Translations under genes and position numbers: made by a program | Source: Pseudomonas maumuensis | GTDB lineage: Bacteria > Pseudomonadota > Gammaproteobacteria > Pseudomonadales > Pseudomonadaceae | Direction: 5' to 3' | Length of the DNA stretch: 64,000 nucleotides | Assembly (NCBI RefSeq): GCF_019139675.1 | Contig: NZ_CP077077.1 | Coordinates: 1,364,001 to 1,428,000, forward strand | Notes under the pieces: model-generated | Seen by the model: only the letters and a program-made list of their open reading frames with translations | What the model was told of the DNA's origin: nothing | Database searches by the model: none | Shown: positions 1 to 64,000 of the stretch, one piece after another | How positions within the stretch are numbered: the stretch's first letter is position 1 | How the letters are laid out: every line of letters starts with the position of its first letter

Positions 1-232
<232 letters not shown>

Positions 233-405
233 TACAGCGCTCCTAAAAACCTGATTTGCATTTCTCTGGCGGGGGATGACCCCGGCCCCTTGTTCTCGTG
301 GTCTTCGCCACGTGATCTTTTTGCGGGCACGGCCAGGAAACCGCGGGTGACGGTTTTAAGATTTTCAGGTGAACCGGCTCCCGGATCACGGGAATCAGGT
401 TCATG

Positions 406-445
406 AACCTCGTAAAACAAAGCCCACTGCTCGCACAGTGGGCTT
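406..445 (-). terminator. Rho-independent terminator or attenuator after livK
   Basis: A perfect 10-bp stem (AAGCCCACTG at 420-429, CAGTGGGCTT at 436-445) with a 6-nt loop lies 25 bp after the livK stop. Read on the minus strand it is followed by TTGTTTTACG. Because livH continues on the same strand, it may lower permease expression relative to the abundant binding protein, an arrangement common in such operons. Confidence 0.8.
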
Positions 446-469
446 CTCGGTCAGCTATTAGTCACGCAG

Positions 470-1585
470 TTACTGAGGGGAGGCTTCGGTCTTCGGCTTG
501 CCGAAGTGCCATTCGTAGACCACGAACTTGAAGTCCTTCAGGTCGCCTTTCTCATCGTAGGACAGGTCGCCGGTCGGGGTCTTGAAGGTACCGGCGTGGA
601 TGGCGGCAGCCACCTTGTCGGTGTCTTCGGACTTGGCGGCCTTGATGCCTTCGGCGATCAGCTGGACAGCCGAGTAGGCCGGGAACACGAACGGACCGCT
701 CGGATCCTTGCCGTCGGCCTTGATGGCGTCGACGATGGCCTTGTTCGCAGGGTCGGCGTCGAACGACTTCGGCAGGGTGACCAGCAGGCCTTCGGAGGCG
801 CCCTGGGCGATCTGCGAGATAGAGTCGTTACCCACGCCTTCCGGACCCATGAACTTGGCTTTCAGGCCCTTCTCTTGCGCCTGGCGCAGGATCAGACCCA
901 GTTCTGGGTGGTAGCCGCCGTAGTAGACGAAGTCGACATTGTTCTGCTTGAGTTTCTGGATGATCGAGGAGAAGTCCTTGTCACCGGCGTTCAGGCCCTC
1001 GAAGACGGCCACCTTGGTGCCTTTCTTCTCGAGGGTGGTCTTGACCGCGGTAGCGATGCCTTCGCCGTACTGCTGCTTGTCGTGCAGGACCGCGACGACC
1101 TTCGGCTTGACGTGGTCGGCGATGTAGTTGCCGGCGGCTGGGCCCTGGGCGCTGTCCAGGCCGATGGTGCGGAAGACCATCTTGTAGCCACGGCTGGTGA
1201 TGTCCGGGGAAGTGGCGGCAGGGGTGATCATGATCACGCCTTCGTCTTCGTAGATGTCGGACGCAGGCTGGGTGGAGCTGGAGCACAGGTGGCCGATCAC
1301 GTACTTGACGCCATCGTTGACCACTTTGTTGGCGACGGCCACGGCTTGTTTAGGGTCGCACGCGTCGTCGTATTCCTTGGCTTCGAGCATCTTGCCATCG
1401 ACGCCGCCCTTGGCATTGATGTCCTTGATGGCCTGTTTGGCGCCGACGAACTGCATGTCGCCGTACTGGGTCACCGGCCCGGTCTTGGGACCGGCGATGC
1501 CAATCTTGATGGTGTCGGCGGCAAACGAATGGCTGGCGACTCCGGCCAGAACCATCGCGGCAAACAGCTTGGAAATCTTGATCAT
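470..1585 (-). CDS. livK: LivK/BraC, periplasmic branched-chain amino acid binding protein
   Basis: This 371-residue protein is a periplasmic type I solute-binding protein for Leu/Ile/Val that delivers ligand to LivHMGF. It has a Sec signal peptide (MIKISKLFAAMVLAGVASHS, cut after SFA) and the LivJ/LivK hallmark IKIGIAGPKTGPVTQYGD. Two cysteines (in DDACDPKQ and GHLCSSST) match the conserved disulfide of the family. The ATG at 1583-1585 has GGAG about 6 bases upstream. It is the first gene of the liv cluster running left out of the window. Length is normal for the family. Confidence 0.95.
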   Translation of the reverse strand: MIKISKLFAAMVLAGVASHSFAADTIKIGIAGPKTGPVTQYGDMQFVGAKQAIKDINAKGGVDGKMLEAKEYDDACDPKQAVAVANKVVNDGVKYVIGHLCSSSTQPASDIYEDEGVIMITPAATSPDITSRGYKMVFRTIGLDSAQGPAAGNYIADHVKPKVVAVLHDKQQYGEGIATAVKTTLEKKGTKVAVFEGLNAGDKDFSSIIQKLKQNNVDFVYYGGYHPELGLILRQAQEKGLKAKFMGPEGVGNDSISQIAQGASEGLLVTLPKSFDADPANKAIVDAIKADGKDPSGPFVFPAYSAVQLIAEGIKAAKSEDTDKVAAAIHAGTFKTPTGDLSYDEKGDLKDFKFVVYEWHFGKPKTEASPQ

Positions 1586-1944
1586 AGTGCTCCACTCATT
1601 CTGTTGTAATTCTTATAGTCCTGAGGCCAGGGCTACAGACCGGGCGGGATTCGCGGCCTGGCTACGCCAATGCCGTAAGCCCACCTTCCCCCGGAACATG
1701 TCCCGGAACTGTACCGGTACAGTGTAGAGCGCCGTCCGAGCGCTTGAAAAGCGGGCGAAAAGCGTCTGTTTCAAGGGGTGTCGCTTGATCGACATAAAGA
1801 TACAGAAAAGCGCCATCACTTTGCCTGTATTCCCGGCCCGCCCCCACAAGTTCGGGCCTGATCGACCAAATTACGTATTTGAAACCGGGTTTTTCTGCAA
1901 AAATGCCGGCCTTTTTGTTGGCCGATCTTTGCGCAGGTAAACCC
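1586..1944. promoter_or_regulatory. Divergent intergenic region livK / DUF2288 gene
   Basis: These 359 bp separate two divergent genes and must hold both promoters. I see no gene in them. The outstanding element is a perfect 16-bp palindrome at 1708-1723, described separately, with a weaker near-palindrome GGAACATGTCCC at 1694-1705 beside it. I could not assign -35/-10 boxes with confidence. Confidence 0.6.
1708..1723. promoter_or_regulatory. Perfect 16-bp palindrome ACTGTACCGGTACAGT
   Basis: ACTGTACC is followed directly by its exact reverse complement GGTACAGT. It lies 123 bp upstream of the livK start and 222 bp upstream of the DUF2288 start. A perfect 8+8 dyad in an intergenic region is typical of a dimeric repressor or activator site. 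Which regulator binds it cannot be told from this window. Confidence 0.5.
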
Positions 1945-2250
1945 ATGACTGATCAAGTAAGCACCCTCTATGCCAAACTGCTCGGCGAGACCGCCGTCAT
2001 CGAGTGGAAAGCCCTGGAGCGTTTCTGGGCCAAGGGTGACCTGATTTGGGTCGACCCCAGCCTCGACCTGATCGCCGTTGCCGAGGCGATGGCCGAGAAT
2101 CGCGGCGAGATCTTCGCCAAGTGGCGCAATGATGGCACTGTCGGGCCGGTCTCCGCCGAGCAGGCGCTCGACCTGCAAACCCGCGATCCAGAGATCTGGG
2201 CGGTGGTGGTTTCGCCGTTCATCGTGATCCAGGCGAAGAAAGCGGAATAA
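1945..2250 (+). CDS. DUF2288 family protein
   Basis: This 101-residue cytosolic protein belongs to the small DUF2288 family of unknown function, recognised from the overall pattern (LYAKLLGETAVIEWKALERF near the N-terminus, then DLIWVDPSLDLI and WAVVVSPFIVIQ). I chose the ATG at 1945 because it begins the family-like sequence (MTDQVSTLYAKL) and gives the usual length of about 100 residues; an upstream in-frame start at 1879 would add 22 unlike residues. There is no signal peptide or membrane segment. It appears to be a single-gene unit, since the next gene is on the other strand. Confidence 0.8.
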   Translation: MTDQVSTLYAKLLGETAVIEWKALERFWAKGDLIWVDPSLDLIAVAEAMAENRGEIFAKWRNDGTVGPVSAEQALDLQTRDPEIWAVVVSPFIVIQAKKAE

Positions 2251-2383
2251 GCACGGGCTTTTTTAGTGCGTGAAAACGCGCAAGCGCTCCGCAATGGTGC
2301 GCATTGACGCTCACGTAAGGTGGAAGTTGGTAACAGTGGCGGGGTGATTCGGCGGGGCGGTAACAGTTTACGGCATGCGTAAA

Positions 2384-2404
2384 TGGGGCCGCTTTGCGGC
2401 CCCA
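2384..2404 (-). terminator. Hairpin after the tubulin-like gene
   Basis: GGGGCCGC at 2385-2392 pairs with GCGGCCCC at 2396-2403 around a 3-nt loop, 7 bp beyond the stop codon of the minus-strand gene. The U-tract on the minus strand is weak (ATTTACGC), so termination may be partial. It also lies between convergent genes and could act on both. Confidence 0.6.
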
Positions 2405-2410
2405 ATTGGA

Positions 2411-4594
2411 TCAGTAGTCCACGCGCCCGGTATGGCTGTTCAGCGAAATCACCCGGGTCTTGCCAATGCGGTGGCGGAAGATCTCGCGTAGGTACTTCAC
2501 CGCCTTCTTCACGCACTCGCGCGACAGGCGGATGTCGTTGATCGAGACGAAGCGGCTCTTGTCGTTGATCAGCTCGCGGTACTTCTTCTCGTACATCGGC
2601 TTGATCGCGTACCAGTTGGTGTCGAGGATCTTCGCCGGGTTCTCGAACTCGTTGAGCAGGTCGTCGATGCTGTCTTCATCGAAGTGCTCGCTGGTGATGA
2701 ACTCGAGGATCGCATTGTCCATGGTGTCGTCGAAGCGGTACGGGTTGCGCGCGAAGCAACGCTTGATGAACGCCACGATCAGCGTGAGGAAATCGTCCGA
2801 CAGGCATGGGCTCTTGGCGATCAGGGTGGTCAGCGACAGGTTGGCCGAGGCGCCGATCACCAGCGCATATCGCTTGAGCGTGGTGTTGGGGAACAGGCTG
2901 TTGAGGTGGGTCTTGAGCCGGTTCAGGTCCATGTACGACAGCTTGTAGTCCTTGGGCAGGGAGACGATCGACACCACCGACGAACAGTTCTTGAAGAAGT
3001 GCAGGTCGTGCAGCGCCGCGGCGTCGTAGCCCGAGGCCTGGTACTGCTCCAACGCGGCGCGGTAGCGGCGCGACTCGATCGGCAGCAGGCTGATGCCTTC
3101 GATGGCCTGGGTCTGCTTGTTGAAGTGCGGCAGGTCGATGGAGCGGAAGAACAGGTCGTCGATGTCCAGGCGCGGCTGCTCACGCTCGAACACCTTGAAC
3201 TTGTCCGAGCCTGCCGGCGGCACTTCCGGCACCACCGACTCGGCATAGGCGATGGCCACGGGGCCGGCCAGGCTCATGAACAGGTCGTTGGCGTCCAGGC
3301 GGATGGTCTCGCCGATGTCGATGCCGGCGCGGCGGAAGTAGTTCTGGTCGTAGTCGGTGGTCACCGCCTGGGCGGTGAGGATGTTGAAGATCTGCTGGGA
3401 GATGTACTGGTTGGCGTGCTTCTCCATGGCGTTGACGTCGATGTTCTGAATCGTGCCGTCGTCGCTCTCCTCGGCGTAGCGCATGATGTCGTTGGAGATC
3501 AGCATCATTGCGTTCCACGGGCGGATGCGGCCCATGACGCTGGCTTCGCTGCTGTCTTCATTGTCGAAGTTGTACGAGAAGTCCCATTCCTCCGACAGGT
3601 ATTTGCACAGCAGTCGCCCGGCGTTGATGTGCAGCGCCTCGGACATTTCGCTGCGGTGGTCGGACGCATTGGGCAGCACGCAGATGCCGCTGGTGAAGAT
3701 CGGCTCGAACACGAACGAATGCCCGCTCTTGCCGTCGTTCTCGTCGGCCGGCTTGGTATCGAAGGTCTTGTTCATGTACGAGTACTGCTGGGCCAGGCCG
3801 AATTCCGAGGCCATGCCCGAGCCGGTGCCGCCACCGGCGCTGAAGATGTAGAAGTACAGGCGCGACTGGTTGGCCTTGATGCCGCAGGAGTCGATCAGGT
3901 ACGAGTGGATCAGCTTCCAGTCGGCGCTGGAGAAGCGCTGGGTGTCCTTGTTGAGGATGATCTTGGCCAGGTACTGGCCGAGGATCGGCGCGTTGCCGGC
4001 GCCACCGGCATGCACCTCGGACAGGTCCATGATCTTCATCTTGCTGTAGTCGCGCAGGAAGCCGCCGCGCTCGCCCTTGCGCGAGAAGCGGATGCGCCCG
4101 GCGATGTCCTTGTCCAGGTCGCCCAGCATCACCAGCGGCTCGACCAGGAACACCGGCTTGGACGCCTTGTTCTGTACCAGGCGCAGGTTCTGGCGGATCC
4201 AGCGTGCCGGGCTGTAGCCTGCCTCGCCCTTGAAGCGGTCCTCGTTGTTGTACTCGTTGAGGAAGAAGGTGCGGGCGTTGTATACAAGCTCCGCCACGTC
4301 CAGGGCGATGTTCGAACCGCAACGACCCAGGCCGATCAGGCACACCGACGGGAACTGCTGCTCCAGGCGTAGTTGGTCTTCGTCTTCGACATGCAGGTTG
4401 GGCGGGAACACCAGGTCGCGCAGGCCGTCGAGGTTGTCGAGGATGCGCTGGATGTCCTGCTCGGTGAAGTACAGGTACTGTTGCGCCGGCATGCTGCGGG
4501 CCGCAGGGAGGTCTCGAGCACTGCTGGCGGTCAGCGAGGTGAGGCTGAGGGACGGCTCGGAGGCCGCATTGGCAGGAGTGTTCGTAGAGGTCAT
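2411..4594 (-). CDS. Tubulin/FtsZ-superfamily GTPase-like protein (Tubulin_2-like)
   Basis: The protein has about 727 residues, counted from the ATG at 4594; an in-frame ATG at 4642 would add 16 residues and neither has a strong ribosome site. Residues about 85-97 hold a glycine-rich loop, LIGLGRCGSN, placed like the FtsZ T1 loop. Residues 253-264 hold AGGGTGSGMASE, a match to the tubulin/FtsZ signature GGGTG(S/T)G. Further on come an EMSEALHINAGRLL helix, LISND near 365-369 (compare the FtsZ guanine-binding Asn region) and RLDAND at 432-437, where both acidic residues of the FtsZ NxDxxD catalytic T7 loop are kept but the Asn is Arg. The C-terminal 290 residues match nothing I know. It has no signal peptide. 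I infer that it binds GTP and may polymerise. It is not the cell-division FtsZ: the length, neighbours and linkers all differ. It stands alone between unrelated genes. Confidence 0.75.
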   Translation of the reverse strand: MTSTNTPANAASEPSLSLTSLTASSARDLPAARSMPAQQYLYFTEQDIQRILDNLDGLRDLVFPPNLHVEDEDQLRLEQQFPSVCLIGLGRCGSNIALDVAELVYNARTFFLNEYNNEDRFKGEAGYSPARWIRQNLRLVQNKASKPVFLVEPLVMLGDLDKDIAGRIRFSRKGERGGFLRDYSKMKIMDLSEVHAGGAGNAPILGQYLAKIILNKDTQRFSSADWKLIHSYLIDSCGIKANQSRLYFYIFSAGGGTGSGMASEFGLAQQYSYMNKTFDTKPADENDGKSGHSFVFEPIFTSGICVLPNASDHRSEMSEALHINAGRLLCKYLSEEWDFSYNFDNEDSSEASVMGRIRPWNAMMLISNDIMRYAEESDDGTIQNIDVNAMEKHANQYISQQIFNILTAQAVTTDYDQNYFRRAGIDIGETIRLDANDLFMSLAGPVAIAYAESVVPEVPPAGSDKFKVFEREQPRLDIDDLFFRSIDLPHFNKQTQAIEGISLLPIESRRYRAALEQYQASGYDAAALHDLHFFKNCSSVVSIVSLPKDYKLSYMDLNRLKTHLNSLFPNTTLKRYALVIGASANLSLTTLIAKSPCLSDDFLTLIVAFIKRCFARNPYRFDDTMDNAILEFITSEHFDEDSIDDLLNEFENPAKILDTNWYAIKPMYEKKYRELINDKSRFVSINDIRLSRECVKKAVKYLREIFRHRIGKTRVISLNSHTGRVDY

Positions 4595-4787
4595 AGTGCG
4601 CCATTTGCCTGGTGTGGTTGGCTTCCCGGTGATGAATATCATCTCGCCATCACGGAGAAATTTCGCGACTTTATCAGTGCGTCTTTTTCTAATGCGATAG
4701 GGGTTTTCCCTAGTTCCATTAAGGTTTTTCCCCTCGTACCTTCATTGCATCGTCCGTTTGTCACGCTTCTTTAATCTGGAGTCGTTC

Positions 4788-5675
4788 ATGAGTGCTTCAT
4801 TGCCTTCGTTGGGGTTTGCCGGAATCGGCCTGATGGGCCTGCCGATGTGCCGTCGGCTGCTGGCTGCGGGGTATCCATTGACCGTGTGGAACCGCAGCCC
4901 GGAAAAGTGTGCCGAGCTGGTCGCCGCTGGTGCGCGCCTGGCCGCGAGCCCCGCCGAACTGTGCCAGGCAACTGACATGGTGCTGCTGTGCCTGGCCGAC
5001 ACGGCGGTGGTACGCGAGGTGGTATTCGGCGAGCAGGGCATCGCCCAGGGCGGGCGCAGCGGTCAACTGCTGGTGGACTTCTCCAGCCTCGAACCGACCG
5101 CTACCCGGGAGATGGCCGCCGAGTTGGCCGCCGTGTGCGGCATGGCCTGGCTCGACGCCCCGGTGTCCGGCGGCACGCCTGGGGCCGAGGCCGGTACCTT
5201 GGCGATCATGGTCGGTGGCGAGGCCAGCGACCTGGCGCGCGCGCGGTCGGTGCTGCTGACCCTTGGGCAGCGGGTGACGCATATGGGCGCGTTGGGTGCC
5301 GGCCAGGTGACCAAGGCGTGCAACCAGATGATCGTGGCCTGCAATGCGTTGGTGATCGCCGAGGTGGTGGCGCTGGCCGAGCAGTCAGGGGTCGATGCGC
5401 AGCTGATCGCCGAGGCGCTGGCCGGCGGGTTTGCCGACTCGAAACCCTTGCAGATCCTTGCCCCGCAAATGGCCGAAAGCCGCTTCGAGCCGGTCAAGTG
5501 GCATGTGCGCACCTTGCTCAAGGACCTCGACACCGCGGTGAAATTCTCCCGCGAGCAGGGTTCGGCGACGCCGCTCAGTGGCCTCGCCGCGCAGCTGATG
5601 CGCCTGCACGGTAGCCAGGGCTATCTGGAAAAAGATCCGGCGACCCTGGTAGCGCTGTATCGCAGCAAGGACTGA
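4788..5675 (+). CDS. Beta-hydroxyacid dehydrogenase (3-hydroxyisobutyrate dehydrogenase family)
   Basis: This 295-residue NAD(P)-dependent oxidoreductase has an N-terminal Rossmann motif GFAGIGLMGLPM (residues 9-20), the substrate-binding motif DAPVSGGTPGAE (123-134) and the catalytic lysine in GQVTKACNQ (K176). The all-alpha C-terminal domain follows. The substrate (3-hydroxyisobutyrate, tartronate semialdehyde or another small hydroxyacid or semialdehyde) cannot be fixed from sequence. The ATG at 4788 follows TGGAGT by 5 bases and begins just before the Rossmann strand; an upstream start at 4758 is less likely. Its last 101 bases overlap the convergent c-di-GMP gene. Confidence 0.88.
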   Translation: MSASLPSLGFAGIGLMGLPMCRRLLAAGYPLTVWNRSPEKCAELVAAGARLAASPAELCQATDMVLLCLADTAVVREVVFGEQGIAQGGRSGQLLVDFSSLEPTATREMAAELAAVCGMAWLDAPVSGGTPGAEAGTLAIMVGGEASDLARARSVLLTLGQRVTHMGALGAGQVTKACNQMIVACNALVIAEVVALAEQSGVDAQLIAEALAGGFADSKPLQILAPQMAESRFEPVKWHVRTLLKDLDTAVKFSREQGSATPLSGLAAQLMRLHGSQGYLEKDPATLVALYRSKD

Positions 5676-7839
5676 GCTCGCCCGGCTGGCGGTCGAGCCG
5701 TTCGAGGATCGGCCGCAGCTCGGCCAGCGGCACCGGCCGGCTGAGCAGGTAGCCCTGAAGATAGTCGCAGCCGTGACTGGCGAGGAACTCGTGCTGCTCG
5801 ACCGTCTCGACGCCTTCGGTGACCACTTTCAGGTGCAGGGTATGGGCCATGATGATGATTGCCTGGACGATCTCGCGGTCTTTCTGGCTGCCCGGCACGT
5901 CCTGGATGAACGAGCGGTCGATCTTCAGCACGTCCAGCGGCAGGCGCTTGAGGTAGGCCAGCGATGAATAGCCGGTGCCGAAATCATCGATCGACAGCGC
6001 TACGCCCTGGGCACGGATGCGCTTGAGCAGGCTGATGGTGTGGTGGATGTCGCCCATCAGGGCGTTCTCGGTGACCTCCAGTTCCAGCTGACGTGGTGCC
6101 AGGCCGGCCTGGAACAGCGCCATCTCCACCTCGGTGGCCAGCTCTTCGCGGCCAAGGGTGAGCGCCGAGCAGTTCACCGTGACCTTGAGATCGCCATAGC
6201 CATGGCGGTTGAGTTGGGCCAGATCCTCGCAGGCGCGGCGCAGTACCCACAGGTCCAATTCGGCGATCAAGCCGTTGGCTTCGGCAATACAGATGAAACG
6301 GTCGGGACTGAGCAGGCCATGCTGTGGATGTTGCCAGCGTACCAGGGCTTCGAGTTTGGCCACCTGGCCGCTGCGCAGGTCGAAGATCGGCTGGTAATGC
6401 ACGCACAGGCCGCGCTCCTCGAACAGTGCCACGCGCAGTTCCTCCTCGAGCTGCAGCTCGAGGGTGGCCCGGGTCTTCAGGCCGTTGTTGAAGAAGTTCA
6501 GGCTGTTGCGCCCGCACCCCTTGGATTGGTAGAGCGCCAGGTCGGCGTTCTTCAGCAGTTCCTCGGTGCTTTGCCCGTCGTCGGGGAAGATGCTGATGCC
6601 GATGCTGGTGGTCATCACCATGCGCCGGCCCGCCAGGTCGATCGGCTCCTTCATGCGCTGCATGATGCGCTGGGCCAGATGGCGCGCCTCGTCGCGGCTG
6701 TTGAGGCTGGTGACGATGCAGAACTCGTCGCCACCGAAGCGGGCCACCAGGTCATGGCCACGGGTGGCGGCCTTGATGTGGTCGGCGATCACCTTGAGCA
6801 GTTCGTCGCCGGCGGCATGCCCGAGGCTGTCGTTGATCCGCTTGAAGTGGTCGATGTCGAGGAACATCACCGCCAGCATGCCGTCATGGGCGGCCTGCTC
6901 GGCCAGGCGCTCGGCGAAGACCTGGTTGAAGCCGCGGCGGTTGACCAGGTTGGTCAGGGCGTCGTAGTGGGCGGCTTGCTGCAGCGAGGCGCGGGCCTGG
7001 TCGAGCTGGCTGAGCAGTACGTTGACCCGGCGCAGGTCGTGCTCCTTGCTCTGCAGCTTCTTGTCGGCCAGCGCCGCGCTGATGCTGCCAGCGCTGATCA
7101 GCAGGGTGATGACGGCAATGGTCAGCGCCAGTTGCAGGCTATTGTCGGCCGAGGGCAGGCGCAGCGCGGTCTCGCTGGGGATCACCAGGGTCATGGCGGC
7201 CATGCCGGTGAAATGGGTCAGGACGATACCTGCGGCCATCAGCAGGCTGGCGCCGTACTTGAGCAGCAAGTGCAAGGTGCCGCTGCCCTTGTTGAAATAG
7301 CGCGCCATCAGCAGCGCCACCAGGCTGGTGAGCACGGCGATGCCGACAGAGGCGAGCAGCAGGCCGGTCTGGTAGTACTGCAGGGCGCTGGTCTGCATGG
7401 CGGCCATGCCTGTGTAATGCATGACACTGATGCCCAGGCCGATGAACAGCGCGGTCTGCAGGTAGTGGCGCAGGCGCATTACGCTGCGGTTGAGACTGTT
7501 CATCGCCAGCCAGGCGGCAAGCAGGGCGACCAGCAGCGACAGGCCGGTGAGCGGGGCGTCGAAGTGGATTTCCAGGGGGGCCTGGAAGGCCAGCATGCTG
7601 ATGAAGTGCATGGCCCAGATGCCCCCAGCGAGGCAGCAGGCACCGAGCACACGCCATTGACGGCGGGCGAAGCGGTCTTCGCATTGGCTCTGGCGTTCGC
7701 TCATGTCCAGGGTGGCGAAACAGGCGGCGCTGGCCACGATGAACGCGAGCAGCACCAGGAAGGGGTTGTGTCGGCAGTCGAGGATGATCTGTCCGGTCGC
7801 CGGCAGCTCGGCGAACAATTGCAGTCCCAGCCACTCCAT
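5575..7839 (-). CDS. MHYT-GGDEF-EAL cyclic-di-GMP signalling protein
   Basis: This 754-residue inner-membrane protein probably makes and/or degrades c-di-GMP. The N-terminal seven-helix MHYT sensor carries its three motifs (MHFISM, MHYTGM, THFTGM), proposed in the family to bind a metal or a gas. A GGDEF domain follows with intact GGDEF and an RxxD inhibitory site (RGHD) five residues before it, then an EAL domain with EALVRW, DDFGTGYSSL, KIDRSF and EGVET. Both active sites look intact. The ATG at 7839 is preceded by AAGAGG; an upstream TTG at 7875 is in frame but has no clear ribosome site. The gene end overlaps the convergent dehydrogenase gene by 101 bp. Confidence 0.93.
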   Translation of the reverse strand: MEWLGLQLFAELPATGQIILDCRHNPFLVLLAFIVASAACFATLDMSERQSQCEDRFARRQWRVLGACCLAGGIWAMHFISMLAFQAPLEIHFDAPLTGLSLLVALLAAWLAMNSLNRSVMRLRHYLQTALFIGLGISVMHYTGMAAMQTSALQYYQTGLLLASVGIAVLTSLVALLMARYFNKGSGTLHLLLKYGASLLMAAGIVLTHFTGMAAMTLVIPSETALRLPSADNSLQLALTIAVITLLISAGSISAALADKKLQSKEHDLRRVNVLLSQLDQARASLQQAAHYDALTNLVNRRGFNQVFAERLAEQAAHDGMLAVMFLDIDHFKRINDSLGHAAGDELLKVIADHIKAATRGHDLVARFGGDEFCIVTSLNSRDEARHLAQRIMQRMKEPIDLAGRRMVMTTSIGISIFPDDGQSTEELLKNADLALYQSKGCGRNSLNFFNNGLKTRATLELQLEEELRVALFEERGLCVHYQPIFDLRSGQVAKLEALVRWQHPQHGLLSPDRFICIAEANGLIAELDLWVLRRACEDLAQLNRHGYGDLKVTVNCSALTLGREELATEVEMALFQAGLAPRQLELEVTENALMGDIHHTISLLKRIRAQGVALSIDDFGTGYSSLAYLKRLPLDVLKIDRSFIQDVPGSQKDREIVQAIIIMAHTLHLKVVTEGVETVEQHEFLASHGCDYLQGYLLSRPVPLAELRPILERLDRQPGELSPCCDTALPGSPDLFPDSPGYRAGASAARRGH

Positions 7840-8017
7840 TGCAGGCCTCTTCGTCGAGTCTTCACTCGTCCCCAAAAAGCACGGATGGAGACTGTTCCTG
7901 CTGGAGTATAGGAACGAGTACCTAAGCCTTCCTGATTAATGGCAATTTGATTTCTACCATTTGGATATGGAGGCAATAGCCAGATGGTCTAAATGGATGG
8001 TTTGCAGGCTGTAACGA

Positions 8018-8083
8018 GCGCGGGGCAGGCCCGCTCCCTGCAATTCCGAGCCGGAATTTTGGGAGCGGGCTTGCCCCGCGATG
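8018..8083. repeat. Inverted pair of REP elements (rapA / c-di-GMP gene)
   Basis: A REP unit (GCGGGGCAGGCCCGCTCCC) near 8019-8037 faces a second (GGGAGCGGGCTTGCCCCGC) at 8061-8079. Between them AATTCCG and CGGAATT form a further stem, so the whole 60-bp unit can fold into one long hairpin. It sits between two minus-strand genes and may terminate or stabilise the rapA transcript. Confidence 0.8.
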
Positions 8084-8096
8084 ACCGCCATGGCGA

Positions 8097-10943
8097 TCAA
8101 CCGGCGACGAGCACCCGGATTGCCTCGAGGCGCAGTGCCGCTTTCTCCAGCGCCGCCAGGCCCTCTTCGCGCTGCTTGCGCAGGGCGTCGATCTCGCTGT
8201 CGCGCACGCTCGGGTTGACGGCCTTCAACGCAGTCAGGCGCGCCAGCTCCTCGTCGGCTTCGGCGGTCAGGCGCTGCCGGGCCTGGGCCACGCGCTCGTC
8301 GTGGGTTGGCAGGACCTTGGCCTCGCCCGCGGCGATGCGCTTGGCCAGCACGTCGCGCTGGGCCTGGATGAACTTGTTGGCGCTGGCCTTGGGCACGCTT
8401 TCGAGCTGGTCGTTGAGAGTTTCGAAGGCCACCCGCGGGCCCAGGTCGTTGCCGTTGGTATCGAGCAGGCAGCGCAGCGCGGCCGGCGGCAGGTAGCGCC
8501 CCAGCTGCAGGCTGCGCGGTGCCACCACTTCGCTGACATAGAGCAGTTCGAGCAGCACGGTGCCGGGCTTGAGCGCCTTGTTCTTGATCAGCGCCACGGC
8601 GGTGTTGCCCATCGAGCCGGACAGCACCAGGTCCATGCCGCCCTGGACCATCGGGTGCTCCCAGGTGAGGAACTGCATGTCCTCGCGCGACAGCGCCTGG
8701 CCACGGTCGTAGGTGATGGTCACGCCTTCGTCGTCACCCAGCGGGAAGCTGGCGTCGAGCATCTTCTCGCTCGGCTTGAGGATCAGGGCGTTTTCCGAGT
8801 GGTCCTCGCTGTCGATACCGAAGGCGTCGAACAGGGTTTCCATGTAGATCGGCAGGGCGAACTGGTCGTCTTGCTCGAGGATCGCCTCGACCAGCGCCTG
8901 GCCTTCGCCAGCACCACCGGAGTTGAGCTCCAGCAGGCGGTCGCGACCGGTGTGCAGCTCGGCCTCCAGGCGCTCGCGTTCGGCACGGGCCTCGCCGACC
9001 AGCTGGGTCCAGCCTTTGTCGTCGCCACCGGCCAGCTGTTGCAGCAGGCGCGGGCCGAACTGATGTTGCAGGGCGTTGCCGGTCGGGCAGGTGTTGAGGA
9101 AGGCGTTGAGGCCTTCGTGGTACCACTGGAACAGGCGCTCCTGCGGGCTGTCCTGCAGGTACGGGATGTGCAGTTGGATCGTGTGCTTCTGGCCGATCCG
9201 GTCGAGGCGGCCGATGCGTTGCTCGAGCAGGTCCGGGTGGGCCGGCAGGTCGAACATCACCAGGTGATGGGCGAACTGGAAGTTGCGGCCTTCGCTGCCG
9301 ATCTCGGAACACACCAGCACCTGGGCGCCGAACTCTTCGTCGGCGAAGTAGGCGGCGGCGCGGTCACGCTCGAGGATGCTCATGCCTTCATGGAACACCG
9401 AGGCCGGGATGCCGGAGCGCACGCGCAGGGCGTCTTCCAGGTCCATGGCGGTCTCGGCGTGGGCGCAGATCACCAGGACCTTGGTGCGCTTGAGCATCTT
9501 CAGGGTGTCGATCAACCAGTCGACCCGAGGGTCGAAACGCCACCAGCGCTCGTCGTCGCCGGCTTCGCCCTGGGCCTGGAAGGCCACTTCCGGGTACAGC
9601 TCGGCGCGCTCGCCCGAAGGCAGGTCGGCGTAGGCTTCGGGGTTGGCCAGCGGGTAGGGGTGCAGTTGGCGCTCGGGGAAGCCCTGGATCGCCGCACGGG
9701 TGTTGCGGAACAGCACGCGGCCGGTACCGTGGCGGTCGAGCAGTTCGCGGATCAGGCGCGCGCTGGCCTGGCTGTCGCCATCGCTGACCGCGGCCAGCAG
9801 TGCTTCGCCTTCGGCGCCGAGGAAGCCCTGGATGGTGGCGTGGGCTTTCGGCGACAGACGGCCTTCGTCGAGCAGCTCCTGTACCGCTTCGGCCACAGGG
9901 CGATAGTGCTCGCTTTCGGCGCGGAAGGCGGCCAGGTCGTGGAAGCGGTTGGGGTCGAGCAGGCGCAGGCGGGCGAAGTGGCTGTCCTGGCCAAGCTGTT
10001 CAGGCGTGGCGGTAAGCAGCAGCACGCCCGGGATCACTTGGGCCAGTTGCTCGACCAGCGCGTACTCGGGGCTGGCTTGTTCTTCGTGCCAGACCAGGTG
10101 ATGGGCCTCGTCGACCACCATCAGGTCCCAGCCGGCGGCGAACAGCGCGTCCTGGGCCTTTTCGTCCTCGACCAGCCACTCCAGCGCGACCAGCGCCAGC
10201 TGGGCATCCTCGAACGGGTTGCTGGCGTCGCTTTCGATGAAGCGCTCGGCGTCGAACAGCGCAACCTGCAGGTTGAAGCGCCGGCGCATTTCCACTAGCC
10301 ACTGGTGCTGGAGGTTTTCCGGCACCAGGATCAGCACGCGGCTGGCGCGACCGGACAGCAGCTGGCGGTGGATGACCAGGCCGGCCTCGATGGTCTTGCC
10401 CAGGCCCACTTCGTCGGCCAGCAGTACGCGGGGAGCGATGCGGTCGGCCACTTCACGGGCGATGTGCAGCTGGTGGGCGATGGGCTGGGCACGCACGCCA
10501 CCCAGGCCCCATAGCGTGGAGAGCATCTGCTTGCTGGTGTGCTGCAGGGTGTTGTAGCGCAGCGAGAACCACGACAGCGGGTCGATCTGCCCGGCGAACA
10601 GGCGGTCGCTGGCCAGGCGGAACTGGATGAAGTTGGACAGCTGCGTCTCGGGCAGTGTGCGCGGTTGGTTCTGCGGGTCGATGCCGTGGTAGACCATCAG
10701 GCCGTCGATGTCCTCGACCTCCTGCACGGTCAGCTTCCAGCCTTCGAAATGGGTGATCAGGTCGCCTGGCGAGAAACGCACGCGGGTCAGCGGCGCATTG
10801 CGTAGCGAGTACTGGCGGGTGTCGCCCGTGGCCGGGTAGAGCACGGTCAACAGGCGGCCATCCTGCGCCAGGATGGTCCCAAGACCGAGCTCGGCCTCGC
10901 TGTCGCTGATCCAGCGTTGCCCCGGTTGATACTGCTGCGCCAT
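8097..10943 (-). CDS. rapA: RapA (HepA), RNA polymerase-associated SWI2/SNF2 ATPase
   Basis: This 948-residue protein matches RapA, the ATPase that binds core RNA polymerase and helps release and recycle it after transcription. N-terminal Tudor-like domains cover about residues 1-110. The helicase core follows: Walker A DEVGLGKT near 177-184, the Walker B box DEAH at 278-281, and the arginine-finger motif [11 protein letters not shown] in the second lobe. A long RapA-specific C-terminal region completes it. The ATG at 10943 gives the canonical [11 protein letters not shown] start. It is transcribed alone. Length is close to the 968 residues of the E. coli protein. Confidence 0.97.
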
Positions 10944-11067
10944 ACTGCCAAAACTCCCGCGATGAAAAAGCTGGCCATGTTACCGGATCGGCTGCGCCAG
11001 ACCAAAGAATCTCAGTGAGTCTAGCGTGTTCATCGACGAACACCCGTCACGAGGGCCATGCGCCAAC

Positions 11068-11760
11068 ATGTTTGCCAAGCACCGCTGGTTGAATGTCACC
11101 TTGGGCCTGGGCAGCCTGGCGCTGCTGGCCGCCTGCGAACAGAAAAGCTTCGAGATCCTGCCGCCGATCCCGGTCGAGCAACTGGAAGTGCTCGGCGTGC
11201 AGACGCCGATCAAGAGCGTGCATTTCCATGACCGCGAGGGCGAGGGCCTGCTGGTGCTGAGCCGGGTCGATGGCCAGGCCACCGACCCCGATACCGAGGA
11301 GGAAGTCGACAAGGTGGTGCTCAAGGCCACCCTGTATGGCCGCGCCGCCAGTGCCGATGTCTTCAAGCCGCGCTGGCAGATCGAGCAGGAGACCACCTGC
11401 GCCGGCCTCGACCTCGACGTCGACTTCTATACCGATGTCAGTGATGTCGGCGACCTGAACAAGGACGGTGTCGCCGAAGTGACGGTGGCCAGCCATGCCT
11501 TCTGCGGTGGCGGTATCGACCCCCACGACATCGCCATCGAGATGCGTGAAGGCCAGGCGACCTACACCATCACCGGCCAGTCGCTAATCAGCCCGCCCGG
11601 TGAAGACCCGTTCGGCGGCGAGCGCGAAGACAGCGCCTCGTTGAAGAATGCCCCGCCAGGTGTGCGCGAACATATGGATGCGGTCTGGCAGCAGGTCTAC
11701 AAGCGGCCATGGAGCGAGTCGAGCCCTTCCCCAGACGATCCGGACGAAGACGCCGAGTAG
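11068..11760 (+). CDS. Putative lipoprotein of unknown function
   Basis: This 230-residue protein has a lipoprotein signal peptide with the lipobox LLAAC at about residues 18-22, so it is predicted to be lipidated at Cys22. The mature part contains an Asp-rich turn (YTDVSDVGDLNKDGVAEV) like the calcium-loop repeats of integrin/VCBS-type proteins. The C-terminus is acidic (DDPDEDAE). I chose the ATG at 11068 because it starts the signal peptide directly; a GTG at 11026 would put 14 residues before it. I do not recognise a function. Confidence 0.8.
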   Translation: MFAKHRWLNVTLGLGSLALLAACEQKSFEILPPIPVEQLEVLGVQTPIKSVHFHDREGEGLLVLSRVDGQATDPDTEEEVDKVVLKATLYGRAASADVFKPRWQIEQETTCAGLDLDVDFYTDVSDVGDLNKDGVAEVTVASHAFCGGGIDPHDIAIEMREGQATYTITGQSLISPPGEDPFGGEREDSASLKNAPPGVREHMDAVWQQVYKRPWSESSPSPDDPDEDAE

Positions 11761-11872
11761 GCCCGCGCTATACTCCAGCGCAATGCGGCGTTGTGACACG
11801 CCGCACACCCTCGACCGCAGGCATTCAAGGCGGCGCACCACCAGCCGACAACAAGGCTACAGGAGACCTCCC

Positions 11873-12199
11873 ATGCTGCCGCCGATCATCCCACTCAGTG
11901 CCGCCCCCGTGACCTCGCAACACGATCCGGTCAAGCCACCGCCGACCATTGCGCCGGTGGTGCCCACGCAAGCGACCTCCAGCGATGGCACCATCGACCT
12001 GAAGAATCATCGCGACCCCGAGGAGCAGGCCCTGCTACTGCGCGATGAGCAGCGCCGCCAACAACAACGGCGCAAGCAGGCCGAAGGCGAGCGTTATGAT
12101 GCCGTACCGGGCGATGAGCTCAATGCCGACAACACCGTGCCGGTGGCGCCGCTGGGCGAGCGCACGCGCCAGGGGTTGCTGGTGGATATCGAAGTCTGA
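11873..12199 (+). CDS. Small Pro/Gln-rich hypothetical protein
   Basis: This is a 108-residue soluble protein with a proline-rich N-terminal half (PPIIPLSAAP, KPPPTIAPVVP) and a charged stretch of low complexity, LLLRDEQRRQQQRRKQAEG. No domain is recognisable and the sequence looks disordered. The ATG at 11873 follows AGGAG by 7 bases, a strong ribosome site, which supports it as a real gene even though it is simple in composition. It lies 112 bp after the lipoprotein gene on the same strand. Confidence 0.7.
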   Translation: MLPPIIPLSAAPVTSQHDPVKPPPTIAPVVPTQATSSDGTIDLKNHRDPEEQALLLRDEQRRQQQRRKQAEGERYDAVPGDELNADNTVPVAPLGERTRQGLLVDIEV

Positions 12200-12258
12200 C
12201 TAGTCAGCGCCCCCGCAAGCCTTCATCATTGAGGCCTCTGCTGTCCGTCGAGCCCGCC

Positions 12259-12420
12259 ATGAGCCAAGACAAACTGATTGACTTCGGTGCCGAACGCGCC
12301 AAACGCATCCACGACCTCAACGATAAGCGTCTGGACGACATGCGCCAGGCCTTCGAGCAGGCCATGCCGCTGGGGCAGGCCAAGAAGAAAAAGCCCAAGG
12401 GCAAACCTAAGAAGCGCTGA
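12259..12420 (+). CDS. Small basic hypothetical protein
   Basis: This 53-residue protein has an amphipathic helical middle (ERAKRIHDLNDKRLDDMRQA) and a strongly basic tail (KKKKPKGKPKKR). The tail suggests contact with nucleic acid or anionic membrane, but that is only inference. The ATG at 12259 (MSQDKLIDF) is preferred over an in-frame start at 12229, whose extra ten residues look unrelated to a folded N-terminus. It lies 59 bp after the Pro/Gln-rich gene and may share its transcript. Confidence 0.65.
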   Translation: MSQDKLIDFGAERAKRIHDLNDKRLDDMRQAFEQAMPLGQAKKKKPKGKPKKR

Positions 12421-12555
12421 AACTTGATGCAGGTCAACCCTGCACCCGCCTCCCGCGCCCGGCTCCGGGCGCCATTGACTCCGGTCAATTTTCCCCCTCC
12501 TCGCATTGGTTACCTTGCACCCATCGGATGACGGCACATCAAGGGAGGAGCCGAC

Positions 12556-12672
12556 ATGTTCTTCGACAACGTGGTTATCGCCGGGGTGGTAACAGTCGGG
12601 TTGATGTTGGCCTTCTTCGCCGGTCTGGGCATTTTCATCTGGAAGGACTCGAAAAAGCGCAACCAGCGCTGA
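12556..12672 (+). CDS. 38-residue single-span membrane protein
   Basis: This short gene encodes MFFDNVVIAGVV followed by one hydrophobic helix (about residues 7-28) and a basic end, DSKKRNQR, implying an inner-membrane anchor with the C-terminus in the cytoplasm. GGGAGGAG lies 5-12 bases upstream and a textbook terminator follows 34 bp after the stop, both good signs of a real gene. I do not recognise the family. Small proteins of this kind are often subunits or regulators of larger membrane complexes. Confidence 0.65.
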   Translation: MFFDNVVIAGVVTVGLMLAFFAGLGIFIWKDSKKRNQR

Positions 12673-12705
12673 TCCTTCCCGATACACGAGCACGCAAGGC
12701 ATTTA

Positions 12706-12731
12706 GGGCGACTTCGGTCGCCCATTTTTTT
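12706..12731 (+). terminator. Rho-independent terminator
   Basis: A 7-bp stem (GGGCGAC at 12706-12712, GTCGCCC at 12717-12723) with a TTCG tetraloop is followed by ATTTTTTT. It ends the plus-strand run of small genes. Confidence 0.92.
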
Positions 12732-12803
12732 GCCCGCTCGAAACGCCAGTCCTAACAGGGACCGTGAGTCTTCGCTGGGGCTCTGTGCGAGCCCGCTGCC
12801 ACA

Positions 12804-14099
12804 TCATTTCTCAGCGACGTTGGCCTTTCCCTGGCGGGTTTCGATTTCGCCGATCAGGCGTTTGGCCAACGCCGGGTAGTTCTCGTCGAAGTGATGTCCG
12901 CCGGGTAGCTTCATGCGTTCACCCACTGCGGTCTTATCCGTGCAGCCACTCTCGTCGGTCTCTTCGACGCCATAGATGCACACCACTTTGGATGCCGGCA
13001 GCCTGGCCATTTCCGGCCCGGTCGGGGCCTCTTGCCCTTCCTTGCCCAGCCAGCCCTCGACCTCGATCTCAAAACTGCCGCTGCGGGCAAATGCGAGCAG
13101 GATCACCGCATCGATGCGCTTCTGGTCGTCCGCGGAAAGGCGGTTATAGATAGCTGGCAGTACATCGGCACCGAACGAATAGCCGGTCAGCACGAAGCGC
13201 TTGGTGCCCCATTTCTGACGATAGTGCTGCATCAGTTCGGACAGGTCGGTGGCGCTCTGTTCCGGGGTCTTGTGCTGCCAGTAGTAGCGCAGGGTATCGA
13301 TGCCGACCACCGGGTAGCCAAGCTTGGCCATCTCGCCGGCCACATCGCGGTCCAGATCGCGCCAGCCACCGTCGCCGGAAAGGAACAGGGTGACGGTGTC
13401 GGTGGTCTGCCCGGCCGGGACTTCCACCACCGGGATGGCCAGGGCGTTGCCATCATGACCGACCAGGGCCTGGGTCAACTGCGCCTTGAGTACCTGGGGC
13501 AGGTGGATGTCGTAGTCGGCGATGCTGGTCTCGGCGTTGGCCTGGTCGCGCACGAAGGCGGCGCTGGCGTCATCCGGGTTGTCGTTCCAGGCCACATTCC
13601 AGTGGCCATGGGCGGCGGACTTGGGCAGGGCGGCCTGGCAGCCGGGCTGCTCGACGGTGAAATCCACCGAGATGGCTCGCGCCTTGTCATCGCCTTGCGC
13701 GGCCAGCCAGCGCCAGGCCTGGGCGGCGCCTGGGCCGATACCGGCAACCAGGGTCGGTTTGTCGGCCAGTCGAGTCAGGGCCTGGTCCATCGCGGCCTGC
13801 TGTTTGGCGCAATCGGCCGGCGGCAGGACCACCTGCACCAGCTGGGCCTCGCCGGCCTGGCTCAGGTCGAGCAGTTGCTTGTCGGTCAGGGCTTGGTCCT
13901 GGGGCACGCCGATGGCCACCCGGGCCTTGGCATGCACGCCGGGAGTGGCGCGGGTCAGGGCGCTGCCGTCGTCGAGCGTGAGGTGCTCCAGACGTGCCTC
14001 GGGGGCCGGGCGGGTCCACAGCCAGAAGGCCGCGCCACCGGCCAGCACGGCGAGCAACAGGGGAATCAGTACGTACAGCCAATAGCGTCGGATCATCAA
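12804..14099 (-). CDS. VirJ/AcvB-family aminoacyl-phosphatidylglycerol hydrolase
   Basis: This 431-residue alpha/beta-hydrolase is anchored by one N-terminal membrane helix (residues 5-27) with the rest in the periplasm. The nucleophile elbow is GYSFGADVLP, and SGDGGWRDLD precedes it as in VirJ proteins. AcvB/VirJ proteins hydrolyse lysyl-phosphatidylglycerol, and P. aeruginosa PA0919 removes alanine from alanyl-phosphatidylglycerol. It overlaps the stop of the upstream mprF gene by 4 bases, so synthase and hydrolase are probably translationally coupled. Which amino acid is handled is not visible here. Confidence 0.88.
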   Translation of the reverse strand: MMIRRYWLYVLIPLLLAVLAGGAAFWLWTRPAPEARLEHLTLDDGSALTRATPGVHAKARVAIGVPQDQALTDKQLLDLSQAGEAQLVQVVLPPADCAKQQAAMDQALTRLADKPTLVAGIGPGAAQAWRWLAAQGDDKARAISVDFTVEQPGCQAALPKSAAHGHWNVAWNDNPDDASAAFVRDQANAETSIADYDIHLPQVLKAQLTQALVGHDGNALAIPVVEVPAGQTTDTVTLFLSGDGGWRDLDRDVAGEMAKLGYPVVGIDTLRYYWQHKTPEQSATDLSELMQHYRQKWGTKRFVLTGYSFGADVLPAIYNRLSADDQKRIDAVILLAFARSGSFEIEVEGWLGKEGQEAPTGPEMARLPASKVVCIYGVEETDESGCTDKTAVGERMKLPGGHHFDENYPALAKRLIGEIETRQGKANVAEK

Positions 14100-16738
14100 C
14101 GTTTCACCAATCCAGTCAGGCCACCAGCGATCAGGGCGGCGGTGTCAGCCAGTGCCACCAGCGGGTCGAGCCCGGCCGGCACGGCCATGTAGCGGGGTTC
14201 CCAGTCCGGCTGGAACTTGTCCTTGAAGCGCCGCAGGCCCTGGAAGTTGTAGAGCTGCTCGCCGCGCTGGAACACCATTGATCCCAGGCGCTGGGTCAAA
14301 GGGGCGCCACGCCGCGGCTGCAAGCCGGAAAGCGGGACCATTCCCAGGCTGAAGCGGCCATAGTCGTGGCTTTTGTAGTGCAGGATCAGACCGACCATCA
14401 TGAACTCCATGGTCAGCTTCGGCGCTTCTGGATGCGCGCGCATCAGGTCGAGGCTGGCCAGCTCGTTGCTGTGGGTCTCCAGCAGGTTGGCGAAGGCCAC
14501 CGGACGGCCCTGGAAGCGGATCAGCGCGATACGGAAATGCTGCAGGTATTCGGGGCTGAAGCGGCCGAGGGAGAAGCCTTTTTCGCGCACGTTCTTGCCG
14601 CTGAGCCAAGCGTCGGAGATCTCCTTGAGTGCCTCCAGCGGAGCGTGACCAGGCTCATGGATCTCCAGGGCCAGGCCGTCGCGGCCGCCGCGGTTCCAGG
14701 TGTAGCGCAGGTCCTTCATTTCCTTGCCCTTGGCATCGATATTGAAGCGGCGCAGGTCGACCCGCGCTTCCTCGCCGAGCTTGATCGCGGTCAGGCCGAT
14801 GTCCATGTAGAACGGCAGGTTCTCCGCACGCACCTGGTAGAACACCGGGCGCGCATGGTGCAGGTCGCACAGGTCGCGGAACTGCCAGATCATTTCGGCG
14901 CGTTCCTGCGCTGGGCCGATCGGGTCGTACAGGGCCACCAGGCTGCGGCCGCGGCGGGCATACATCAGGAAGGCGTTGTCGCGAGGGTGGAACAGCAACG
15001 CTTTGTCGCCGGTCAGGGCCAGGCCGCCATCAGGCTGGTCGGAGGCGAGCAGGATGCGGTTGGCGCGCTGCAGTTCTTCTTCGCTGGGCAGGTGGATCAC
15101 TGGCCGGGCGGTGCGTAGCAGCCAGGTCAGGGCGACGATCACCAGCAGCACGGCGCTGCCCAGCGCGGCCCGCAAGGCCCGCGGCGCATCGGCATCGAGG
15201 GTGAACTGCCACCACAGTTTATGGGTGTAGGGCACGTCCTGGTAGGCGAACAGCAGCAGCCACACCGAGGCGCCGACCACGCAGGCGCTGGCCACCAGAT
15301 AGACCGGCGAGAACGGCAGCTCCAGCAGGCGGCTGGGGCGGTAGAACGAGCGGCGGAACAGGGCGAGCAGGGCAGCGGTGAAGCACATCAGGCTGGCTTC
15401 TTCCCAGTCGAAGCCCTTGAGCAGCGACAGCACCGCGCCCACCAGCAGCAACACGGTGGTCAACAGCCAGGCGGCCGACAGGCGCCGACGCAGACCCTGG
15501 GCGAGCAGCAGGCAGAGAACGCCGATCAGGCTGGCGCCGAAGTGTGAGGCATCGATCAGGCGGTGCGGGATCAGGAAGCCCATGTGCTCCAGACGGCTGT
15601 CGATCTCCGGGGTAGCGCCGGAGAACAACAACACCACGCCGGAGAGGAATACCAAGATCGCCAGTACCGGCGCTGCCAGGCCCGAGGCTGCGCGGATCGC
15701 CTGCTGGGCGACCATCAGCCGGCGGGCTTCGTTGGCCAGCAGCAGTACGCAGGCCACCAGCAACGGCAGCACCACGTAGATCAGCCGGTACAGCAGCAGG
15801 GCGGCCGCCAGTGGCGCCGCGCCCAGCTGGTTGGCGAAGGCGGCCAGCAGGATCGCCTCGAACACCCCGACGCCACCCGGCACATGGCTGAGCACCCCGG
15901 CGGCGAGGGCGAGCAGGTAGACCAGCACGAACGCGCCAAAGGGCGGGGCTTCGGGTAGCAGCAAATAAAGCACAGTGGCGGCGGCGGCGACATCCAGGGC
16001 GGTGATCAGCAGTTGCAACGCAGTCAGGCGCGCGCCTGGCAGGCGCAGGGTGCGGCGGCCGAACTGCACCAGCAGGTTGTCGGCCAGCGGCTGTTCAGGC
16101 AGGCGACGGCGGTACAGGCCCATGACCAGGGCTACCGCCGCGACCAGCACGGCGATGGCGATACCGCCCAGCAGCGGCGCAGGCAAGCGCAGCGCCGTTG
16201 CCGCTGCCGGCAGGTCGCTCAAGGTGGCCAGTGCCGCCAGCGGCGGCAGCGCGCAGCCCAGCGAAAGGCTGGCGAACACCGTCATGCGCGCGACCTCTGC
16301 GGCGCCCAAACCTTGACGGGCATAGAGGCGATAACGCACCGAGCCACCCGACAGCATCGACAGGCCTATCGCGTTGCCAATGGCGAAGGCGCTGAAGCCC
16401 CCGAGCACCAGGGTGCGGCGAGGCAGTTGCACGGCGGCATAGCGGCTGGCCGACCATTCGTAACCGAGCAGGATCACGAAGCCGACCAACGTGGCCAGCA
16501 GCGCGCCGAGCAGCGACTGGGTCGGTACGCTGAGCATCGCATCATGCAGGGCGTAGATATCCAGTTCGCTCAACAGATGGCGGCAGGCAATCAGGCCCAT
16601 GGCGAACAGCAGCAATGTCAGCGCCAATCCCAGCGGCTGACGGTATTTGCTCAGGCGTTCCAGCCAGGGCAGGCGCTGCGCCGCCGCCGGCAAGGCCGTG
16701 GTCAACGGTGCCTGGGGCTCGGGAGTGGGGGCGGTCAT
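14096..16738 (-). CDS. mprF: MprF-type aminoacyl-phosphatidylglycerol synthase/flippase
   Basis: This 880-residue integral membrane protein uses aminoacyl-tRNA to put an amino acid on phosphatidylglycerol and moves the lipid to the outer leaflet, lowering surface negative charge. The N-terminal two thirds form the polytopic flippase domain (for example LSHVPGGVGVFEAILL). The C-terminal cytosolic DUF2156 synthase domain holds NRGGRDGL, EISDAWLSGK and FMMVGLILHY. The ATG at 16738 with GAGG upstream is preferred; another start 12 codons upstream lacks support. It forms a two-gene operon with the hydrolase, as PA0920-PA0919 do in P. aeruginosa, where the product is alanyl-PG; alanine or lysine specificity remains open. 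Confidence 0.93.
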   Translation of the reverse strand: MTAPTPEPQAPLTTALPAAAQRLPWLERLSKYRQPLGLALTLLLFAMGLIACRHLLSELDIYALHDAMLSVPTQSLLGALLATLVGFVILLGYEWSASRYAAVQLPRRTLVLGGFSAFAIGNAIGLSMLSGGSVRYRLYARQGLGAAEVARMTVFASLSLGCALPPLAALATLSDLPAAATALRLPAPLLGGIAIAVLVAAVALVMGLYRRRLPEQPLADNLLVQFGRRTLRLPGARLTALQLLITALDVAAAATVLYLLLPEAPPFGAFVLVYLLALAAGVLSHVPGGVGVFEAILLAAFANQLGAAPLAAALLLYRLIYVVLPLLVACVLLLANEARRLMVAQQAIRAASGLAAPVLAILVFLSGVVLLFSGATPEIDSRLEHMGFLIPHRLIDASHFGASLIGVLCLLLAQGLRRRLSAAWLLTTVLLLVGAVLSLLKGFDWEEASLMCFTAALLALFRRSFYRPSRLLELPFSPVYLVASACVVGASVWLLLFAYQDVPYTHKLWWQFTLDADAPRALRAALGSAVLLVIVALTWLLRTARPVIHLPSEEELQRANRILLASDQPDGGLALTGDKALLFHPRDNAFLMYARRGRSLVALYDPIGPAQERAEMIWQFRDLCDLHHARPVFYQVRAENLPFYMDIGLTAIKLGEEARVDLRRFNIDAKGKEMKDLRYTWNRGGRDGLALEIHEPGHAPLEALKEISDAWLSGKNVREKGFSLGRFSPEYLQHFRIALIRFQGRPVAFANLLETHSNELASLDLMRAHPEAPKLTMEFMMVGLILHYKSHDYGRFSLGMVPLSGLQPRRGAPLTQRLGSMVFQRGEQLYNFQGLRRFKDKFQPDWEPRYMAVPAGLDPLVALADTAALIAGGLTGLVKR

Positions 16739-16940
16739 GGAGTGCCTCGTGCGCAACGCGCGAGGTGAAGGCAAGGTGCGGCCAAGTGAAAGTCCCTTTG
16801 GAAAAACGTATCCGAATATTACTCCGCGCCGGCGGCTTAATCTGTTTCAGGATAGTTAAAGATAGTTCATTCAGCCGTCTGCAAGGGCTGGAACCAGGGC
16901 TTGGCGAGGAGGAATCGAAAGGGTAGGGGCTGAATGCAAC

Positions 16941-16973
16941 AAGCCCCGCACTGTCTTGCGACAGGCGGGGCTT
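16941..16973 (-). terminator. Terminator of the first tRNA-fMet gene
   Basis: AAGCCCCGC at 16941-16949 and CTGTC pair with GACAG and GCGGGGCTT (ending 16973), with one bulged A. It lies 14 bp beyond the tRNA 3' end on the minus strand. Confidence 0.8.
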
Positions 16974-16986
16974 GTTCTGACGAATA

Positions 16987-17063
<77 letters not shown>

Positions 17064-17151
17064 TCAGAGGGGCGCATTCTACGTATTTGCCATGGCTTGT
17101 CAAGGCTTGATATGGCATTGGCTGCGATTGGAAAAACAGAGGTCAATAAAA

Positions 17152-17177
17152 AAGGCCACTGCGTGAACAGTGGCCTT
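17152..17177 (-). terminator. Terminator of the second tRNA-fMet gene
   Basis: AAGGCCACTG (17152-17161) pairs with CAGTGGCCTT (17168-17177) around a 6-nt loop, and the minus strand continues TTTTTTATT. It lies 10 bp after the tRNA 3' end. Confidence 0.92.
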
Positions 17178-17187
17178 TTCTTGAATC

Positions 17188-17264
<77 letters not shown>

Positions 17265-17364
17265 CCTGTTGGGTCGAATTCTACGGATTTCCCAACCGCT
17301 GTCAAGCGTTACTGCTTGATTTTTCGTAGGTTTTTCCTTCGGGGTAAATATAGACGCAATAAAA

Positions 17365-17390
17365 AAGGCCACTGTATGAACAGTGGCCTT
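17365..17390 (-). terminator. Terminator of the third tRNA-fMet gene
   Basis: The stem is the same as at 17152-17177 (AAGGCCACTG / CAGTGGCCTT) with loop TATGAA and a minus-strand U-tract. The near-identity of the two hairpins indicates duplication of tRNA plus terminator as a unit. Confidence 0.92.
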
Positions 17391-17400
17391 TTCTTGAATC

Positions 17401-17477
<77 letters not shown>

Positions 17478-17650
17478 CCTGTGAGATCGAATTCTACGGA
17501 TTTTCCTTTGCCTGTCAAGCATTTCCTCAAGAAAATCCTTTTTCGTTCAAACCCTTAGCGTGCCAGATCGCGCCGCAGCTCAGTGCCGACGGGGCTTGCA
17601 GGCCGATTGTCCAGTCCAGGCTGTCTCGTCCGTTGGCCATGCGCTAATAT

Positions 17651-17666
17651 CTGTATGAATTTACAG
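17651..17666 (+). promoter_or_regulatory. LexA (SOS) box of dinB
   Basis: CTGTATGAATTTACAG matches the gammaproteobacterial LexA consensus CTGT-N8-ACAG exactly. It lies 15 bp upstream of the dinB start and directly after a -10-like TAATAT at 17645-17650, where bound LexA would block initiation. This predicts DNA-damage induction of dinB. Confidence 0.9.
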
Positions 17667-17681
17667 TAGTGGCTGTCGTCC

Positions 17682-18746
17682 ATGTCCTTGCGCAAGATCA
17701 TCCACATTGATTGTGACTGCTTCTACGCCGCCATCGAGATGCGCGATGACCCGCGCCTGGTCGGTCGCCCCATGGCCGTGGGTGGACAGCCAGGTCAGCG
17801 TGGCGTGATCGCCACCTGTAACTACGAGGCGCGCGCCTATGGCGTGCGTTCGGCGATGGCATCGGGGCATGCCATGAAGCTGTGCCCCGACCTGGAAATC
17901 GTCAAGCCGCGTTTCGAGGCTTACCGTGAGGCGTCCCGCGAGATTCATGCGATCTTTCGCGACTACACCGAGCTGATCGAACCGCTGTCGCTGGACGAGG
18001 CTTACCTGGATGTCAGTGACAGCCAATGGTTTGCCGGCAGCGCGACGCGCATTGCCGAGGACATTCGCCGTCGGGTCGCCCAGCAACTGCATATCACGGT
18101 GTCCGCAGGCGTGGCACCGAACAAGTTCCTGGCCAAGATCGCCAGCGATTGGCGCAAGCCCAATGGGTTGTTCGTCATCACCCCGGACCAAGTGGAGGAG
18201 TTCGTCGCGGCTTTGCCGGTTGCCCGCTTGCATGGCGTGGGCAAGGTGACGGCGGATAAGCTTTCGCGATTGGGGATCGATACTTGCCTGTCATTGCGCG
18301 ACTGGTCGAGGCTGGCGCTGGTGCGCGAATTTGGCAGCTTCGGCGAGCGCTTGTGGGGGCTGGCGCGAGGGATCGACGAGCGTGCGGTGCACAATGACAG
18401 TCGGCGGCAGTCGGTCAGCGTCGAGAACACCTACGACCAGGACTTGCCTGACCTGAGCAGTTGCCTGGAAAAGCTGCCTGACCTGCTCGCCAGCCTGAAT
18501 GAGCGGATTGCGCGCATGGATAGCAGCTATCGGCCCGACAAGCCTTTCGTCAAGGTCAAGTTCCATGACTTCAGCCAGACCACGCTGGAGCAGGCGGGGG
18601 CGGGGCGAGACCTGGAGAGCTACAGGCAGTTGCTCAGCCAGGCGTTTGCCCGAGGTGGCAAGCCGGTACGGTTGCTGGGGGTAGGGGTGAGGCTGCGGGA
18701 CCTGCGTGGGGCGCTTGAACAGTTGGAGTTGTTTCGGGACTTATAA
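17682..18746 (+). CDS. dinB: DNA polymerase IV (DinB)
   Basis: This 354-residue Y-family translesion polymerase has the palm motif HIDCDCFYAAIE (Asp10) and SLDEAYLDV (Asp105, Glu106), the three metal-binding residues. A helix-hairpin-helix region (LPVARLHGVGKVTADKL) and the little-finger domain follow. No beta-clamp motif is certain, though the end (ALEQLELF) resembles the usual C-terminal clamp peptide. The ATG at 17682 matches the family start MSLRKIIHIDCDCF. It is a single-gene unit with a LexA box before it and a terminator after it. Confidence 0.97.
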   Translation: MSLRKIIHIDCDCFYAAIEMRDDPRLVGRPMAVGGQPGQRGVIATCNYEARAYGVRSAMASGHAMKLCPDLEIVKPRFEAYREASREIHAIFRDYTELIEPLSLDEAYLDVSDSQWFAGSATRIAEDIRRRVAQQLHITVSAGVAPNKFLAKIASDWRKPNGLFVITPDQVEEFVAALPVARLHGVGKVTADKLSRLGIDTCLSLRDWSRLALVREFGSFGERLWGLARGIDERAVHNDSRRQSVSVENTYDQDLPDLSSCLEKLPDLLASLNERIARMDSSYRPDKPFVKVKFHDFSQTTLEQAGAGRDLESYRQLLSQAFARGGKPVRLLGVGVRLRDLRGALEQLELFRDL

Positions 18747-18751
18747 AGAAG

Positions 18752-18780
18752 AAGGGGCCGCATAAGCGGCCCCTTTCGTT
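18752..18780. terminator. Bidirectional terminator between dinB and the lipoprotein gene
   Basis: AAGGGGCCGC (18752-18761) and GCGGCCCCTT (18766-18775) form a 10-bp stem with an ATAA loop, followed by TCGTTTT on the plus strand and TTCTTC on the minus strand. It serves two convergent genes. Confidence 0.88.
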
Positions 18781-19734
18781 TTACTGCATGCCCGGATCGG
18801 CAACCAGCCGCCCGGTGGCCTTGGTCAGTGCCTGCAGAAACTCCTGCTGCAGCTCCGGGTCGTTGCGCGTCAGTTCGATCAGGCTCTGTTCGAGTTCGCT
18901 GGCTTCTTCTTCAAGGCCCAGTTCCGACAGGCGCTTGACCCGATGTACCCACTGGCCGACATCGTCGTCCTCGAGGTCATCGAAGATCAGCTCATGGGCC
19001 TCGAGCAGCTTGCCGCGCAGGTTACCGCTGACCAGCAGGCTGGCATCGCCTCGTACCTGGTTTTCCTCATCCACCACCTGCAGGTGCAAGGTGCCAATAT
19101 GGTTGAGGTTCTGCTCGGAGAACGGGCTGTCGAGCAGGTTCAGGCGCAGTACGCCATGTTTGTCAGTGGTCAGCTCGTGGGTCATCTTGCCGGCCTTGAC
19201 CTCGACCAGGCGCTCGTTCCACGGCAGGCTGATGGACTCTTCGCGCTTGCCCTTCTCGACCTCGTCGATGCCCGCCAGGTTCTGCTGGGCACGGCCGTTG
19301 GACGGTACGTTCATGAACGGGTTGACGCCCGCCACGCCATAGCTCAGCCAGTCGTGAGTGACGCTGTCCGGCAGGTTGCCCAAGGTGAACACGTTGGCCA
19401 CGTTGGCGCCGATGCCCGCCACCACGGCCACCGCGCCCAGCGGGATCTCGTAGATCTCCCGCCAGGGTTGGTAGGGGGTGTAGCGGTCGTAGCGGCGGGT
19501 CACTTCGAACTCGGTGACTTCGAAACGCTTGAGCTCATGAATGCGCACGCGCCGCTGCGGAAGCTCCATCACCTTCGGCTCGCCGACATCGATCTGCAGA
19601 CTGTGCTCGAGCAGTTTGCGCTCGACGCGCTCCTCATGGTCGCTGCGCTGGGACATCTGGTTGGCGCAGCCGCCGAGGAGCAGGGCGCCGCACAGTGCGG
19701 CACCCCCCAGGGTGTAGGTACTTCGCTTGGACAT
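18781..19734 (-). CDS. Putative outer-membrane lipoprotein
   Basis: This 317-residue protein has a lipoprotein signal (MSKRSTYTLGGAALCGALLL, lipobox LLGGC with Cys near residue 23). Asn or Ala, rather than Asp, near the lipid Cys (CANQ) suggests sorting to the outer membrane. The mature part has a hydrophobic stretch (IPLGAVAVVAGIGANVANVFTLG) and an acidic, Glu-rich C-terminal helix region. I do not recognise a function. The ATG at 19734 is preferred over a GTG two codons earlier. It starts 22 bp after the proS stop, so it is probably cotranscribed with proS. Confidence 0.78.
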   Translation of the reverse strand: MSKRSTYTLGGAALCGALLLGGCANQMSQRSDHEERVERKLLEHSLQIDVGEPKVMELPQRRVRIHELKRFEVTEFEVTRRYDRYTPYQPWREIYEIPLGAVAVVAGIGANVANVFTLGNLPDSVTHDWLSYGVAGVNPFMNVPSNGRAQQNLAGIDEVEKGKREESISLPWNERLVEVKAGKMTHELTTDKHGVLRLNLLDSPFSEQNLNHIGTLHLQVVDEENQVRGDASLLVSGNLRGKLLEAHELIFDDLEDDDVGQWVHRVKRLSELGLEEEASELEQSLIELTRNDPELQQEFLQALTKATGRLVADPGMQ

Positions 19735-19755
19735 GGTCACTCGCGTAACGGGTTA

Positions 19756-21471
19756 TCAGCGGCGGATGCGGGCCTGCAGGAAGGTCAGCACTTCATTGAG
19801 CGGCAGTGCCTGGGCCTCCGACTCGGTGCGGTGCTTGTACTCCAGGTTGCCATCGGCCAGGCCGCGGTCGCTGACGACGATGCGGTGTGGGATGCCGATC
19901 AGCTCCATGTCGGCGAACTTGATGCCGGGGCTGGTTTTCTTGTCGCGGTCGTCCAGCAGGACTTCGAAACCTGCGGCGGTCAGTTCGGCGTAGAGCTTGT
20001 CGGTAGCCTCACGGACCACATCGGTTTCGTAGCGCAGCGGCACCAGGGCGATCTGGAACGGGGCCAGGGCGTCGTTCCAGATGATGCCCTTGTCGTCGTG
20101 GTTCTGCTCGATGGCGGCGGCGACCACGCGGGACACGCCGATGCCGTAGCAGCCCATCGACAGCACGACGGGTTTGCCGTTCTCACCCAGCACCTGGCAC
20201 TTGAGTGCTTCGCTGTATTTGGTGCCGAGCTGGAAGATGTGGCCGACTTCGATGCCGCGCTTGATCACCAGCGTACCCTGGCCGTCCGGGCTCGGGTCGC
20301 CCTCGACCACGTTGCGCAGGTCGGCGACCTGTGGAACCGGCAGGTCGCGTTCCCAGTTGACGCCGAAGTAGTGCTTGTCGTCGATGTTGGCGCCGATGCC
20401 GAAGTCGCTCATCAGGGCGACCGAGCGGTCGATGATGCACTCCAGCGGCAGGTTCAGCGGGCCCAGGGAACCGGCGCCGGCACCGATGGCGGCGCGCAGC
20501 TCGGCGTCGCTGGCCATCACCAGCGGGTCGGCGACCTGCTCCAGCTTGGTGGCCTTGATTTCGTTGAGCTCGTGGTCGCCACGGACGATCAGCGCGACCA
20601 GCTTGCCTTCCTCGGCACCATGCACGATCAGGGTCTTGACGGTCTTCTCGATCGCCAAGCCGAAGTTTTCCACCAGTTGTGCGATGGTCTTGGCGTCCGG
20701 GGTATCGACCAGGCGCAGCTCTTCGGTCGGCGCCGGGCGCACGGTTTCGCGCGGAATGGCCTCGGCCTTCTCGATGTTGGCGGCGTAATCGGAGCTGTCG
20801 CTGAAGATCACGTCGTCCTCGCCGGAAGAGGCGAGCACGTGGAATTCGTGGGAGTAGCTGCCGCCGATCGAACCGGTATCGGCCTGCACCGGACGGAAGT
20901 CCAGGCCCAGGCGGGTGAAGATGTTGGAGTACGCCAGGTGCATGCGGTCGTAGGTTTCCTGCAGGGAAGCCTGGTCGGCATGGAAGGAGTAGGCGTCCTT
21001 CATGATGAATTCGCGGCCGCGCATAAGGCCGAAGCGCGGACGGATCTCGTCGCGGAACTTGGTCTGGATCTGGAACATGTTCAGCGGCAGTTGCTTGTAG
21101 CTGGACAGCTCGTTGCGCGCCAGGTCGGTGATGACCTCTTCGTGGGTCGGGCCGACGCAGAATTCGCGCTGGTGGCGGTCTTTCAGGCGCAGCAGCTCGG
21201 GGCCGTACTGCTCCCAGCGGCCGGATTCCTGCCACAGTTCAGCCGGCTGGATGCTCGGCATCAGCACCTCAAGGGCACCGGCGGCGGTCATTTCCTCGCG
21301 CACCACGGCTTCGACCTTGCGCATTACCCGCAGGCCCATCGGCAGCCAGGTGTACAGGCCGGAGGCCAGTTTGCGGATCATGCCGGCGCGCAGCATGAGC
21401 TGGTGGCTGATGACCACTGCATCGGCCGGGGTTTCTTTCTGGGTGGCGAGCAAATATTGACTGGTGCGCAT
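19756..21471 (-). CDS. proS: Prolyl-tRNA synthetase
   Basis: This 571-residue class II synthetase charges tRNA-Pro. It has the bacterial-type start [18 protein letters not shown], the catalytic core with motif 2 ([17 protein letters not shown]) and a long editing insertion between motifs 2 and 3 that clears mischarged Ala-tRNA-Pro, then the anticodon-binding domain at the C-terminus. The length equals the standard bacterial form. The ATG at 21471 is chosen; upstream in-frame codons up to 21513 do not belong to the family. Confidence 0.97.
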
Positions 21472-21576
21472 GGTGGGCCGTGTCGATTGCCTGAATGTGA
21501 AATGACCCCGCATTGTACGGGGGCGGAACGAAAGCGTACAGAATGCAGCAGTCAGGCTTTTCTGTCAGCCAGGAAA

Positions 21577-21598
21577 AAGCCCGGCGATTGCCGGGCTT
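21577..21598 (-). terminator. Terminator of the OprD-family gene
   Basis: AAGCCCGGC (21577-21585) pairs with GCCGGGCTT (21590-21598) over a GATT loop. Read on the minus strand it ends TTTTTCC, 31 bp after the porin stop codon. Confidence 0.88.
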
Positions 21599-21628
21599 CT
21601 TCATATGCAGAGCGATGCAAGCACAGGC

Positions 21629-22945
21629 TTACAGGATGCTCAGCGGGTACTCGACGATCAGGCGCAGTTCGTCCAGCGACGGAGAACCGTAGTAGACACC
21701 GTCGGCGGAGCGGTAGGTGGCTTGGCGCACACGGAAGCTCAGATCCTTGGCAGGTCCTTCCTGCAGTACGTACTTGATGTCGATATCGCGTTCCCATTCC
21801 TTGCCGTTGGTGGTGCCGGCAACGTTGGCATCGCTACCGCGAGCGTAGCGAGTCATGAAGGTCAGGCCCGGGATGCCGTACTCGGCAAAGTTCAAGTCGT
21901 AGCGGGCTTGCCAGGATTTCTCGTCTTCGGCGTTGAAGTCGGAGCGAGCAATCGAGTTGGCCAGGAACACTGTGCCGCCGCCGTCGATGCCGTAAGCGTA
22001 GTCGCCATCGCCGGTGACCTTCTGGTAGGCGAGGGTGAAGGTGTGCGCGCCTACGTTATAGGCGGCCGAGAGGCTGAAGGCCCGGTTGTCGAGCTTGTCG
22101 CCATCGAACGCTTTGACGTTGGCGGCACCGCTGCTCTTGGTGTCGTAGATGTTGAAGTCGAATACCAAGCCTTGTTTATCGGACAGCGGTACTGCCCAGT
22201 TCACGTTGGCGTAGTATTTGCGCCAGTAGTCTTCGACCTTGGAGTAGTAGAGGCTGGTGCTCAGTCCGTCAGTGATGGCGTAAGTGCCGCCGAAGATGTT
22301 CGCCTCGGTCAGGCCGCCGTTCTTGATACCCGCATCGTTGCGACCGCGGATACTGTCCTTGTAGCTCTGGGCTTGTGCGTCGAGGCGGGTGAAATGCCCC
22401 GCGTTGAGCTCAAGGCCCTCGATTTCCTTGCTGGTCAGCAGGAAACCTTCGGCGGCTTCAGGCAACAGACGGCTGTCATCAGTGGCGAAGACTGGCAGCG
22501 CAGTGAACTGGCCGCCGAATTTCAGCACGGTGTTGGAGATGCGGGCTTTTACTGCGCCGTAGCCCTTGGAGTAGTTATCTTCCGGGCGGCCTTCGGAGTC
22601 GACCGGGAACAAGCCGGTGTTGGTAGTGCCGCGGCCACCATCAAGCTTGATGCCCAGCAGGCCGATGGCGTCGACGCCAACGCCGACGGTGCCTTGGGTG
22701 AAGCCGGACTCGAAGGTGCCGATGAAGCCTTGACCCCACTCGGCTTGACGGCTCTGACGTGCGCCGGTGTCCGGATCACGGTCGTCATTGCGGCGGTCGC
22801 GACTGAAATACAGGTTGCGCATTTTCACGTTCAGCTTGCTGTCGTCGACGAAACCCTTGGACTCGTCTTGCGACGAGGCGACAGCCAGCTGCGAAGTCCC
22901 TGCCGCTACGGCCAGGGCGATCATGCTCCACTTCATCACGCGCAT
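21629..22945 (-). CDS. OprD-family outer membrane porin
   Basis: This 438-residue outer-membrane beta-barrel has a Sec signal peptide (MRVMKWSMIALAVAAG, cut near AVA-SSQ) and then the OprD family start (FVDDSKLNVKMRNLYFSRD). The C-terminal residues VEYPLSIL contain the alternating pattern of a last barrel strand, though the final residue is Leu rather than the usual Phe. The family takes up basic amino acids, small carboxylates or aromatic acids; the substrate cannot be assigned. It has its own terminator and a long upstream region (about 760 bp) that suggests complex regulation. Confidence 0.92.
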   Translation of the reverse strand: MRVMKWSMIALAVAAGTSQLAVASSQDESKGFVDDSKLNVKMRNLYFSRDRRNDDRDPDTGARQSRQAEWGQGFIGTFESGFTQGTVGVGVDAIGLLGIKLDGGRGTTNTGLFPVDSEGRPEDNYSKGYGAVKARISNTVLKFGGQFTALPVFATDDSRLLPEAAEGFLLTSKEIEGLELNAGHFTRLDAQAQSYKDSIRGRNDAGIKNGGLTEANIFGGTYAITDGLSTSLYYSKVEDYWRKYYANVNWAVPLSDKQGLVFDFNIYDTKSSGAANVKAFDGDKLDNRAFSLSAAYNVGAHTFTLAYQKVTGDGDYAYGIDGGGTVFLANSIARSDFNAEDEKSWQARYDLNFAEYGIPGLTFMTRYARGSDANVAGTTNGKEWERDIDIKYVLQEGPAKDLSFRVRQATYRSADGVYYGSPSLDELRLIVEYPLSIL

Positions 22946-23705
22946 CGTGATTTGCTCCTTTGGTTTTTAGGAAGAGTACCGCCGCACCCAAGTGTTTTAG
23001 TTATAGGGCCGGCTCTTTCTTGTTATGTCGGCGAAAATGTATATCACGCTGACTATTCTTGGCGATATGGGCAGAACAACCTTTCGGTAACTTTATGGCC
23101 ATGTCGCTGTCAGTTGTCTCCATGTCGCAAATCACGCCTGTCATATAAAGGCGTACAACGCCAGCGCTGTCTCGAAACCGTCATTTTTGTATAAATACAA
23201 AGTACGGCTTGTGAAACTCCCTGGTTTATCCGATGCCGCTGTTGTTATTTGTCGCGTTCACCCGGCAATGCAGGGGTCGTGCCGACTTGGCGTGAAACGA
23301 ATGCAACAAGCGTGCTCAAAATTGCGAACGGTTGATGAAATTTTCACATTCACCCCGGAAGGGGTTGGAAAACCTCCGCAAACATGGGCTGCGACCGGTT
23401 TGGCGGTGGCTCACGGTCATGCTTTGGGTTCGCGTGTGAAGCTGCCTTCCAAGTCAAGGTGTTACCGACGATTGTTTATCCTGGCTGTTTTATGTGACGG
23501 ATGTGGGGTGGCGTTCTGACGAGCGGCATCATTTTGGTGCGAAAAGTAGCGGAGTGTTACCGAGGCGGGGCGTTGATGTTGTCATTCGCGTGCTACACAC
23601 GGCTCGCCCGGTGTCGGCGGATGTGGTGAAGGCCGAAGCGGAGTATCCTTGCGCACCTGTGCCCGACCGATTGGAAGGGCTGTATCGCTAGTAAGGAGGT
23701 TTGCC
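22946..23705. other. Long gene-free region between the porin and HIT genes
   Basis: This 760-bp divergent intergenic region is visibly richer in A/T than its flanks. Short open frames (for example 23187-23519) are present, but their products look random and have no ribosome site. The one clear element is a perfect inverted repeat at 23186-23201. The region must contain the porin promoter and, near 23600-23690, that of the HIT gene. Confidence 0.6.
23186..23201. promoter_or_regulatory. Perfect inverted repeat TTTGTAT-AA-ATACAAA
   Basis: Seven-base arms separated by two bases, in the A/T-rich part of the region, 241 bp upstream of the porin start. The GTAT...ATAC core with A/T flanks is of the general type bound by GntR-like dimers, but the assignment is a guess. 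Confidence 0.4.
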
Positions 23706-24125
23706 GTGTTCACCCTCGATTCACGCCTGCAGGAAGATTCCCTGGTACTGGGCGACCTGCCGCTGTGCCGCCTGCTGCTGAGCAAGGATGCCAACTATCC
23801 GTGGTTCATTCTGGTGCCGCGTCGCGCCGATATCACCGAAGTGTTCGAACTCGAGGACGCGGACCAGCAGCAGTTGTGGGTCGAGACGGGTGCCCTGGCC
23901 GAGGCGTTGAAGGATGCCTTCGCCGCCGACAAGATGAACGTCGCGGCTTTGGGCAATGTGGTCAGCCAGCTGCACATGCATGTGATCGTGCGCCATCGCG
24001 GCGATGCAGCCTGGCCCGCCCCGGTTTGGGGCAAGGTAGCGGCCATCGGCTACACCCAGGAACAGCTCGACGTTATTCGCCAGCAAGTGCGCGCGCTACT
24101 GGGCGAGAGCTTCAAGGAGGCTTGA
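23706..24125 (+). CDS. HIT-family nucleotide hydrolase-like protein
   Basis: This 139-residue histidine-triad protein would be expected to hydrolyse or transfer nucleotidyl groups. The motif reads [13 protein letters not shown], so the first two histidines (including the usual catalytic one) are present, while the third canonical position is Ile; this variant fits a subgroup of proteobacterial HIT proteins. The GTG at 23706 has a near-perfect ribosome site (AAGGAGGT, 6-13 bases upstream), which decides the start. slyX follows after 2 bp, so the two are cotranslated. Confidence 0.9.
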
Positions 24126-24127
24126 GG

Positions 24128-24340
24128 ATGTCGCAGGAACTGGAAATGCGCATGATCGAGCTGGAGACCCGCCAGGCCTTTCAGGATGACAGCTTGCAGG
24201 CGCTCAATGATGTGATTGTCGAACAGAGTCGAGTGATCGAGCGCTTGCAATTGCAGATGGCGGAGCTGATCAAGCGCTATGAGGAAATGGCCGGCCAGCA
24301 GGGCGGCGGAGAAGAGGAAGCGCCGCCGCCTCACTATTGA
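24128..24340 (+). CDS. slyX: SlyX family protein
   Basis: This 70-residue protein is a short coiled coil (heptad-like [20 protein letters not shown] then [16 protein letters not shown]) ending in PPPHY, the pattern of SlyX proteins, whose function is unknown. The start ATG at 24128 lies 2 bp after the HIT stop; AGGAGG inside the HIT end serves as its ribosome site. Confidence 0.9.
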
Positions 24341-24358
24341 GACGGCGGCGACAAAGGT

Positions 24359-24952
24359 TCAGCGGCGCGCGACGGCGACTACGTCTTCGGCCTGCAGGCC
24401 TTTGTCGCGATGCATCACCGAGAACTCCACGCGCTGGCCTTCGACCAGCACCCGGTGGCCTTCGCCGCGGATGGCGCGAAAATGCACGAAGATATCGTCA
24501 CCGGAATCGCGGGAGATGAAACCGAAGCCCTTGGAGGTGTTGAACCACTTAACGGTACCGGTATCGCGCTGGCCGGCGTCCTGCGGATTGCCTTGGCTGG
24601 CGCGGGCCTTTCGCGTGCCGCGAACGAAGCCGGCTACCAGGTGCAGCACGCTGGCGAGGACGGCGCAGGCCAGTGCTGGCAGGTTGCCAAGCTCTGGGCG
24701 AGCGAGCAGGGTGAGGATCTGCAGTACCACGGCCACGACCAGCAGGATGCTGGCGGCGTGTTGCAGCTGCTGGCGCATGCCTTTGTAGTATTGCGGCAGT
24801 ACGGGGGCGATCACCAGGTTAAGCAGGCCGAGCAGCGCCAGGTAGACAGCCTCGGGTTGTTGCAGGAAGGGTGTCGCGTCAGTTTTCAGGGTGGGTATGA
24901 GCGATAGCAGCAAAGCCGCCACGCCCGTCACCAGATGGACGATCTTGAACAT
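24359..24952 (-). CDS. Membrane protein with C-terminal cold-shock domain
   Basis: This 197-residue protein joins four hydrophobic segments (about residues 4-20, 35-55, 66-86 and 92-110) to a C-terminal cold-shock domain (residues about 132-196) with both RNA-binding motifs: KGFGFI and DIFVHF after GTVKWFN. The domain should face the cytoplasm and bind single-stranded RNA or DNA close to the membrane. The ATG at 24952 begins [16 protein letters not shown]; longer open frames upstream are not family-like. The function of such fusions is not established. It converges on slyX and is divergent from the dps-like gene. Confidence 0.82.
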
Positions 24953-25232
24953 TGGGTTTGGCTCACGTTGATAAGGCCGATCACAGGATGAGCTGGTCGC
25001 ACGGTGCGCGTGAACGGTAGGCGCGAAAACGTGGCGGTCCAGCCTATGCACCCGGCACTGACAATCCGCACGGGTGGCACGCTGCCTATTTAACAGCAAA
25101 GGCGGGGGCTTCTCAAACCGATTGGCGCCGGCGGCTGTCCATGCTGCCTTGTGCCGCATGCGCCGACAGGCAACTCTTGTTAGAGTGTTTGCTGCCCGCT
25201 TGATGATCAAGCCTTATGGAAAGGGGAGCTTC

Positions 25233-25706
25233 ATGGCAATCGATATCGGTATCAGTGAAGAAGATCGCAAGTCCATCGTCGATGGATTGTCCCGCCTGTT
25301 GTCGGATACTTATGTGCTGTATCTGAAAACCCATAACTTCCATTGGAACGTCACCGGTCCGTCGTTCCGTACCTTGCACCTGATGTTCGAGGAGCAATAC
25401 AACGAACTGGCGCTGGCGGTCGACTCGATTGCCGAGCGTATACGTGCTCTCGGCTTCCCTGCGCCGGGCTCCTATGCTTTCTATGCCCGCCATTCATCGA
25501 TCAAGGAAGAGGAAGGCGTGCCGCCTGCCGAGGAAATGATCCGCCAGCTTGTGCAGGGGCAGGAGGCTGTGGTGCGTACCGCCCGCAGTATCTTCCCGGT
25601 GGTGGACAAGGTCAGCGACGAGCCGACCGCCGACCTGCTGACCCAGCGCATGCAGGTGCATGAGAAAACGGCGTGGATGCTTCGGGTTCTGCTCGACGGC
25701 AACTGA
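25233..25706 (+). CDS. Dps-like ferritin
   Basis: This 157-residue protein belongs to the Dps family of dodecameric ferritin-like proteins that oxidise iron with peroxide and protect DNA in stress or stationary phase. It has the four-helix pattern with [11 protein letters not shown] and [11 protein letters not shown], which carry the inter-subunit ferroxidase histidines and acids. The N-terminus is short and not Lys-rich, so DNA binding is uncertain. The start ATG at 25233 follows GGGGAG. It stands alone. A weak hairpin (25733-25758) follows without a T-run. Confidence 0.9.
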
Positions 25707-25973
25707 TTACCGCTTGACCCCAATAAAACCGGGCCCGACACCTTCAGTGGTGGCGGGCTCGCGTGTTTGCGGGGAAGGCTTTGCCGCTGCTATCCGTAAG
25801 GTCGGTTGGCGCTTCATGAGGCACGAGGATCCGTTCGCACGGCGAATGGCGGAGTGGTTTCGTGTTGATGGAGCGGTGCGGTGGACAACCCGATGCGCGG
25901 TGGTGACGGTAATGCAAGGAGCAGGCAGGGCGCGGGCAGTCCCCGCATCGATCCGTTCAGGCGGGATTTCGAC

Positions 25974-26219
25974 ATGGCGCAGGCGGGGCCTGTGTCGCGC
26001 TCGGTAAGGCTTAACGGTTTTGCCACCTGTCTGCGTCTGGAGGTGGTGTATTGGCGCATCCTGGAGCGCATCGCCCAGGCCAATCGCTGTTCGGTGAGCG
26101 CGGTGCTTTCCTATGTGGACCGCGAGGTACATCTGCGCCATGGTGGGGTGAGGAATTTCAGCGGGCTGGTCCGGGTGATCTGCGTCGCCTGGTTGCAGGA
26201 TGCGCGGGACATGCACTGA
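25974..26219 (+). CDS. Ribbon-helix-helix family small protein
   Basis: This 81-residue protein has the pattern SVRLNGFATCLRLEVVYWRILERIA...CSVSAVLSYVDREV, matching the RHH_4-type family (beta strand, then two helices), whose members are presumed DNA-binding dimers. An in-frame GTG at 25881 would add 31 low-complexity residues; both have modest ribosome sites (AGGCGGG before 25974), so the start is uncertain. It is followed by the promoter of the fmdB-aspS genes. No target is known. Confidence 0.65.
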   Translation: MAQAGPVSRSVRLNGFATCLRLEVVYWRILERIAQANRCSVSAVLSYVDREVHLRHGGVRNFSGLVRVICVAWLQDARDMH

Positions 26220-26250
26220 TCGCCGGGCTGCACAGCACTCCTTAACCATA

Positions 26251-26256
26251 TATAAT
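26251..26256 (+). promoter_or_regulatory. Candidate -10 box before the fmdB-like gene
   Basis: TATAAT sits in an A/T-rich island (CCATATATAATCC), 52 bp upstream of the FmdB-like start. No good -35 is visible 17 bp upstream (CTGCAC), so this is a -10 match only. Confidence 0.4.
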
Positions 26257-26308
26257 CCCGCTCTTTGCTGCCTTGGGCAGCGTGCGATGTGGTTGACGAG
26301 AGACACCC

Positions 26309-26530
26309 ATGCCCCTTTACGACTATCAATGTGCATCCTGCGAACACCGCATGGAGGTGTTGCAGAAGATCAGTGCCGCGCCGCTGACCGATTGCCCGGC
26401 GTGCCAGGCTCCGGCATTGAAGAAGCAACTGTCGGTCCCCGGCTTTCGCCTGAGCGGCAACGGCTGGTACGAGACCGATTTCAAGACCGGGGCGAAAAAG
26501 AATCTGGCAGGCGGCGACAAGGCCGACTGA
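26309..26530 (+). CDS. FmdB-family zinc ribbon protein
   Basis: This 73-residue protein begins MPLYDYQC and has two CxxC-type pairs (Cys8/Cys11 and Cys29/Cys32) that form the zinc ribbon of the FmdB/regulatory-protein family, named after a regulator of formamidase. The tail GNGWYETDFK is conserved in the family. Its role in Pseudomonas is unknown. It lies 94 bp upstream of aspS and is probably in the same transcript. Confidence 0.88.
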   Translation: MPLYDYQCASCEHRMEVLQKISAAPLTDCPACQAPALKKQLSVPGFRLSGNGWYETDFKTGAKKNLAGGDKAD

Positions 26531-26624
26531 GTTGAATTGCACCGACCAGGTCTTGCAGTATTAGCCCCTTGGGCGGCCAAGACCTCCACCGAACATACGA
26601 ATCACGAGAAGCGAAACCACGACC

Positions 26625-28400
26625 ATGATGCGCAGCCATTATTGCGGCCAACTGAACGAGTCCCTGGACGGCCAGGAAGTCACCCTTTGCGGCTGGGTCC
26701 ATCGTCGCCGCGACCACGGCGGGGTGATTTTCCTCGATATCCGTGACCGCGAAGGCATGGCCCAGGTCGTGTTCGACCCGGATCGCGCCGAAACCTTCGC
26801 CGCCGCCGACCGCGTGCGCAGCGAATACGTCGTGCAGATCACCGGCAAGGTACGCAAGCGCCCGGATGGCGCAGTGAACGCCAACATGGCCTCCGGCGCC
26901 ATCGAGATCCTCGGTTACCAGCTGACCGTGCTCAACGAAGCGGAGACCCCGCCGTTCCCGCTGAACGAATACTCCGACGTGGGCGAAGAAACCCGCCTGC
27001 GCTACCGCTTCATCGACCTGCGTCGCCCGGAAATGGCCGACAAGCTGCGCCTGCGTTCGCGCATCACCAGCAGCATCCGTCGCTTCCTCGACGAGAACGG
27101 CTTCCTCGACGTCGAGACGCCGATCCTCACCCGTGCCACTCCTGAAGGCGCGCGTGACTACCTGGTGCCGAGCCGCACCCACGCCGGCAGCTTCTTCGCC
27201 CTGCCGCAGTCGCCGCAGCTGTTCAAGCAACTGCTGATGGTCGCCGGCTTCGACCGCTACTACCAGATCGCCAAGTGCTTCCGCGACGAAGACCTGCGTG
27301 CCGACCGCCAGCCGGAATTCACCCAGATCGACATCGAGACCAGCTTCCTCGACGAGTCCGAGATCATGGGCCTCACCGAGAGCATGATCCGCAAACTGTT
27401 CAAGGAAGTGCTGGACCTGGAGTTCGGTGAGTTCCCGCACATGACCTTCGAAGAATCCATGCGCCGCTACGGTTCCGACAAGCCGGACCTGCGTATTCCG
27501 CTGGAACTGGTCGACGTCGCCGACCAACTGAAGGATGTCGACTTCAAGGTCTTCGCCGGCCCCGCCAACGATCCGAAGTGCCGCGTCACCGCCCTGCGCC
27601 TGCCGGGCGGCGCCAGCATGCCGCGCAGCAAGATCGACGAGTACACCAAGTTCGTCGGCATCTACGGTGCCAAGGGCCTGGCCTACATCAAGGTCAACGA
27701 GCGTGCCAAGGGTGTCGAGGGGTTGCAGTCGCCGATCGTCAAGAACATTCCCGAGGCCAACCTCAACAACATCCTCGATCGCGTAGGCGCCGTGGATGGC
27801 GACATCGTGTTCTTCGGTGCCGACAAGTTCAAGATCGTCAGCGAAGCCTTGGGCGCGCTGCGTATTCGCCTGGGCCACGACTTCGAGCTGCTGACCTGCC
27901 AGTGGGCGCCGATGTGGGTCGTCGACTTCCCGATGTTCGAAGAGAACGAAGACGGCAGCTTCACCGCGCTGCACCACCCGTTCACCGCGCCGAAGTGCTC
28001 TCCCGAGGAGCTGGAGGCCAACCCGGCCACCGCGTTGTCGCGTGCCTACGATATGGTGCTCAACGGCACCGAGCTGGGTGGTGGTTCGATCCGTATCCAC
28101 CGCAAAGAGATGCAACAGGCGGTCTTCCGTCTGCTGGGCATCGAGGCGGCGGAACAGGAAGAGAAATTCGGCTTCCTGCTCGACGCCCTGAAGTTCGGTG
28201 CGCCGCCTCACGGTGGCCTGGCCTTCGGTCTGGACCGCCTGGTCATGCTGATGACTGGCGCCCAGTCGATCCGTGAAGTGATCGCCTTCCCGAAAACCCA
28301 GAGCGCCGCGTGCGTCATGACCCAGGCCCCGGGCCTGGTCGACGCCAAGGCCCTGCGCGAGCTGCACATCCGTCTGCGCGAGCAGACCAAGGTCGAGTAA
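26625..28400 (+). CDS. aspS: Aspartyl-tRNA synthetase
   Basis: This 591-residue class II synthetase is of the bacterial type. It has an N-terminal OB-fold ([20 protein letters not shown]), motif 2 ([19 protein letters not shown]), the GAD insertion domain and motif 3 ([11 protein letters not shown]). Pseudomonas AspRS is known to be non-discriminating, charging both tRNA-Asp and tRNA-Asn for later amidation; that is family knowledge, not read here. The ATG at 26625 begins MMRSHYCG. yebC and ruvCAB follow on the same strand, the usual Pseudomonas order. Confidence 0.98.
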
Positions 28401-28493
28401 CCTCGACCACGGGCGCACTTGTTGCGCCCATGTATTCACGCGTTCCGCCCTTCGGGGCGGAACCTGTTTCTGTTTCAAGGATTTGGAGTCGTT

Positions 28494-29246
28494 ATGGCCG
28501 GTCATTCCAAGTGGGCGAACATCAAGCACCGCAAAGAACGCCAGGATGCCAAGAGAGGCAAGATCTTCACCAAATGGATCCGCGAACTGACCGTCGCTGC
28601 CAAGCAAGGTGGTGGTGATCCGGCGTCCAACCCGCGCCTGCGCCTGGCGCTGGACAGGGCCCTGGGTGCCAACATGAGCCGCGACATCATCGACCGCGCC
28701 GTGGCCCGCGGTGCCGGCACCAACGAAAGCGACAACGTCGAAGAGCTCAGCTACGAGGGTTACGGCCCGGGCGGCGTGGCGATCATGGTCGAAGCCATGA
28801 CCGACAACCGCAACCGAACTGCCGCGGCCGTGCGGCATGCCTTCACCAAGTGCGGCGGCAACCTCGGTACCGACGGTTCGGTGGCCTACCTGTTCGAGCG
28901 CAAGGGGCAGATCAGCTTCGCTGCCGAGCTGAAGGTGGACGAGGATGCGCTGATGGAAGCCGCGATGGAGGCCGATGCCGACGATGTGGTGGTCAACGAC
29001 GACGGCTCCTTTGACGTGTTCACCTCGTTCAACAGCTTCTATGCCGTGCGCAACGCCCTGGAAGAGGCCGGCTTCAAGGCGTCCGACGCCGAGATCGTGA
29101 TGCAGCCGACCACCAGCGCCGAGCTGGACCAGGACGGCGCGGAGAAGGTGCTCAAGCTGATCGACATGCTCGAGGATCTGGATGACGTGCAGAACGTCTA
29201 CTCCAACGCACAGATCTCTGATGAGATCATGGAAACGCTGGGCTGA
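28494..29246 (+). CDS. yebC: YebC/PmpR family protein
   Basis: This 250-residue protein starts [20 protein letters not shown], the invariant start of YebC. Family members have been described both as transcription regulators (PmpR, quorum sensing in P. aeruginosa) and as factors that relieve ribosome stalling at proline runs. TACO1-type domain order is complete. The ATG at 28494 follows GGAG; an upstream open stretch from 28419 is not family-like. It lies 93 bp after aspS and upstream of ruvC, from which a REP pair separates it. Confidence 0.95.
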
Positions 29247-29267
29247 TCGTTTCGTCTATCGGCTGTA

Positions 29268-29353
29268 GCGCGGGGCAAGCCCGCTCCCACAAGGCCTGCG
29301 CCAGATTGCGGTGTAGTCTTTGTGGGAGCGGGCTTGTCCCGCGATAAGGCCGG
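29268..29353. repeat. Inverted pair of REP elements (yebC / ruvC)
   Basis: GCGGGGCAAGCCCGCTCCCA (from 29270) faces TGTGGGAGCGGGCTTGTCCC (29321-29340), separated by about 30 bp. The arms can form a long hairpin between yebC and ruvC and may act as a transcript stabiliser or partial terminator. Confidence 0.85.
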
Positions 29354-29379
29354 AAAATTCGCACACCTTTATAGGCGCT

Positions 29380-29904
29380 ATGACTCTCATTCTTGGTATC
29401 GACCCCGGCTCGCGCATCACCGGTTTTGGCGTGGTCCGCCAGACTGCCCGTGGCTGCGAGTACGTGGCGTCGGGCTGTATACGCACTGGCGGCGGTGAGC
29501 TGCATGAGCGTCTGCAGATCGTCTTTCGCGGTGTCAGCGAGATCATCCGCCAGCATGAGCCGGTGACCATGGGCATCGAGCGGGTGTTCATGGCGCGCAA
29601 CGCCGATTCGGCGCTCAAGCTTGGCCAGGCCCGGGGGGCGGCCATCGTCGCCGCGGCCGAGGCGGGCCTTGAGATCGCCGAATACACCGCCAGCCAGGTC
29701 AAACAGGCCGTGGCCGGCACCGGCGGCGCCAACAAGGAGCAGGTGATGATGATGGTCATGCACCTGCTCAAGCTGACCCAAAAACCGCAGATCGACGCCT
29801 CCGACGCCCTGGCCATCGCCTTGTGCCATGCCCATACCCGCTCCAGTCTCATCCCCCACGGGTTGGCGACGGCGCGGCGTCGTGGTGGACGCTTGCGTCT
29901 GTAA
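29380..29904 (+). CDS. ruvC: RuvC Holliday junction resolvase
   Basis: This 174-residue endonuclease cuts Holliday junctions made by RecA-dependent recombination. The four catalytic acids are visible: Asp8 (LGIDPGSR), Glu67 (GIERVF), Asp139 and Asp142 (DASDALAIA). The start ATG at 29380 gives the standard [11 protein letters not shown]. It is followed by ruvA and ruvB, which drive branch migration in the same complex. Confidence 0.97.
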
Positions 29905-30012
29905 CCGCTTCATGCGGTGATACACATTTTGTCCGGGTGGCGCACTCACCCGGCGGTTTTGCTGATAGGGTGGACCGGTTTTCGGCCGGCGCCCGAGAGG
30001 AAGGATCGGAAC

Positions 30013-30630
30013 GTGATTGGACGTTTGCGTGGCACCCTGGCGGAAAAACAGCCGCCGCACTTGATTATCGACGTCAACGGCCTGGGCTATGAGCTCGAAG
30101 TGCCGATGACCACGCTGTACCGCCTGCCCAAGCTGGGCGAGACCGTGACCTTGCACACCCATCTGGTGGTGCGTGAAGACGCCCACCTGCTGTACGGCTT
30201 CTTCGAAAAACGTGAGCGCGAGCTGTTCCGTGAGCTGATCCGCCTCAATGGCGTTGGCCCGAAACTGGCGCTGGCGCTGATGTCGGGGCTCGAGGCCGAT
30301 GAGCTGGTGCGTTGCGTCCAGGCCCAGGATGCCTCGGCCCTGGTGCGTGTGCCCGGTGTCGGCAAGAAGACCGCCGAGCGCCTTCTGGTCGAGCTCAAGG
30401 ATCGCTTCAAGGCCTGGGAAACCTCGCCGGCCATGTTCGCCCTGGTGTCCGACGGCCCGGTGCCAGTGGCCAGCGTCTCCAACGCCGAGGCCGATGCGGT
30501 CAGCGCCCTGGTGTCGCTGGGCTACAAGCCGCAGGAAGCCAGCAAGGCGATCGCCGCCATCGAGGGCAAGGCCAACCTCAGCAGTGAGGAACTGATCCGT
30601 CGCAGCCTCAAAGGGATGATTACCAAGTGA
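30013..30630 (+). CDS. ruvA: RuvA, Holliday junction branch migration subunit
   Basis: This 205-residue protein forms tetramers that hold the Holliday junction and recruit RuvB. It has the OB-fold N-terminus ([14 protein letters not shown]), two helix-hairpin-helix motifs ([12 protein letters not shown] and [16 protein letters not shown]) and the C-terminal RuvB-contact domain. The GTG at 30013 with AAGGA upstream is the start. The stop overlaps the ruvB start by 3 bases (GTGA). Confidence 0.97.
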
Positions 30631-31673
30631 TCGAGACCGACCGCCTGATCGCCGCCTCCGGACGCGACCGCGAAGAGGTCCAGGATCGTGCGATCCGCCC
30701 GCTGAGCCTGGACGAGTACATCGGCCAGCCGGTGGTGCGCGAGCAGATGTCGCTGTTCATCCAGGCCGCGCGTGGGCGCAGCGAGTCGCTCGATCACACC
30801 CTGATCTTCGGTCCGCCGGGCCTGGGCAAGACCACGTTGGCCAACATCATCGCCCATGAGATGGGCGTGTCGGTCAAGAGCACGTCCGGCCCGATTCTCG
30901 AACGGCCCGGCGACCTGGCGGCGATGCTGACCAATCTCGAGCCGCATGACGTGCTGTTCATCGACGAGATCCACCGCTTATCGCCGGTGGTCGAGGAAGT
31001 GCTCTATCCGGCGATGGAGGATTTCCAGCTGGACATCATGATCGGCGAGGGCCCGGCCGCGCGCTCGATCAAGCTCGACCTGCCGCCGTTCACCCTGGTC
31101 GGCGCCACCACCCGCGCCGGCATGCTGACCAACCCGCTGCGTGATCGCTTCGGTATCGTCCAGCGCCTGGAGTTCTACAGCGACAGAGACCTGGCGACCA
31201 TCGTCAGCCGTTCGGCCGGCATCCTCGGCTTGCCCATGGACGACAAGGGCGCATTCGAGATCGCCCGCCGGGCGCGTGGCACGCCGCGGATCGCCAATCG
31301 CCTGCTGCGGCGGGTACGCGACTTTGCCGAAGTCCGTGGCAAGGGTGAGATCACCAAGGCGGTCGCGGACATGGCGCTGAACCTGCTGGATGTCGACGAG
31401 CGTGGCTTCGATCACTCCGACCGGCGTCTGCTGCTGACCATGATCGAGAAGTTCGACGGTGGTCCGGTGGGGCTCGACAATATTGCCGCGGCGATCGGCG
31501 AGGAGCGCCACACCATCGAGGACGTGCTCGAGCCCTATCTCATCCAGCAGGGCTATATCATGCGTACCCCGCGGGGCCGTGTGGTCACCCGGCACGCCTA
31601 CCTGCATTTTGGCCTGAACATCCCCGGGCGCTTCTGCGAGGGTGGGGAATATGCAGCGCAAGACGACGAATGA
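30627..31673 (+). CDS. ruvB: RuvB, Holliday junction branch migration ATPase
   Basis: This 348-residue AAA+ motor has Walker [10 protein letters not shown] (residues 62-70), Walker [10 protein letters not shown], the sensor/arginine-finger region [11 protein letters not shown] and PLRDRFG, and a C-terminal winged helix. It forms hexamers on both sides of the RuvA-bound junction. The GTG start overlaps the ruvA stop, so the two are translationally coupled. Confidence 0.97.
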
Positions 31674-31798
31674 CAGATCGAATCGGCATTTTCGTGGTCC
31701 TACCGCTGGCATGCCCTGGGCTCGCTGGCAATACGACATTATCGATGCAAAAACAGTTGTTGCCGTGGATTGGCAAGCACAGGAGTAAGCACTAGAGT

Positions 31799-32251
31799 AT
31801 GCGCGCGCAAAATGGGCTGGAACCGTTCGCACACCGCTGTCGCGTCTATTACGAGGATACCGACGCCGGTGGCGTGGTGTATTACGTCAACTACCTCAAA
31901 TTCATGGAGCGCGCGCGCACCGAGCGGCTGCGTCACCTGGGGTTCTCCCAGGCCCAGCTGGCGCAGGACAACCTGTTGTTCGTGGTCCATTCCAGCGAGG
32001 CGCGCTATCACGCGCCGGCCCGCTTGGACGACGAGTTGCGGGTAACCGCGCAAGTACTTGAATTGAATCGTGCCAGCCTGCGCTTCGTGCAGCAGGTGTG
32101 GCGAGCAAAGGATGAAGTGCTGCTCTGCGAGGGGCAGTTCCTGGTGGCCGCCGTGCGCGCCGACACTTTCAAACCCCGGGCCATTCCCCCAGAACTGCGC
32201 GACGCCTTCCTGGCGGACGGCACGGGTACTCAATCGAACGCAGGAGAATAA
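31799..32251 (+). CDS. ybgC: YbgC, acyl-CoA thioesterase of the Tol-Pal cluster
   Basis: This 150-residue hotdog-fold thioesterase has the active-site helix motif [20 protein letters not shown] with the catalytic Asp. YbgC hydrolyses short acyl-CoA or acyl-ACP thioesters and is thought to touch phospholipid synthesis near the Tol machine. It is the first gene of the ybgC-tolQRAB-pal-cpoB set and ends 2 bp before tolQ. The ATG at 31799 is used; a later Met is not conserved. Confidence 0.93.
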
Positions 32252-32253
32252 GC

Positions 32254-32949
32254 GTGGAAGCAAACGTCGTCGACCATACCTCCATGTGGAGCCTGGTCGC
32301 CAATGCCAGTGTCGTGGTTCAGCTGGTAATGCTGACCCTCGTGGCAGCCTCGGTGACCTCTTGGATCATGATCTTCCAGCGCAGCACCATGCTGCGCGCC
32401 GGTCGTCGTGCACTGGACGCTTTCGAAGAGCGCTTCTGGTCGGGCATCGACCTGTCCAAGCTGTACCGCCAGGCGGGCAGCAACCCGGACCCGGACTCGG
32501 GTGTCGAGCAGGTCTTCCGTGCCGGCTTCAAGGAATTCTCGCGCCTGCGCCAGCAACCAGGTGTCGATCCGGACGCGGTCATGGAAGGGGTAGGGCGTGC
32601 CATGCGCGTGGCCATCTCCCGCGAGGAAGAAAAGCTCGAGCAGAGCCTGCCGTTCCTGGCCACCGTCGGTTCCACCAGCCCGTACATCGGTCTGTTCGGT
32701 ACCGTATGGGGCATCATGAACTCCTTCCGTGGCCTGGCCAGCGCCCAGCAAGCCACCCTGGCCACCGTAGCACCGGGCATTGCCGAAGCACTGATCGCCA
32801 CGGCGATCGGCCTGTTCGCCGCGATCCCGGCCGTTATCGCCTACAACCGTTTTGCCGCGCGCAGTGAAGTGCTGATCGGGCGCTACTACACGTTCGCCGA
32901 CGAGTTCCAGGCGATCCTGCACCGCAAAGTACACACCAGCGAAGAGTGA
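32254..32949 (+). CDS. tolQ: TolQ
   Basis: This 231-residue inner-membrane protein has three transmembrane helices, one near residues 15-37 and two after residue 130 (SPYIGLFGTVWGIMNSFRGL region and the IAEALIATAIGLFAAIPAVI region). With TolR it forms the proton-driven stator that powers TolA during cell constriction; it is homologous to ExbB and MotA. The GTG at 32254 has AGGAG 7 bases upstream and lies 2 bp after ybgC. Confidence 0.97.
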   Translation: MEANVVDHTSMWSLVANASVVVQLVMLTLVAASVTSWIMIFQRSTMLRAGRRALDAFEERFWSGIDLSKLYRQAGSNPDPDSGVEQVFRAGFKEFSRLRQQPGVDPDAVMEGVGRAMRVAISREEEKLEQSLPFLATVGSTSPYIGLFGTVWGIMNSFRGLASAQQATLATVAPGIAEALIATAIGLFAAIPAVIAYNRFAARSEVLIGRYYTFADEFQAILHRKVHTSEE

Positions 32950-32963
32950 TCAGGTAGAAACCC

Positions 32964-33416
32964 ATGGCCCGAGTTCGCCACAAACGCAAGCCGGTCGCCG
33001 AGATGAACGTGGTGCCCTACATCGACGTGATGCTGGTGCTACTGGTTATCTTCATGGTGACCGCCCCGATGCTCAACCAGGGCGTGAAGGTGGACCTGCC
33101 CAAGGTTTCCAGCGAAGCCCTGCCGCAGGACAACAACGTCCAAGTCCTGACCATCTCGATCAAGGCCGACAAGACCTACTATTGGAACCTCGGCAGTGAA
33201 GTCGACACCGACAAGCAGATGGACAAGGCCATGACCTTGCCGGAAATGACCAGCGCGGTGACCAAGATCATCGCCGCCGGTCGTGACCAGGGCAAGCAGA
33301 CCCAGGTCTTCATCCGTGGCGACAAGGCTGTCGACTACGGTGCGGTGATGGGCGCCATGGGCGGGTTGCAGAAGGCCGGTGTCGGTAACGTTGGCCTGAT
33401 TACCGAGGCGCCCTGA
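32964..33416 (+). CDS. tolR: TolR
   Basis: This 150-residue ExbD/TolR-family protein has one N-terminal membrane helix with the proton-carrying aspartate (Asp21 in VVPYIDVMLVLLVIF) and a periplasmic domain. It works with TolQ to use the proton gradient. Its TGA stop shares a base with the tolA ATG (TGATG), so translation is coupled. Confidence 0.97.
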   Translation: MARVRHKRKPVAEMNVVPYIDVMLVLLVIFMVTAPMLNQGVKVDLPKVSSEALPQDNNVQVLTISIKADKTYYWNLGSEVDTDKQMDKAMTLPEMTSAVTKIIAAGRDQGKQTQVFIRGDKAVDYGAVMGAMGGLQKAGVGNVGLITEAP

Positions 33417-34492
33417 TGCAACAGCGAGAGCCATCCGCCTCGGAAAGCTACTTCTGGCCCAGTGTCTGGGCCATTGCACTGCACGTGCTGGTGTTCGGCA
33501 TGCTGTTCGTCAGCTTTGCCATGACGCCCGAGCTGCCGCCCTCCAAGCCTATCGTCCAGGCCACGCTGTACCAGCTCAAGTCCAAGAGCCAGGCGACCAC
33601 CCAGACCAATCAGAAGATTGCCGGGGAGGCCAAGAAGACCGCTTCGCGCCAGACCGAGGTCGAGCAGTTGGAGCAGAAGAAGGTCGAGCAGGAGGCCGTG
33701 AAGGCCGCGGAACAAAAGAAAGCCGACGCCGCTCAAAAGGCCGAGGAGGCTCGCGAAGCCGCCGAGGCGAAGAAAGCCGAAGACGCCGCCAAGGCTGCCG
33801 AGCAGAAGAAAGCCGCCGAGGCCAAGAAAGCCGAGGAAGCGAAGAAGGCCGCTGAAAAGCAACAGGCCGATATCGCCAAGAAGAAGGCTGAGGACGAGGC
33901 CAAGAAGAAGGCCGAGGAAGAAGCCAAGAAACAGGCCGCGGAAGAGGCGAAGAAGAAAGCCGCCGAAGACGCGAAGAAAAAAGCAGCCGAGGACGCCAAG
34001 AAGAAAGCGGCGGCCGAGGATGCGAAGAAGAAGGCAGCTGAAGAGGCCAAGAAAAAGGCCGCGGCAGACGCCCAGAAGAAAAAGGCACAGGAAGCGGCCC
34101 GCAAGGCGGCGGAAGACAAGAAGGCCCAGGCACTCGCCGAGCTGTTGTCCGACACCACCGAGCGGCAGCAGGCGCTGGCCGACGAGCAGGGTGACCAGGT
34201 AGCCGGCGACTTCGACGACCTGATTCGCATGCGCGCGGCCGAAGGTTGGGCGCGTCCGCCATCCGCGCGCAAGGGCATGACGGTAGTTCTGCAGATCAAC
34301 ATGCTGCCGGACGGCACCCTCACCAATGTGAGTGTGGCCAAATCCAGTGGCGACGGTCCGTTCGACAGCTCGGCCGTGGCCGCGGTGAAGAACATTGGTC
34401 GGTTGACCGAAATGCAGGGCTTGAAGCCGAACGAGTTCAATCCGTATCGTTCATTCAAGATGACATTTACACCTGAGGATCTAGCGTTGTGA
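33416..34492 (+). CDS. tolA: TolA
   Basis: This 358-residue protein spans the periplasm from TolQR to Pal and TolB. It has one N-terminal membrane helix (about residues 18-38), a very long Ala/Lys/Glu-rich helix of short repeats (roughly residues 60-245: [15 protein letters not shown] units) and a C-terminal globular domain resembling TonB ([18 protein letters not shown]). The repetitive DNA of the helix is prone to unequal recombination, so helix length may vary among strains. The end overlaps the tolB start (GTGA). Confidence 0.96.
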
Positions 34493-35790
34493 TTAAACGT
34501 CTGAGAGGACTCCTGGTCTTGCTCTGCTGCGTGGCAGGCATGGCGATGGCAGAGGAAAAGAACATCCTGGTCACCAGCGGTAGCGACCGGGCAACTCCCA
34601 TTGCGGTAGTGCCGTTCGGTGTCCAGGGCGGCAGCGTGCTGCCGGAAGACATGGCCGATATCATCGGCAACGACCTGCGCAACTCCGGCTACTACGCGCC
34701 GATCCCGCGGCAGAACATGATCAGCCAGCCAAGCCAGGCCAGCGAAGTGATCTTCCGTGACTGGAAAGCGCTGGGCGCCCAGTACGTCATGGTCGGCAGC
34801 ATCGTGCCGGCCGGTGGTCGCCTGCAGGTGCAGTACGCCCTGTTCAACGTTGCCACCGAGCAGCAGGTGTTGACCGGCAGCGTGGCCGGCGGCGTCGACC
34901 AGCTGCGCGACATGTCGCACTACATCGCCGACCAGTCGTTCGAGAAGCTCACCGGCATCAAGGGTGCGTTCTCCACTCGCATGCTGTACGTGACCGCCGA
35001 GCGCTTCTCGACCAACAACACCCGTTACACCCTGCAGCGTTCGGACTACGACGGTGCCCGTGCAGTAACCCTGCTGCAGTCGCGTGAACCGATCCTGTCG
35101 CCGCGTTTCGCGCCGGATGGCAAGCGTATCGCCTATGTCTCGTTCGAGCAGAAGCGCCCGCGCATCTTCATCCAGCACATCGATACCGGTCGCCGCGAGC
35201 AGATCACCAACTTCGAAGGCCTGAACGGCGCGCCTGCCTGGTCGCCTGACGGTTCGCGCCTGGCGTTCGTGCTGTCGAAAGACGGCAACCCGGACATCTA
35301 TGTAATGAACGTGGCTTCGCGCCAGATCACCCGTGTCACCGCCGGCCCAGGTATCAATACCGAGCCGTTCTGGGGCAAGGATGGCAACACCCTGTACTTC
35401 ACCTCCGACCGTGGCGGCAAGCCGCAGATCTACAAGCAGTCGGTCGGTGGCGGTGGTGCCGAGCGCGTGACGTTCGTGGGCAACTACAACGCCAACCCGA
35501 AACTGTCGGCGGATGAAAAGACCCTGGTGATGATCCATCGCCAGCAGGGTTTCACCAACTTCAAGGTGGCCGCGCAGGACCTGCAACGTGGAAGTGTAAA
35601 GATTCTCTCCGAGACCAGTCTTGATGAGTCTCCCACTGTTGCGCCAAACGGCACCATGCTAATCTACGCCACCCGCCAGCAGGGCCGGGGAGTCTTGATG
35701 CTCGTGTCGCTTAACGGCCGCGTGAGGCTCCCACTTCCTACCGCTCAAGGCGAAGTCAGAGAACCGTCCTGGTCCCCTTACCTGAACTGA
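34489..35790 (+). CDS. tolB: TolB
   Basis: This 433-residue periplasmic protein has a signal peptide ([17 protein letters not shown], cut after AMA-EEK), an N-terminal alpha/beta domain and a six-bladed beta-propeller visible as repeated (S/T)PDG and DIY(V/I)MN motifs ([30 protein letters not shown]). It binds Pal and TolA. The GTG at 34489 overlaps the tolA stop by 4 bases. Confidence 0.97.
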
Positions 35791-35844
35791 TTGCGGCGTA
35801 ACACGTTTTGCTTAACACACTGGGGTTTCATTAGGAGTTTCACG

Positions 35845-36342
35845 ATGGAAATGCTGAAGTTTGGTAAATTCGCTGCGCTGGCTCTGGCCATGGCTGTAGC
35901 TGTAGGTTGCTCCTCGAAAGGCGGCGACAACGCTGGTGAAGGCGCTGTTGATCCGAACGCTGGCTACGGTGCCAACACTGGCGCTGTTGACGGTTCCCTG
36001 AGCGAAGAAGCCGCCCTGCGCGCAATCACCACCTTCTACTTCGAATATGACAGCTCGGACCTGAAGCCAGAAGCCATGCGCGCTCTGGACGTTCACGCCA
36101 AGGACCTGAAGTCCAACGGCAACCGCGTTGTCCTGGAAGGCAACACCGACGAGCGCGGCACCCGCGAGTACAACATGGCTCTGGGTGAGCGTCGTGCCAA
36201 GGCCGTTCAGCGCTACCTGGTTCTGCAGGGCGTTTCCCCTGCTCAGCTGGAACTGGTTTCCTACGGCGAAGAGCGTCCAGTTGCCACCGGCAACGACGAG
36301 CAGTCCTGGGCTCAGAACCGTCGCGTAGAACTGCGTAAGTAA
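35845..36342 (+). CDS. pal: OprL (Pal), peptidoglycan-associated lipoprotein
   Basis: This 165-residue outer-membrane lipoprotein has the lipobox AVAVGC (Cys22), a short linker and an OmpA-like peptidoglycan-binding domain ([20 protein letters not shown], then QNRRVELRK). It anchors the outer membrane to peptidoglycan and is the Tol system's outer partner. AGGAG lies 8-12 bases before the ATG at 35845. Codon use is more biased than in its neighbours, as expected for an abundant lipoprotein. Confidence 0.97.
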
Positions 36343-36348
36343 GTTCCT

Positions 36349-37158
36349 ATGCGTATGTGCCGTCGTGCTGTAACCGTCCTCGCACTCAGCCTGCCCCTTT
36401 CGGCGTGGGCTGCGGTTCCCGTAGTAGATGACAACGCGGGTGGCTATCCACCCGCGGGTTATGGCACGAGCGGCGCCTATGCCGGAGCAGGGGCTTCGGC
36501 CCCTGCTTCTGCAAATGGCCAGCTGTTCATGCAGCTGCAGCAGATGCAGGACCAAATTTCCCGCCAGCAAGGCATCATCGAAGAGCTGCAGAACGATGTG
36601 TCGCGCATGAAGCAGGAAAACCTCGAGCGCTACCAGGATCTCGACCGCCGCATCAGCAGCGGTGCCGCGCCTGCCGCGACTCCAGACAATTCTTCCACCG
36701 GTGGCGCGAGCAGCGCAGCCACGGGTGCGGCCGCCGGCGCCAATGCCGCGCAGCCACCGGCCGCGAGCAGCGAGCCGGGCGATCCGGCGAAAGAGAAGCT
36801 GTATTACGACGCCGCTTTCGACCTGATCAAGCAGAAGGACTTCGACAAGGCCAGCCAGGCCTTCAACGCCTTCCTGCGCAAGTACCCCAACAGCCAGTAC
36901 GCCGGCAATGCCCAGTACTGGCTCGGCGAGGTCAACCTGGCCAAGGGCGACCTGCAAGGCGCCAGCCAGGCGTTCGCCGAGGTCGGCCAGAAGTACCCGA
37001 AACACAGCAAGGTGCCGGATTCGCTGTACAAGCTGGCCGATGTCGAGCGCCGCATGGGCCACACCGACAAGGTCAAGGGTATCCTGCAGCAGGTCATCAC
37101 CCAGTACCCCGGCACTTCCGCCGCGCAACTGGCGCAACGCGACCTGCAAAAGCTCTGA
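36349..37158 (+). CDS. cpoB: CpoB (YbgF), Tol-Pal cell-division coordinator
   Basis: This 269-residue periplasmic protein has a signal peptide (MRMCRRAVTVLALSLPLSAW), a trimerising coiled coil (about residues 60-105: LQQMQDQISRQQGIIEELQN), an Ala/Gly/Ser linker and C-terminal TPR repeats (YYDAAFDLIKQKDFDKASQA). CpoB links Tol activity with peptidoglycan synthesis by PBP1B during constriction. It starts 6 bp after pal and ends the operon at a strong terminator. Confidence 0.95.
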   Translation: MRMCRRAVTVLALSLPLSAWAAVPVVDDNAGGYPPAGYGTSGAYAGAGASAPASANGQLFMQLQQMQDQISRQQGIIEELQNDVSRMKQENLERYQDLDRRISSGAAPAATPDNSSTGGASSAATGAAAGANAAQPPAASSEPGDPAKEKLYYDAAFDLIKQKDFDKASQAFNAFLRKYPNSQYAGNAQYWLGEVNLAKGDLQGASQAFAEVGQKYPKHSKVPDSLYKLADVERRMGHTDKVKGILQQVITQYPGTSAAQLAQRDLQKL

Positions 37159-37175
37159 ACGACCCGTTGAAGAAG

Positions 37176-37201
37176 AAACCCGCGCTTGTCGCGGGTTTTT
37201 T
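37176..37201 (+). terminator. Terminator of the tol-pal-cpoB operon
   Basis: AAACCCGCG (37176-37184) pairs with CGCGGGTTT (37190-37198) and is followed by TTT, 17 bp after the cpoB stop. Confidence 0.93.
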
Positions 37202-37318
37202 CGTTAGAATCACGGCCCTTTTTTCGTAAACACGCTGCTGCGGATAACGCTTTGTCGAGTCCGCGACAGTGCCTGACGGAGGCGGACAGCCTGTTCAGCT
37301 GTCACGCCCGTGGCGATC

Positions 37319-37966
37319 ATGCAAGACACATTACGCATCACCGAAGTGTTTTACTCGTTGCAGGGTGAAACGCGAACGGCCGGGCTGCCCACGGTTTTCG
37401 TGCGCCTGACCGGTTGCCCCCTGCGCTGCCAGTACTGCGACAGTGCCTATGCCTTCAGTGGCGGCACTATTCGCACCCTCGACTCCATCCTCGAGCAGGT
37501 GGCCGGCTTCAAGCCGCGCTACGTCTGCGTGACTGGTGGCGAGCCTCTGGCCCAGCCCAATGCGCTGCCTCTGCTGCAGCGCCTGTGCGATGCCGGTTAC
37601 GACGTGTCGCTGGAAACCAGTGGCGCTCTCGACATCAGTGGCGTCGACACCCGGGTCAGCCGCGTGGTCGACCTCAAGACCCCAGGCTCCGAGGAGTCTC
37701 ACCGCAATCGCTACGAGAACATCGAGCTGCTGACCGGCAACGACCAGGTCAAGTTCGTCATCTGTTCCCGCGAGGACTACGATTGGGCGGTTTCCAAGCT
37801 GATCCAGTACAACCTGGCCGAGCGCGCCGGTGAAGTGCTGTTCTCGCCCAGCCATCATCAGGTGAGCGCCACCGACCTGGCCGACTGGATCGTCGCCGAC
37901 AACCTGCCCGTGCGTTTCCAGCTGCAGCTGCACAAGCTGCTGTGGAACGACGAACCCGGACGTTGA
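37319..37966 (+). CDS. queE: QueE, 7-carboxy-7-deazaguanine synthase
   Basis: This 215-residue radical SAM enzyme makes 7-carboxy-7-deazaguanine on the way to preQ0 and queuosine. The cluster motif is CPLRCQYC (CxxxCxxC) and TGGEPL follows as the SAM-binding strand. The ATG at 37319 ([17 protein letters not shown]) is chosen; a GTG three codons upstream is possible. queC starts 10 bp after its stop, so the two form one unit. No preQ1 riboswitch is recognisable in the 117-bp leader. Confidence 0.95.
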
Positions 37967-37976
37967 GGAGAAAGAC

Positions 37977-38651
37977 ATGACTGACAAACGCGCGGTAATC
38001 CTACTGTCCGGTGGCCTGGATTCGGCCACCGTGGTCGCCATGGCCAAGGCCGACGGCTACCAGTGCTACACCATGAGCTTCGATTATGGCCAGCGCCATC
38101 GCGCCGAGCTCAACGCCGCGGCGCGGGTGGCCCGTGATCTGGGCGTGGTCGAGCACAAGGTGATCGGCCTGAACCTCGATGGCATCGGTGGCTCGGCCCT
38201 GACCGACAGCAGCATCGATGTGCCCGAGGCGCCGAGCGAGGGGATTCCGGTCACCTACGTGCCGGCTCGCAACACCGTGTTCCTGTCCCTGGCGCTGGGC
38301 TGGGCGGAGGTGCTCGAGGCCCGTGACATCTTCATCGGCGTCAACGCCGTGGACTACTCTGGCTACCCGGACTGCCGCCCGGAGTTCGTCGAGGCCTTCG
38401 AGCGCATGGCCAACCTGGCTACCAAAGCCGGCGTGGAAGGGCAGGGTTTCCGTATCCAGGCGCCGCTGCAGAACCTGAGCAAGGCGCAGATCGTCCAGGC
38501 TGGCATCGCTCGTGGCGTGGACTACAGCCTGACCGTCTCCTGCTATCAGGCCGATGATGACGGGCGTGCTTGCGGCAAGTGCGACAGCTGCCGCCTGCGC
38601 GCCGATGGGTTCAAGGCTGCCGGTGTAGAAGACCCCACTCGGTATTTTTAA
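37977..38651 (+). CDS. queC: QueC, 7-cyano-7-deazaguanine synthase
   Basis: This 224-residue ATP-dependent amidotransferase-like enzyme turns 7-carboxy-7-deazaguanine into preQ0. It has the PP-loop [11 protein letters not shown] at residues 9-19 and a C-terminal zinc site with Cys in [24 protein letters not shown] lies 8-13 bases before the ATG. The gene ends 62 bp before tRNA-Lys; whether tRNA-Lys has its own promoter is treated below. Confidence 0.96.
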
Positions 38652-38671
38652 AAAAATTTTGCGATGGGGTG

Positions 38672-38699
38672 TTGAATTCTTCTGAGAAATCAGTAATAT
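38672..38699 (+). promoter_or_regulatory. Promoter of tRNA-Lys
   Basis: TTGAAT at 38672-38677 and TAATAT at 38694-38699 are spaced by 16 bp, in an A/T-rich leader after queC, ending 14 bp before the mature tRNA 5' end. This is a good sigma-70 match. Confidence 0.7.
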
Positions 38700-38713
38700 A
38701 CGCGCCATCCAAC

Positions 38714-38789
38714 GGGTCGTTAGCTCAGTTGGTAGAGCAGTTGGCTTTTAACCAATTGGTCGTAGGTTCGAATCCTACACGACCCACCA
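38714..38789 (+). tRNA. tRNA-Lys (TTT)
   Basis: A 76-nt cloverleaf beginning GGGTCGTTAGCTCAGTTGG and ending in encoded CCA. The anticodon loop is CTTTTAA with anticodon TTT, giving lysine. Confidence 0.97.
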
Positions 38790-38804
38790 TATGCAGTACG
38801 AAAG

Positions 38805-38829
38805 AGCCCGCCTTCATGGCGGGCTTTTT
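38805..38829 (+). terminator. Terminator of tRNA-Lys
   Basis: AGCCCGCC (38805-38812) pairs with GGCGGGCT (38818-38825), followed by TTTTC, 15 bp after the tRNA. Confidence 0.92.
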
Positions 38830-38860
38830 CATGCCTGTCGAAAAGTGGCCTGACCCACTG

Positions 38861-40147
38861 TCAGCGGTTCAGTCGTCGTGCATCCAAGGCATCGCGCGCC
38901 TGGTAGGCGGTGTAGGTGGCCTGCGCAGCCACCAGGCCAGCAAGGCCGAAGGTGCGGTCGAGGCCGAACCGATTGAAACCGCTCGAGATCGGTAGGCGGT
39001 GGGCGATGGCGTCCGCAAGGACTTCGCCGGCGACCGTGGTCGGTGCCATGCCATGGCCACCGAAACCGACCGCGTGCCAGATGCCGTTGTCGTCCTGGCC
39101 GATCTGCGCCATCTGGTGGCGTCCGTAGCTCATCAGCCCGCCCCAGGAGAATTCCAGCTCCACGTCCTCGAGTTGCGGGTAGACGCTCGCCAGGTCGGCC
39201 TTGAGCAGCCTGGCGATGGCCTGTGGCCCGCGATCGAGAATGGAGATGCGTCCGCCCCAGAGGATCCGGGTGTCCTTCAGCGGGCGGTAGTAATCGAAGG
39301 CGAAGCGTGTGTCGTAGATGGCCGACTGGCAGTCGATGGCGTCCTGCAGGCGTGTACCCAGTGGCGCAGTGGTGACCACGTAGGTGGCAATCGGCAGCAC
39401 GGCGCGTTCGATCGGGGCGTAGACGCCGCGGGCATAGCCACCTGCGCTAAACACCACGTGCTCGGCATGAACTTCGCCCTGGCTGGTGCGCACGATGTAG
39501 CCGCCAGCCTTCTTCTCGATACTTGTCACCGACGATTGTTCGTAGATCGTCACTCCGGCCTGTGCAGCTGCCTGGGCGATGCCGCAGACGTACTTGAGCG
39601 GATGGAAGTGGAATGCGTTGCGCTCCAGCAATCCGCCGTAATAGCGCTCGGTCCTGAGCTGTTCCTGCAGTTCGCCGGGGGCGATGTATTCCCAGTCGAC
39701 GCCATAGGCCTGCTTCATCAGCTGGCGCGGTTTCTCCAGGCGCGACGGGTCGTTGAACCAGTTGGCGAGGATCACGCCCTGGTCGACCAGGTCGCAATCG
39801 ATGGCGTAGCGGCGGGTGCGTTCGCGGATTAGATCGACGGCGTCGAGTGTCAGTCGATACAGCTTGCGGGCCTCGTTGGCGCCTAAAGTCGACAGCAGTT
39901 CGGCGTTGCCGAGGCTGTAGCCGCCGAAGACGAAGCCGCCGTTGCGCCCCGAGGCGCCATGGCCGACACGTTGCGATTCGAGGAGCGTCACATCGGTCAC
40001 TCCGCGCTCGGCAAGCGCTATCGCGGTCGACAGGCCGGCCAGGCCGCCACCGAGGATGCAGATGCGGGTATCGGTGCGCCCACGCTGGGCAGGGTAGAAG
40101 GTTCTGCTGGCGGTGGCTTCGTAGTAGGAGTCGAAGGTGCTGTTCAT
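38861..40147 (-). CDS. FAD-dependent oxidoreductase of the DAO / PuuB type
   Basis: This 428-residue flavoprotein has the FAD-binding motif CILGGGLAGLSTAIALAERG near residue 31, followed by ESQRVGHGASGRNGG, the pattern of the D-amino acid oxidase/glycine oxidase fold seen in gamma-glutamylputrescine oxidoreductase (PuuB/OrdL). The C-terminal motif WHAVGFGGHGMAPTTVAGE closes the FAD site. Substrate is inferred from neighbours (amino acid or amine permeases and a chemoreceptor) to be an amine or gamma-glutamyl-amine. The ATG at 40147 begins MNSTFDSYYEATA; the open frame runs further upstream but into the permease gene. It starts 53 bp after that gene's stop. Confidence 0.88.
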   Translation of the reverse strand: MNSTFDSYYEATASRTFYPAQRGRTDTRICILGGGLAGLSTAIALAERGVTDVTLLESQRVGHGASGRNGGFVFGGYSLGNAELLSTLGANEARKLYRLTLDAVDLIRERTRRYAIDCDLVDQGVILANWFNDPSRLEKPRQLMKQAYGVDWEYIAPGELQEQLRTERYYGGLLERNAFHFHPLKYVCGIAQAAAQAGVTIYEQSSVTSIEKKAGGYIVRTSQGEVHAEHVVFSAGGYARGVYAPIERAVLPIATYVVTTAPLGTRLQDAIDCQSAIYDTRFAFDYYRPLKDTRILWGGRISILDRGPQAIARLLKADLASVYPQLEDVELEFSWGGLMSYGRHQMAQIGQDDNGIWHAVGFGGHGMAPTTVAGEVLADAIAHRLPISSGFNRFGLDRTFGLAGLVAAQATYTAYQARDALDARRLNR

Positions 40148-40200
40148 CAGGGGCCCGGAGCAGTGGTGGGCGGACCGCGGCGGGTCCGCCAATGGAGTGT

Positions 40201-41752
40201 TCAGGCGGGTTGCTGGCTGGCCGCGAGCGCATCGCCTGTAGGCTCTGCCTTGCTGCGTTCGGCCTTGCGCAGCTCGATACTGGAGAAGTCCATTTCCCTG
40301 TAGCGCACCACCTTGGAGCCTGTGACCAGCTTGTGGCCGAACCAGACCACCACGAACAGCACCAGGCCGACGTAGGTGGCGAAGGCGCCGATCCAGTCGA
40401 TCTGCCCGCCGATGAACGCCTGGTAGTTCTGCCCGAGCATCACCACCATGCACAGGCCGAAGGCGAACAGCGGACCGAACGGGAAGTATTTCGACACATA
40501 CGGCAGTTTCGCCAGGTCATTGCCATTGAGCAGGTAGCCGCGGCGGAAGCGGTAATGGCTGATGGCGATGCCCAGCCAGGCGATGAAACCGAGCATGCCG
40601 GAGGTGTTCAGCAGCCACAGGTAGAGCTTGCCGGGGCTGAACAGGAAGCTCAGCAGGCACAGGCCGGCGACCGCGGCGGTGGCCAGCAGCGCCCAGACCG
40701 GCGTGCCGCTGCGGGTCACCCGGGCGAAGATGGCCGGCGCCTTGCGCTCCAGCGCCAGGCTGTAGAGCATGCGCGACGAGGCATACATGCCCGAGTTGCC
40801 GGCGGACAACCGAGGTCAGGATCACCGCGTTCATCACGGCGGCGGCGGCGAGCATGTCGGCCTTGGTGAAGATCAGGGTGAACGGGCTGATGGTGACGTC
40901 CGACAGGCCGTCCTTGAGCAGGCGCGGGTCGGTGTAGGGGATCAGCAGGCCGATCACGACAATGGTGAGTACGTAGAACAGCAGGATGCGCCAGAAGATC
41001 TGGCGCACGGCCTTGGGAATGTTGCGTCCCGGGTTTGCCGTTTCGCCAGCGGCGATGCCCACGAACTCGGTGCCCTGGAACGAGAAACCGACGATCATCG
41101 CCACGCCGATCAGCGCCGGCAGGCCGCCGGCAATGGGCGCGTCGCCGATCTGCCAGAGGTGGGTGCCACCGTCCTGGCCGCCTTCGAGGATGCCCAGCAG
41201 CATCAGCACGCCCACGGCGATGAAGATGATGATGGTCACGACCTTGACCAGGGCGAACCAGAACTCCGCCTCGCCGAAGAAACGCACCGAGGCGACGTTG
41301 AGGGCGAACAACAGCACCAGGAAGGCCGCGCTCCAGATCACCCCGGGGGTGTCCGGGAACCAATAGAGCATGATGATCTGTACGGCCACCAGATCCACGG
41401 CGATGGTCACGGCCCAGGAGTACCAGTAGTTCCAGCCCAGGGCGAAGCCGAAGCTTTCTTCGACGTAGCGCGAGGCATAGGTGGAGAACGAGCCGCTGAC
41501 CGGCATGCATGCAGCCATTTCGCCGAGGCTGGTCATCAGGAAGTAGACCATCAGGCCGATCACCGCGAAGGCCAGCAATGCGCCGCCGGGGCCGGACTGG
41601 GCAATGGTGGCGCCGGAGGAAACGAACAGGCCGGTGCCGATGGAGCCGCCGATGGCGATCATGTTCAGGTGGCGGCTGGTGAGGGTGCGTTTGAGGTGTC
41701 CGGAAGGCGGGGCTGCGGCAGTCAAACTTCCGTTGTTGTTCGAATGGGTCAT
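40201..41752 (-). pseudogene. Amino acid permease (APC/AAT family) broken by a frameshift
   Basis: The reading starts at the ATG at 41752 (MTHSNNNGSLTAAAPPSGHL) and runs as a typical 12-helix amino acid:cation symporter (GGSIGTGLFVSSG, GWNYWYSWAVTIAVDL, GFSFQGTEFVGIAAGETANP) as far as AVILTSV at about 40808. It then continues as LSAGNSGMYASSRMLYSLAL in another frame down to 40201. The two frames join best if two bases are missing near 40807-40812, since family members read VLSAGNSG there. The two halves together have about 517 codons, a normal family size. Either the gene is inactivated after helix 7 or the base call is wrong; both frames keep coding bias, so any loss is recent. Its substrate may be GABA, lysine, histidine or an aromatic amino acid. 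Confidence 0.85.
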
Positions 41753-42145
41753 GGGCAACCTATTTGATCTGCATTCGGGTGAGTTGTTGTTCTTGTTGTG
41801 ATCTGACCACTTCCTGTTGCAGGTGACGGGCGCGGATGGGCGCTGGTCGGCCAGCAGCTTCTCCAGTGCTGCGGCGGTCGCGATTGCATTGATTGAAATC
41901 AGTATTGGCGTTGAAAGGTGTTCGTAACAAACGACAATTAGTTGTTAATTCATTCCATTTTGGAATGCATGATTTCGTCGTTTTGATCGTGTGCCAACGT
42001 TGATATTTGCATGCATTCATCTGGATTGCCCATATTTACTGATATGCATCGACGTCATTGTGAAGTGGGGAATGGTCGTTTTGTATTTTCCTTAAAATGT
42101 ACGAAGCAATATGTCGGAAATTTATTCATCATTGATGCAACAAAA
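41753..42145. other. A/T-rich region upstream of the permease
   Basis: The gap between the permease and chemoreceptor genes is 539 bp; this part of it is gene-free. It should hold the permease promoter on the minus strand. It is clearly A/T-rich from 41880 to 42140. A perfect inverted repeat lies at 41951-41967. Short minus-strand open frames here (for example 41760-42020) lack coding character. Confidence 0.55.
41951..41967. promoter_or_regulatory. Perfect inverted repeat CATTCCA-TTT-TGGAATG
   Basis: Seven-base arms with a 3-base spacer, 199 bp upstream of the permease start and in the A/T-rich promoter region. It is a candidate operator for the permease/oxidoreductase unit; the regulator is not identifiable here. 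Confidence 0.45.
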
Positions 42146-42178
42146 AAACCGATACCTGGGGTGGCCAGATATCGGTTT
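42146..42178 (-). terminator. Terminator of the chemoreceptor gene
   Basis: AAACCGATA (42146-42154) pairs with TATCGGTTT (42170-42178) with further inner pairing (CTGG/CCAG). On the minus strand it runs into TTTTTTTG. It lies 114 bp after the chemoreceptor stop. Confidence 0.88.
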
Positions 42179-42291
42179 GAGAGTGTCGTATCCCTTCAGG
42201 CGGAAGGGTTGCTGAAGGGGCAGCCTTGTCGTGAGTTGTCAGCCTTTGTCACGGCGAGCAGTCCGCTGTTGCTGTTTCATCCGGGGCGGAT

Positions 42292-44418
42292 TCAAACCCG
42301 GAACTGCGCCATCAGGGCCTGCTGCTGGTTGGCCAGCCGGTTAAGTGCCTGGCTGATGTGCGCCGACTCGTCGGCCTGCCCCGACAGCGATTCGGTAACG
42401 TCGCGGATGCCCGCCACGTTGCGGTTCACCTCTTCGGCCACTGCGCTCTGTTCCTCGGCGGCCGAGGCGATCTGCAGATTCATGTCGGTGATCACCGTCA
42501 CCGCCTCGCCGATACGCTGCAGCGCCGGCAAGGTCTGTTCCATCTGCGCGGCACTGTCCTGGGCCTGGCGCTGACCGGCCTGCATTGCCTCGACCACGTC
42601 CTGGGTGCCTTGCTGCAAGCCTTCGATGACCTGGCGGATCTCCTCGACCGACACCTGGGTGCGCTGCGCCAGGTTGCGTACTTCGTCGGCGACCACCGCA
42701 AAGCCCCGCCCGGCTTCGCCGGCGCGGGCCGCTTCGATGGCGGCGTTGAGGGCCAGCAGGTTGGTCTGCTCGGCGATGGCGCGGATCACTTCAAGCACCG
42801 AGCCGATCTGTTCGCCACGGCTTTCCAGGGCGCGGGCTTCATCCATGGCCGCATCCATGCCGCCGGCAAGCTGGGCGATCGCTTCCCGGGTGGCGCCCAC
42901 CCGCGCCAGGCCATCGCGGGTTGCCTGGTCGGCACCGCGTGCGGCCTGGGCGGCCTGGGCGGCGTTGTGGGCAACGTCATGGGCCGTGGCGCTCATTTCG
43001 TTTGCCGCCGTGGCCACCTGTTCGATTTCGCGGTGCTGTTGCTGCATGCCGTCGCTGGTCTGGCGGGCGATCAGCGCCGACTGGTCGGCAGTGCCGCGGG
43101 CTTCCTGCAGTGAACCCTTGAGCTGGGCGATCACTGGTTGCAGCTTGTCGAGGAAGCGGTTGAACCAACCGGTGAGCTGGCCCAGTTCGTCGTCGCGGGC
43201 GTAGTCCAGGCGCCGGGTCAGGTCGCCTTCGCCGCTGGCGATGTCCTTCAGGCGGGCGGCCACGGCCAGGATCGGCCGGGTCACGCCGCGGGCGGTCAGC
43301 CACACCAGCAGCAGCCCCAGCACGGCGGCGCCCAGGCCGATCAGCAGGCTGACGAGGTTGGCCTGCTGGTTCTGGCTGTCCAGGCGCTGGTTGAGGGTGA
43401 CGGCGGGCGCTTGCAGTACCTGCTCGGGCAGTTCGAGCAACACCTGCCACGGTGCCGCGCCGGGAATTGGCGCAAAGGGTCGGGAAATACGCATGGTGCC
43501 TTGGTCCAGGCGCTCGACGGCCTGGCCGGCACGCAGTGGCGCGGCCAGGGCCGCCGCGCTGGCGCCGAAGGCTTGTTGCACGGTCTTGCTCAACTGGCCG
43601 GCATCCTGGCTGTGGCCGGCGAGCAGGCCCGCAGGGCTGACGATACTGACCTGGCCCTGGCCGTCGAACAGTTCCTGGCGGCCGGCCAGGCTCAGTTGCT
43701 GCAGGTTGTCCAGGCCGATGTCCAGGCCGACCACGCCCACCACCTTGCCGTTTTCCAGCAGCGGCAGGGCGATGCTGGTCATCAGTACCTGGTGGCCGTT
43801 GACTTCGTCGAAGTACGGGTCGAGCACGCAGGCCTTGGCGGTTTCCAGCGGGCAGGTCAGCCAGCGGTTGTAGGGCGAACCGTTGGCGCCGATGCTGGTG
43901 TCGGCAAGCATCGACTCGGGCATGGCCTCCACTTCGAGGCTGCCAGTGCCGGGCTGCGACCAGTACAGCGAGAAACGCCCGCTGTCGTTGCTGCCATTGT
44001 CGGCCTGGCCGACGAAGCGCGCGTCCTGCTGGTCCAGGGCGTTGGGCTGGAACACCAGGTACAGGCCGATCAGGTCGGCATTGCCGGCCAGTGCGGCGCG
44101 GGCTTCGCGGCTGAGTTCACCGCGCAGGTCGGCGCCGCCGCGGGCCTTGAGCGCCTGCACCAGGCGGGCGAAACCGTTGCCGTACTGGTAGGCGTCCATG
44201 AAGTAGCGCTGGATGCGCAAGGCCTGGGTTTCGCCGTGGGCCTGCAGGCGCAGGCGGGCGCTGTGGTCGAGCAGCTCGGTGTTGGCCTGGAACACCTGCT
44301 CGGCGCTGCGCCGGGCCTGGGTGAGCGAGGTGGCCACCAGCAAGACGACGATGGCCAGCAGGCACAGGCCGGCGAGCAGGGTGATCTTCCACTGGATGGA
44401 GAGACGGCGCTGCGACAT
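42292..44418 (-). CDS. Methyl-accepting chemotaxis protein with dCache sensor (McpU-like)
   Basis: This 708-residue transmembrane chemoreceptor has helix 1 at about residues 10-30, a large periplasmic double-Cache domain ([20 protein letters not shown] and [20 protein letters not shown] are typical), helix 2 near 360-380, a HAMP domain and the signalling hairpin ([38 protein letters not shown]). In P. putida a gene in this setting, McpU, senses polyamines, and TlpQ of P. aeruginosa is related; orthology here is inferred from context and domain type only. The ATG at 44418 has AAGGA upstream. Neighbouring permease and amine-oxidase-like genes support amine sensing. Confidence 0.93.
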
Positions 44419-44474
44419 GGGCTTTTCCTTCTCGGGCAAACACAACGCCCGCGGTCAGGCGGGCGTCGATGGGG

Positions 44475-45827
44475 TCATTCGGCGATGCAGTTCGGTGGCG
44501 CAACCCTGAAGGCCTTGGTCAGCCAGGCCAGGTAGAGCACGCCAAGCAGGGCCCAGACACCGCCGAACAGCAAGGAGTGTTCGTTCAGGTCCAGCCACAG
44601 CGAGACGATGATGCAGAAGCCTATCGTCGGCGCCACCAGATACTTGAGGTTGTTCGTCAGGCCCTTGTTCTGTCTCTCACGGATATAGCAGTGGTTGATC
44701 ACCGAGAGGTTGACGAAGCTGAACGCCACCAGCGCGCCGAAGTTGATCACCGAGGTGGCGGTGACCAGGTCGAAGAAGATCGCCGACAGCGAAATCAGGC
44801 CGACCACGGCGATGTTCAGCACCGGGGTCTTGTAGCGCGGGTGCAGGCGGGCGAACACCCCGGCCGGGATCACGTTGTCGCGGCCCATCACGTACAGCAG
44901 GCGCGACACGCTGGTCTGCGAGGCCAGGCCCGAGGCGATGGTGTTGATCACCGTGCAGGCGATGAACACCGACTGGAACAGCTTGCCGCCGACGTACAGG
45001 GCGATTTCCGGCAGGGCTGCTTCCTGGTCGTGGAAGCGCTGCATGGTCGGGAAGTAGGCCTGGATGAAGTAGGACACGCCGATGAACACCACGCCGCCGA
45101 TCAGCGCCGTGAGGAAGATCGCCCGGGGGATGGTCTTGCCCGGGTCGCGGGTTTCTTCCGACAGGCAGGTCACCGCATCGAAGCCCAGGAACGAGAAGCA
45201 CAGGATGGTCGCGCCGGCTGCCAGGGCGGTGAACTGGGTCTGGTCGTCGGCGAACGGTACCAGGCTCCAGGCCGTGCCCAGGCCTTCGCCATGGCCCAGG
45301 CCGCGCCAGCAGAGGTAGATGAACACCGAGATGATCGCCACCTGCACGGCGACGAACAGCAGGTTGAAGTGCGCCACCAGGTTGATGCTGCGCATGTTGA
45401 TCAGGCTGATCAGGGTGACGAAGCCGACCACCCACACCCAGGCCGGCACTTCGGGGAACATTGCCGACAGGTAGAGCTTGGCCAGCAATGCATTGACCAT
45501 GGGCAGCAACAGGTAGTCCAGCAGCGACGACCAGCCGACCAGGAAACCCACGTGTGGATTGATGGCGCGCTGGGTGTAGGTGTACGCCGAGCCCGACTGC
45601 GGGAAGCGTCGCACCAGGGTGCCATAGCTCACGGCGGTGAACAGGATGCCGGCAAGGGCCAGGATGTAGGCGCTGGGCACATGCCCGGCAGTGATCCCGG
45701 AGACGATGCCGAAGGTGTCGAACACGGTCATCGGGGTGAGGTAGGCCAGGCCGATGATCACCACGTGCCAGAGGCGCAGGGACTTGCGGAACTGGGCATC
45801 GCCGGGAGCGCTGTGGTCAGTCTGCAT
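44475..45827 (-). CDS. APC-family permease (putrescine importer-like)
   Basis: This 450-residue protein has twelve hydrophobic segments and the APC start [20 protein letters not shown], followed by [11 protein letters not shown], like PuuP-type putrescine/amino acid importers. It also has [18 protein letters not shown], the conserved loop with acidic residues. The ATG at 45827 has CAGGAG about 12 bases upstream. It ends 57 bp before the chemoreceptor on the same strand, so the two are probably cotranscribed. The polyamine substrate is an inference. Confidence 0.88.
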
Positions 45828-46243
45828 GCGGGCGCTGCTCCTGTGTCGAAACAACGGGCACGGCGGATGACGGGCACGACAAGGTCGAGCGGAAGGGCTC
45901 CATGTTGTTCACCTTTTATGTTGGAGCTGCAGGGTGCGCGAAATAAACAACGATGGTCGTTTGGGTGTCAAGTTAAACATGACAGGTAGTCAGTTGGATG
46001 GAAGGTGAATCGGTTTTTTTGGCCGTTATGCACTGTTATTGGCCGATTGAGCGGATCGTAAGTCGATTTTGATGTTCGTAAAAATTGACAATACGCTTGC
46101 CGGTCTGCGTATGCGTCGACACACGAAATGCCCGTCGCACTACCGCGCTGGCTGGGTGCCAGTGGTATTCTTGTCATCCCGCGCGCCCTCGTTTCCGTGG
46201 TCCGCTCAATCGCCCTCCCTATGGACAGCAATCGGTTCTATTC
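45828..46243. other. Divergent intergenic region (permease / YdgA-like gene)
   Basis: These 416 bp have no gene. There is an inverted repeat AACGA-TGG-TCGTT at 45949-45961, upstream of the permease, and a consensus -35 TTGACA at 46085-46090 pointing to the YdgA-like gene, with only a poor -10 (CGTATG) 17 bp downstream. The ATGGTCGTTT string at 45953 recurs at 42072 upstream of the other permease, hinting at a shared site. Confidence 0.45.
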
Positions 46244-47755
46244 ATGAAGAAATCAGTAGGCATCCTTTCCGGCCTGGCGGTCGCCATCGCCGTCGCAACC
46301 ACCGCTGGCGCCTGGTACACCGGCAAGCAACTGCCCGCAGAGCTGGAGCGCTCCGTTGCCCGCGGTAACGAAGAGCTGAAGAAGGCCCTCGCGGGCAACG
46401 GCGGCAGCATGACCATCGAGCTGGTCTCGCTGGACCAGCACTTCTTCACCAGCACCGCGCACTACCGCCTGAAGGCCGAGAACGTGCAGCTCGGCGAAGC
46501 CGAGGCGCTGAACTTCCAAGTTGGCGTGACCGACCAGATCGAGCACGGCCCTTTCCCTTGGTCGCGGGTCAAGGCGTTCAAGCTGATGCCGGTCATGGCC
46601 ACCAGCAACAGCGCTTTGGACAAGGATGACTTCACCGCGGGCTGGTTCACCGCCGCCGGCGACAAGGCACCGGTCACCGCCCAGGTCAGCCTGGGCTACA
46701 ACGGCAGCGTCGACAGCGATATCCGCCTGGCGCCGGTGACGCTCAAGGAAGACGGCGGCAACGTTCTGGACTTCTCCGGCCTGCAGCTGCAACTGCGCGG
46801 TGACCGCGACGGCAAGGCGGTGGAGATCCACGGCAATGCCGAGCACCTGGAGCTGAACTTCGTCGACGAGCAACAGGCACCGGTGAAGATCCTGCTCAAC
46901 GGTTTCAAGGCCGGTGGCAAGCTCCACGAAACCGCTCACGACATGGTCTATGTCGGCAACTTCGACCTGGCCCTGGCCGACACCCAGGTGACCTTCGGGC
47001 CGAAGCAGGAAGTGCTGGTGCTCAAGGGGCTGCAGCAGAACAACCTGTACAACGCCGAGGGCGAGGCCAAGGACAAGCTGGCCGGGCGCCTGGAATACAA
47101 GGTTGCCGACATCAGCTATGCCGGGCGCAAGGTTGGCAGCGCGGAAATGGTCCTGACCATGAAGTCCATCGACATCGCTGCCATGCAGGCGCTGATGGAG
47201 TGGTACCAGACCCAGCTGCCGCAGATGCAGCAGGCGGCGGCCGAGGGCGAGGCCCCGTCGCTGGAAATGACCCCCGAGGAACAGGCCAAGGTCCAGGGCG
47301 ACCTGCAGAAGCTGCTGGTGGCCAAGCCGCAGGTGGCGGTGGAGAAGCTGGCATTCAAGACCGCCAATGGCGAGAGCCACTTCAACCTGGCGATGGACTT
47401 CGCCAGCCCTAGCTCGTTCGACCTGCCGCCTGACCAGCTGGGCAAGCAGCTGCTGACCCAGCTGAAGGCCAAGCTCAGTGTCTCCAAGCCGATGGTCGGT
47501 GACCTGGCCACATTGCAGGCGCTGCTCGACGGCGAGACCGACGCCCAGGCCATCGCCCAGCAGTCCAGCCAGGCTGGCGAGATGCTCGGCATGATGGCGC
47601 TGCAGAGCGGCATGGCCACGGTAGAGGGCACCGATGTGGTATCGAGCCTGCAGTACGCCGATGGCATGGTCGACTTCAACGGCAAGAAGATGACCGTCGA
47701 GGAGTTCGCCATGCTGATCAGCGGCCACCTGGCGGCGCTGCAACCCCAGGGCTGA
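46244..47755 (+). CDS. YdgA-like DUF945 family protein
   Basis: This 503-residue protein starts with an N-terminal membrane helix or uncleaved signal (MKKSVGILSGLAVAIAVATT, then WYTGKQLPAELERSVARGNE) and has a large periplasmic region, the architecture of E. coli YdgA (DUF945). Function is unknown, although family members have been linked with the envelope and motility. The ATG at 46244 is preferred over longer in-frame starts, which would place 53 unlike residues before the signal. It is a single-gene unit followed by a REP sequence. Confidence 0.85.
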   Translation: MKKSVGILSGLAVAIAVATTAGAWYTGKQLPAELERSVARGNEELKKALAGNGGSMTIELVSLDQHFFTSTAHYRLKAENVQLGEAEALNFQVGVTDQIEHGPFPWSRVKAFKLMPVMATSNSALDKDDFTAGWFTAAGDKAPVTAQVSLGYNGSVDSDIRLAPVTLKEDGGNVLDFSGLQLQLRGDRDGKAVEIHGNAEHLELNFVDEQQAPVKILLNGFKAGGKLHETAHDMVYVGNFDLALADTQVTFGPKQEVLVLKGLQQNNLYNAEGEAKDKLAGRLEYKVADISYAGRKVGSAEMVLTMKSIDIAAMQALMEWYQTQLPQMQQAAAEGEAPSLEMTPEEQAKVQGDLQKLLVAKPQVAVEKLAFKTANGESHFNLAMDFASPSSFDLPPDQLGKQLLTQLKAKLSVSKPMVGDLATLQALLDGETDAQAIAQQSSQAGEMLGMMALQSGMATVEGTDVVSSLQYADGMVDFNGKKMTVEEFAMLISGHLAALQPQG

Positions 47756-47762
47756 TTCTCAC

Positions 47763-47806
47763 GCGGGCCCGCTCTCATCAACAGGGGAGCGGGCTTGCCC
47801 CGCGAT
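47763..47806. repeat. REP element pair, one arm degenerate (YdgA-like / nadA)
   Basis: GGGGAGCGGGCTTGCCCCGC begins at 47784 and faces a decayed copy (CGCGGGCCCGCTCTCATC) near 47763. It lies just after the YdgA-like stop. Confidence 0.75.
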
Positions 47807-47986
47807 GTGCGTGCCCTGCAAAAACCCCTTTTGCATCCCTCCGATTGCCTGTAGCCTTCGCGTCCGATAAGAATCCGTGCCCGCAGAGGAGCCGAGACGC
47901 TGGCCGTCCGGCACCGCTAGCCGATCTGCCAGGGCCGGGTGATACACTCGACTGACGCGCTCAAGCGCCCTGCAGGTCCAGCGATC

Positions 47987-49045
47987 ATGACCCAGATTTC
48001 CGAACGCCTGTTGGTCCAGGCGCACCTCGATGCCAAGCAGCCCAACCCGCTGACGCCCGCGCAGGAGGCCGATTACCGTGCGGCCATCGCTGCCGAGCTG
48101 AAGAAGCAGAACGCCGTGCTGGTGGCCCACTACTATTGCGATCCGGTGATCCAGGCCCTGGCCGAGGAAACCGGCGGCTGCGTGTCCGACTCGCTGGAAA
48201 TGGCGCGCTTCGGCAAGAATCACCCCGCCGAGACCGTGGTGGTGGCGGGGGTGCGCTTCATGGGCGAGACGGCGAAGATCCTCACCCCGGAAAAGCGCGT
48301 GCTGATGCCGACCCTGGAGGCGACCTGCTCCCTCGACCTGGGTTGCCCGGTCAAGGAGTTCTCGGACTTCTGCGACCAGCATCCCGAGCGCACCGTGGTG
48401 GTCTACGCCAACACCTCCGCCGCGGTGAAAGCCCGTGCCGACTGGGTGGTGACCTCCAGCTGCGCGCTGGAAATCGTCGAAAGCCTGATGGACAACGGCG
48501 AGACCATCATCTGGGGTCCGGACCAGCACCTGGGCCGCTACATCCAGAAGCAGACCGGTGCCGACATGTTGCTGTGGGATGGCGCCTGCATCGTTCACGA
48601 GGAATTCAAGTCGCGCCAGTTGGCCGACATGAAGGCGCTGTACCCGGACGCCGCGATCCTGGTGCACCCGGAGTCTCCGGAAGCGGTGATCGAACTGGCC
48701 GACGCGGTAGGTTCCACCAGCCAGCTGATCAAGGCGGCGCAGACCCTGCCGAACAAGACCTTCATCGTCGCCACCGACCGCGGCATCTTCTACAAGATGC
48801 AGCAGCTGTGCCCGGACAAGGAATTCGTCGAGGCGCCGACCGCTGGCAACGGCGCGGCCTGCCGCAGCTGCGCGCACTGCCCGTGGATGGCCATGAACAC
48901 CCTGGAGCGGGTGCTGGACTGTCTGCGCAATGGCAGCAACGAGATCTTCGTCGAGCCGGCGCTGATCCCCAAGGCGATCAAGCCGTTGAACCGCATGCTC
49001 GACTTCACCCAGGCGGCGCGGTTGAAGTTGTCCGGTAACGCCTGA
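47987..49045 (+). CDS. nadA: NadA, quinolinate synthase
   Basis: This 352-residue 4Fe-4S enzyme condenses iminoaspartate with dihydroxyacetone phosphate to quinolinate in NAD synthesis. The cluster cysteines are visible in [16 protein letters not shown] and [20 protein letters not shown] and [18 protein letters not shown] are conserved active-site segments. The ATG at 47987 ([14 protein letters not shown]) gives the usual Pseudomonas length; an in-frame start at 47939 is not family-like. It is flanked by REP elements on both sides. Confidence 0.96.
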
Positions 49046-49060
49046 CCGGTTGCCCAAATC

Positions 49061-49143
49061 ATCGCGGGGCAAGTCGGGTCGCCGCATCGCCGCTCTCACG
49101 CCACAGTGATTTCTGGCGTGGGAGCGGGCTTGCCCCGCGATGG
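49061..49143. repeat. REP elements after nadA
   Basis: ATCGCGGGGCAAG (49061-49073) faces GGGAGCGGGCTTGCCCCGCG (49120-49139), with TCTCACGCCA and TGGCGTGGGA as a further stem between them. It lies between convergent nadA and the protease gene and can form a long hairpin. Confidence 0.8.
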
Positions 49144-49157
49144 TTTCTGGCTGTGTA

Positions 49158-50594
49158 TCAGCGCCCCATCATCTCCTTGACCATGCGCTGCTGCTCCATG
49201 ATCTCGCGCTGGCGCTGGTCGATCTGCGAAGCCAGCGGGAAGTTGCTGCCCGAGCGGCGCTTGGCGTAGTCGAGCTGCTGGATCGCCTGGTCGAAGTCAC
49301 CGACCAGGGTGAAGTATTCGGCGCGCGCGCGGTGCAGGCCGATGGTGTTGCCCGACAGCCCGCGCACTTCGGCGACGTCGTACCATACGTCCGGGTCATC
49401 CGGGCGGCTCTTCACCAGGTCATCCAGCACCTTTTCCGCTTCGGCCGGCTTGTTCTGCTTGACCAGCAGGTCGGCGCGCACCTGTTTCAACGGGTAGTTG
49501 CCCGGGTACAGCGCCTGCATGCGCTGGGCGCGCTGCTGGGCGTCGGCCAGGCGGTTGTTGGTGATGTCCAGGTCGATCTGCGCCAGGTTGTAGGTGATGT
49601 CGTTGGGCGCCTTGGCCAGCAGTGGCTTGAGGTTCTCCCGCGCCTCGTTGAGCTGGCCGCCCTTGATCTGCGCCAGGGCCAGGCCGTAGCGGGCGGCATC
49701 CATGTTCGGGGTTTCGTCGAGCTGGGCGCGGAAACGCTTGGCGGCCATGCCCGGCGTGCCTTCGTAGGTGAGCTGCACGCGGGCGCGGATCAACTGGTAG
49801 CGCAGGCTGTCCTCCACGCCGCCCTTGGGCGCCTGTTCGGCGCGGTTGCGGGTGTCGGCGATACGCGATTCGGTGACCGGGTGGGTCAGCAGGAACTCCG
49901 GCGGCTTGGCATCGTAGCGATACTGGCGGGCCAGGCGCTCGAACATGCTGGGCATGTTGCGCGGATCGTAGCCGGCCTTTTCCAGGTTGAGGATGCCGAA
50001 ACGGTCGGCTTCCTGTTCGTTCTGCCGGGAAAAGCGCCGCTGTTCCTGGATTGCCGCGGCCTGGGTGCCGGCGATCACGCCAATGCCGGCATCGCCGCCG
50101 CCGCCCGCCGCCAGCACGATACCGGCCAGCAAGGCCGCCATCATCGGCAGCTGCATGCGTTGCTGGGCCTCGACACCGCGGGCGAAGTGGCGTTGCGACA
50201 AGTGCGCCAGTTCGTGGGCCAGCACCGAGGCGTACTCGCCTTCGGTCTGGGCATTGAGGAACAGGCCGCCGTTGACCCCGACGATGCCACCGGGCGCGGC
50301 AAATGCGTTGAGTTCCTTGCTGTCGATAAGGATGAACTCCAGGCGCCGGTCCTGCAGCTGGCTGGTCTCGGCCAGCTTGTACACGCTGGTCTCGACGAAG
50401 TCCTTGAGCTGCGGGTCGTTGAGCTGGTTCACCTGGCCGCGCAACAGGCTCAGCCAGGCGCGGCCGAGCTGGTGTTCCTGTTGCGGCGAGACGATCGCGG
50501 AGCTGGCGTCGCCCAGTGACGGCAGGTCGTCGGCGTGGCCAGGCAGGGCCATCAGGCAGGCCAGCGTCAACAGCGTGGGGCGCAGTAGATTCAT
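49158..50594 (-). CDS. M48 metalloprotease of the BepA (YfgC) family
   Basis: This 478-residue periplasmic protein has a signal peptide (MNLLRPTLLTLACLMALPG, cut after GHA) and a zinc-protease motif LAHELAHLSQRHF (HExxH) within the M48 domain. A C-terminal TPR region covers about residues 300-470 (KPLLAKAPNDITYNLAQID, VLDDLVKSRPDDPDVW). BepA assists or degrades stalled LptD and BAM substrates in the outer membrane. The ATG at 50594 starts the signal peptide. It is divergent from the TusA-like gene by 106 bp. Confidence 0.92.
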   Translation of the reverse strand: MNLLRPTLLTLACLMALPGHADDLPSLGDASSAIVSPQQEHQLGRAWLSLLRGQVNQLNDPQLKDFVETSVYKLAETSQLQDRRLEFILIDSKELNAFAAPGGIVGVNGGLFLNAQTEGEYASVLAHELAHLSQRHFARGVEAQQRMQLPMMAALLAGIVLAAGGGGDAGIGVIAGTQAAAIQEQRRFSRQNEQEADRFGILNLEKAGYDPRNMPSMFERLARQYRYDAKPPEFLLTHPVTESRIADTRNRAEQAPKGGVEDSLRYQLIRARVQLTYEGTPGMAAKRFRAQLDETPNMDAARYGLALAQIKGGQLNEARENLKPLLAKAPNDITYNLAQIDLDITNNRLADAQQRAQRMQALYPGNYPLKQVRADLLVKQNKPAEAEKVLDDLVKSRPDDPDVWYDVAEVRGLSGNTIGLHRARAEYFTLVGDFDQAIQQLDYAKRRSGSNFPLASQIDQRQREIMEQQRMVKEMMGR

Positions 50595-50700
50595 GCACAA
50601 GCTCGCGTCGGTCAAAAGCCTTACTGTAGCCGGGTCGCGCGATGCCGACCAGTGGCGGTATCCTAGCGGCCTTCCCCATGCGGTCCTGGAGCGCTGCCCG

Positions 50701-50940
50701 ATGAGTGACACCCCGACTTGTGACGCCGAGCTCGATGCCAGCGGTCTCAACTGTCCATTGCCGCTGCTCAAGGCGAAGATGGAGCTCAATCGCCTGGCCA
50801 GCGGCGCGGTGCTCAAGGTGCTCGCCACCGACGCCGGTTCCCAGCGCGATTTCCGCACGTTCGCCCAATTGGCCGGTCATACGCTGCTGCATGAAACGGC
50901 CGAGGCCGGGGTCTACACCTATTGGCTGCGCAAGGCCTGA
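50701..50940 (+). CDS. TusA/SirA-like sulfur carrier protein
   Basis: This 79-residue protein has the TusA-family signature CPLPLLKAKM with the active Cys18 (ASGLNCPLPLL). Such proteins carry persulfide sulfur for tRNA thiolation, molybdenum cofactor or other uses. A few family members act elsewhere, so its own role is open. The PerM-like gene starts 21 bp after its stop, and the two are a conserved pair in Pseudomonas. Confidence 0.88.
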   Translation: MSDTPTCDAELDASGLNCPLPLLKAKMELNRLASGAVLKVLATDAGSQRDFRTFAQLAGHTLLHETAEAGVYTYWLRKA

Positions 50941-50961
50941 TTCCCTTAATTAGGATCGTCA

Positions 50962-52032
50962 ATGTTCAAAGTGCTTCGCGACTGGATGCAGCGCTACTTC
51001 TCCGACGAGGAGGCAGTGGTGCTGGCGGTCCTGCTGTTCCTGGCCTTCACCGTGGTGCTGACCCTGGGCGGCATGCTCGCGCCGGTGCTGGCGGGCATGG
51101 TCCTGGCGTTTCTCATGCAGGGGCTGGTCAATGCCCTGGAGCGCTTGAAGGTGCCGACGCGGCTGGCCGTCTGGCTGGTGTTCGCACTGTTCATGGGCGC
51201 GCTGGCGGTGTTCATGCTGGTGCTGGTGCCGCTGCTCTGGCATCAGCTGATCACCTTGTTCAACGAACTACCCGGCATGCTCGGCAAGTGGCAGTCGCTG
51301 TTGCTGCTGTTGCCCGAACGCTATCCGCACCTGGTGTCGGACGAGCAGGTGCTGCGTGCCATCGAGTCGGTGCGCGGTGAAATCGGCAAGTTCGGCCAGT
51401 GGGCGTTGACCTTCTCCTTGTCGAGCCTGCCGTTGCTGGTCAATGCCATGATCTACCTGGTACTGGTGCCGATTTTGGTGTTCTTCTTCCTCAAGGATCG
51501 CGAGCTGATCGGGCGCTGGGTCAGTGGCTACCTGCCGCGTGAGCGCACGTTGCTCAACCGGGTGGGCGACGAGATGAACCGGCAGATCGCCAACTATATC
51601 CGCGGCAAGGGCATCGAGATCCTGATCTGCGGGATTGCCACCTATATCGCCTTCATCAGCCTGGGCCTCAACTATGCCGCCTTGCTGGCGCTGCTGGTGG
51701 GGCTGTCGGTGGTGGTGCCGTATGTCGGCGCGGTGGTGGTGACGGTGCCGGTGACCCTGATCGCGCTGTTCCAGTGGGGCTGGGGCGACCAGTTCATCTA
51801 CCTGATGGCGGTGTACGCGATCATCCAGGCGCTCGATGGCAACGTGCTGGTGCCGCTGCTGTTCTCCGAGGCGGTGAGCCTGCACCCGGTGGCGATCATC
51901 TGTGCGGTGCTGCTGTTCGGCGGGCTGTGGGGGTTCTGGGGGATCTTCTTCGCAATCCCGCTGGCGACGCTGTTCAAGGCGGTGCTGGATGCCTGGCCGA
52001 GGCAGGAAACGTCTGTGGCGCCGATGCTGTAA
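50962..52032 (+). CDS. PerM / AI-2E family membrane protein
   Basis: This 356-residue protein has about eight hydrophobic segments (for example VVLAVLLFLAFTVVLTLGGM near the start and NAMIYLVLVPILVFFFLKDRE in the middle). The conserved PerM motif LVPILVFFFLKDRELI is followed by GYLPRERTLL. The AI-2E transporter family name is historical, and transport of signal molecules is not shown for most members. The ATG at 50962 lies 21 bp after the TusA-like gene. Confidence 0.88.
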   Translation: MFKVLRDWMQRYFSDEEAVVLAVLLFLAFTVVLTLGGMLAPVLAGMVLAFLMQGLVNALERLKVPTRLAVWLVFALFMGALAVFMLVLVPLLWHQLITLFNELPGMLGKWQSLLLLLPERYPHLVSDEQVLRAIESVRGEIGKFGQWALTFSLSSLPLLVNAMIYLVLVPILVFFFLKDRELIGRWVSGYLPRERTLLNRVGDEMNRQIANYIRGKGIEILICGIATYIAFISLGLNYAALLALLVGLSVVVPYVGAVVVTVPVTLIALFQWGWGDQFIYLMAVYAIIQALDGNVLVPLLFSEAVSLHPVAIICAVLLFGGLWGFWGIFFAIPLATLFKAVLDAWPRQETSVAPML

Positions 52033-52064
52033 TTGTTGGGGCTACGCAGCAGCCCCATGCGTCC

Positions 52065-52538
52065 TTAAGCCTTGTTCAAGGCCTCGGCCGCAGCCAGTAC
52101 CGCATCCACATGCCCGGGTACCTTCACCCCACGCCATTCCTGGCGCAGCACACCGTCCTTGTCGATCAGGAAGGTGCTGCGGTCCACGCCCAGGTACTCC
52201 TTGCCATACAGCTTCTTCAGCTTGATCACGTCGAACAGCTGGCACAGCGCCTCGTCCTTGTCGCTGATCAGCTCGAAGGGGAAGGCCTGCTTGGCCTTGA
52301 AGTTCTCATGCGACTTGATGCCGTCGCGCGAAACGCCGAACACCACGGTGTTGGCGGCCTGGAACGCCGCGTGCTGGTCGCGGAAACCCTGGCCTTCGGT
52401 AGTGCAGCCCGGAGTGCTGTCCTTGGGGTAGAAGTACAGCACCACTTGCTGGCCTTTCAGTTCAGCCAGGCTGACGGTCTGGCCACTGGTGGCCTGGACC
52501 TGGAAATCGGCGACGGGTTGGTCGATTGCTACGGCCAT
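52065..52538 (-). CDS. bcp: Bcp, thiol peroxidase (peroxiredoxin Q)
   Basis: This 157-residue peroxiredoxin reduces hydroperoxides. The peroxidatic Cys45 is in YPKDSTPGCTTEGQGF. The residue at position 50, where many Bcp proteins have a resolving Cys, is Gln, so this one would be of the one-Cys or atypical type; another Cys is in DEALCQLFD. It starts 10 bp after the gcvR stop and is probably in its operon. Confidence 0.94.
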   Translation of the reverse strand: MAVAIDQPVADFQVQATSGQTVSLAELKGQQVVLYFYPKDSTPGCTTEGQGFRDQHAAFQAANTVVFGVSRDGIKSHENFKAKQAFPFELISDKDEALCQLFDVIKLKKLYGKEYLGVDRSTFLIDKDGVLRQEWRGVKVPGHVDAVLAAAEALNKA

Positions 52539-52548
52539 GGGTGCTTCC

Positions 52549-53109
52549 TTAGACAGGGTTCTGTGGGCGCCACGGTTCGATCAGCGCGTCCAGGTTCAGC
52601 GCATCGGCGAAGTCGAGGAACTGGTCGCGCAGCCAGCTGATCTGGGTGCCGGCCGGCAGGATCACGGTGAACTGGGCGTTGAGCATGCTGCTGCCGGTCT
52701 GCGGGGCGAGGTAGGTGTCGCAGGTCATCGCTTCGAGCTCGACGCGGTGGTCGAGGAAGAACTGGCACAGCTCGTTGATGATGTCCGGGCGATAGGCGGC
52801 GCTGACGTAGGCCACGTAAGGCAGGGCCTGCGGGCGCACCTCCTGGTCGGCGCTGCGGACCACGTCCAGCGTCAGGCCGTGCTTCTTGCCCAGGCCCGGC
52901 AGGGTGGCCTCGAGGCGGGCCAGGGCATCCCAGCTGCCGCCGACCTGCAGCACCAGGGCGCTGGTTTCGCCGTGGCGCGACAGGCGCGAGGTGACCACCG
53001 CGCAGCGATTGTCGAAGGCCGCGCGGCTGAGGACGTTGGCCAGCTCCATGGGGTTGGGGCCCAGGGCGCTGATGACGAGGAATTGTTCGCGAACGGTGGG
53101 GGTGGACAT
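52549..53109 (-). CDS. gcvR: GcvR-like ACT-domain regulator
   Basis: This 186-residue protein has two ACT domains ([20 protein letters not shown] at the start and [18 protein letters not shown] later). GcvR binds GcvA and represses the glycine cleavage operon in E. coli; whether this one does so is assumed from the family. The ATG at 53109 begins [17 protein letters not shown]. It is divergent from dapA with a 260-bp promoter region and leads the gcvR-bcp pair. Confidence 0.88.
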
Positions 53110-53369
53110 GCAGCATTCCTAAAGCGATGAGCGGTCGGTACAGGACGGGGGCAAGCCTCCTTTTCCAGCAGGGCCCCGGCCGGTTTGGGCGGCTGTGGAC
53201 GCAGGCGAGGCGCACTGTCGACGGCCCGACGGGCCGCGCTGTATCGATCAAAGGATCAAGGGTAGCGAAAAGCGGCGCGAAGGGGAATGCTCCGCCCGCC
53301 TGCTTCGCTTGTGCAAGGCCGATGGCGCCAGTACCATTACCGCTCTCTTTTTCCGGCAGGAGCAATTAC

Positions 53370-54257
53370 ATGATTGCGGGCAGTATGGTGGCGTTGGTCA
53401 CACCCATGGATGCACAAGGGCGTCTGGACTGGGACAGCCTCGACAAACTTGTAGACTTCCACCTGGAAAACGGCACCCACGCGATCGTAGCTGTCGGCAC
53501 CACCGGCGAGTCCGCCACCCTGGACGTCGAAGAGCACATCCTGGTCATCAAGCACGTGGTCGAGCGCGTCAAGCACAGCAAGAAGCGGATCCCGGTAATT
53601 GCCGGTACCGGTGCCAACTCCACTGCCGAAGCCGTGCACCTGACCCAGAACGCCAAGAATGCCGGCGCCGACGCCTGCCTGCTCGTCGTGCCTTACTACA
53701 ACAAGCCGACCCAGGAAGGCCTGTACCAGCACTTCAAGCACATCGCCGAAGCCGTCGACATCCCGCAGATCCTGTACAACGTGCCCGGCCGCACCTCCTG
53801 CGACATGCAGGCCGACACCGTGATCCGCCTGTCGAAGGTCAAGAACATCATCGGCATCAAGGAAGCCACCGGCGACCTGGTCCGTGCCAAGGCCATCCTG
53901 GACGGCGTCGACAAGGACTTCATCGTCCTGTCCGGCGACGATCCGACCGCCGTCGAGCTGATCCTGATGGGCGGCAAGGGCAACATCTCCGTCACCGCCA
54001 ACGTCGCCCCGCGCGAAATGGCCGACCTGTGCGAGGCCGCCCTTGAGGGCAATGCCGAGAAGGCCCGTGCAATCAACGAAAAACTCATGCCGCTGCACAA
54101 GGACCTGTTCTGCGAAGCCAACCCGATCCCGGTGAAATGGGCGCTGGTTGAAATGGGCCTGATGCAACAAGGTATCCGCCTGCCGCTGACCTGGCTGAGC
54201 GAAGGCTGTCACGAAAAAGTCCGTACTGCCTTGCGCCAGTCCGGCGTACTGGTTTAA
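53370..54257 (+). CDS. dapA: DapA, 4-hydroxy-tetrahydrodipicolinate synthase
   Basis: This 295-residue class I aldolase-type enzyme condenses pyruvate and aspartate semialdehyde in lysine and meso-diaminopimelate synthesis. It has the family start [29 protein letters not shown] (phosphate-site-like motif), the [14 protein letters not shown] segment with the catalytic Tyr, and GIKEATGDL with the Schiff-base lysine. CAGGAG precedes the ATG at 53370 by 7 bases. The gene leads dapA-bamC-MBL-purC with short spacers. Confidence 0.97.
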
Positions 54258-54274
54258 TCGAGGAAGTACACCGC

Positions 54275-55390
54275 ATGAAGCGACTGGCTGGTCTTTCCGC
54301 TCTCGCCCTGATCATTTCCAGCACCAGTGGGTGCGGTTGGCTGTGGGGCGAGGATGGCTATTTCCGCGACCGTGGCAGCGACTACCTGCAGGCGCAGCCT
54401 ACCGCGCCGATGCAGCTGCCGCCGGACGCCAGCAACGTCAAGCGCCTGGATCCGCTGCTGCCGATCCCGCGCAACGTGGCCGACGATCGCGCCACTGGCG
54501 AGTTCGAGGTGCCCCGTCCACAGCCGCTGTCGGCCACCGCCGACATCAGCGATTTCAGCCTGCAGCGCAGCGGCAACAGCCGTTGGGTGCTGGCCCAGCG
54601 CTCGCCCGCTGAAGTCTGGCCGGTGACCCGCCAGTTCTTCGAGGACAACGGTTTCCGCATCGCTGAAGAGCGCCCGCAGACCGGCGAATTCAACACCACC
54701 TGGCAGCGCTTCGACGAACTGTCGGCTTCCCTCGGCCAGCGCCTGGCCAGCACCTCCAGCAGCGCGGACAGCGAAGTCCGTGTGCGGGTGCGCATGGAGC
54801 CCGGCGTGCAGCGCAACACCTCCGAGGTGTATGTGGTCAGCGTCGAGCGTCCAGCCGGCAGCACTGCCGAGCCTGATTTCCCGTCCGCCTCCAGCAACAC
54901 CGGCACCGACGCCCTGCTGGTCGACGAAATGCTCGCCAGCATGAACCGCAGCGCCGAGAAGGGCGGGTCGGTCTCGCTGCTGGCCGCGCGCGACTTCGAT
55001 GCCCCGAGCCAGGTCAGCCTGAGCGAGGACGGCAGCGGCAACCCGGTGCTGTTCCTGGGTTCCGACCTGGACCGCGCCTGGTCCGGCGTCGGCCGCGCTT
55101 TGGAGCAGGGTGAGTGGCGTGTCGAGGACATCAACCGCAGCCTGGGCCTGTACTACATCAACCTCTCCGAGAAGCCCGACGACAAGCAGAAGGAGCCTGG
55201 CTTCTTCAGCCGCCTGTTCGGCAGCGAGCCGAGCAAGGAAGAGCGTGAGGCCCGCGCCGAGCGTTATCAGGTACGCCTGAGCAAGGTGGGTGAAAACGTC
55301 CAGGTGACCGTCGAGAAAAACATCAACACCGTGGCCCCGGCCGATGTCGCCCGCCGCGTGCTGAGCGCGATCCAGGACCACCTGGGCTAA
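54275..55390 (+). CDS. bamC: BamC (NlpB), outer membrane assembly lipoprotein
   Basis: This 371-residue lipoprotein has the lipobox STSGC (Cys near residue 20; MKRLAGLSALALIISSTSGC). Two helix-grip domains follow, connected by a flexible region; the extended N-terminal stretch (YLQAQPTAPMQLPPD) matches the part that binds BamD. BamC is an accessory subunit of the BAM complex that inserts outer-membrane proteins. It lies 17 bp after dapA, as in many gammaproteobacteria. Confidence 0.93.
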   Translation: MKRLAGLSALALIISSTSGCGWLWGEDGYFRDRGSDYLQAQPTAPMQLPPDASNVKRLDPLLPIPRNVADDRATGEFEVPRPQPLSATADISDFSLQRSGNSRWVLAQRSPAEVWPVTRQFFEDNGFRIAEERPQTGEFNTTWQRFDELSASLGQRLASTSSSADSEVRVRVRMEPGVQRNTSEVYVVSVERPAGSTAEPDFPSASSNTGTDALLVDEMLASMNRSAEKGGSVSLLAARDFDAPSQVSLSEDGSGNPVLFLGSDLDRAWSGVGRALEQGEWRVEDINRSLGLYYINLSEKPDDKQKEPGFFSRLFGSEPSKEEREARAERYQVRLSKVGENVQVTVEKNINTVAPADVARRVLSAIQDHLG

Positions 55391-56149
55391 GTGCGCTTCG
55401 CGGTTCTGGGAAGCGGTAGCCAGGGAAACGGCACGCTCATCGCCAGTGGTGACACGGTCATCCTGGTCGACTGCGGCTTTTCCCTGCGCGAGACCGAGCG
55501 GCGCCTGGCGCTGCTCGGGGTTTCGGCCACGCAGTTGAGCGCAGTGCTGGTGACCCATGAACATGCCGACCACGTGCATGGCGTGGGGTTGCTGTCACGG
55601 CGCTACAATGTACCGGTCTACCTCAGCCAGGGTACCTTGCGCGGCATGCGCAAGCCGGTGGAGGTGGCCGGTTTTCTCGGTTGCGGCGATGTCGTGCAGA
55701 TCGGCGATCTGCAGGTCAGCGCGGCACGGGTCGAGCATGATGCCTACGAGCCGTTGCAGTACGTGATCAGCGACGGTCGCCGCCGCTTCGGCATGCTCAC
55801 CGACCTGGGCAGCTACGACGCGCAGTTGTTGGAGCGCTATCAGGGGCTCGATGCCCTGCTGATCGAAGCCAACCATTGCCGCGACCTGCTGGCCCGTGGG
55901 CATTACCCGCGCTTTCTCAAGCTGCGGGTCGGCGGCAGCCAGGGACATTTGAACAACCACCAGGCCGCGAGCCTGGTGGCCGAGTTGGGCTGGCAGAACC
56001 TGCAGCACCTGGTGCTGGCCCACCTCAGCAGCAAGAACAACCTGCCACATCTGGCCCGCCAGTGCTTCGTCGACGCCCTCGGGTGCGACCCGGACTGGCT
56101 CCAGGTGGCGAATCAGGATCAAGGGCTCGACTGGCGCCAAATCGCCTAG
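55391..56149 (+). CDS. MBL-fold metallohydrolase
   Basis: This 252-residue metallo-beta-lactamase-fold protein has the metal motif [12 protein letters not shown] (HxHxDH), with [11 protein letters not shown] at the start and [19 protein letters not shown] later, the pattern of the YycJ/VicX-like group. The substrate is unknown. It starts with GTG directly after the bamC stop (TAA-GTG, no spacing), which points to translational coupling. purC follows after 29 bp. Confidence 0.9.
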
Positions 56150-56178
56150 CCCACCTACTCAAGCAAGCGGAGCCCATC

Positions 56179-56889
56179 ATGGAAAAACGCGACGAACTCT
56201 ACCGCGGCAAGGCCAAATCGGTTTACCAGACCGACGACGCCGACCGCTTGATCCTGCTGTTCCGTAACGACACCTCGGCGTTCGACGGCAAGCGCATCGA
56301 ACAACTCGACCGCAAGGGCATGGTGAACAACAAGTTCAACGCCTTCATCATGCAGAAACTCGAAGAAGCCGGCGTGCCGACCCAGTTCGACAAGCTGCTG
56401 GGCGACAACGAGTGCCTGGTGAAGAAGCTCGACATGATTCCGGTCGAGTGCGTGGTGCGCAACTACGCCGCCGGTAGCCTGGTCAAGCGCCTGGGCGTGG
56501 AGGAGGGCATCAAGCTGGAGCCGTCCACCTTCGAGCTGTTCCTGAAGAACGACGAGAAGGGCGACCCCTTCATCAACGAATCCCACGTTGTCGCCTTCGG
56601 CTGGGGCACCGCCGAGCAACTGGTGGAGATGAAGAAGCTGTCGTTGAAGGTCAACGAAGTGCTGAGCAAGCTGTTCGACGACGCAGGCCTGCTGCTGGTC
56701 GACTTCAAGCTGGAGTTCGGCGTGTTCCACGGCCAGATCGTCCTGGGTGACGAATTCAGCCCGGACGGCTGCCGCCTGTGGGACAAAGAGACCCGCAAGA
56801 AGATGGACAAGGACCGCTTCCGCCAGGGCCTGGGCGACGTGATCGAAGCCTACGAAGAAGTTGCCAAGCGCCTGGGCGTGCCGCTGTAA
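56179..56889 (+). CDS. purC: PurC, SAICAR synthetase
   Basis: This 236-residue ATP-dependent enzyme joins CAIR and aspartate in purine synthesis. [20 protein letters not shown], then DTSAFDG and [14 protein letters not shown] are family signatures, and the [17 protein letters not shown] segments hold the metal-binding acids. Length is standard. It is the last gene of the dapA unit. Confidence 0.97.
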
Positions 56890-56942
56890 GCGGCGCGTTC
56901 ACGCAAGCGCCTGATACCACGCGAATTTTTTTCAAAAAAGGT

Positions 56943-56970
56943 TTGCCAGAAACGAAATCGCTGGTATGAT
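56943..56970 (+). promoter_or_regulatory. Promoter of tRNA-Ser
   Basis: TTGCCA (56943-56948) and TATGAT (56965-56970) are spaced by 16 bp and end 10 bp before the mature tRNA 5' end, with an A/T-rich stretch upstream that could act as an UP element. Confidence 0.75.
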
Positions 56971-56980
56971 GCGCGCCATT

Positions 56981-57070
56981 GGAGAGATGCCGGAGTGGTC
57001 GAACGGGACGGATTCGAAATCCGTTGTACTGGCAACAGTACCTAGGGTTCAAATCCCTATCTCTCCGCCA
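56981..57070 (+). tRNA. tRNA-Ser (CGA)
   Basis: A 90-nt class II tRNA with a long variable arm (TACTGGCAACAGTA) and encoded CCA. The anticodon loop TTCGAAA holds anticodon CGA for serine codon UCG. Confidence 0.96.
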
Positions 57071-57077
57071 TACATGA

Positions 57078-57112
57078 AAAAGCCCCGAGATTAACGTCTC
57101 GGGGCTTTTTTC
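57078..57112 (+). terminator. Terminator of tRNA-Ser
   Basis: AAAAGCCCCGAGA pairs with TCTCGGGGCTTTT around a 6-nt loop, followed by TT, 8 bp after the tRNA. A very strong, near-symmetric hairpin. Confidence 0.95.
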
Positions 57113-57297
57113 ATTGCCTGTGTTTTTGCGGCGACTCGCTGATAGCGTGCGTCAGCATCGGGTCCGCGTTCCTGGAAAAGGAATACAGACAGCAGGGCAA
57201 TCGCTAGCCTGCGGCGCTTGCTGGCAACCTGCCACGATTTGCAGCGGCACTGCTCTCGTAGAGAATCGCGCCCTTTGTTTTCGTAAGGATGCGTGCA

Positions 57298-57777
57298 ATG
57301 AAGTTCGAAGGGACTTTCCAATACATGGGCAATCACGGGATCGTCTTCAACGTCTCGCAGATCACCCTGACCGACAGTGAGCGTGGGCGTTTGCGCGAGC
57401 TGCATTTCGGCGAAGCTAAAAGTGCCCACTACGAGGTCAACAGCAAGGTCGTCGAGACGTATGACAGGATGCTGGCCAAAGGGCTGCCGTGTGTGATGAA
57501 GATCGGCATCTCCAAACCGCTGACCCGGCAGCAGGGCGATACCCTCAATGCCCAGCGCACCAAGGTCGCCAACCTTGCCGCCTCGGCGTTTGCCGCCGCC
57601 GCCAGTTCTGTAGCATCGCCGTATGTTGGCGTGCCGGTGGGCGCTGGGGTACGTGCCTATGCCAATGATGTCCTGCCCACCTACCATGCCGGCGATGTGT
57701 TGGTCAGCATCGAGGCGCAGGTCAATGGCGGCATCGGTCCGCAGCACTCCACTTCGACCCTGATCATCAAGACCTGA
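57298..57777 (+). CDS. Unknown protein, first of a two-gene unit
   Basis: This 159-residue protein has no family I recognise. It begins MKFEGTFQYMGNHGIVFNVS and is mixed alpha/beta. Residues about 93-120 form an Ala/Ser/Gly-rich, mildly hydrophobic segment (VANLAASAFAAAASSVASPY) that could be a membrane-active or flexible helix. The ATG at 57298 has TAAGGA 8-13 bases upstream. It ends 11 bp before a small membrane protein with a strong ribosome site, so the two are probably expressed together. A role as an effector/partner pair is conceivable but unsupported. Confidence 0.65.
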   Translation: MKFEGTFQYMGNHGIVFNVSQITLTDSERGRLRELHFGEAKSAHYEVNSKVVETYDRMLAKGLPCVMKIGISKPLTRQQGDTLNAQRTKVANLAASAFAAAASSVASPYVGVPVGAGVRAYANDVLPTYHAGDVLVSIEAQVNGGIGPQHSTSTLIIKT

Positions 57778-57788
57778 GGGAGGCGCCT

Positions 57789-58031
57789 GTGTCCGAAATT
57801 ACTTATGCGGTCATCGCCCTGGTGCTTTATGGGCTGCTGGACCGGTTCCTCAGGCCTTACCCGCTGCGCAAGTGGCTCGGGGTGGCGCTGGTAGTGCTCG
57901 GTGTTGGTGGTTGCGTCGTTGTCAGCCGGGCCCGTTTGTTCGGATTGGACCTGGGATTGCTGTCGGTCCTTGCTACGGGGTTGGGTGTGGGCCTGTTCGT
58001 GAGGCGGCGACGATTCGAGCAGATTGGCTGA
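57789..58031 (+). CDS. Small membrane protein, second of the unknown pair
   Basis: This 80-residue protein has three hydrophobic stretches (about residues 5-18, 28-46 and 52-69) and a basic end (RRRRFEQIG), so it is predicted to sit in the inner membrane with the tail inside. The GTG at 57789 has GGGAGG 6-11 bases upstream. The family is not recognised. Tight spacing behind the 159-residue gene suggests shared function. Confidence 0.65.
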   Translation: MSEITYAVIALVLYGLLDRFLRPYPLRKWLGVALVVLGVGGCVVVSRARLFGLDLGLLSVLATGLGVGLFVRRRRFEQIG

Positions 58032-58366
58032 TGCTTTGTCCGCATCTTGGCTTTTTGCATCGTGCAGCGGGGCAGTTTGTGACTGTAGTTCCGCTGCCAC
58101 CGATTCGTGTCGTGCTTTAAGGCCTTTCAATGCGCGGCAGGTTCTGCGAGGTGGCTGTACGGGTAGGTTGTGTCGATCCATGCGGATCAGAGGTGCCTGT
58201 AACGATTTAGCAGCCGGTTCAATACACTTAGTTATTGGGGAGCAACTTGTTAGTTATCCCCAGCACAACTAGTGCGCCTGTACTAACGCCTTTCATTCTC
58301 ACGCCTATTTCCCGTATGATCCGCGCGCCATCCGTTTGATGGTGGATCATGGACTAAAGGATTTTT
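58032..58366. other. Gene-free region before the small lipoprotein
   Basis: I find no convincing gene in these 335 bp. TATGAT at 58315-58320 is a good -10 for the lipoprotein gene, with a weak -35 (TTCATT) 17 bp upstream. A repeat, TTAGTTATTGGGG and TTAGTTATCCCC, brackets 58228-58262 and could pair through GGGGA and TCCCC. Confidence 0.5.
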
Positions 58367-58558
58367 ATGAAAAAGCTGATCAAAGCTACTGTCGCTGTTG
58401 CTGTCGTTTCGGGCGTTGCCCTGCTGTCCGGCTGCACCGGCCAGGTCTACAACCAGCCTAAGAACTGCTCGTACGACTACCTGTTCCACCCATCGGTTTC
58501 CATCTCCAAGATCATCGGCGGCTGCGGCCCGATCGATAAACTGCCTCAGCAGCAGTAA
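58367..58558 (+). CDS. YhfL-like small lipoprotein (DUF4223)
   Basis: This 63-residue protein has a lipoprotein signal with lipobox LLSGC (Cys near residue 23) and a short mature part NCSYDYLFHPSVSISKIIGG, which matches the tiny YhfL/DUF4223 lipoproteins known from E. coli. Three further cysteines suggest one disulfide in the periplasm. Its function is unknown. A terminator follows 44 bp after the stop, so it is a single-gene unit. Confidence 0.85.
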   Translation: MKKLIKATVAVAVVSGVALLSGCTGQVYNQPKNCSYDYLFHPSVSISKIIGGCGPIDKLPQQQ

Positions 58559-58601
58559 TCTTGGGATTACCCTGATCCGGCCGTTCACGGCCTGATCCAA
58601 G

Positions 58602-58638
58602 ACCCCCGACCATGGATGTGGCCGGGGGTTTTTGTTTT
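58602..58638 (+). terminator. Terminator of the YhfL-like gene
   Basis: ACCCCCG (58602-58608) pairs with CGGGGGT (58623-58629), with a partly paired interior, and is followed by TTTTGTTTT. Confidence 0.9.
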
Positions 58639-58776
58639 CCGGGGCGTGGTAGCTTGTCGCGTGGCAACCTGTCGTCTTGACGCCCCGGCCCGCGTTTGTT
58701 TGTGCTGGCAATTCGGTTACAATCCGTAAATCGTTTCAGCCTTGTCGGTCAATCCGACCAAAGGCTGGCGCGTCCA

Positions 58777-58872
58777 ATGTCTCTCTGGCTGCTGAACAAT
58801 GATCACAACAAGCCTGCGCTGAAGAACATGGAATACCTGGGCCAGCCACAGGCCCACCCTCCGTTCTACTGA
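58777..58872 (+). CDS. Possible 31-residue leader peptide before mqo
   Basis: An open frame of 31 codons ([20 protein letters not shown]..., ending HPPFY) runs from ATG 58777 to TGA 58872 and stops 13 bp before the mqo ATG. About three quarters of its codons end in G or C, as in real genes here. The ribosome site is weak (AAAGG, 12 bases upstream). It could be a small gene or a leader peptide coupled to mqo. It has no recognised homologue. Confidence 0.4.
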
Positions 58873-58885
58873 CTGGAATCGATCA

Positions 58886-60523
58886 ATGTTCAAGAAAGCT
58901 GGCAAGACCTTGCTGGGTCTGGCTGTCGCGGCGAGCTTCATGCAAGCGCACGCTGCCGACACCAAGAAAGTCGACGTGCTGCTGGTTGGCGGCGGCATCA
59001 TGAGCTCCACCCTGGCTGTCTGGCTCAACGAGCTGGAGCCAAGCTGGTCGATGGAGATGGTCGAGCGCCTGGACGGCGTCGCCGAAGAAAGCTCCAACGG
59101 CTGGAACAACGCCGGTACTGGCCACTCCGCGCTGGCCGAGCTGAACTACACCCCGGAAGACAAAGACGGCAACGTCAACATCACCAAGGCCATCGAGATC
59201 AACGAGTCGTTCCAGATCTCCCGCCAGTTCTGGGCCTGGCAGGTACGCCAGGGCGTGCTGAAGAACCCGCACTCGTTCATCAACACCACCCCGCACATGA
59301 GCTTCGTCTGGGGCGATGACAACATCAAGTTCCTGAAGAAGCGCTACGACGCCCTGCAGGCCAGCCCGCTGTTCCGCCCGATGCAGTATTCCGAGGACCA
59401 CGCGCAGATCGCCAAGTGGGTCCCGCTGATGATGGAAGGCCGTGACCCGAACCAGAAGCTGGCGGTCACCTGGACTCCGATCGGCACCGACGTCAACTTC
59501 GGCGAGATCACCCGCCAGTTCGTTGGCAGCCTGCAGACCAAAGAGAACTTCGACCTGAAGCTCTCCACCGAAGTGCAGGACATCACCCGCAACGAAGACG
59601 GCTCCTGGCACGTCGAGTACAAGAACCTGAAGGACGGTACCGTATCGGCCACCGACGCCAAGTTCCTGTTCATCGGTGCCGGCGGCGGCGCGCTGAAGCT
59701 GCTGCAGAAGTCGGGCATCCCCGAGGCCAAGGAATACGCAGGCTTCCCGGTAGGTGGCTCGTTCCTGGTGACCGAGAACCCGACCGTTGCCATGCAGCAC
59801 ATGGCCAAGGCCTACGGCATCGCCTCGACCGGCGCGCCACCCATGTCGGTACCGCACCTGGACACCCGCGTGCTGGACGGCAAGCGTGTGATCCTGTTCG
59901 GGCCATTCGCCACCTTCTCGACCAAGTTCCTGAAGAACGGCTCGTACCTGGACCTGCTGAGCAGCACCACCACCCACAACGTCTGGCCGATGGCCCGCGT
60001 CGGCATCGACCAGTACCCGTTGGTCGAGTACCTCGCCGGCCAGCTGATGCAGTCCGACGACGACCGTTTCGCCGCCCTGCAGACCTACTTCCCGAACGCC
60101 AAGAAGGAAGACTGGAAGCTGTGGCAGGCCGGTCAGCGCGTGCAGATCATCAAGCGTGACGAAGAGAAGGGCGGCGTGCTGAAGCTGGGCACCGAGGTCG
60201 TGGCTTCCCAGGACCGTACCATCGCCGGCCTGCTGGGCGCCTCGCCAGGTGCCTCGACCGCCGCGCCGATCATGCTCAACGTGCTCGAAACCGTGTTCAA
60301 GGAGAAGGTCGCCACCCCTGAGTGGCAGGCCAAGATCAAGGAGATCGTGCCGAGCTACGGTACCAAGCTGAACGCATCGGCCGCCGCCACTCAGAAAGAG
60401 TGGGACTACACCGCCGAAGTGCTGCAGCTGGAGAAGCCGCCGGTGCTCGATCAGAGCGTCAAGACCAGCGCCGCCCCAGGCGCACCGGTCGAGAGCAAGC
60501 CTGCGAACGACATGGCGCTGTAA
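58886..60523 (+). CDS. mqo: Malate:quinone oxidoreductase
   Basis: This 545-residue FAD enzyme oxidises malate to oxaloacetate at the inner membrane and passes electrons to quinone, replacing or supplementing malate dehydrogenase in the TCA cycle. The FAD motif is [20 protein letters not shown] near residue 28; [19 protein letters not shown] and [16 protein letters not shown] are Mqo signatures. The first 22 residues ([20 protein letters not shown], then AHA-AD) look like a Sec signal peptide, as in the subgroup of Pseudomonas Mqo proteins that carry one. Pseudomonas has several mqo paralogues, and which one this is cannot be said. Two hairpins follow. Confidence 0.95.
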
Positions 60524-60532
60524 GGCCCATGG

Positions 60533-60595
60533 TTGCCGGGCTTGCCCGGCAACACCAACCACGAGGATCGCCCCTGGCGGCCTCGTGGTTTTTTT
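60533..60595 (+). terminator. Tandem hairpins ending mqo
   Basis: TTGCCGGGC (60533-60541) faces GCCCGGCAA (60544-60552). A second, longer hairpin, AACCACGAGG (60557-60566) with CCTCGTGGTT (60581-60590), is followed by TTTTT and is the likely terminator. Confidence 0.88.
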
Positions 60596-60644
60596 GTGCC
60601 TGGACTATCGATGGAAACGGCTCTCGCCGCTGGCAGGCCGGGGT

Positions 60645-60953
60645 TCAACGCTGCTCGAGAATGCTGCCCAGCAACCCTGGAAAACGGCTTTCGAGCTCAT
60701 CGCTGCGCAACGAGTTCATGTGCGTGGTACCGACATTGCGGGTGTACACCAGCCCCGAGTCACGCAGTACACGGAAGTGGTGGGACATGCTCGACTTGGG
60801 CCGGCCGCCGTCCAGCTCGCCGCAGCTGGCTTCGGCGACACCCGCCAGGCGCCTCACGATATCCATGCGCACAGGGTCGCTCAGGGCATAGAGCAGGCGC
60901 TCCAGCGTCAGGTCTTCAGGGTTGGGGTGGGTATAGGCTCGCATGGTCGACAT
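60645..60953 (-). CDS. ArsR-family transcriptional regulator
   Basis: This 102-residue winged-helix protein has the ArsR/SmtB pattern: LERLLYALSDPVRMDIVRRL, then CGELDGGRPKSSMSHHFRVLRDSGLV as the recognition helix and wing. Only one Cys (Cys44) lies near the recognition helix and no CxC metal site is present, so an organic or redox signal is more likely than a metal. The ATG at 60953 begins MSTMRAYTHPNPEDL; a second ATG three codons on is possible. It is divergent from xenA with 78 bp between, so it is the obvious regulator of xenA. Confidence 0.88.
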   Translation of the reverse strand: MSTMRAYTHPNPEDLTLERLLYALSDPVRMDIVRRLAGVAEASCGELDGGRPKSSMSHHFRVLRDSGLVYTRNVGTTHMNSLRSDELESRFPGLLGSILEQR

Positions 60954-60965
60954 GATAACGGGGGT

Positions 60966-60999
60966 TTCACAAATTGCCATAGTTCGAATATGATCGAAC
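60966..60999 (+). promoter_or_regulatory. xenA promoter with overlapping operator
   Basis: TTCACA (60966-60971) and TATGAT (60989-60994) are spaced by exactly 17 bp, a good sigma-70 promoter for xenA. A perfect inverted repeat, GTTCGA (60982-60987) and TCGAAC (60994-60999) with a 6-base spacer, covers the -10 box. A bound ArsR dimer would block initiation, so repression relieved by an inducer is predicted. Confidence 0.7.
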
Positions 61000-61031
61000 A
61001 ATCGTATCCACCCCATCCCTGGAGTCACCTC

Positions 61032-62123
61032 ATGGCCGCATTGTTCGAACCCTATACCCTCAAAGACGTCACCCTGCGCAACCGCATCGCCATTCCGCCG
61101 ATGTGCCAGTACATGGCCGAAGATGGCCTGATCAATGACTGGCACCAGGTGCATTACGCGGGCCTGGCCCGTGGTGGCGCTGGCCTGGTGGTGGTCGAGG
61201 CCACCGCCGTTTCGCCGGAAGGGCGCATCACCCCCGGCTGCGCCGGGATCTGGAACGACACCCAGGCCCAGGCGTTCGTGCCGGTGGTCAAGGCGATCAA
61301 GGCCGCCGGTTCCGTGCCGGGCATCCAGATCGCCCACGCCGGGCGCAAGGCCAGCGCCAACCGCCCCTGGGAAGGTGACGACCACATCGCCGCCGACGAT
61401 GCCCGCGGCTGGGACACCATCGCCCCATCCGCCATCGCCTTCGGCAGTCACCTGCCGAAAGTGCCGAAAGCCATGACCCTGGACGATATCGCCCGGGTCA
61501 AGCAGGACTTCGTCGATGCCGCACGGCGTGCCCGCGATGCCGGTTTCGAATGGATCGAGCTGCATTTTGCCCATGGTTATCTGGGCCAGAGCTTCTTCTC
61601 CGAGCATTCCAACCAGCGCACCGATGCCTACGGCGGCAGCTTCGACAACCGCACGCGCTTCCTTTTGGAAACCCTGGCCGCTGTACGTGAAGTGTGGCCG
61701 GAGAACCTGCCGCTGACCGCTCGCTTTGGCGTGCTGGAGTATGACGGCCGTGACGAGCAGACCCTGCAGGAATCCATTGAACTGGCGCGCCGGTTCAAGG
61801 CCGGTGGCCTGGACCTGCTGAGTGTCAGCGTTGGCTTTACCATTCCCGAGACCAACATCCCGTGGGGGCCGGCGTTCATGGGCCCGATCGCCGAACGTGT
61901 GCGTCGCGAGGCCAAGCTGCCGGTGACCTCGGCCTGGGGCTTCGGTACCCCGGAGCTGGCCGAAGGCGCGTTGCAGGCCAACCAGCTGGACCTGGTGTCG
62001 GTGGGGCGTGCGCACCTGGCTGACCCGCACTGGCCGTATGCCGCTGCCAAGGCCCTGGGCGTGGACAAGGCATCGTGGACCTTGCCAGCACCTTATGCGC
62101 ACTGGCTCGAGCGTTATCGCTGA
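61032..62123 (+). CDS. xenA: XenA, xenobiotic reductase (Old Yellow Enzyme family)
   Basis: This 363-residue FMN oxidoreductase matches P. putida XenA, which reduces enones and nitro compounds, including nitrate esters and TNT-type substrates, with NAD(P)H. It has the start MAALFEPYTLKDVTLRNRIA, Cys25 in IPPMCQYMAEDG (the residue that tunes the flavin), the active-site pair in WIELHFAHGYLGQSFFS (His178 and His181) and the C-terminal WTLPAPYAHWLERYR. The ATG at 61032 follows GGAG. It is divergent from the ArsR-type gene. Confidence 0.95.
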   Translation: MAALFEPYTLKDVTLRNRIAIPPMCQYMAEDGLINDWHQVHYAGLARGGAGLVVVEATAVSPEGRITPGCAGIWNDTQAQAFVPVVKAIKAAGSVPGIQIAHAGRKASANRPWEGDDHIAADDARGWDTIAPSAIAFGSHLPKVPKAMTLDDIARVKQDFVDAARRARDAGFEWIELHFAHGYLGQSFFSEHSNQRTDAYGGSFDNRTRFLLETLAAVREVWPENLPLTARFGVLEYDGRDEQTLQESIELARRFKAGGLDLLSVSVGFTIPETNIPWGPAFMGPIAERVRREAKLPVTSAWGFGTPELAEGALQANQLDLVSVGRAHLADPHWPYAAAKALGVDKASWTLPAPYAHWLERYR

Positions 62124-62131
62124 GTGAGGCA

Positions 62132-62150
62132 GGGGCCGCCACGCGGCCCC
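62132..62150. terminator. Hairpin between convergent xenA and the oxidase gene
   Basis: GGGGCCGC (62132-62139) pairs with GCGGCCCC (62143-62150) 8 bp after xenA and 5 bp before the convergent stop. Only a short T-run (CGTTT) follows on the plus strand. Confidence 0.75.
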
Positions 62151-62154
62151 CGTT

Positions 62155-63399
62155 TCAAAAGCGGCTCAATCGATAGGCGCTGATTTGCGGGCAGTCTTCG
62201 CCATTTACCAACCGCCCCATCCATTCCGCCGTCACCGCCGCCTGGGTCAGCCCCAAATGCTGGTGCCCGAACGCCAGCAACACCTTGCCATCGGCCACCC
62301 GATCGATCACCGGCAGTGAATCCGGCAACGAAGGCCGGAACCCCATCCACGGCGTTGCCCCCTCGGCATCCAGTTCGCGCCGGAACAAACCCTTGCTCAA
62401 CCTGTGCAGTTGCCACGCCCGCTGCATGCTCGGCGGCGCCTCGAGCCCGGCGAACTCCACCGTGCCGGCCAGGCGCAGGCCGTCGGCCATGGGCGTCATG
62501 ATGAACTTGCGCTCCAGCGAGGTGACGGCAAACGGCAGGCGCTGCTGCTCCGCCGGCAGCATCAGGTGGTAGCCGCGCTCGGTATCCAGGGGCACCCGCC
62601 GGCCGGTCAGGGTGGCGGTGAGCTTGGCCGAGTGGGCACCGGTGCTGATCAACACCTGGCTGGCCTCGACGGGGCCCTGGTCGCTGGCAAGGCTGACGCC
62701 CTGACCATGCACCCGGCCGCCACTGACCTCGGCGCGCAGAAAGCGTACGCCGCTGACCCTTGCGGCGCTGAACAGTTCGCAGACCACTTGATAAGGGTCG
62801 AGGAAGTGACCGGTACGCGGGAAGAACAAACCACCCAGGATCGACGGGCTCAACTGCGGCGCAGCTTCGCTCACCGTCTCTGCCGACCACAGGTCCACGG
62901 GGACGCCCTGTGCCTGCATGCGGGCGCGCAGCGCCGCGAGGGCCTGGCGCGATTCATGGCGTTCGAACACCAGCAGCGACCCGTCTTCCTTGAGCAAGGG
63001 GCTGCGGTCGATGGATGCGAGCAGCCGTTGCCAGGCGCCAAGGCTGTTTTCATTCAACGCCCGAATGCCCGCCACGCTGCGCTGGAACGGCGCCGGGCGC
63101 AGGTTCAGCAGCAGCCGGGCGAACCAGGGCAGGGCGCGCGGCAGGTACTTCCAGTCCAGGCGCAGCGGGCCCATCGGGTCCAGCAGCATGGCTGGCAGGC
63201 GCTTGAGGATCGACAGGTCGGCGATGGGAAACACCTGCTCGGTGGCCAGGTGCCCGGCGTTGCCATACGAAGCGCCGTGGCCCGGTGCCTGGCGATCGAT
63301 CAGCAGCACCCGTCGGCCCTGGCGTGCCAGCTGCAGGGCGCAGGCGACGCCGACAATGCCGGCGCCGACCACGGCGATGTCCGTGTCAGTGGCGGTCAT
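62155..63399 (-). CDS. D-amino acid dehydrogenase-like FAD oxidoreductase (LhpB-like)
   Basis: This 414-residue flavoprotein begins with the FAD motif IAVVGAGIVGVACALQLARQ (residue 8 on) and RQAPGHGASYGNAG, and ends with LLAFGHQHLGLTQAAVTAEW, the DadA-type pattern. In P. putida the gene at this place next to a semialdehyde dehydrogenase oxidises cis-4-hydroxy-D-proline (LhpB). That identity is inferred from context and should be taken as likely, not shown; another D-amino acid is possible. The ATG at 63399 lies 3 bp after the stop of the upstream dehydrogenase, so the two are in one operon. Confidence 0.85.
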   Translation of the reverse strand: MTATDTDIAVVGAGIVGVACALQLARQGRRVLLIDRQAPGHGASYGNAGHLATEQVFPIADLSILKRLPAMLLDPMGPLRLDWKYLPRALPWFARLLLNLRPAPFQRSVAGIRALNENSLGAWQRLLASIDRSPLLKEDGSLLVFERHESRQALAALRARMQAQGVPVDLWSAETVSEAAPQLSPSILGGLFFPRTGHFLDPYQVVCELFSAARVSGVRFLRAEVSGGRVHGQGVSLASDQGPVEASQVLISTGAHSAKLTATLTGRRVPLDTERGYHLMLPAEQQRLPFAVTSLERKFIMTPMADGLRLAGTVEFAGLEAPPSMQRAWQLHRLSKGLFRRELDAEGATPWMGFRPSLPDSLPVIDRVADGKVLLAFGHQHLGLTQAAVTAEWMGRLVNGEDCPQISAYRLSRF

Positions 63400-63402
63400 G
63401 GT

Positions 63403-64000
63403 TCAGGCTTCCCGCTGGCCATCGAGCCGCCGCCGCAGGTGCAGCGGATTGGCCTGCTGCAATGCACCGGGCAGCAGGGCGTCGGGGAAGTCCTGGTAGC
63501 ACACCGGGCGCAGGAAGCGCAGGATCGCCGCAGTGCCCACCGAGGTACTGCGGGCGTCCGAGGTGGCCGGGAACGGGCCGCCATGGACCATGGCGTCGCT
63601 GACCTCGACCCCGGTCGGCCAGCCATTGACCAGGATCCGCCCGGCCTTGCGTTCGAGGGTCGGCAGCAGGCGGCGGGCGCTGTGCAGATCGGCCTCGTCC
63701 AGGTGCAGGGTGGCGGTCAGTTGGCCTTCCAGATGCTCGGCCACCTGACGGATTTGTTCATCGTTGTCGCATGCCACCACCAGTGAGGTAGCGCCGAACA
63801 CTTCGGCTTGCAGCGTAGGGTCGGCAAGAAACGCCTGCGCGGTGGTGACGAACAACTGAGCCTGGCACTGGTTCGACCCCTGTGCCGGCAGACCGCTCGC
63901 CGCGCACCGGGCGTTTTGGTTTTCGCTCAGTGCTGCTACGCCGCTGACGTAGGCACTGGCGATACCTGGGGTGAGCATGGTCTGCGCCGTGGCTTGTCGA
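63403..64000 (-). CDS. Aldehyde dehydrogenase, C-terminal part (partial)
   Basis: The last 198 codons are in the window and the rest lies beyond base 64000. FLADPTLQAEVFGATSLVV and GRILVNGWPTGVEVSDAMVH, then GPFPATSDARSTSVGTAAI, match the C-terminal half of alpha-ketoglutaric semialdehyde (2,5-dioxovalerate) dehydrogenases. The enzyme would oxidise the semialdehyde formed in hydroxyproline or sugar-acid breakdown to 2-oxoglutarate. It is transcribed before the LhpB-like gene. Confidence 0.88.
   Translation of the reverse strand, partial: RQATAQTMLTPGIASAYVSGVAALSENQNARCAASGLPAQGSNQCQAQLFVTTAQAFLADPTLQAEVFGATSLVVACDNDEQIRQVAEHLEGQLTATLHLDEADLHSARRLLPTLERKAGRILVNGWPTGVEVSDAMVHGGPFPATSDARSTSVGTAAILRFLRPVCYQDFPDALLPGALQQANPLHLRRRLDGQREA

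Follow-up and report, generated by a model that had tools for sequence, protein, structure and literature searches.

FtsZl2 in Pseudomonas maumuensis: an accessory orphan gene with the motifs of the tubulin/FtsZ superfamily, from a described family still without a reported function

The window analysed here, a stretch of 64,000 nucleotides from contig NZ_CP077077.1 of Pseudomonas maumuensis, carries on its minus strand an open frame at positions 2411-4594 that encodes 727 amino acids plus a stop codon, for which relatives were found and which is assigned below to the FtsZl2 family; an earlier note on this DNA had given about 727 residues, nearly twice the length of FtsZ, and this holds. The gene converges with a plus-strand gene for a DUF2288 protein (1945-2250; Pfam PF10052) and diverges from a plus-strand open frame at 4788-5675, which we take to be hydroxyisobutyrate-dehydrogenase-like. 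Next, on the same strand as FtsZl2, lies a gene whose product was identified by Pfam as an MHYT-GGDEF-EAL protein (5575-7839, minus strand). The longest frame of FtsZl2 begins 16 codons further upstream, at 4642, and the ATG at 4594 is common to most of the aligned Pseudomonas proteins. No nameable promoter or operator was seen upstream of the gene in an alignment of 19 Pseudomonas loci. An extra ATG in the +1 frame was observed 10 bases upstream of the start, within a conserved AGGCAAATGGCGCAC block (window 4595-4610, minus strand), and was present in 72 of the 79 named Pseudomonas copies (not counting L106). Since the frame that it opens is mostly 6-8 codons long (49 of 72 loci), this short frame may be a leader overlapping the FtsZl2 start codon.

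The loop motifs were examined in an alignment of 17 sequences, comprising the window protein and 16 chosen relatives that are 58-87% identical to it. Five elements follow one another in order on the minus strand, namely a T1-like loop GLGRCGSN (residues 88-95; 4310-4333), a T3-like loop GGAGNAP (residues 197-203; 3986-4006), the T4 signature GGGTGSG (residues 254-260; 3815-3835), a T6-like LISND (residues 365-369; 3488-3502) and a T7-like RLDAND (residues 432-437; 3284-3301), and all of them are invariant in 17/17 sequences except for L89 of the first. GLGRCGSN was aligned to the T1 loop of FtsZ, and both MAFFT modes as well as hhalign placed GGAGNAP opposite GAGANP, the T3 loop of FtsZ, so that T1, T3 and T4 align in order with those of FtsZ, whereas T6 and T7 were placed by motif and order, the MAFFT placement against FtsZ being unstable there. 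The T7 loop of FtsZ, with the consensus NxDxx[D/E], enters the next subunit and brings catalytic residues to it (PMC12583498). RLDAND keeps both acids (D434 and D437) and has Arg (R432) in place of Asn, all three residues being constant in 17/17 sequences, and the invariant Arg thus appears to be a family-specific change. Long inserts between T1, T4 and T7, a different C-terminal region and nearly double the length further distinguish FtsZl2 from FtsZ. The GTP-binding signature of the tubulin/FtsZ superfamily, GGGTG[ST]G, which is present at residues 254-260, did not arise once when the protein was shuffled 200,000 times and occurs in just one of the window's open frames that reach 150 aa. Across 236 sequences, most of them chosen for holding FtsZl2 or FtsZ, with motif-bearing frames taken by pattern, 203 of 4,786 frames of at least 150 aa contain it and 200 have ordered T1-T4-T7. 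The earlier note had located the T1, T4, T6 and T7 landmarks correctly and had rightly read RLDAND as keeping both acids with Asn changed to Arg, but had overlooked the T3-like loop; its placement of the protein in the tubulin/FtsZ superfamily by motifs is supported by these ordered loops.

Profile searches pointed in the same direction with low scores. Pfam Tubulin_2 (PF13809) matched the window protein over residues 197-370 with an E value of 0.0016, LISND lying close to the end of the match, and Tubulin (PF00091) matched it with an E value of 0.002, both under the gathering cut-offs (18.2 of 27 bits and 18.9 of 33 bits, respectively). The HMM searches by which the earlier note proposed to check its claim gave matches that recur in the family (at E <= 0.1, Tubulin_2 matches 15 and Tubulin 12 of the 17 aligned members), but those of the window protein stay below the curated cut-offs. 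When PF00091 was run genome-wide up to E 1, ftsZ alone was retrieved and the FtsZl2 gene was not. No match to the protein was found in NCBIfam, PADLOC or PHROGs, a sequence search of solved structures returned one chance match with the protein (E 1.4) and none with the profile, and hhalign comparisons with one FtsZ and with 16 FtsZs were weak. Structure prediction, another check proposed earlier, was run, but the two AlphaFold2 models have pLDDT values of 31.7 and 33.0, too low for use. Because the structure predictions gave no usable model, we infer the fold, GTP binding and filaments of FtsZl2. The sub-threshold Pfam scores and the unusable models would also be expected if an unrelated protein carried the motifs by chance, an explanation that we regard as extremely improbable in view of the shuffles for T4, the ordered and invariant motifs, and the independent HHpred match to PF00091 published for the FtsZl2 type protein PFL_1302 (E 0.0033; PMC2875224).

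Among the matches listed, the copy of Pseudomonas protegens FD6 is 88% identical to the window protein over residues 1-727. Strain Pf-5, the source of PFL_1302, is presumably also P. protegens, and the window protein is, by its sequence, most probably an orthologue of PFL_1302, as judged via the FD6 copy and not via the PFL_1302 sequence itself. The FtsZl2 family was named after PFL_1302 of Pseudomonas fluorescens Pf-5 by Makarova and Koonin in 2010, who described T1, T4, T6 and T7 motifs and a C-terminal region of some 300 residues that they could not assign, included Marinomonas and Chromobacterium among the aligned sequences and, in the available part of their paper, recorded no associated genes and gave no function (PMC2875224). 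The window protein has T1, T4, T6 and T7, a C-terminal region of similar size without known relatives, no conserved associated genes and a co-resident FtsZ, and no difference from the family was found among the features tested. The available text of a 2023 evolution paper left the Tubulin_2 group aside, with the FtsZl names absent from its main text, and no later report on the function of FtsZl2 or PFL_1302 was found in the open-licence literature, most of it judged by title and opening lines of the abstract; the other papers naming FtsZl2 deal, going by their titles, with FtsZ of other bacteria. The gene hence belongs to a known tubulin-superfamily branch, already described in 2010 with a Pseudomonas type protein, so that the earlier claim of undescribed biology falls, while the statement that its role is unknown stands as far as the 2010 text and the open-licence literature searched extend. 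What is new beyond 2010 is the T3-like loop, the wider sampling, the frequent absence, the empty sites and the signs of horizontal transfer.

Outside the loops, conservation is uneven. Residues 1-40 form a variable N-terminal tail (4475-4594, minus strand) in which no column is invariant. The C-terminal region (residues 456-727; 2411-3229, minus strand) has no assigned family, with no Pfam match above cut-off and no NCBIfam, PADLOC or PHROG match, as expected from the earlier remark that this half could not be assigned. Of the 135 positions in residues 481-615, 66 are invariant in 17/17 aligned sequences. Near the C-terminus, a basic amphipathic stretch (residues 688-706; 2477-2533, minus strand) has the top 18-residue hydrophobic moments of the protein and might bind membrane or a client. 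The whole-gene dN/dS of six chosen FtsZl2 pairs was 0.06-0.20 with both halves constrained; the gene is under purifying selection, and its C-terminal region appears to be constrained like a functional domain. The peak 19-residue hydropathy mean is 1.4 and no clear transmembrane stretch is present, and the protein is predicted from hydropathy to be cytoplasmic.

The FtsZl2 genome searches were run inside Proteobacteria, to which the family has been described as limited. The protein matched in 44 of 95 relatives, including 42 of the 59 genomes of the genus (own genome counted), and the best 80 of at least 339 relatives in the contig database were all titled Pseudomonas. A 13-row profile matched in 2 of 369 genomes of the class sample and 9 of 398 of the phylum sample (own genome counted in each), and by family in 11/12 (f233, one in pieces), 29/48 (f26), 2/6 (f14) and 1/3 (f72). 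In a protein tree with half of its forks open, the FtsZl2 of the f233 locus L155 clusters with f26, apart from the two other f233 genera examined (identity 80-82% vs 75-76%), on a branch whose support of 88/98 does not reach the starred mark. In addition, the protein of f72 lies closer to that of Pseudomonas than the f26 protein does. Because of these two placements, horizontal transfer between families is suggested. A scattered occurrence and what looks like transfer between distant families would also suit a segregation tubulin such as TubZ or PhuZ that was left behind in the chromosome, TubZ and PhuZ being filament-forming members of the tubulin superfamily from plasmids and phages. This origin is highly improbable: no FtsZl2 relative was found among 72,556 plasmid and 50,697 phage records or, by pattern scan, in viral contigs, the PHROGs gave no match, and the gene occupies one chromosomal site in Pseudomonas, judging by the 82 of 88 loci (a few genomes appearing twice) that have DUF2288 no more than 1.5 kb from it.

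The neighbour survey covered 40 loci from five lineages, of which FtsZl2 was located in 37, including one broken copy; L057, L024 and L025 were left out though FtsZl2 is present. Apart from FtsZl2, every gene cluster is confined to three of the five lineages or fewer, the f14 and f72 contigs being only 9-11 kb long. Neighbours differ between lineages (for example Ppx/GppA in an f26 locus and phosphofructokinase in an f233 locus, both by Pfam), those identified are not cytoskeletal and none is common to all examined lineages. This survey, which the earlier note had proposed, bears out its description of a lone gene next to no known partner. FtsZl1, the Tubulin_2 (PF13809) branch to which residues 197-370 show the weak sub-threshold likeness, has a coiled coil and operon partners of vWA, kinase and OmpA-like types (PMC2875224), but such partners were not recognised among the examined FtsZl2 neighbours.

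The gene is missing from 17 of the 59 genomes of the genus; it is accessory there, and the earlier description of its surroundings as a core region is wrong for this reason. FtsZl2 is an accessory orphan rather than a novelty of the core genome. A marker gene beside the site, which we take to be RapA, was located in 15 of the 17 genomes lacking FtsZl2 (G051 and G056 not included), and no FtsZl2 match at the threshold used was found within the 10-11 kb beside it in any of these 15. The site is empty in four of the 15, where only about 165-325 bases separate the two flanking genes, too few to hold FtsZl2, and in the remaining non-carriers at least one flanking gene is not adjacent. A quick tree was built from RapA alone, with 58 carriers and 15 non-carriers; because the carriers were taken from the loci that match best, carrier proportions in it are meaningless. 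Presence changes 12 times on this tree, starred branches forcing at least eight of the changes, and the carrier label clusters scarcely more than it does under shuffling (46 and 51 of 500 shuffles were as low). Such repeated absence fits a non-essential role. In one f233 genome, G821, FtsZl2 is broken (L154:8405-11230) and holds inside it a 210-aa frame of another kind, presumably an SGNH-type hydrolase.

That the gene is often missing from one fixed site and strongly conserved wherever it is kept might reflect interaction with phages, either as defence or as a host factor used by phages, with the gene kept and lost under changing selection. We consider this quite unlikely, because no PADLOC model matches the protein and patchiness alone is not special to FtsZl2, the neighbouring GGDEF-EAL gene being about equally patchy (15 of 59 genomes gave no match); the look for defence genes among the neighbours covered ten proteins by Pfam. 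A division role is unlikely as well, since FtsZl2 is dispensable by its distribution and a separate ftsZ, the sole PF00091 match over the cut-off, lies elsewhere in the genome, in which FtsZl2 is single copy; the frame next to this ftsZ reads to us like ftsA. The same co-residence, with the superfamily motifs, would allow an accessory division protein that co-assembles with FtsZ or modulates it, but this too is improbable given the absence from 17/59 genomes, the changes of state on many branches and the lack of any recognised division gene beside FtsZl2 in the examined loci.

Taken together, we favour, with a probability of about 0.55, the reading that FtsZl2 is a dispensable, stand-alone, self-assembling cytoplasmic GTPase other than the division FtsZ, from which it differs in the T7 residue and in its non-universal presence. 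Residues 81-455 would bind GTP, and subunits would stack head to tail, with D434 and D437 completing the GTPase site of the next subunit as the T7 loop of FtsZ does; such GTP-dependent assembly would be the most economical reading because both T7 acids and the pocket motifs are kept. The C-terminal region (456-727) would replace the C-terminal domain and tail of FtsZ, providing lateral contacts or binding to membrane or a client, and no dedicated operon partner would be needed. The task would be conditional, dispensable and unrelated to division, most likely that of a self-assembling scaffold or positioning filament. Arg for the T7 Asn in 17/17 sequences and the long inserts between T1, T4 and T7 could instead indicate a GTP-binding switch or a degenerate tubulin-fold GTPase that forms no filaments, in which the Arg makes a regulatory contact replacing catalysis; this is conceivable but doubtful, as both T7 acids are invariant, which is not expected in a non-stacking protein. 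For the self-assembling GTPase that we prefer, the single copy, the lack of an operon and the tractable Pseudomonas hosts mean that a one-gene study could show whether bacteria have another stand-alone tubulin-like filament, and sister genomes with and without FtsZl2 offer natural comparisons.

The GGDEF-EAL gene was considered as a partner. It lies within 1.5 kb of FtsZl2 in 77 of the 88 Pseudomonas loci, and same-strand GGDEF-EAL proteins were also found in 6 of 11 f26 loci and the single f72 locus (one protein each checked by Pfam), with sensor parts that differ, namely MHYT in Pseudomonas, ammonium-transporter/PAS in f26 and PAS/GAF in f72. The MHYT-GGDEF-EAL protein matched in 34 of 42 FtsZl2 carriers vs 10 of 17 non-carriers (Fisher p 0.10; 18 candidates scored per genome, some best matches lying away from the FtsZl2 site). 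For at least three of five lineages to have a GGDEF gene within 5 kb by chance, the probability was estimated at about 0.013 before allowing for the many other gene classes that might have caught the eye, using the GGDEF density of one genome per lineage, although three f233 genomes range from 18 to 56 matches. Given the Fisher value, an unconvincing chance estimate and a neighbour that is not obligate, the gene was dropped as an established partner. Same-strand GGDEF-EAL proteins within about 5 kb in three of the five lineages also prompt the reading that FtsZl2 forms a stand-alone tubulin-like filament linked in its assembly or use to cyclic-di-GMP signalling, which is very unlikely. In the f26 locus L162 (10913-14023), a whole ammonium transporter is joined, by Pfam, with PAS, GGDEF and EAL in one protein, which is encoded beside FtsZl2 in the same orientation. 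In the f72 locus, a 640-aa frame (L152:5004-6923) with no Pfam match at E <= 0.0001 lies between FtsZl2 and the PAS/GAF-GGDEF-EAL gene, all on one strand, and has by eye an N-terminal stretch resembling a membrane anchor.
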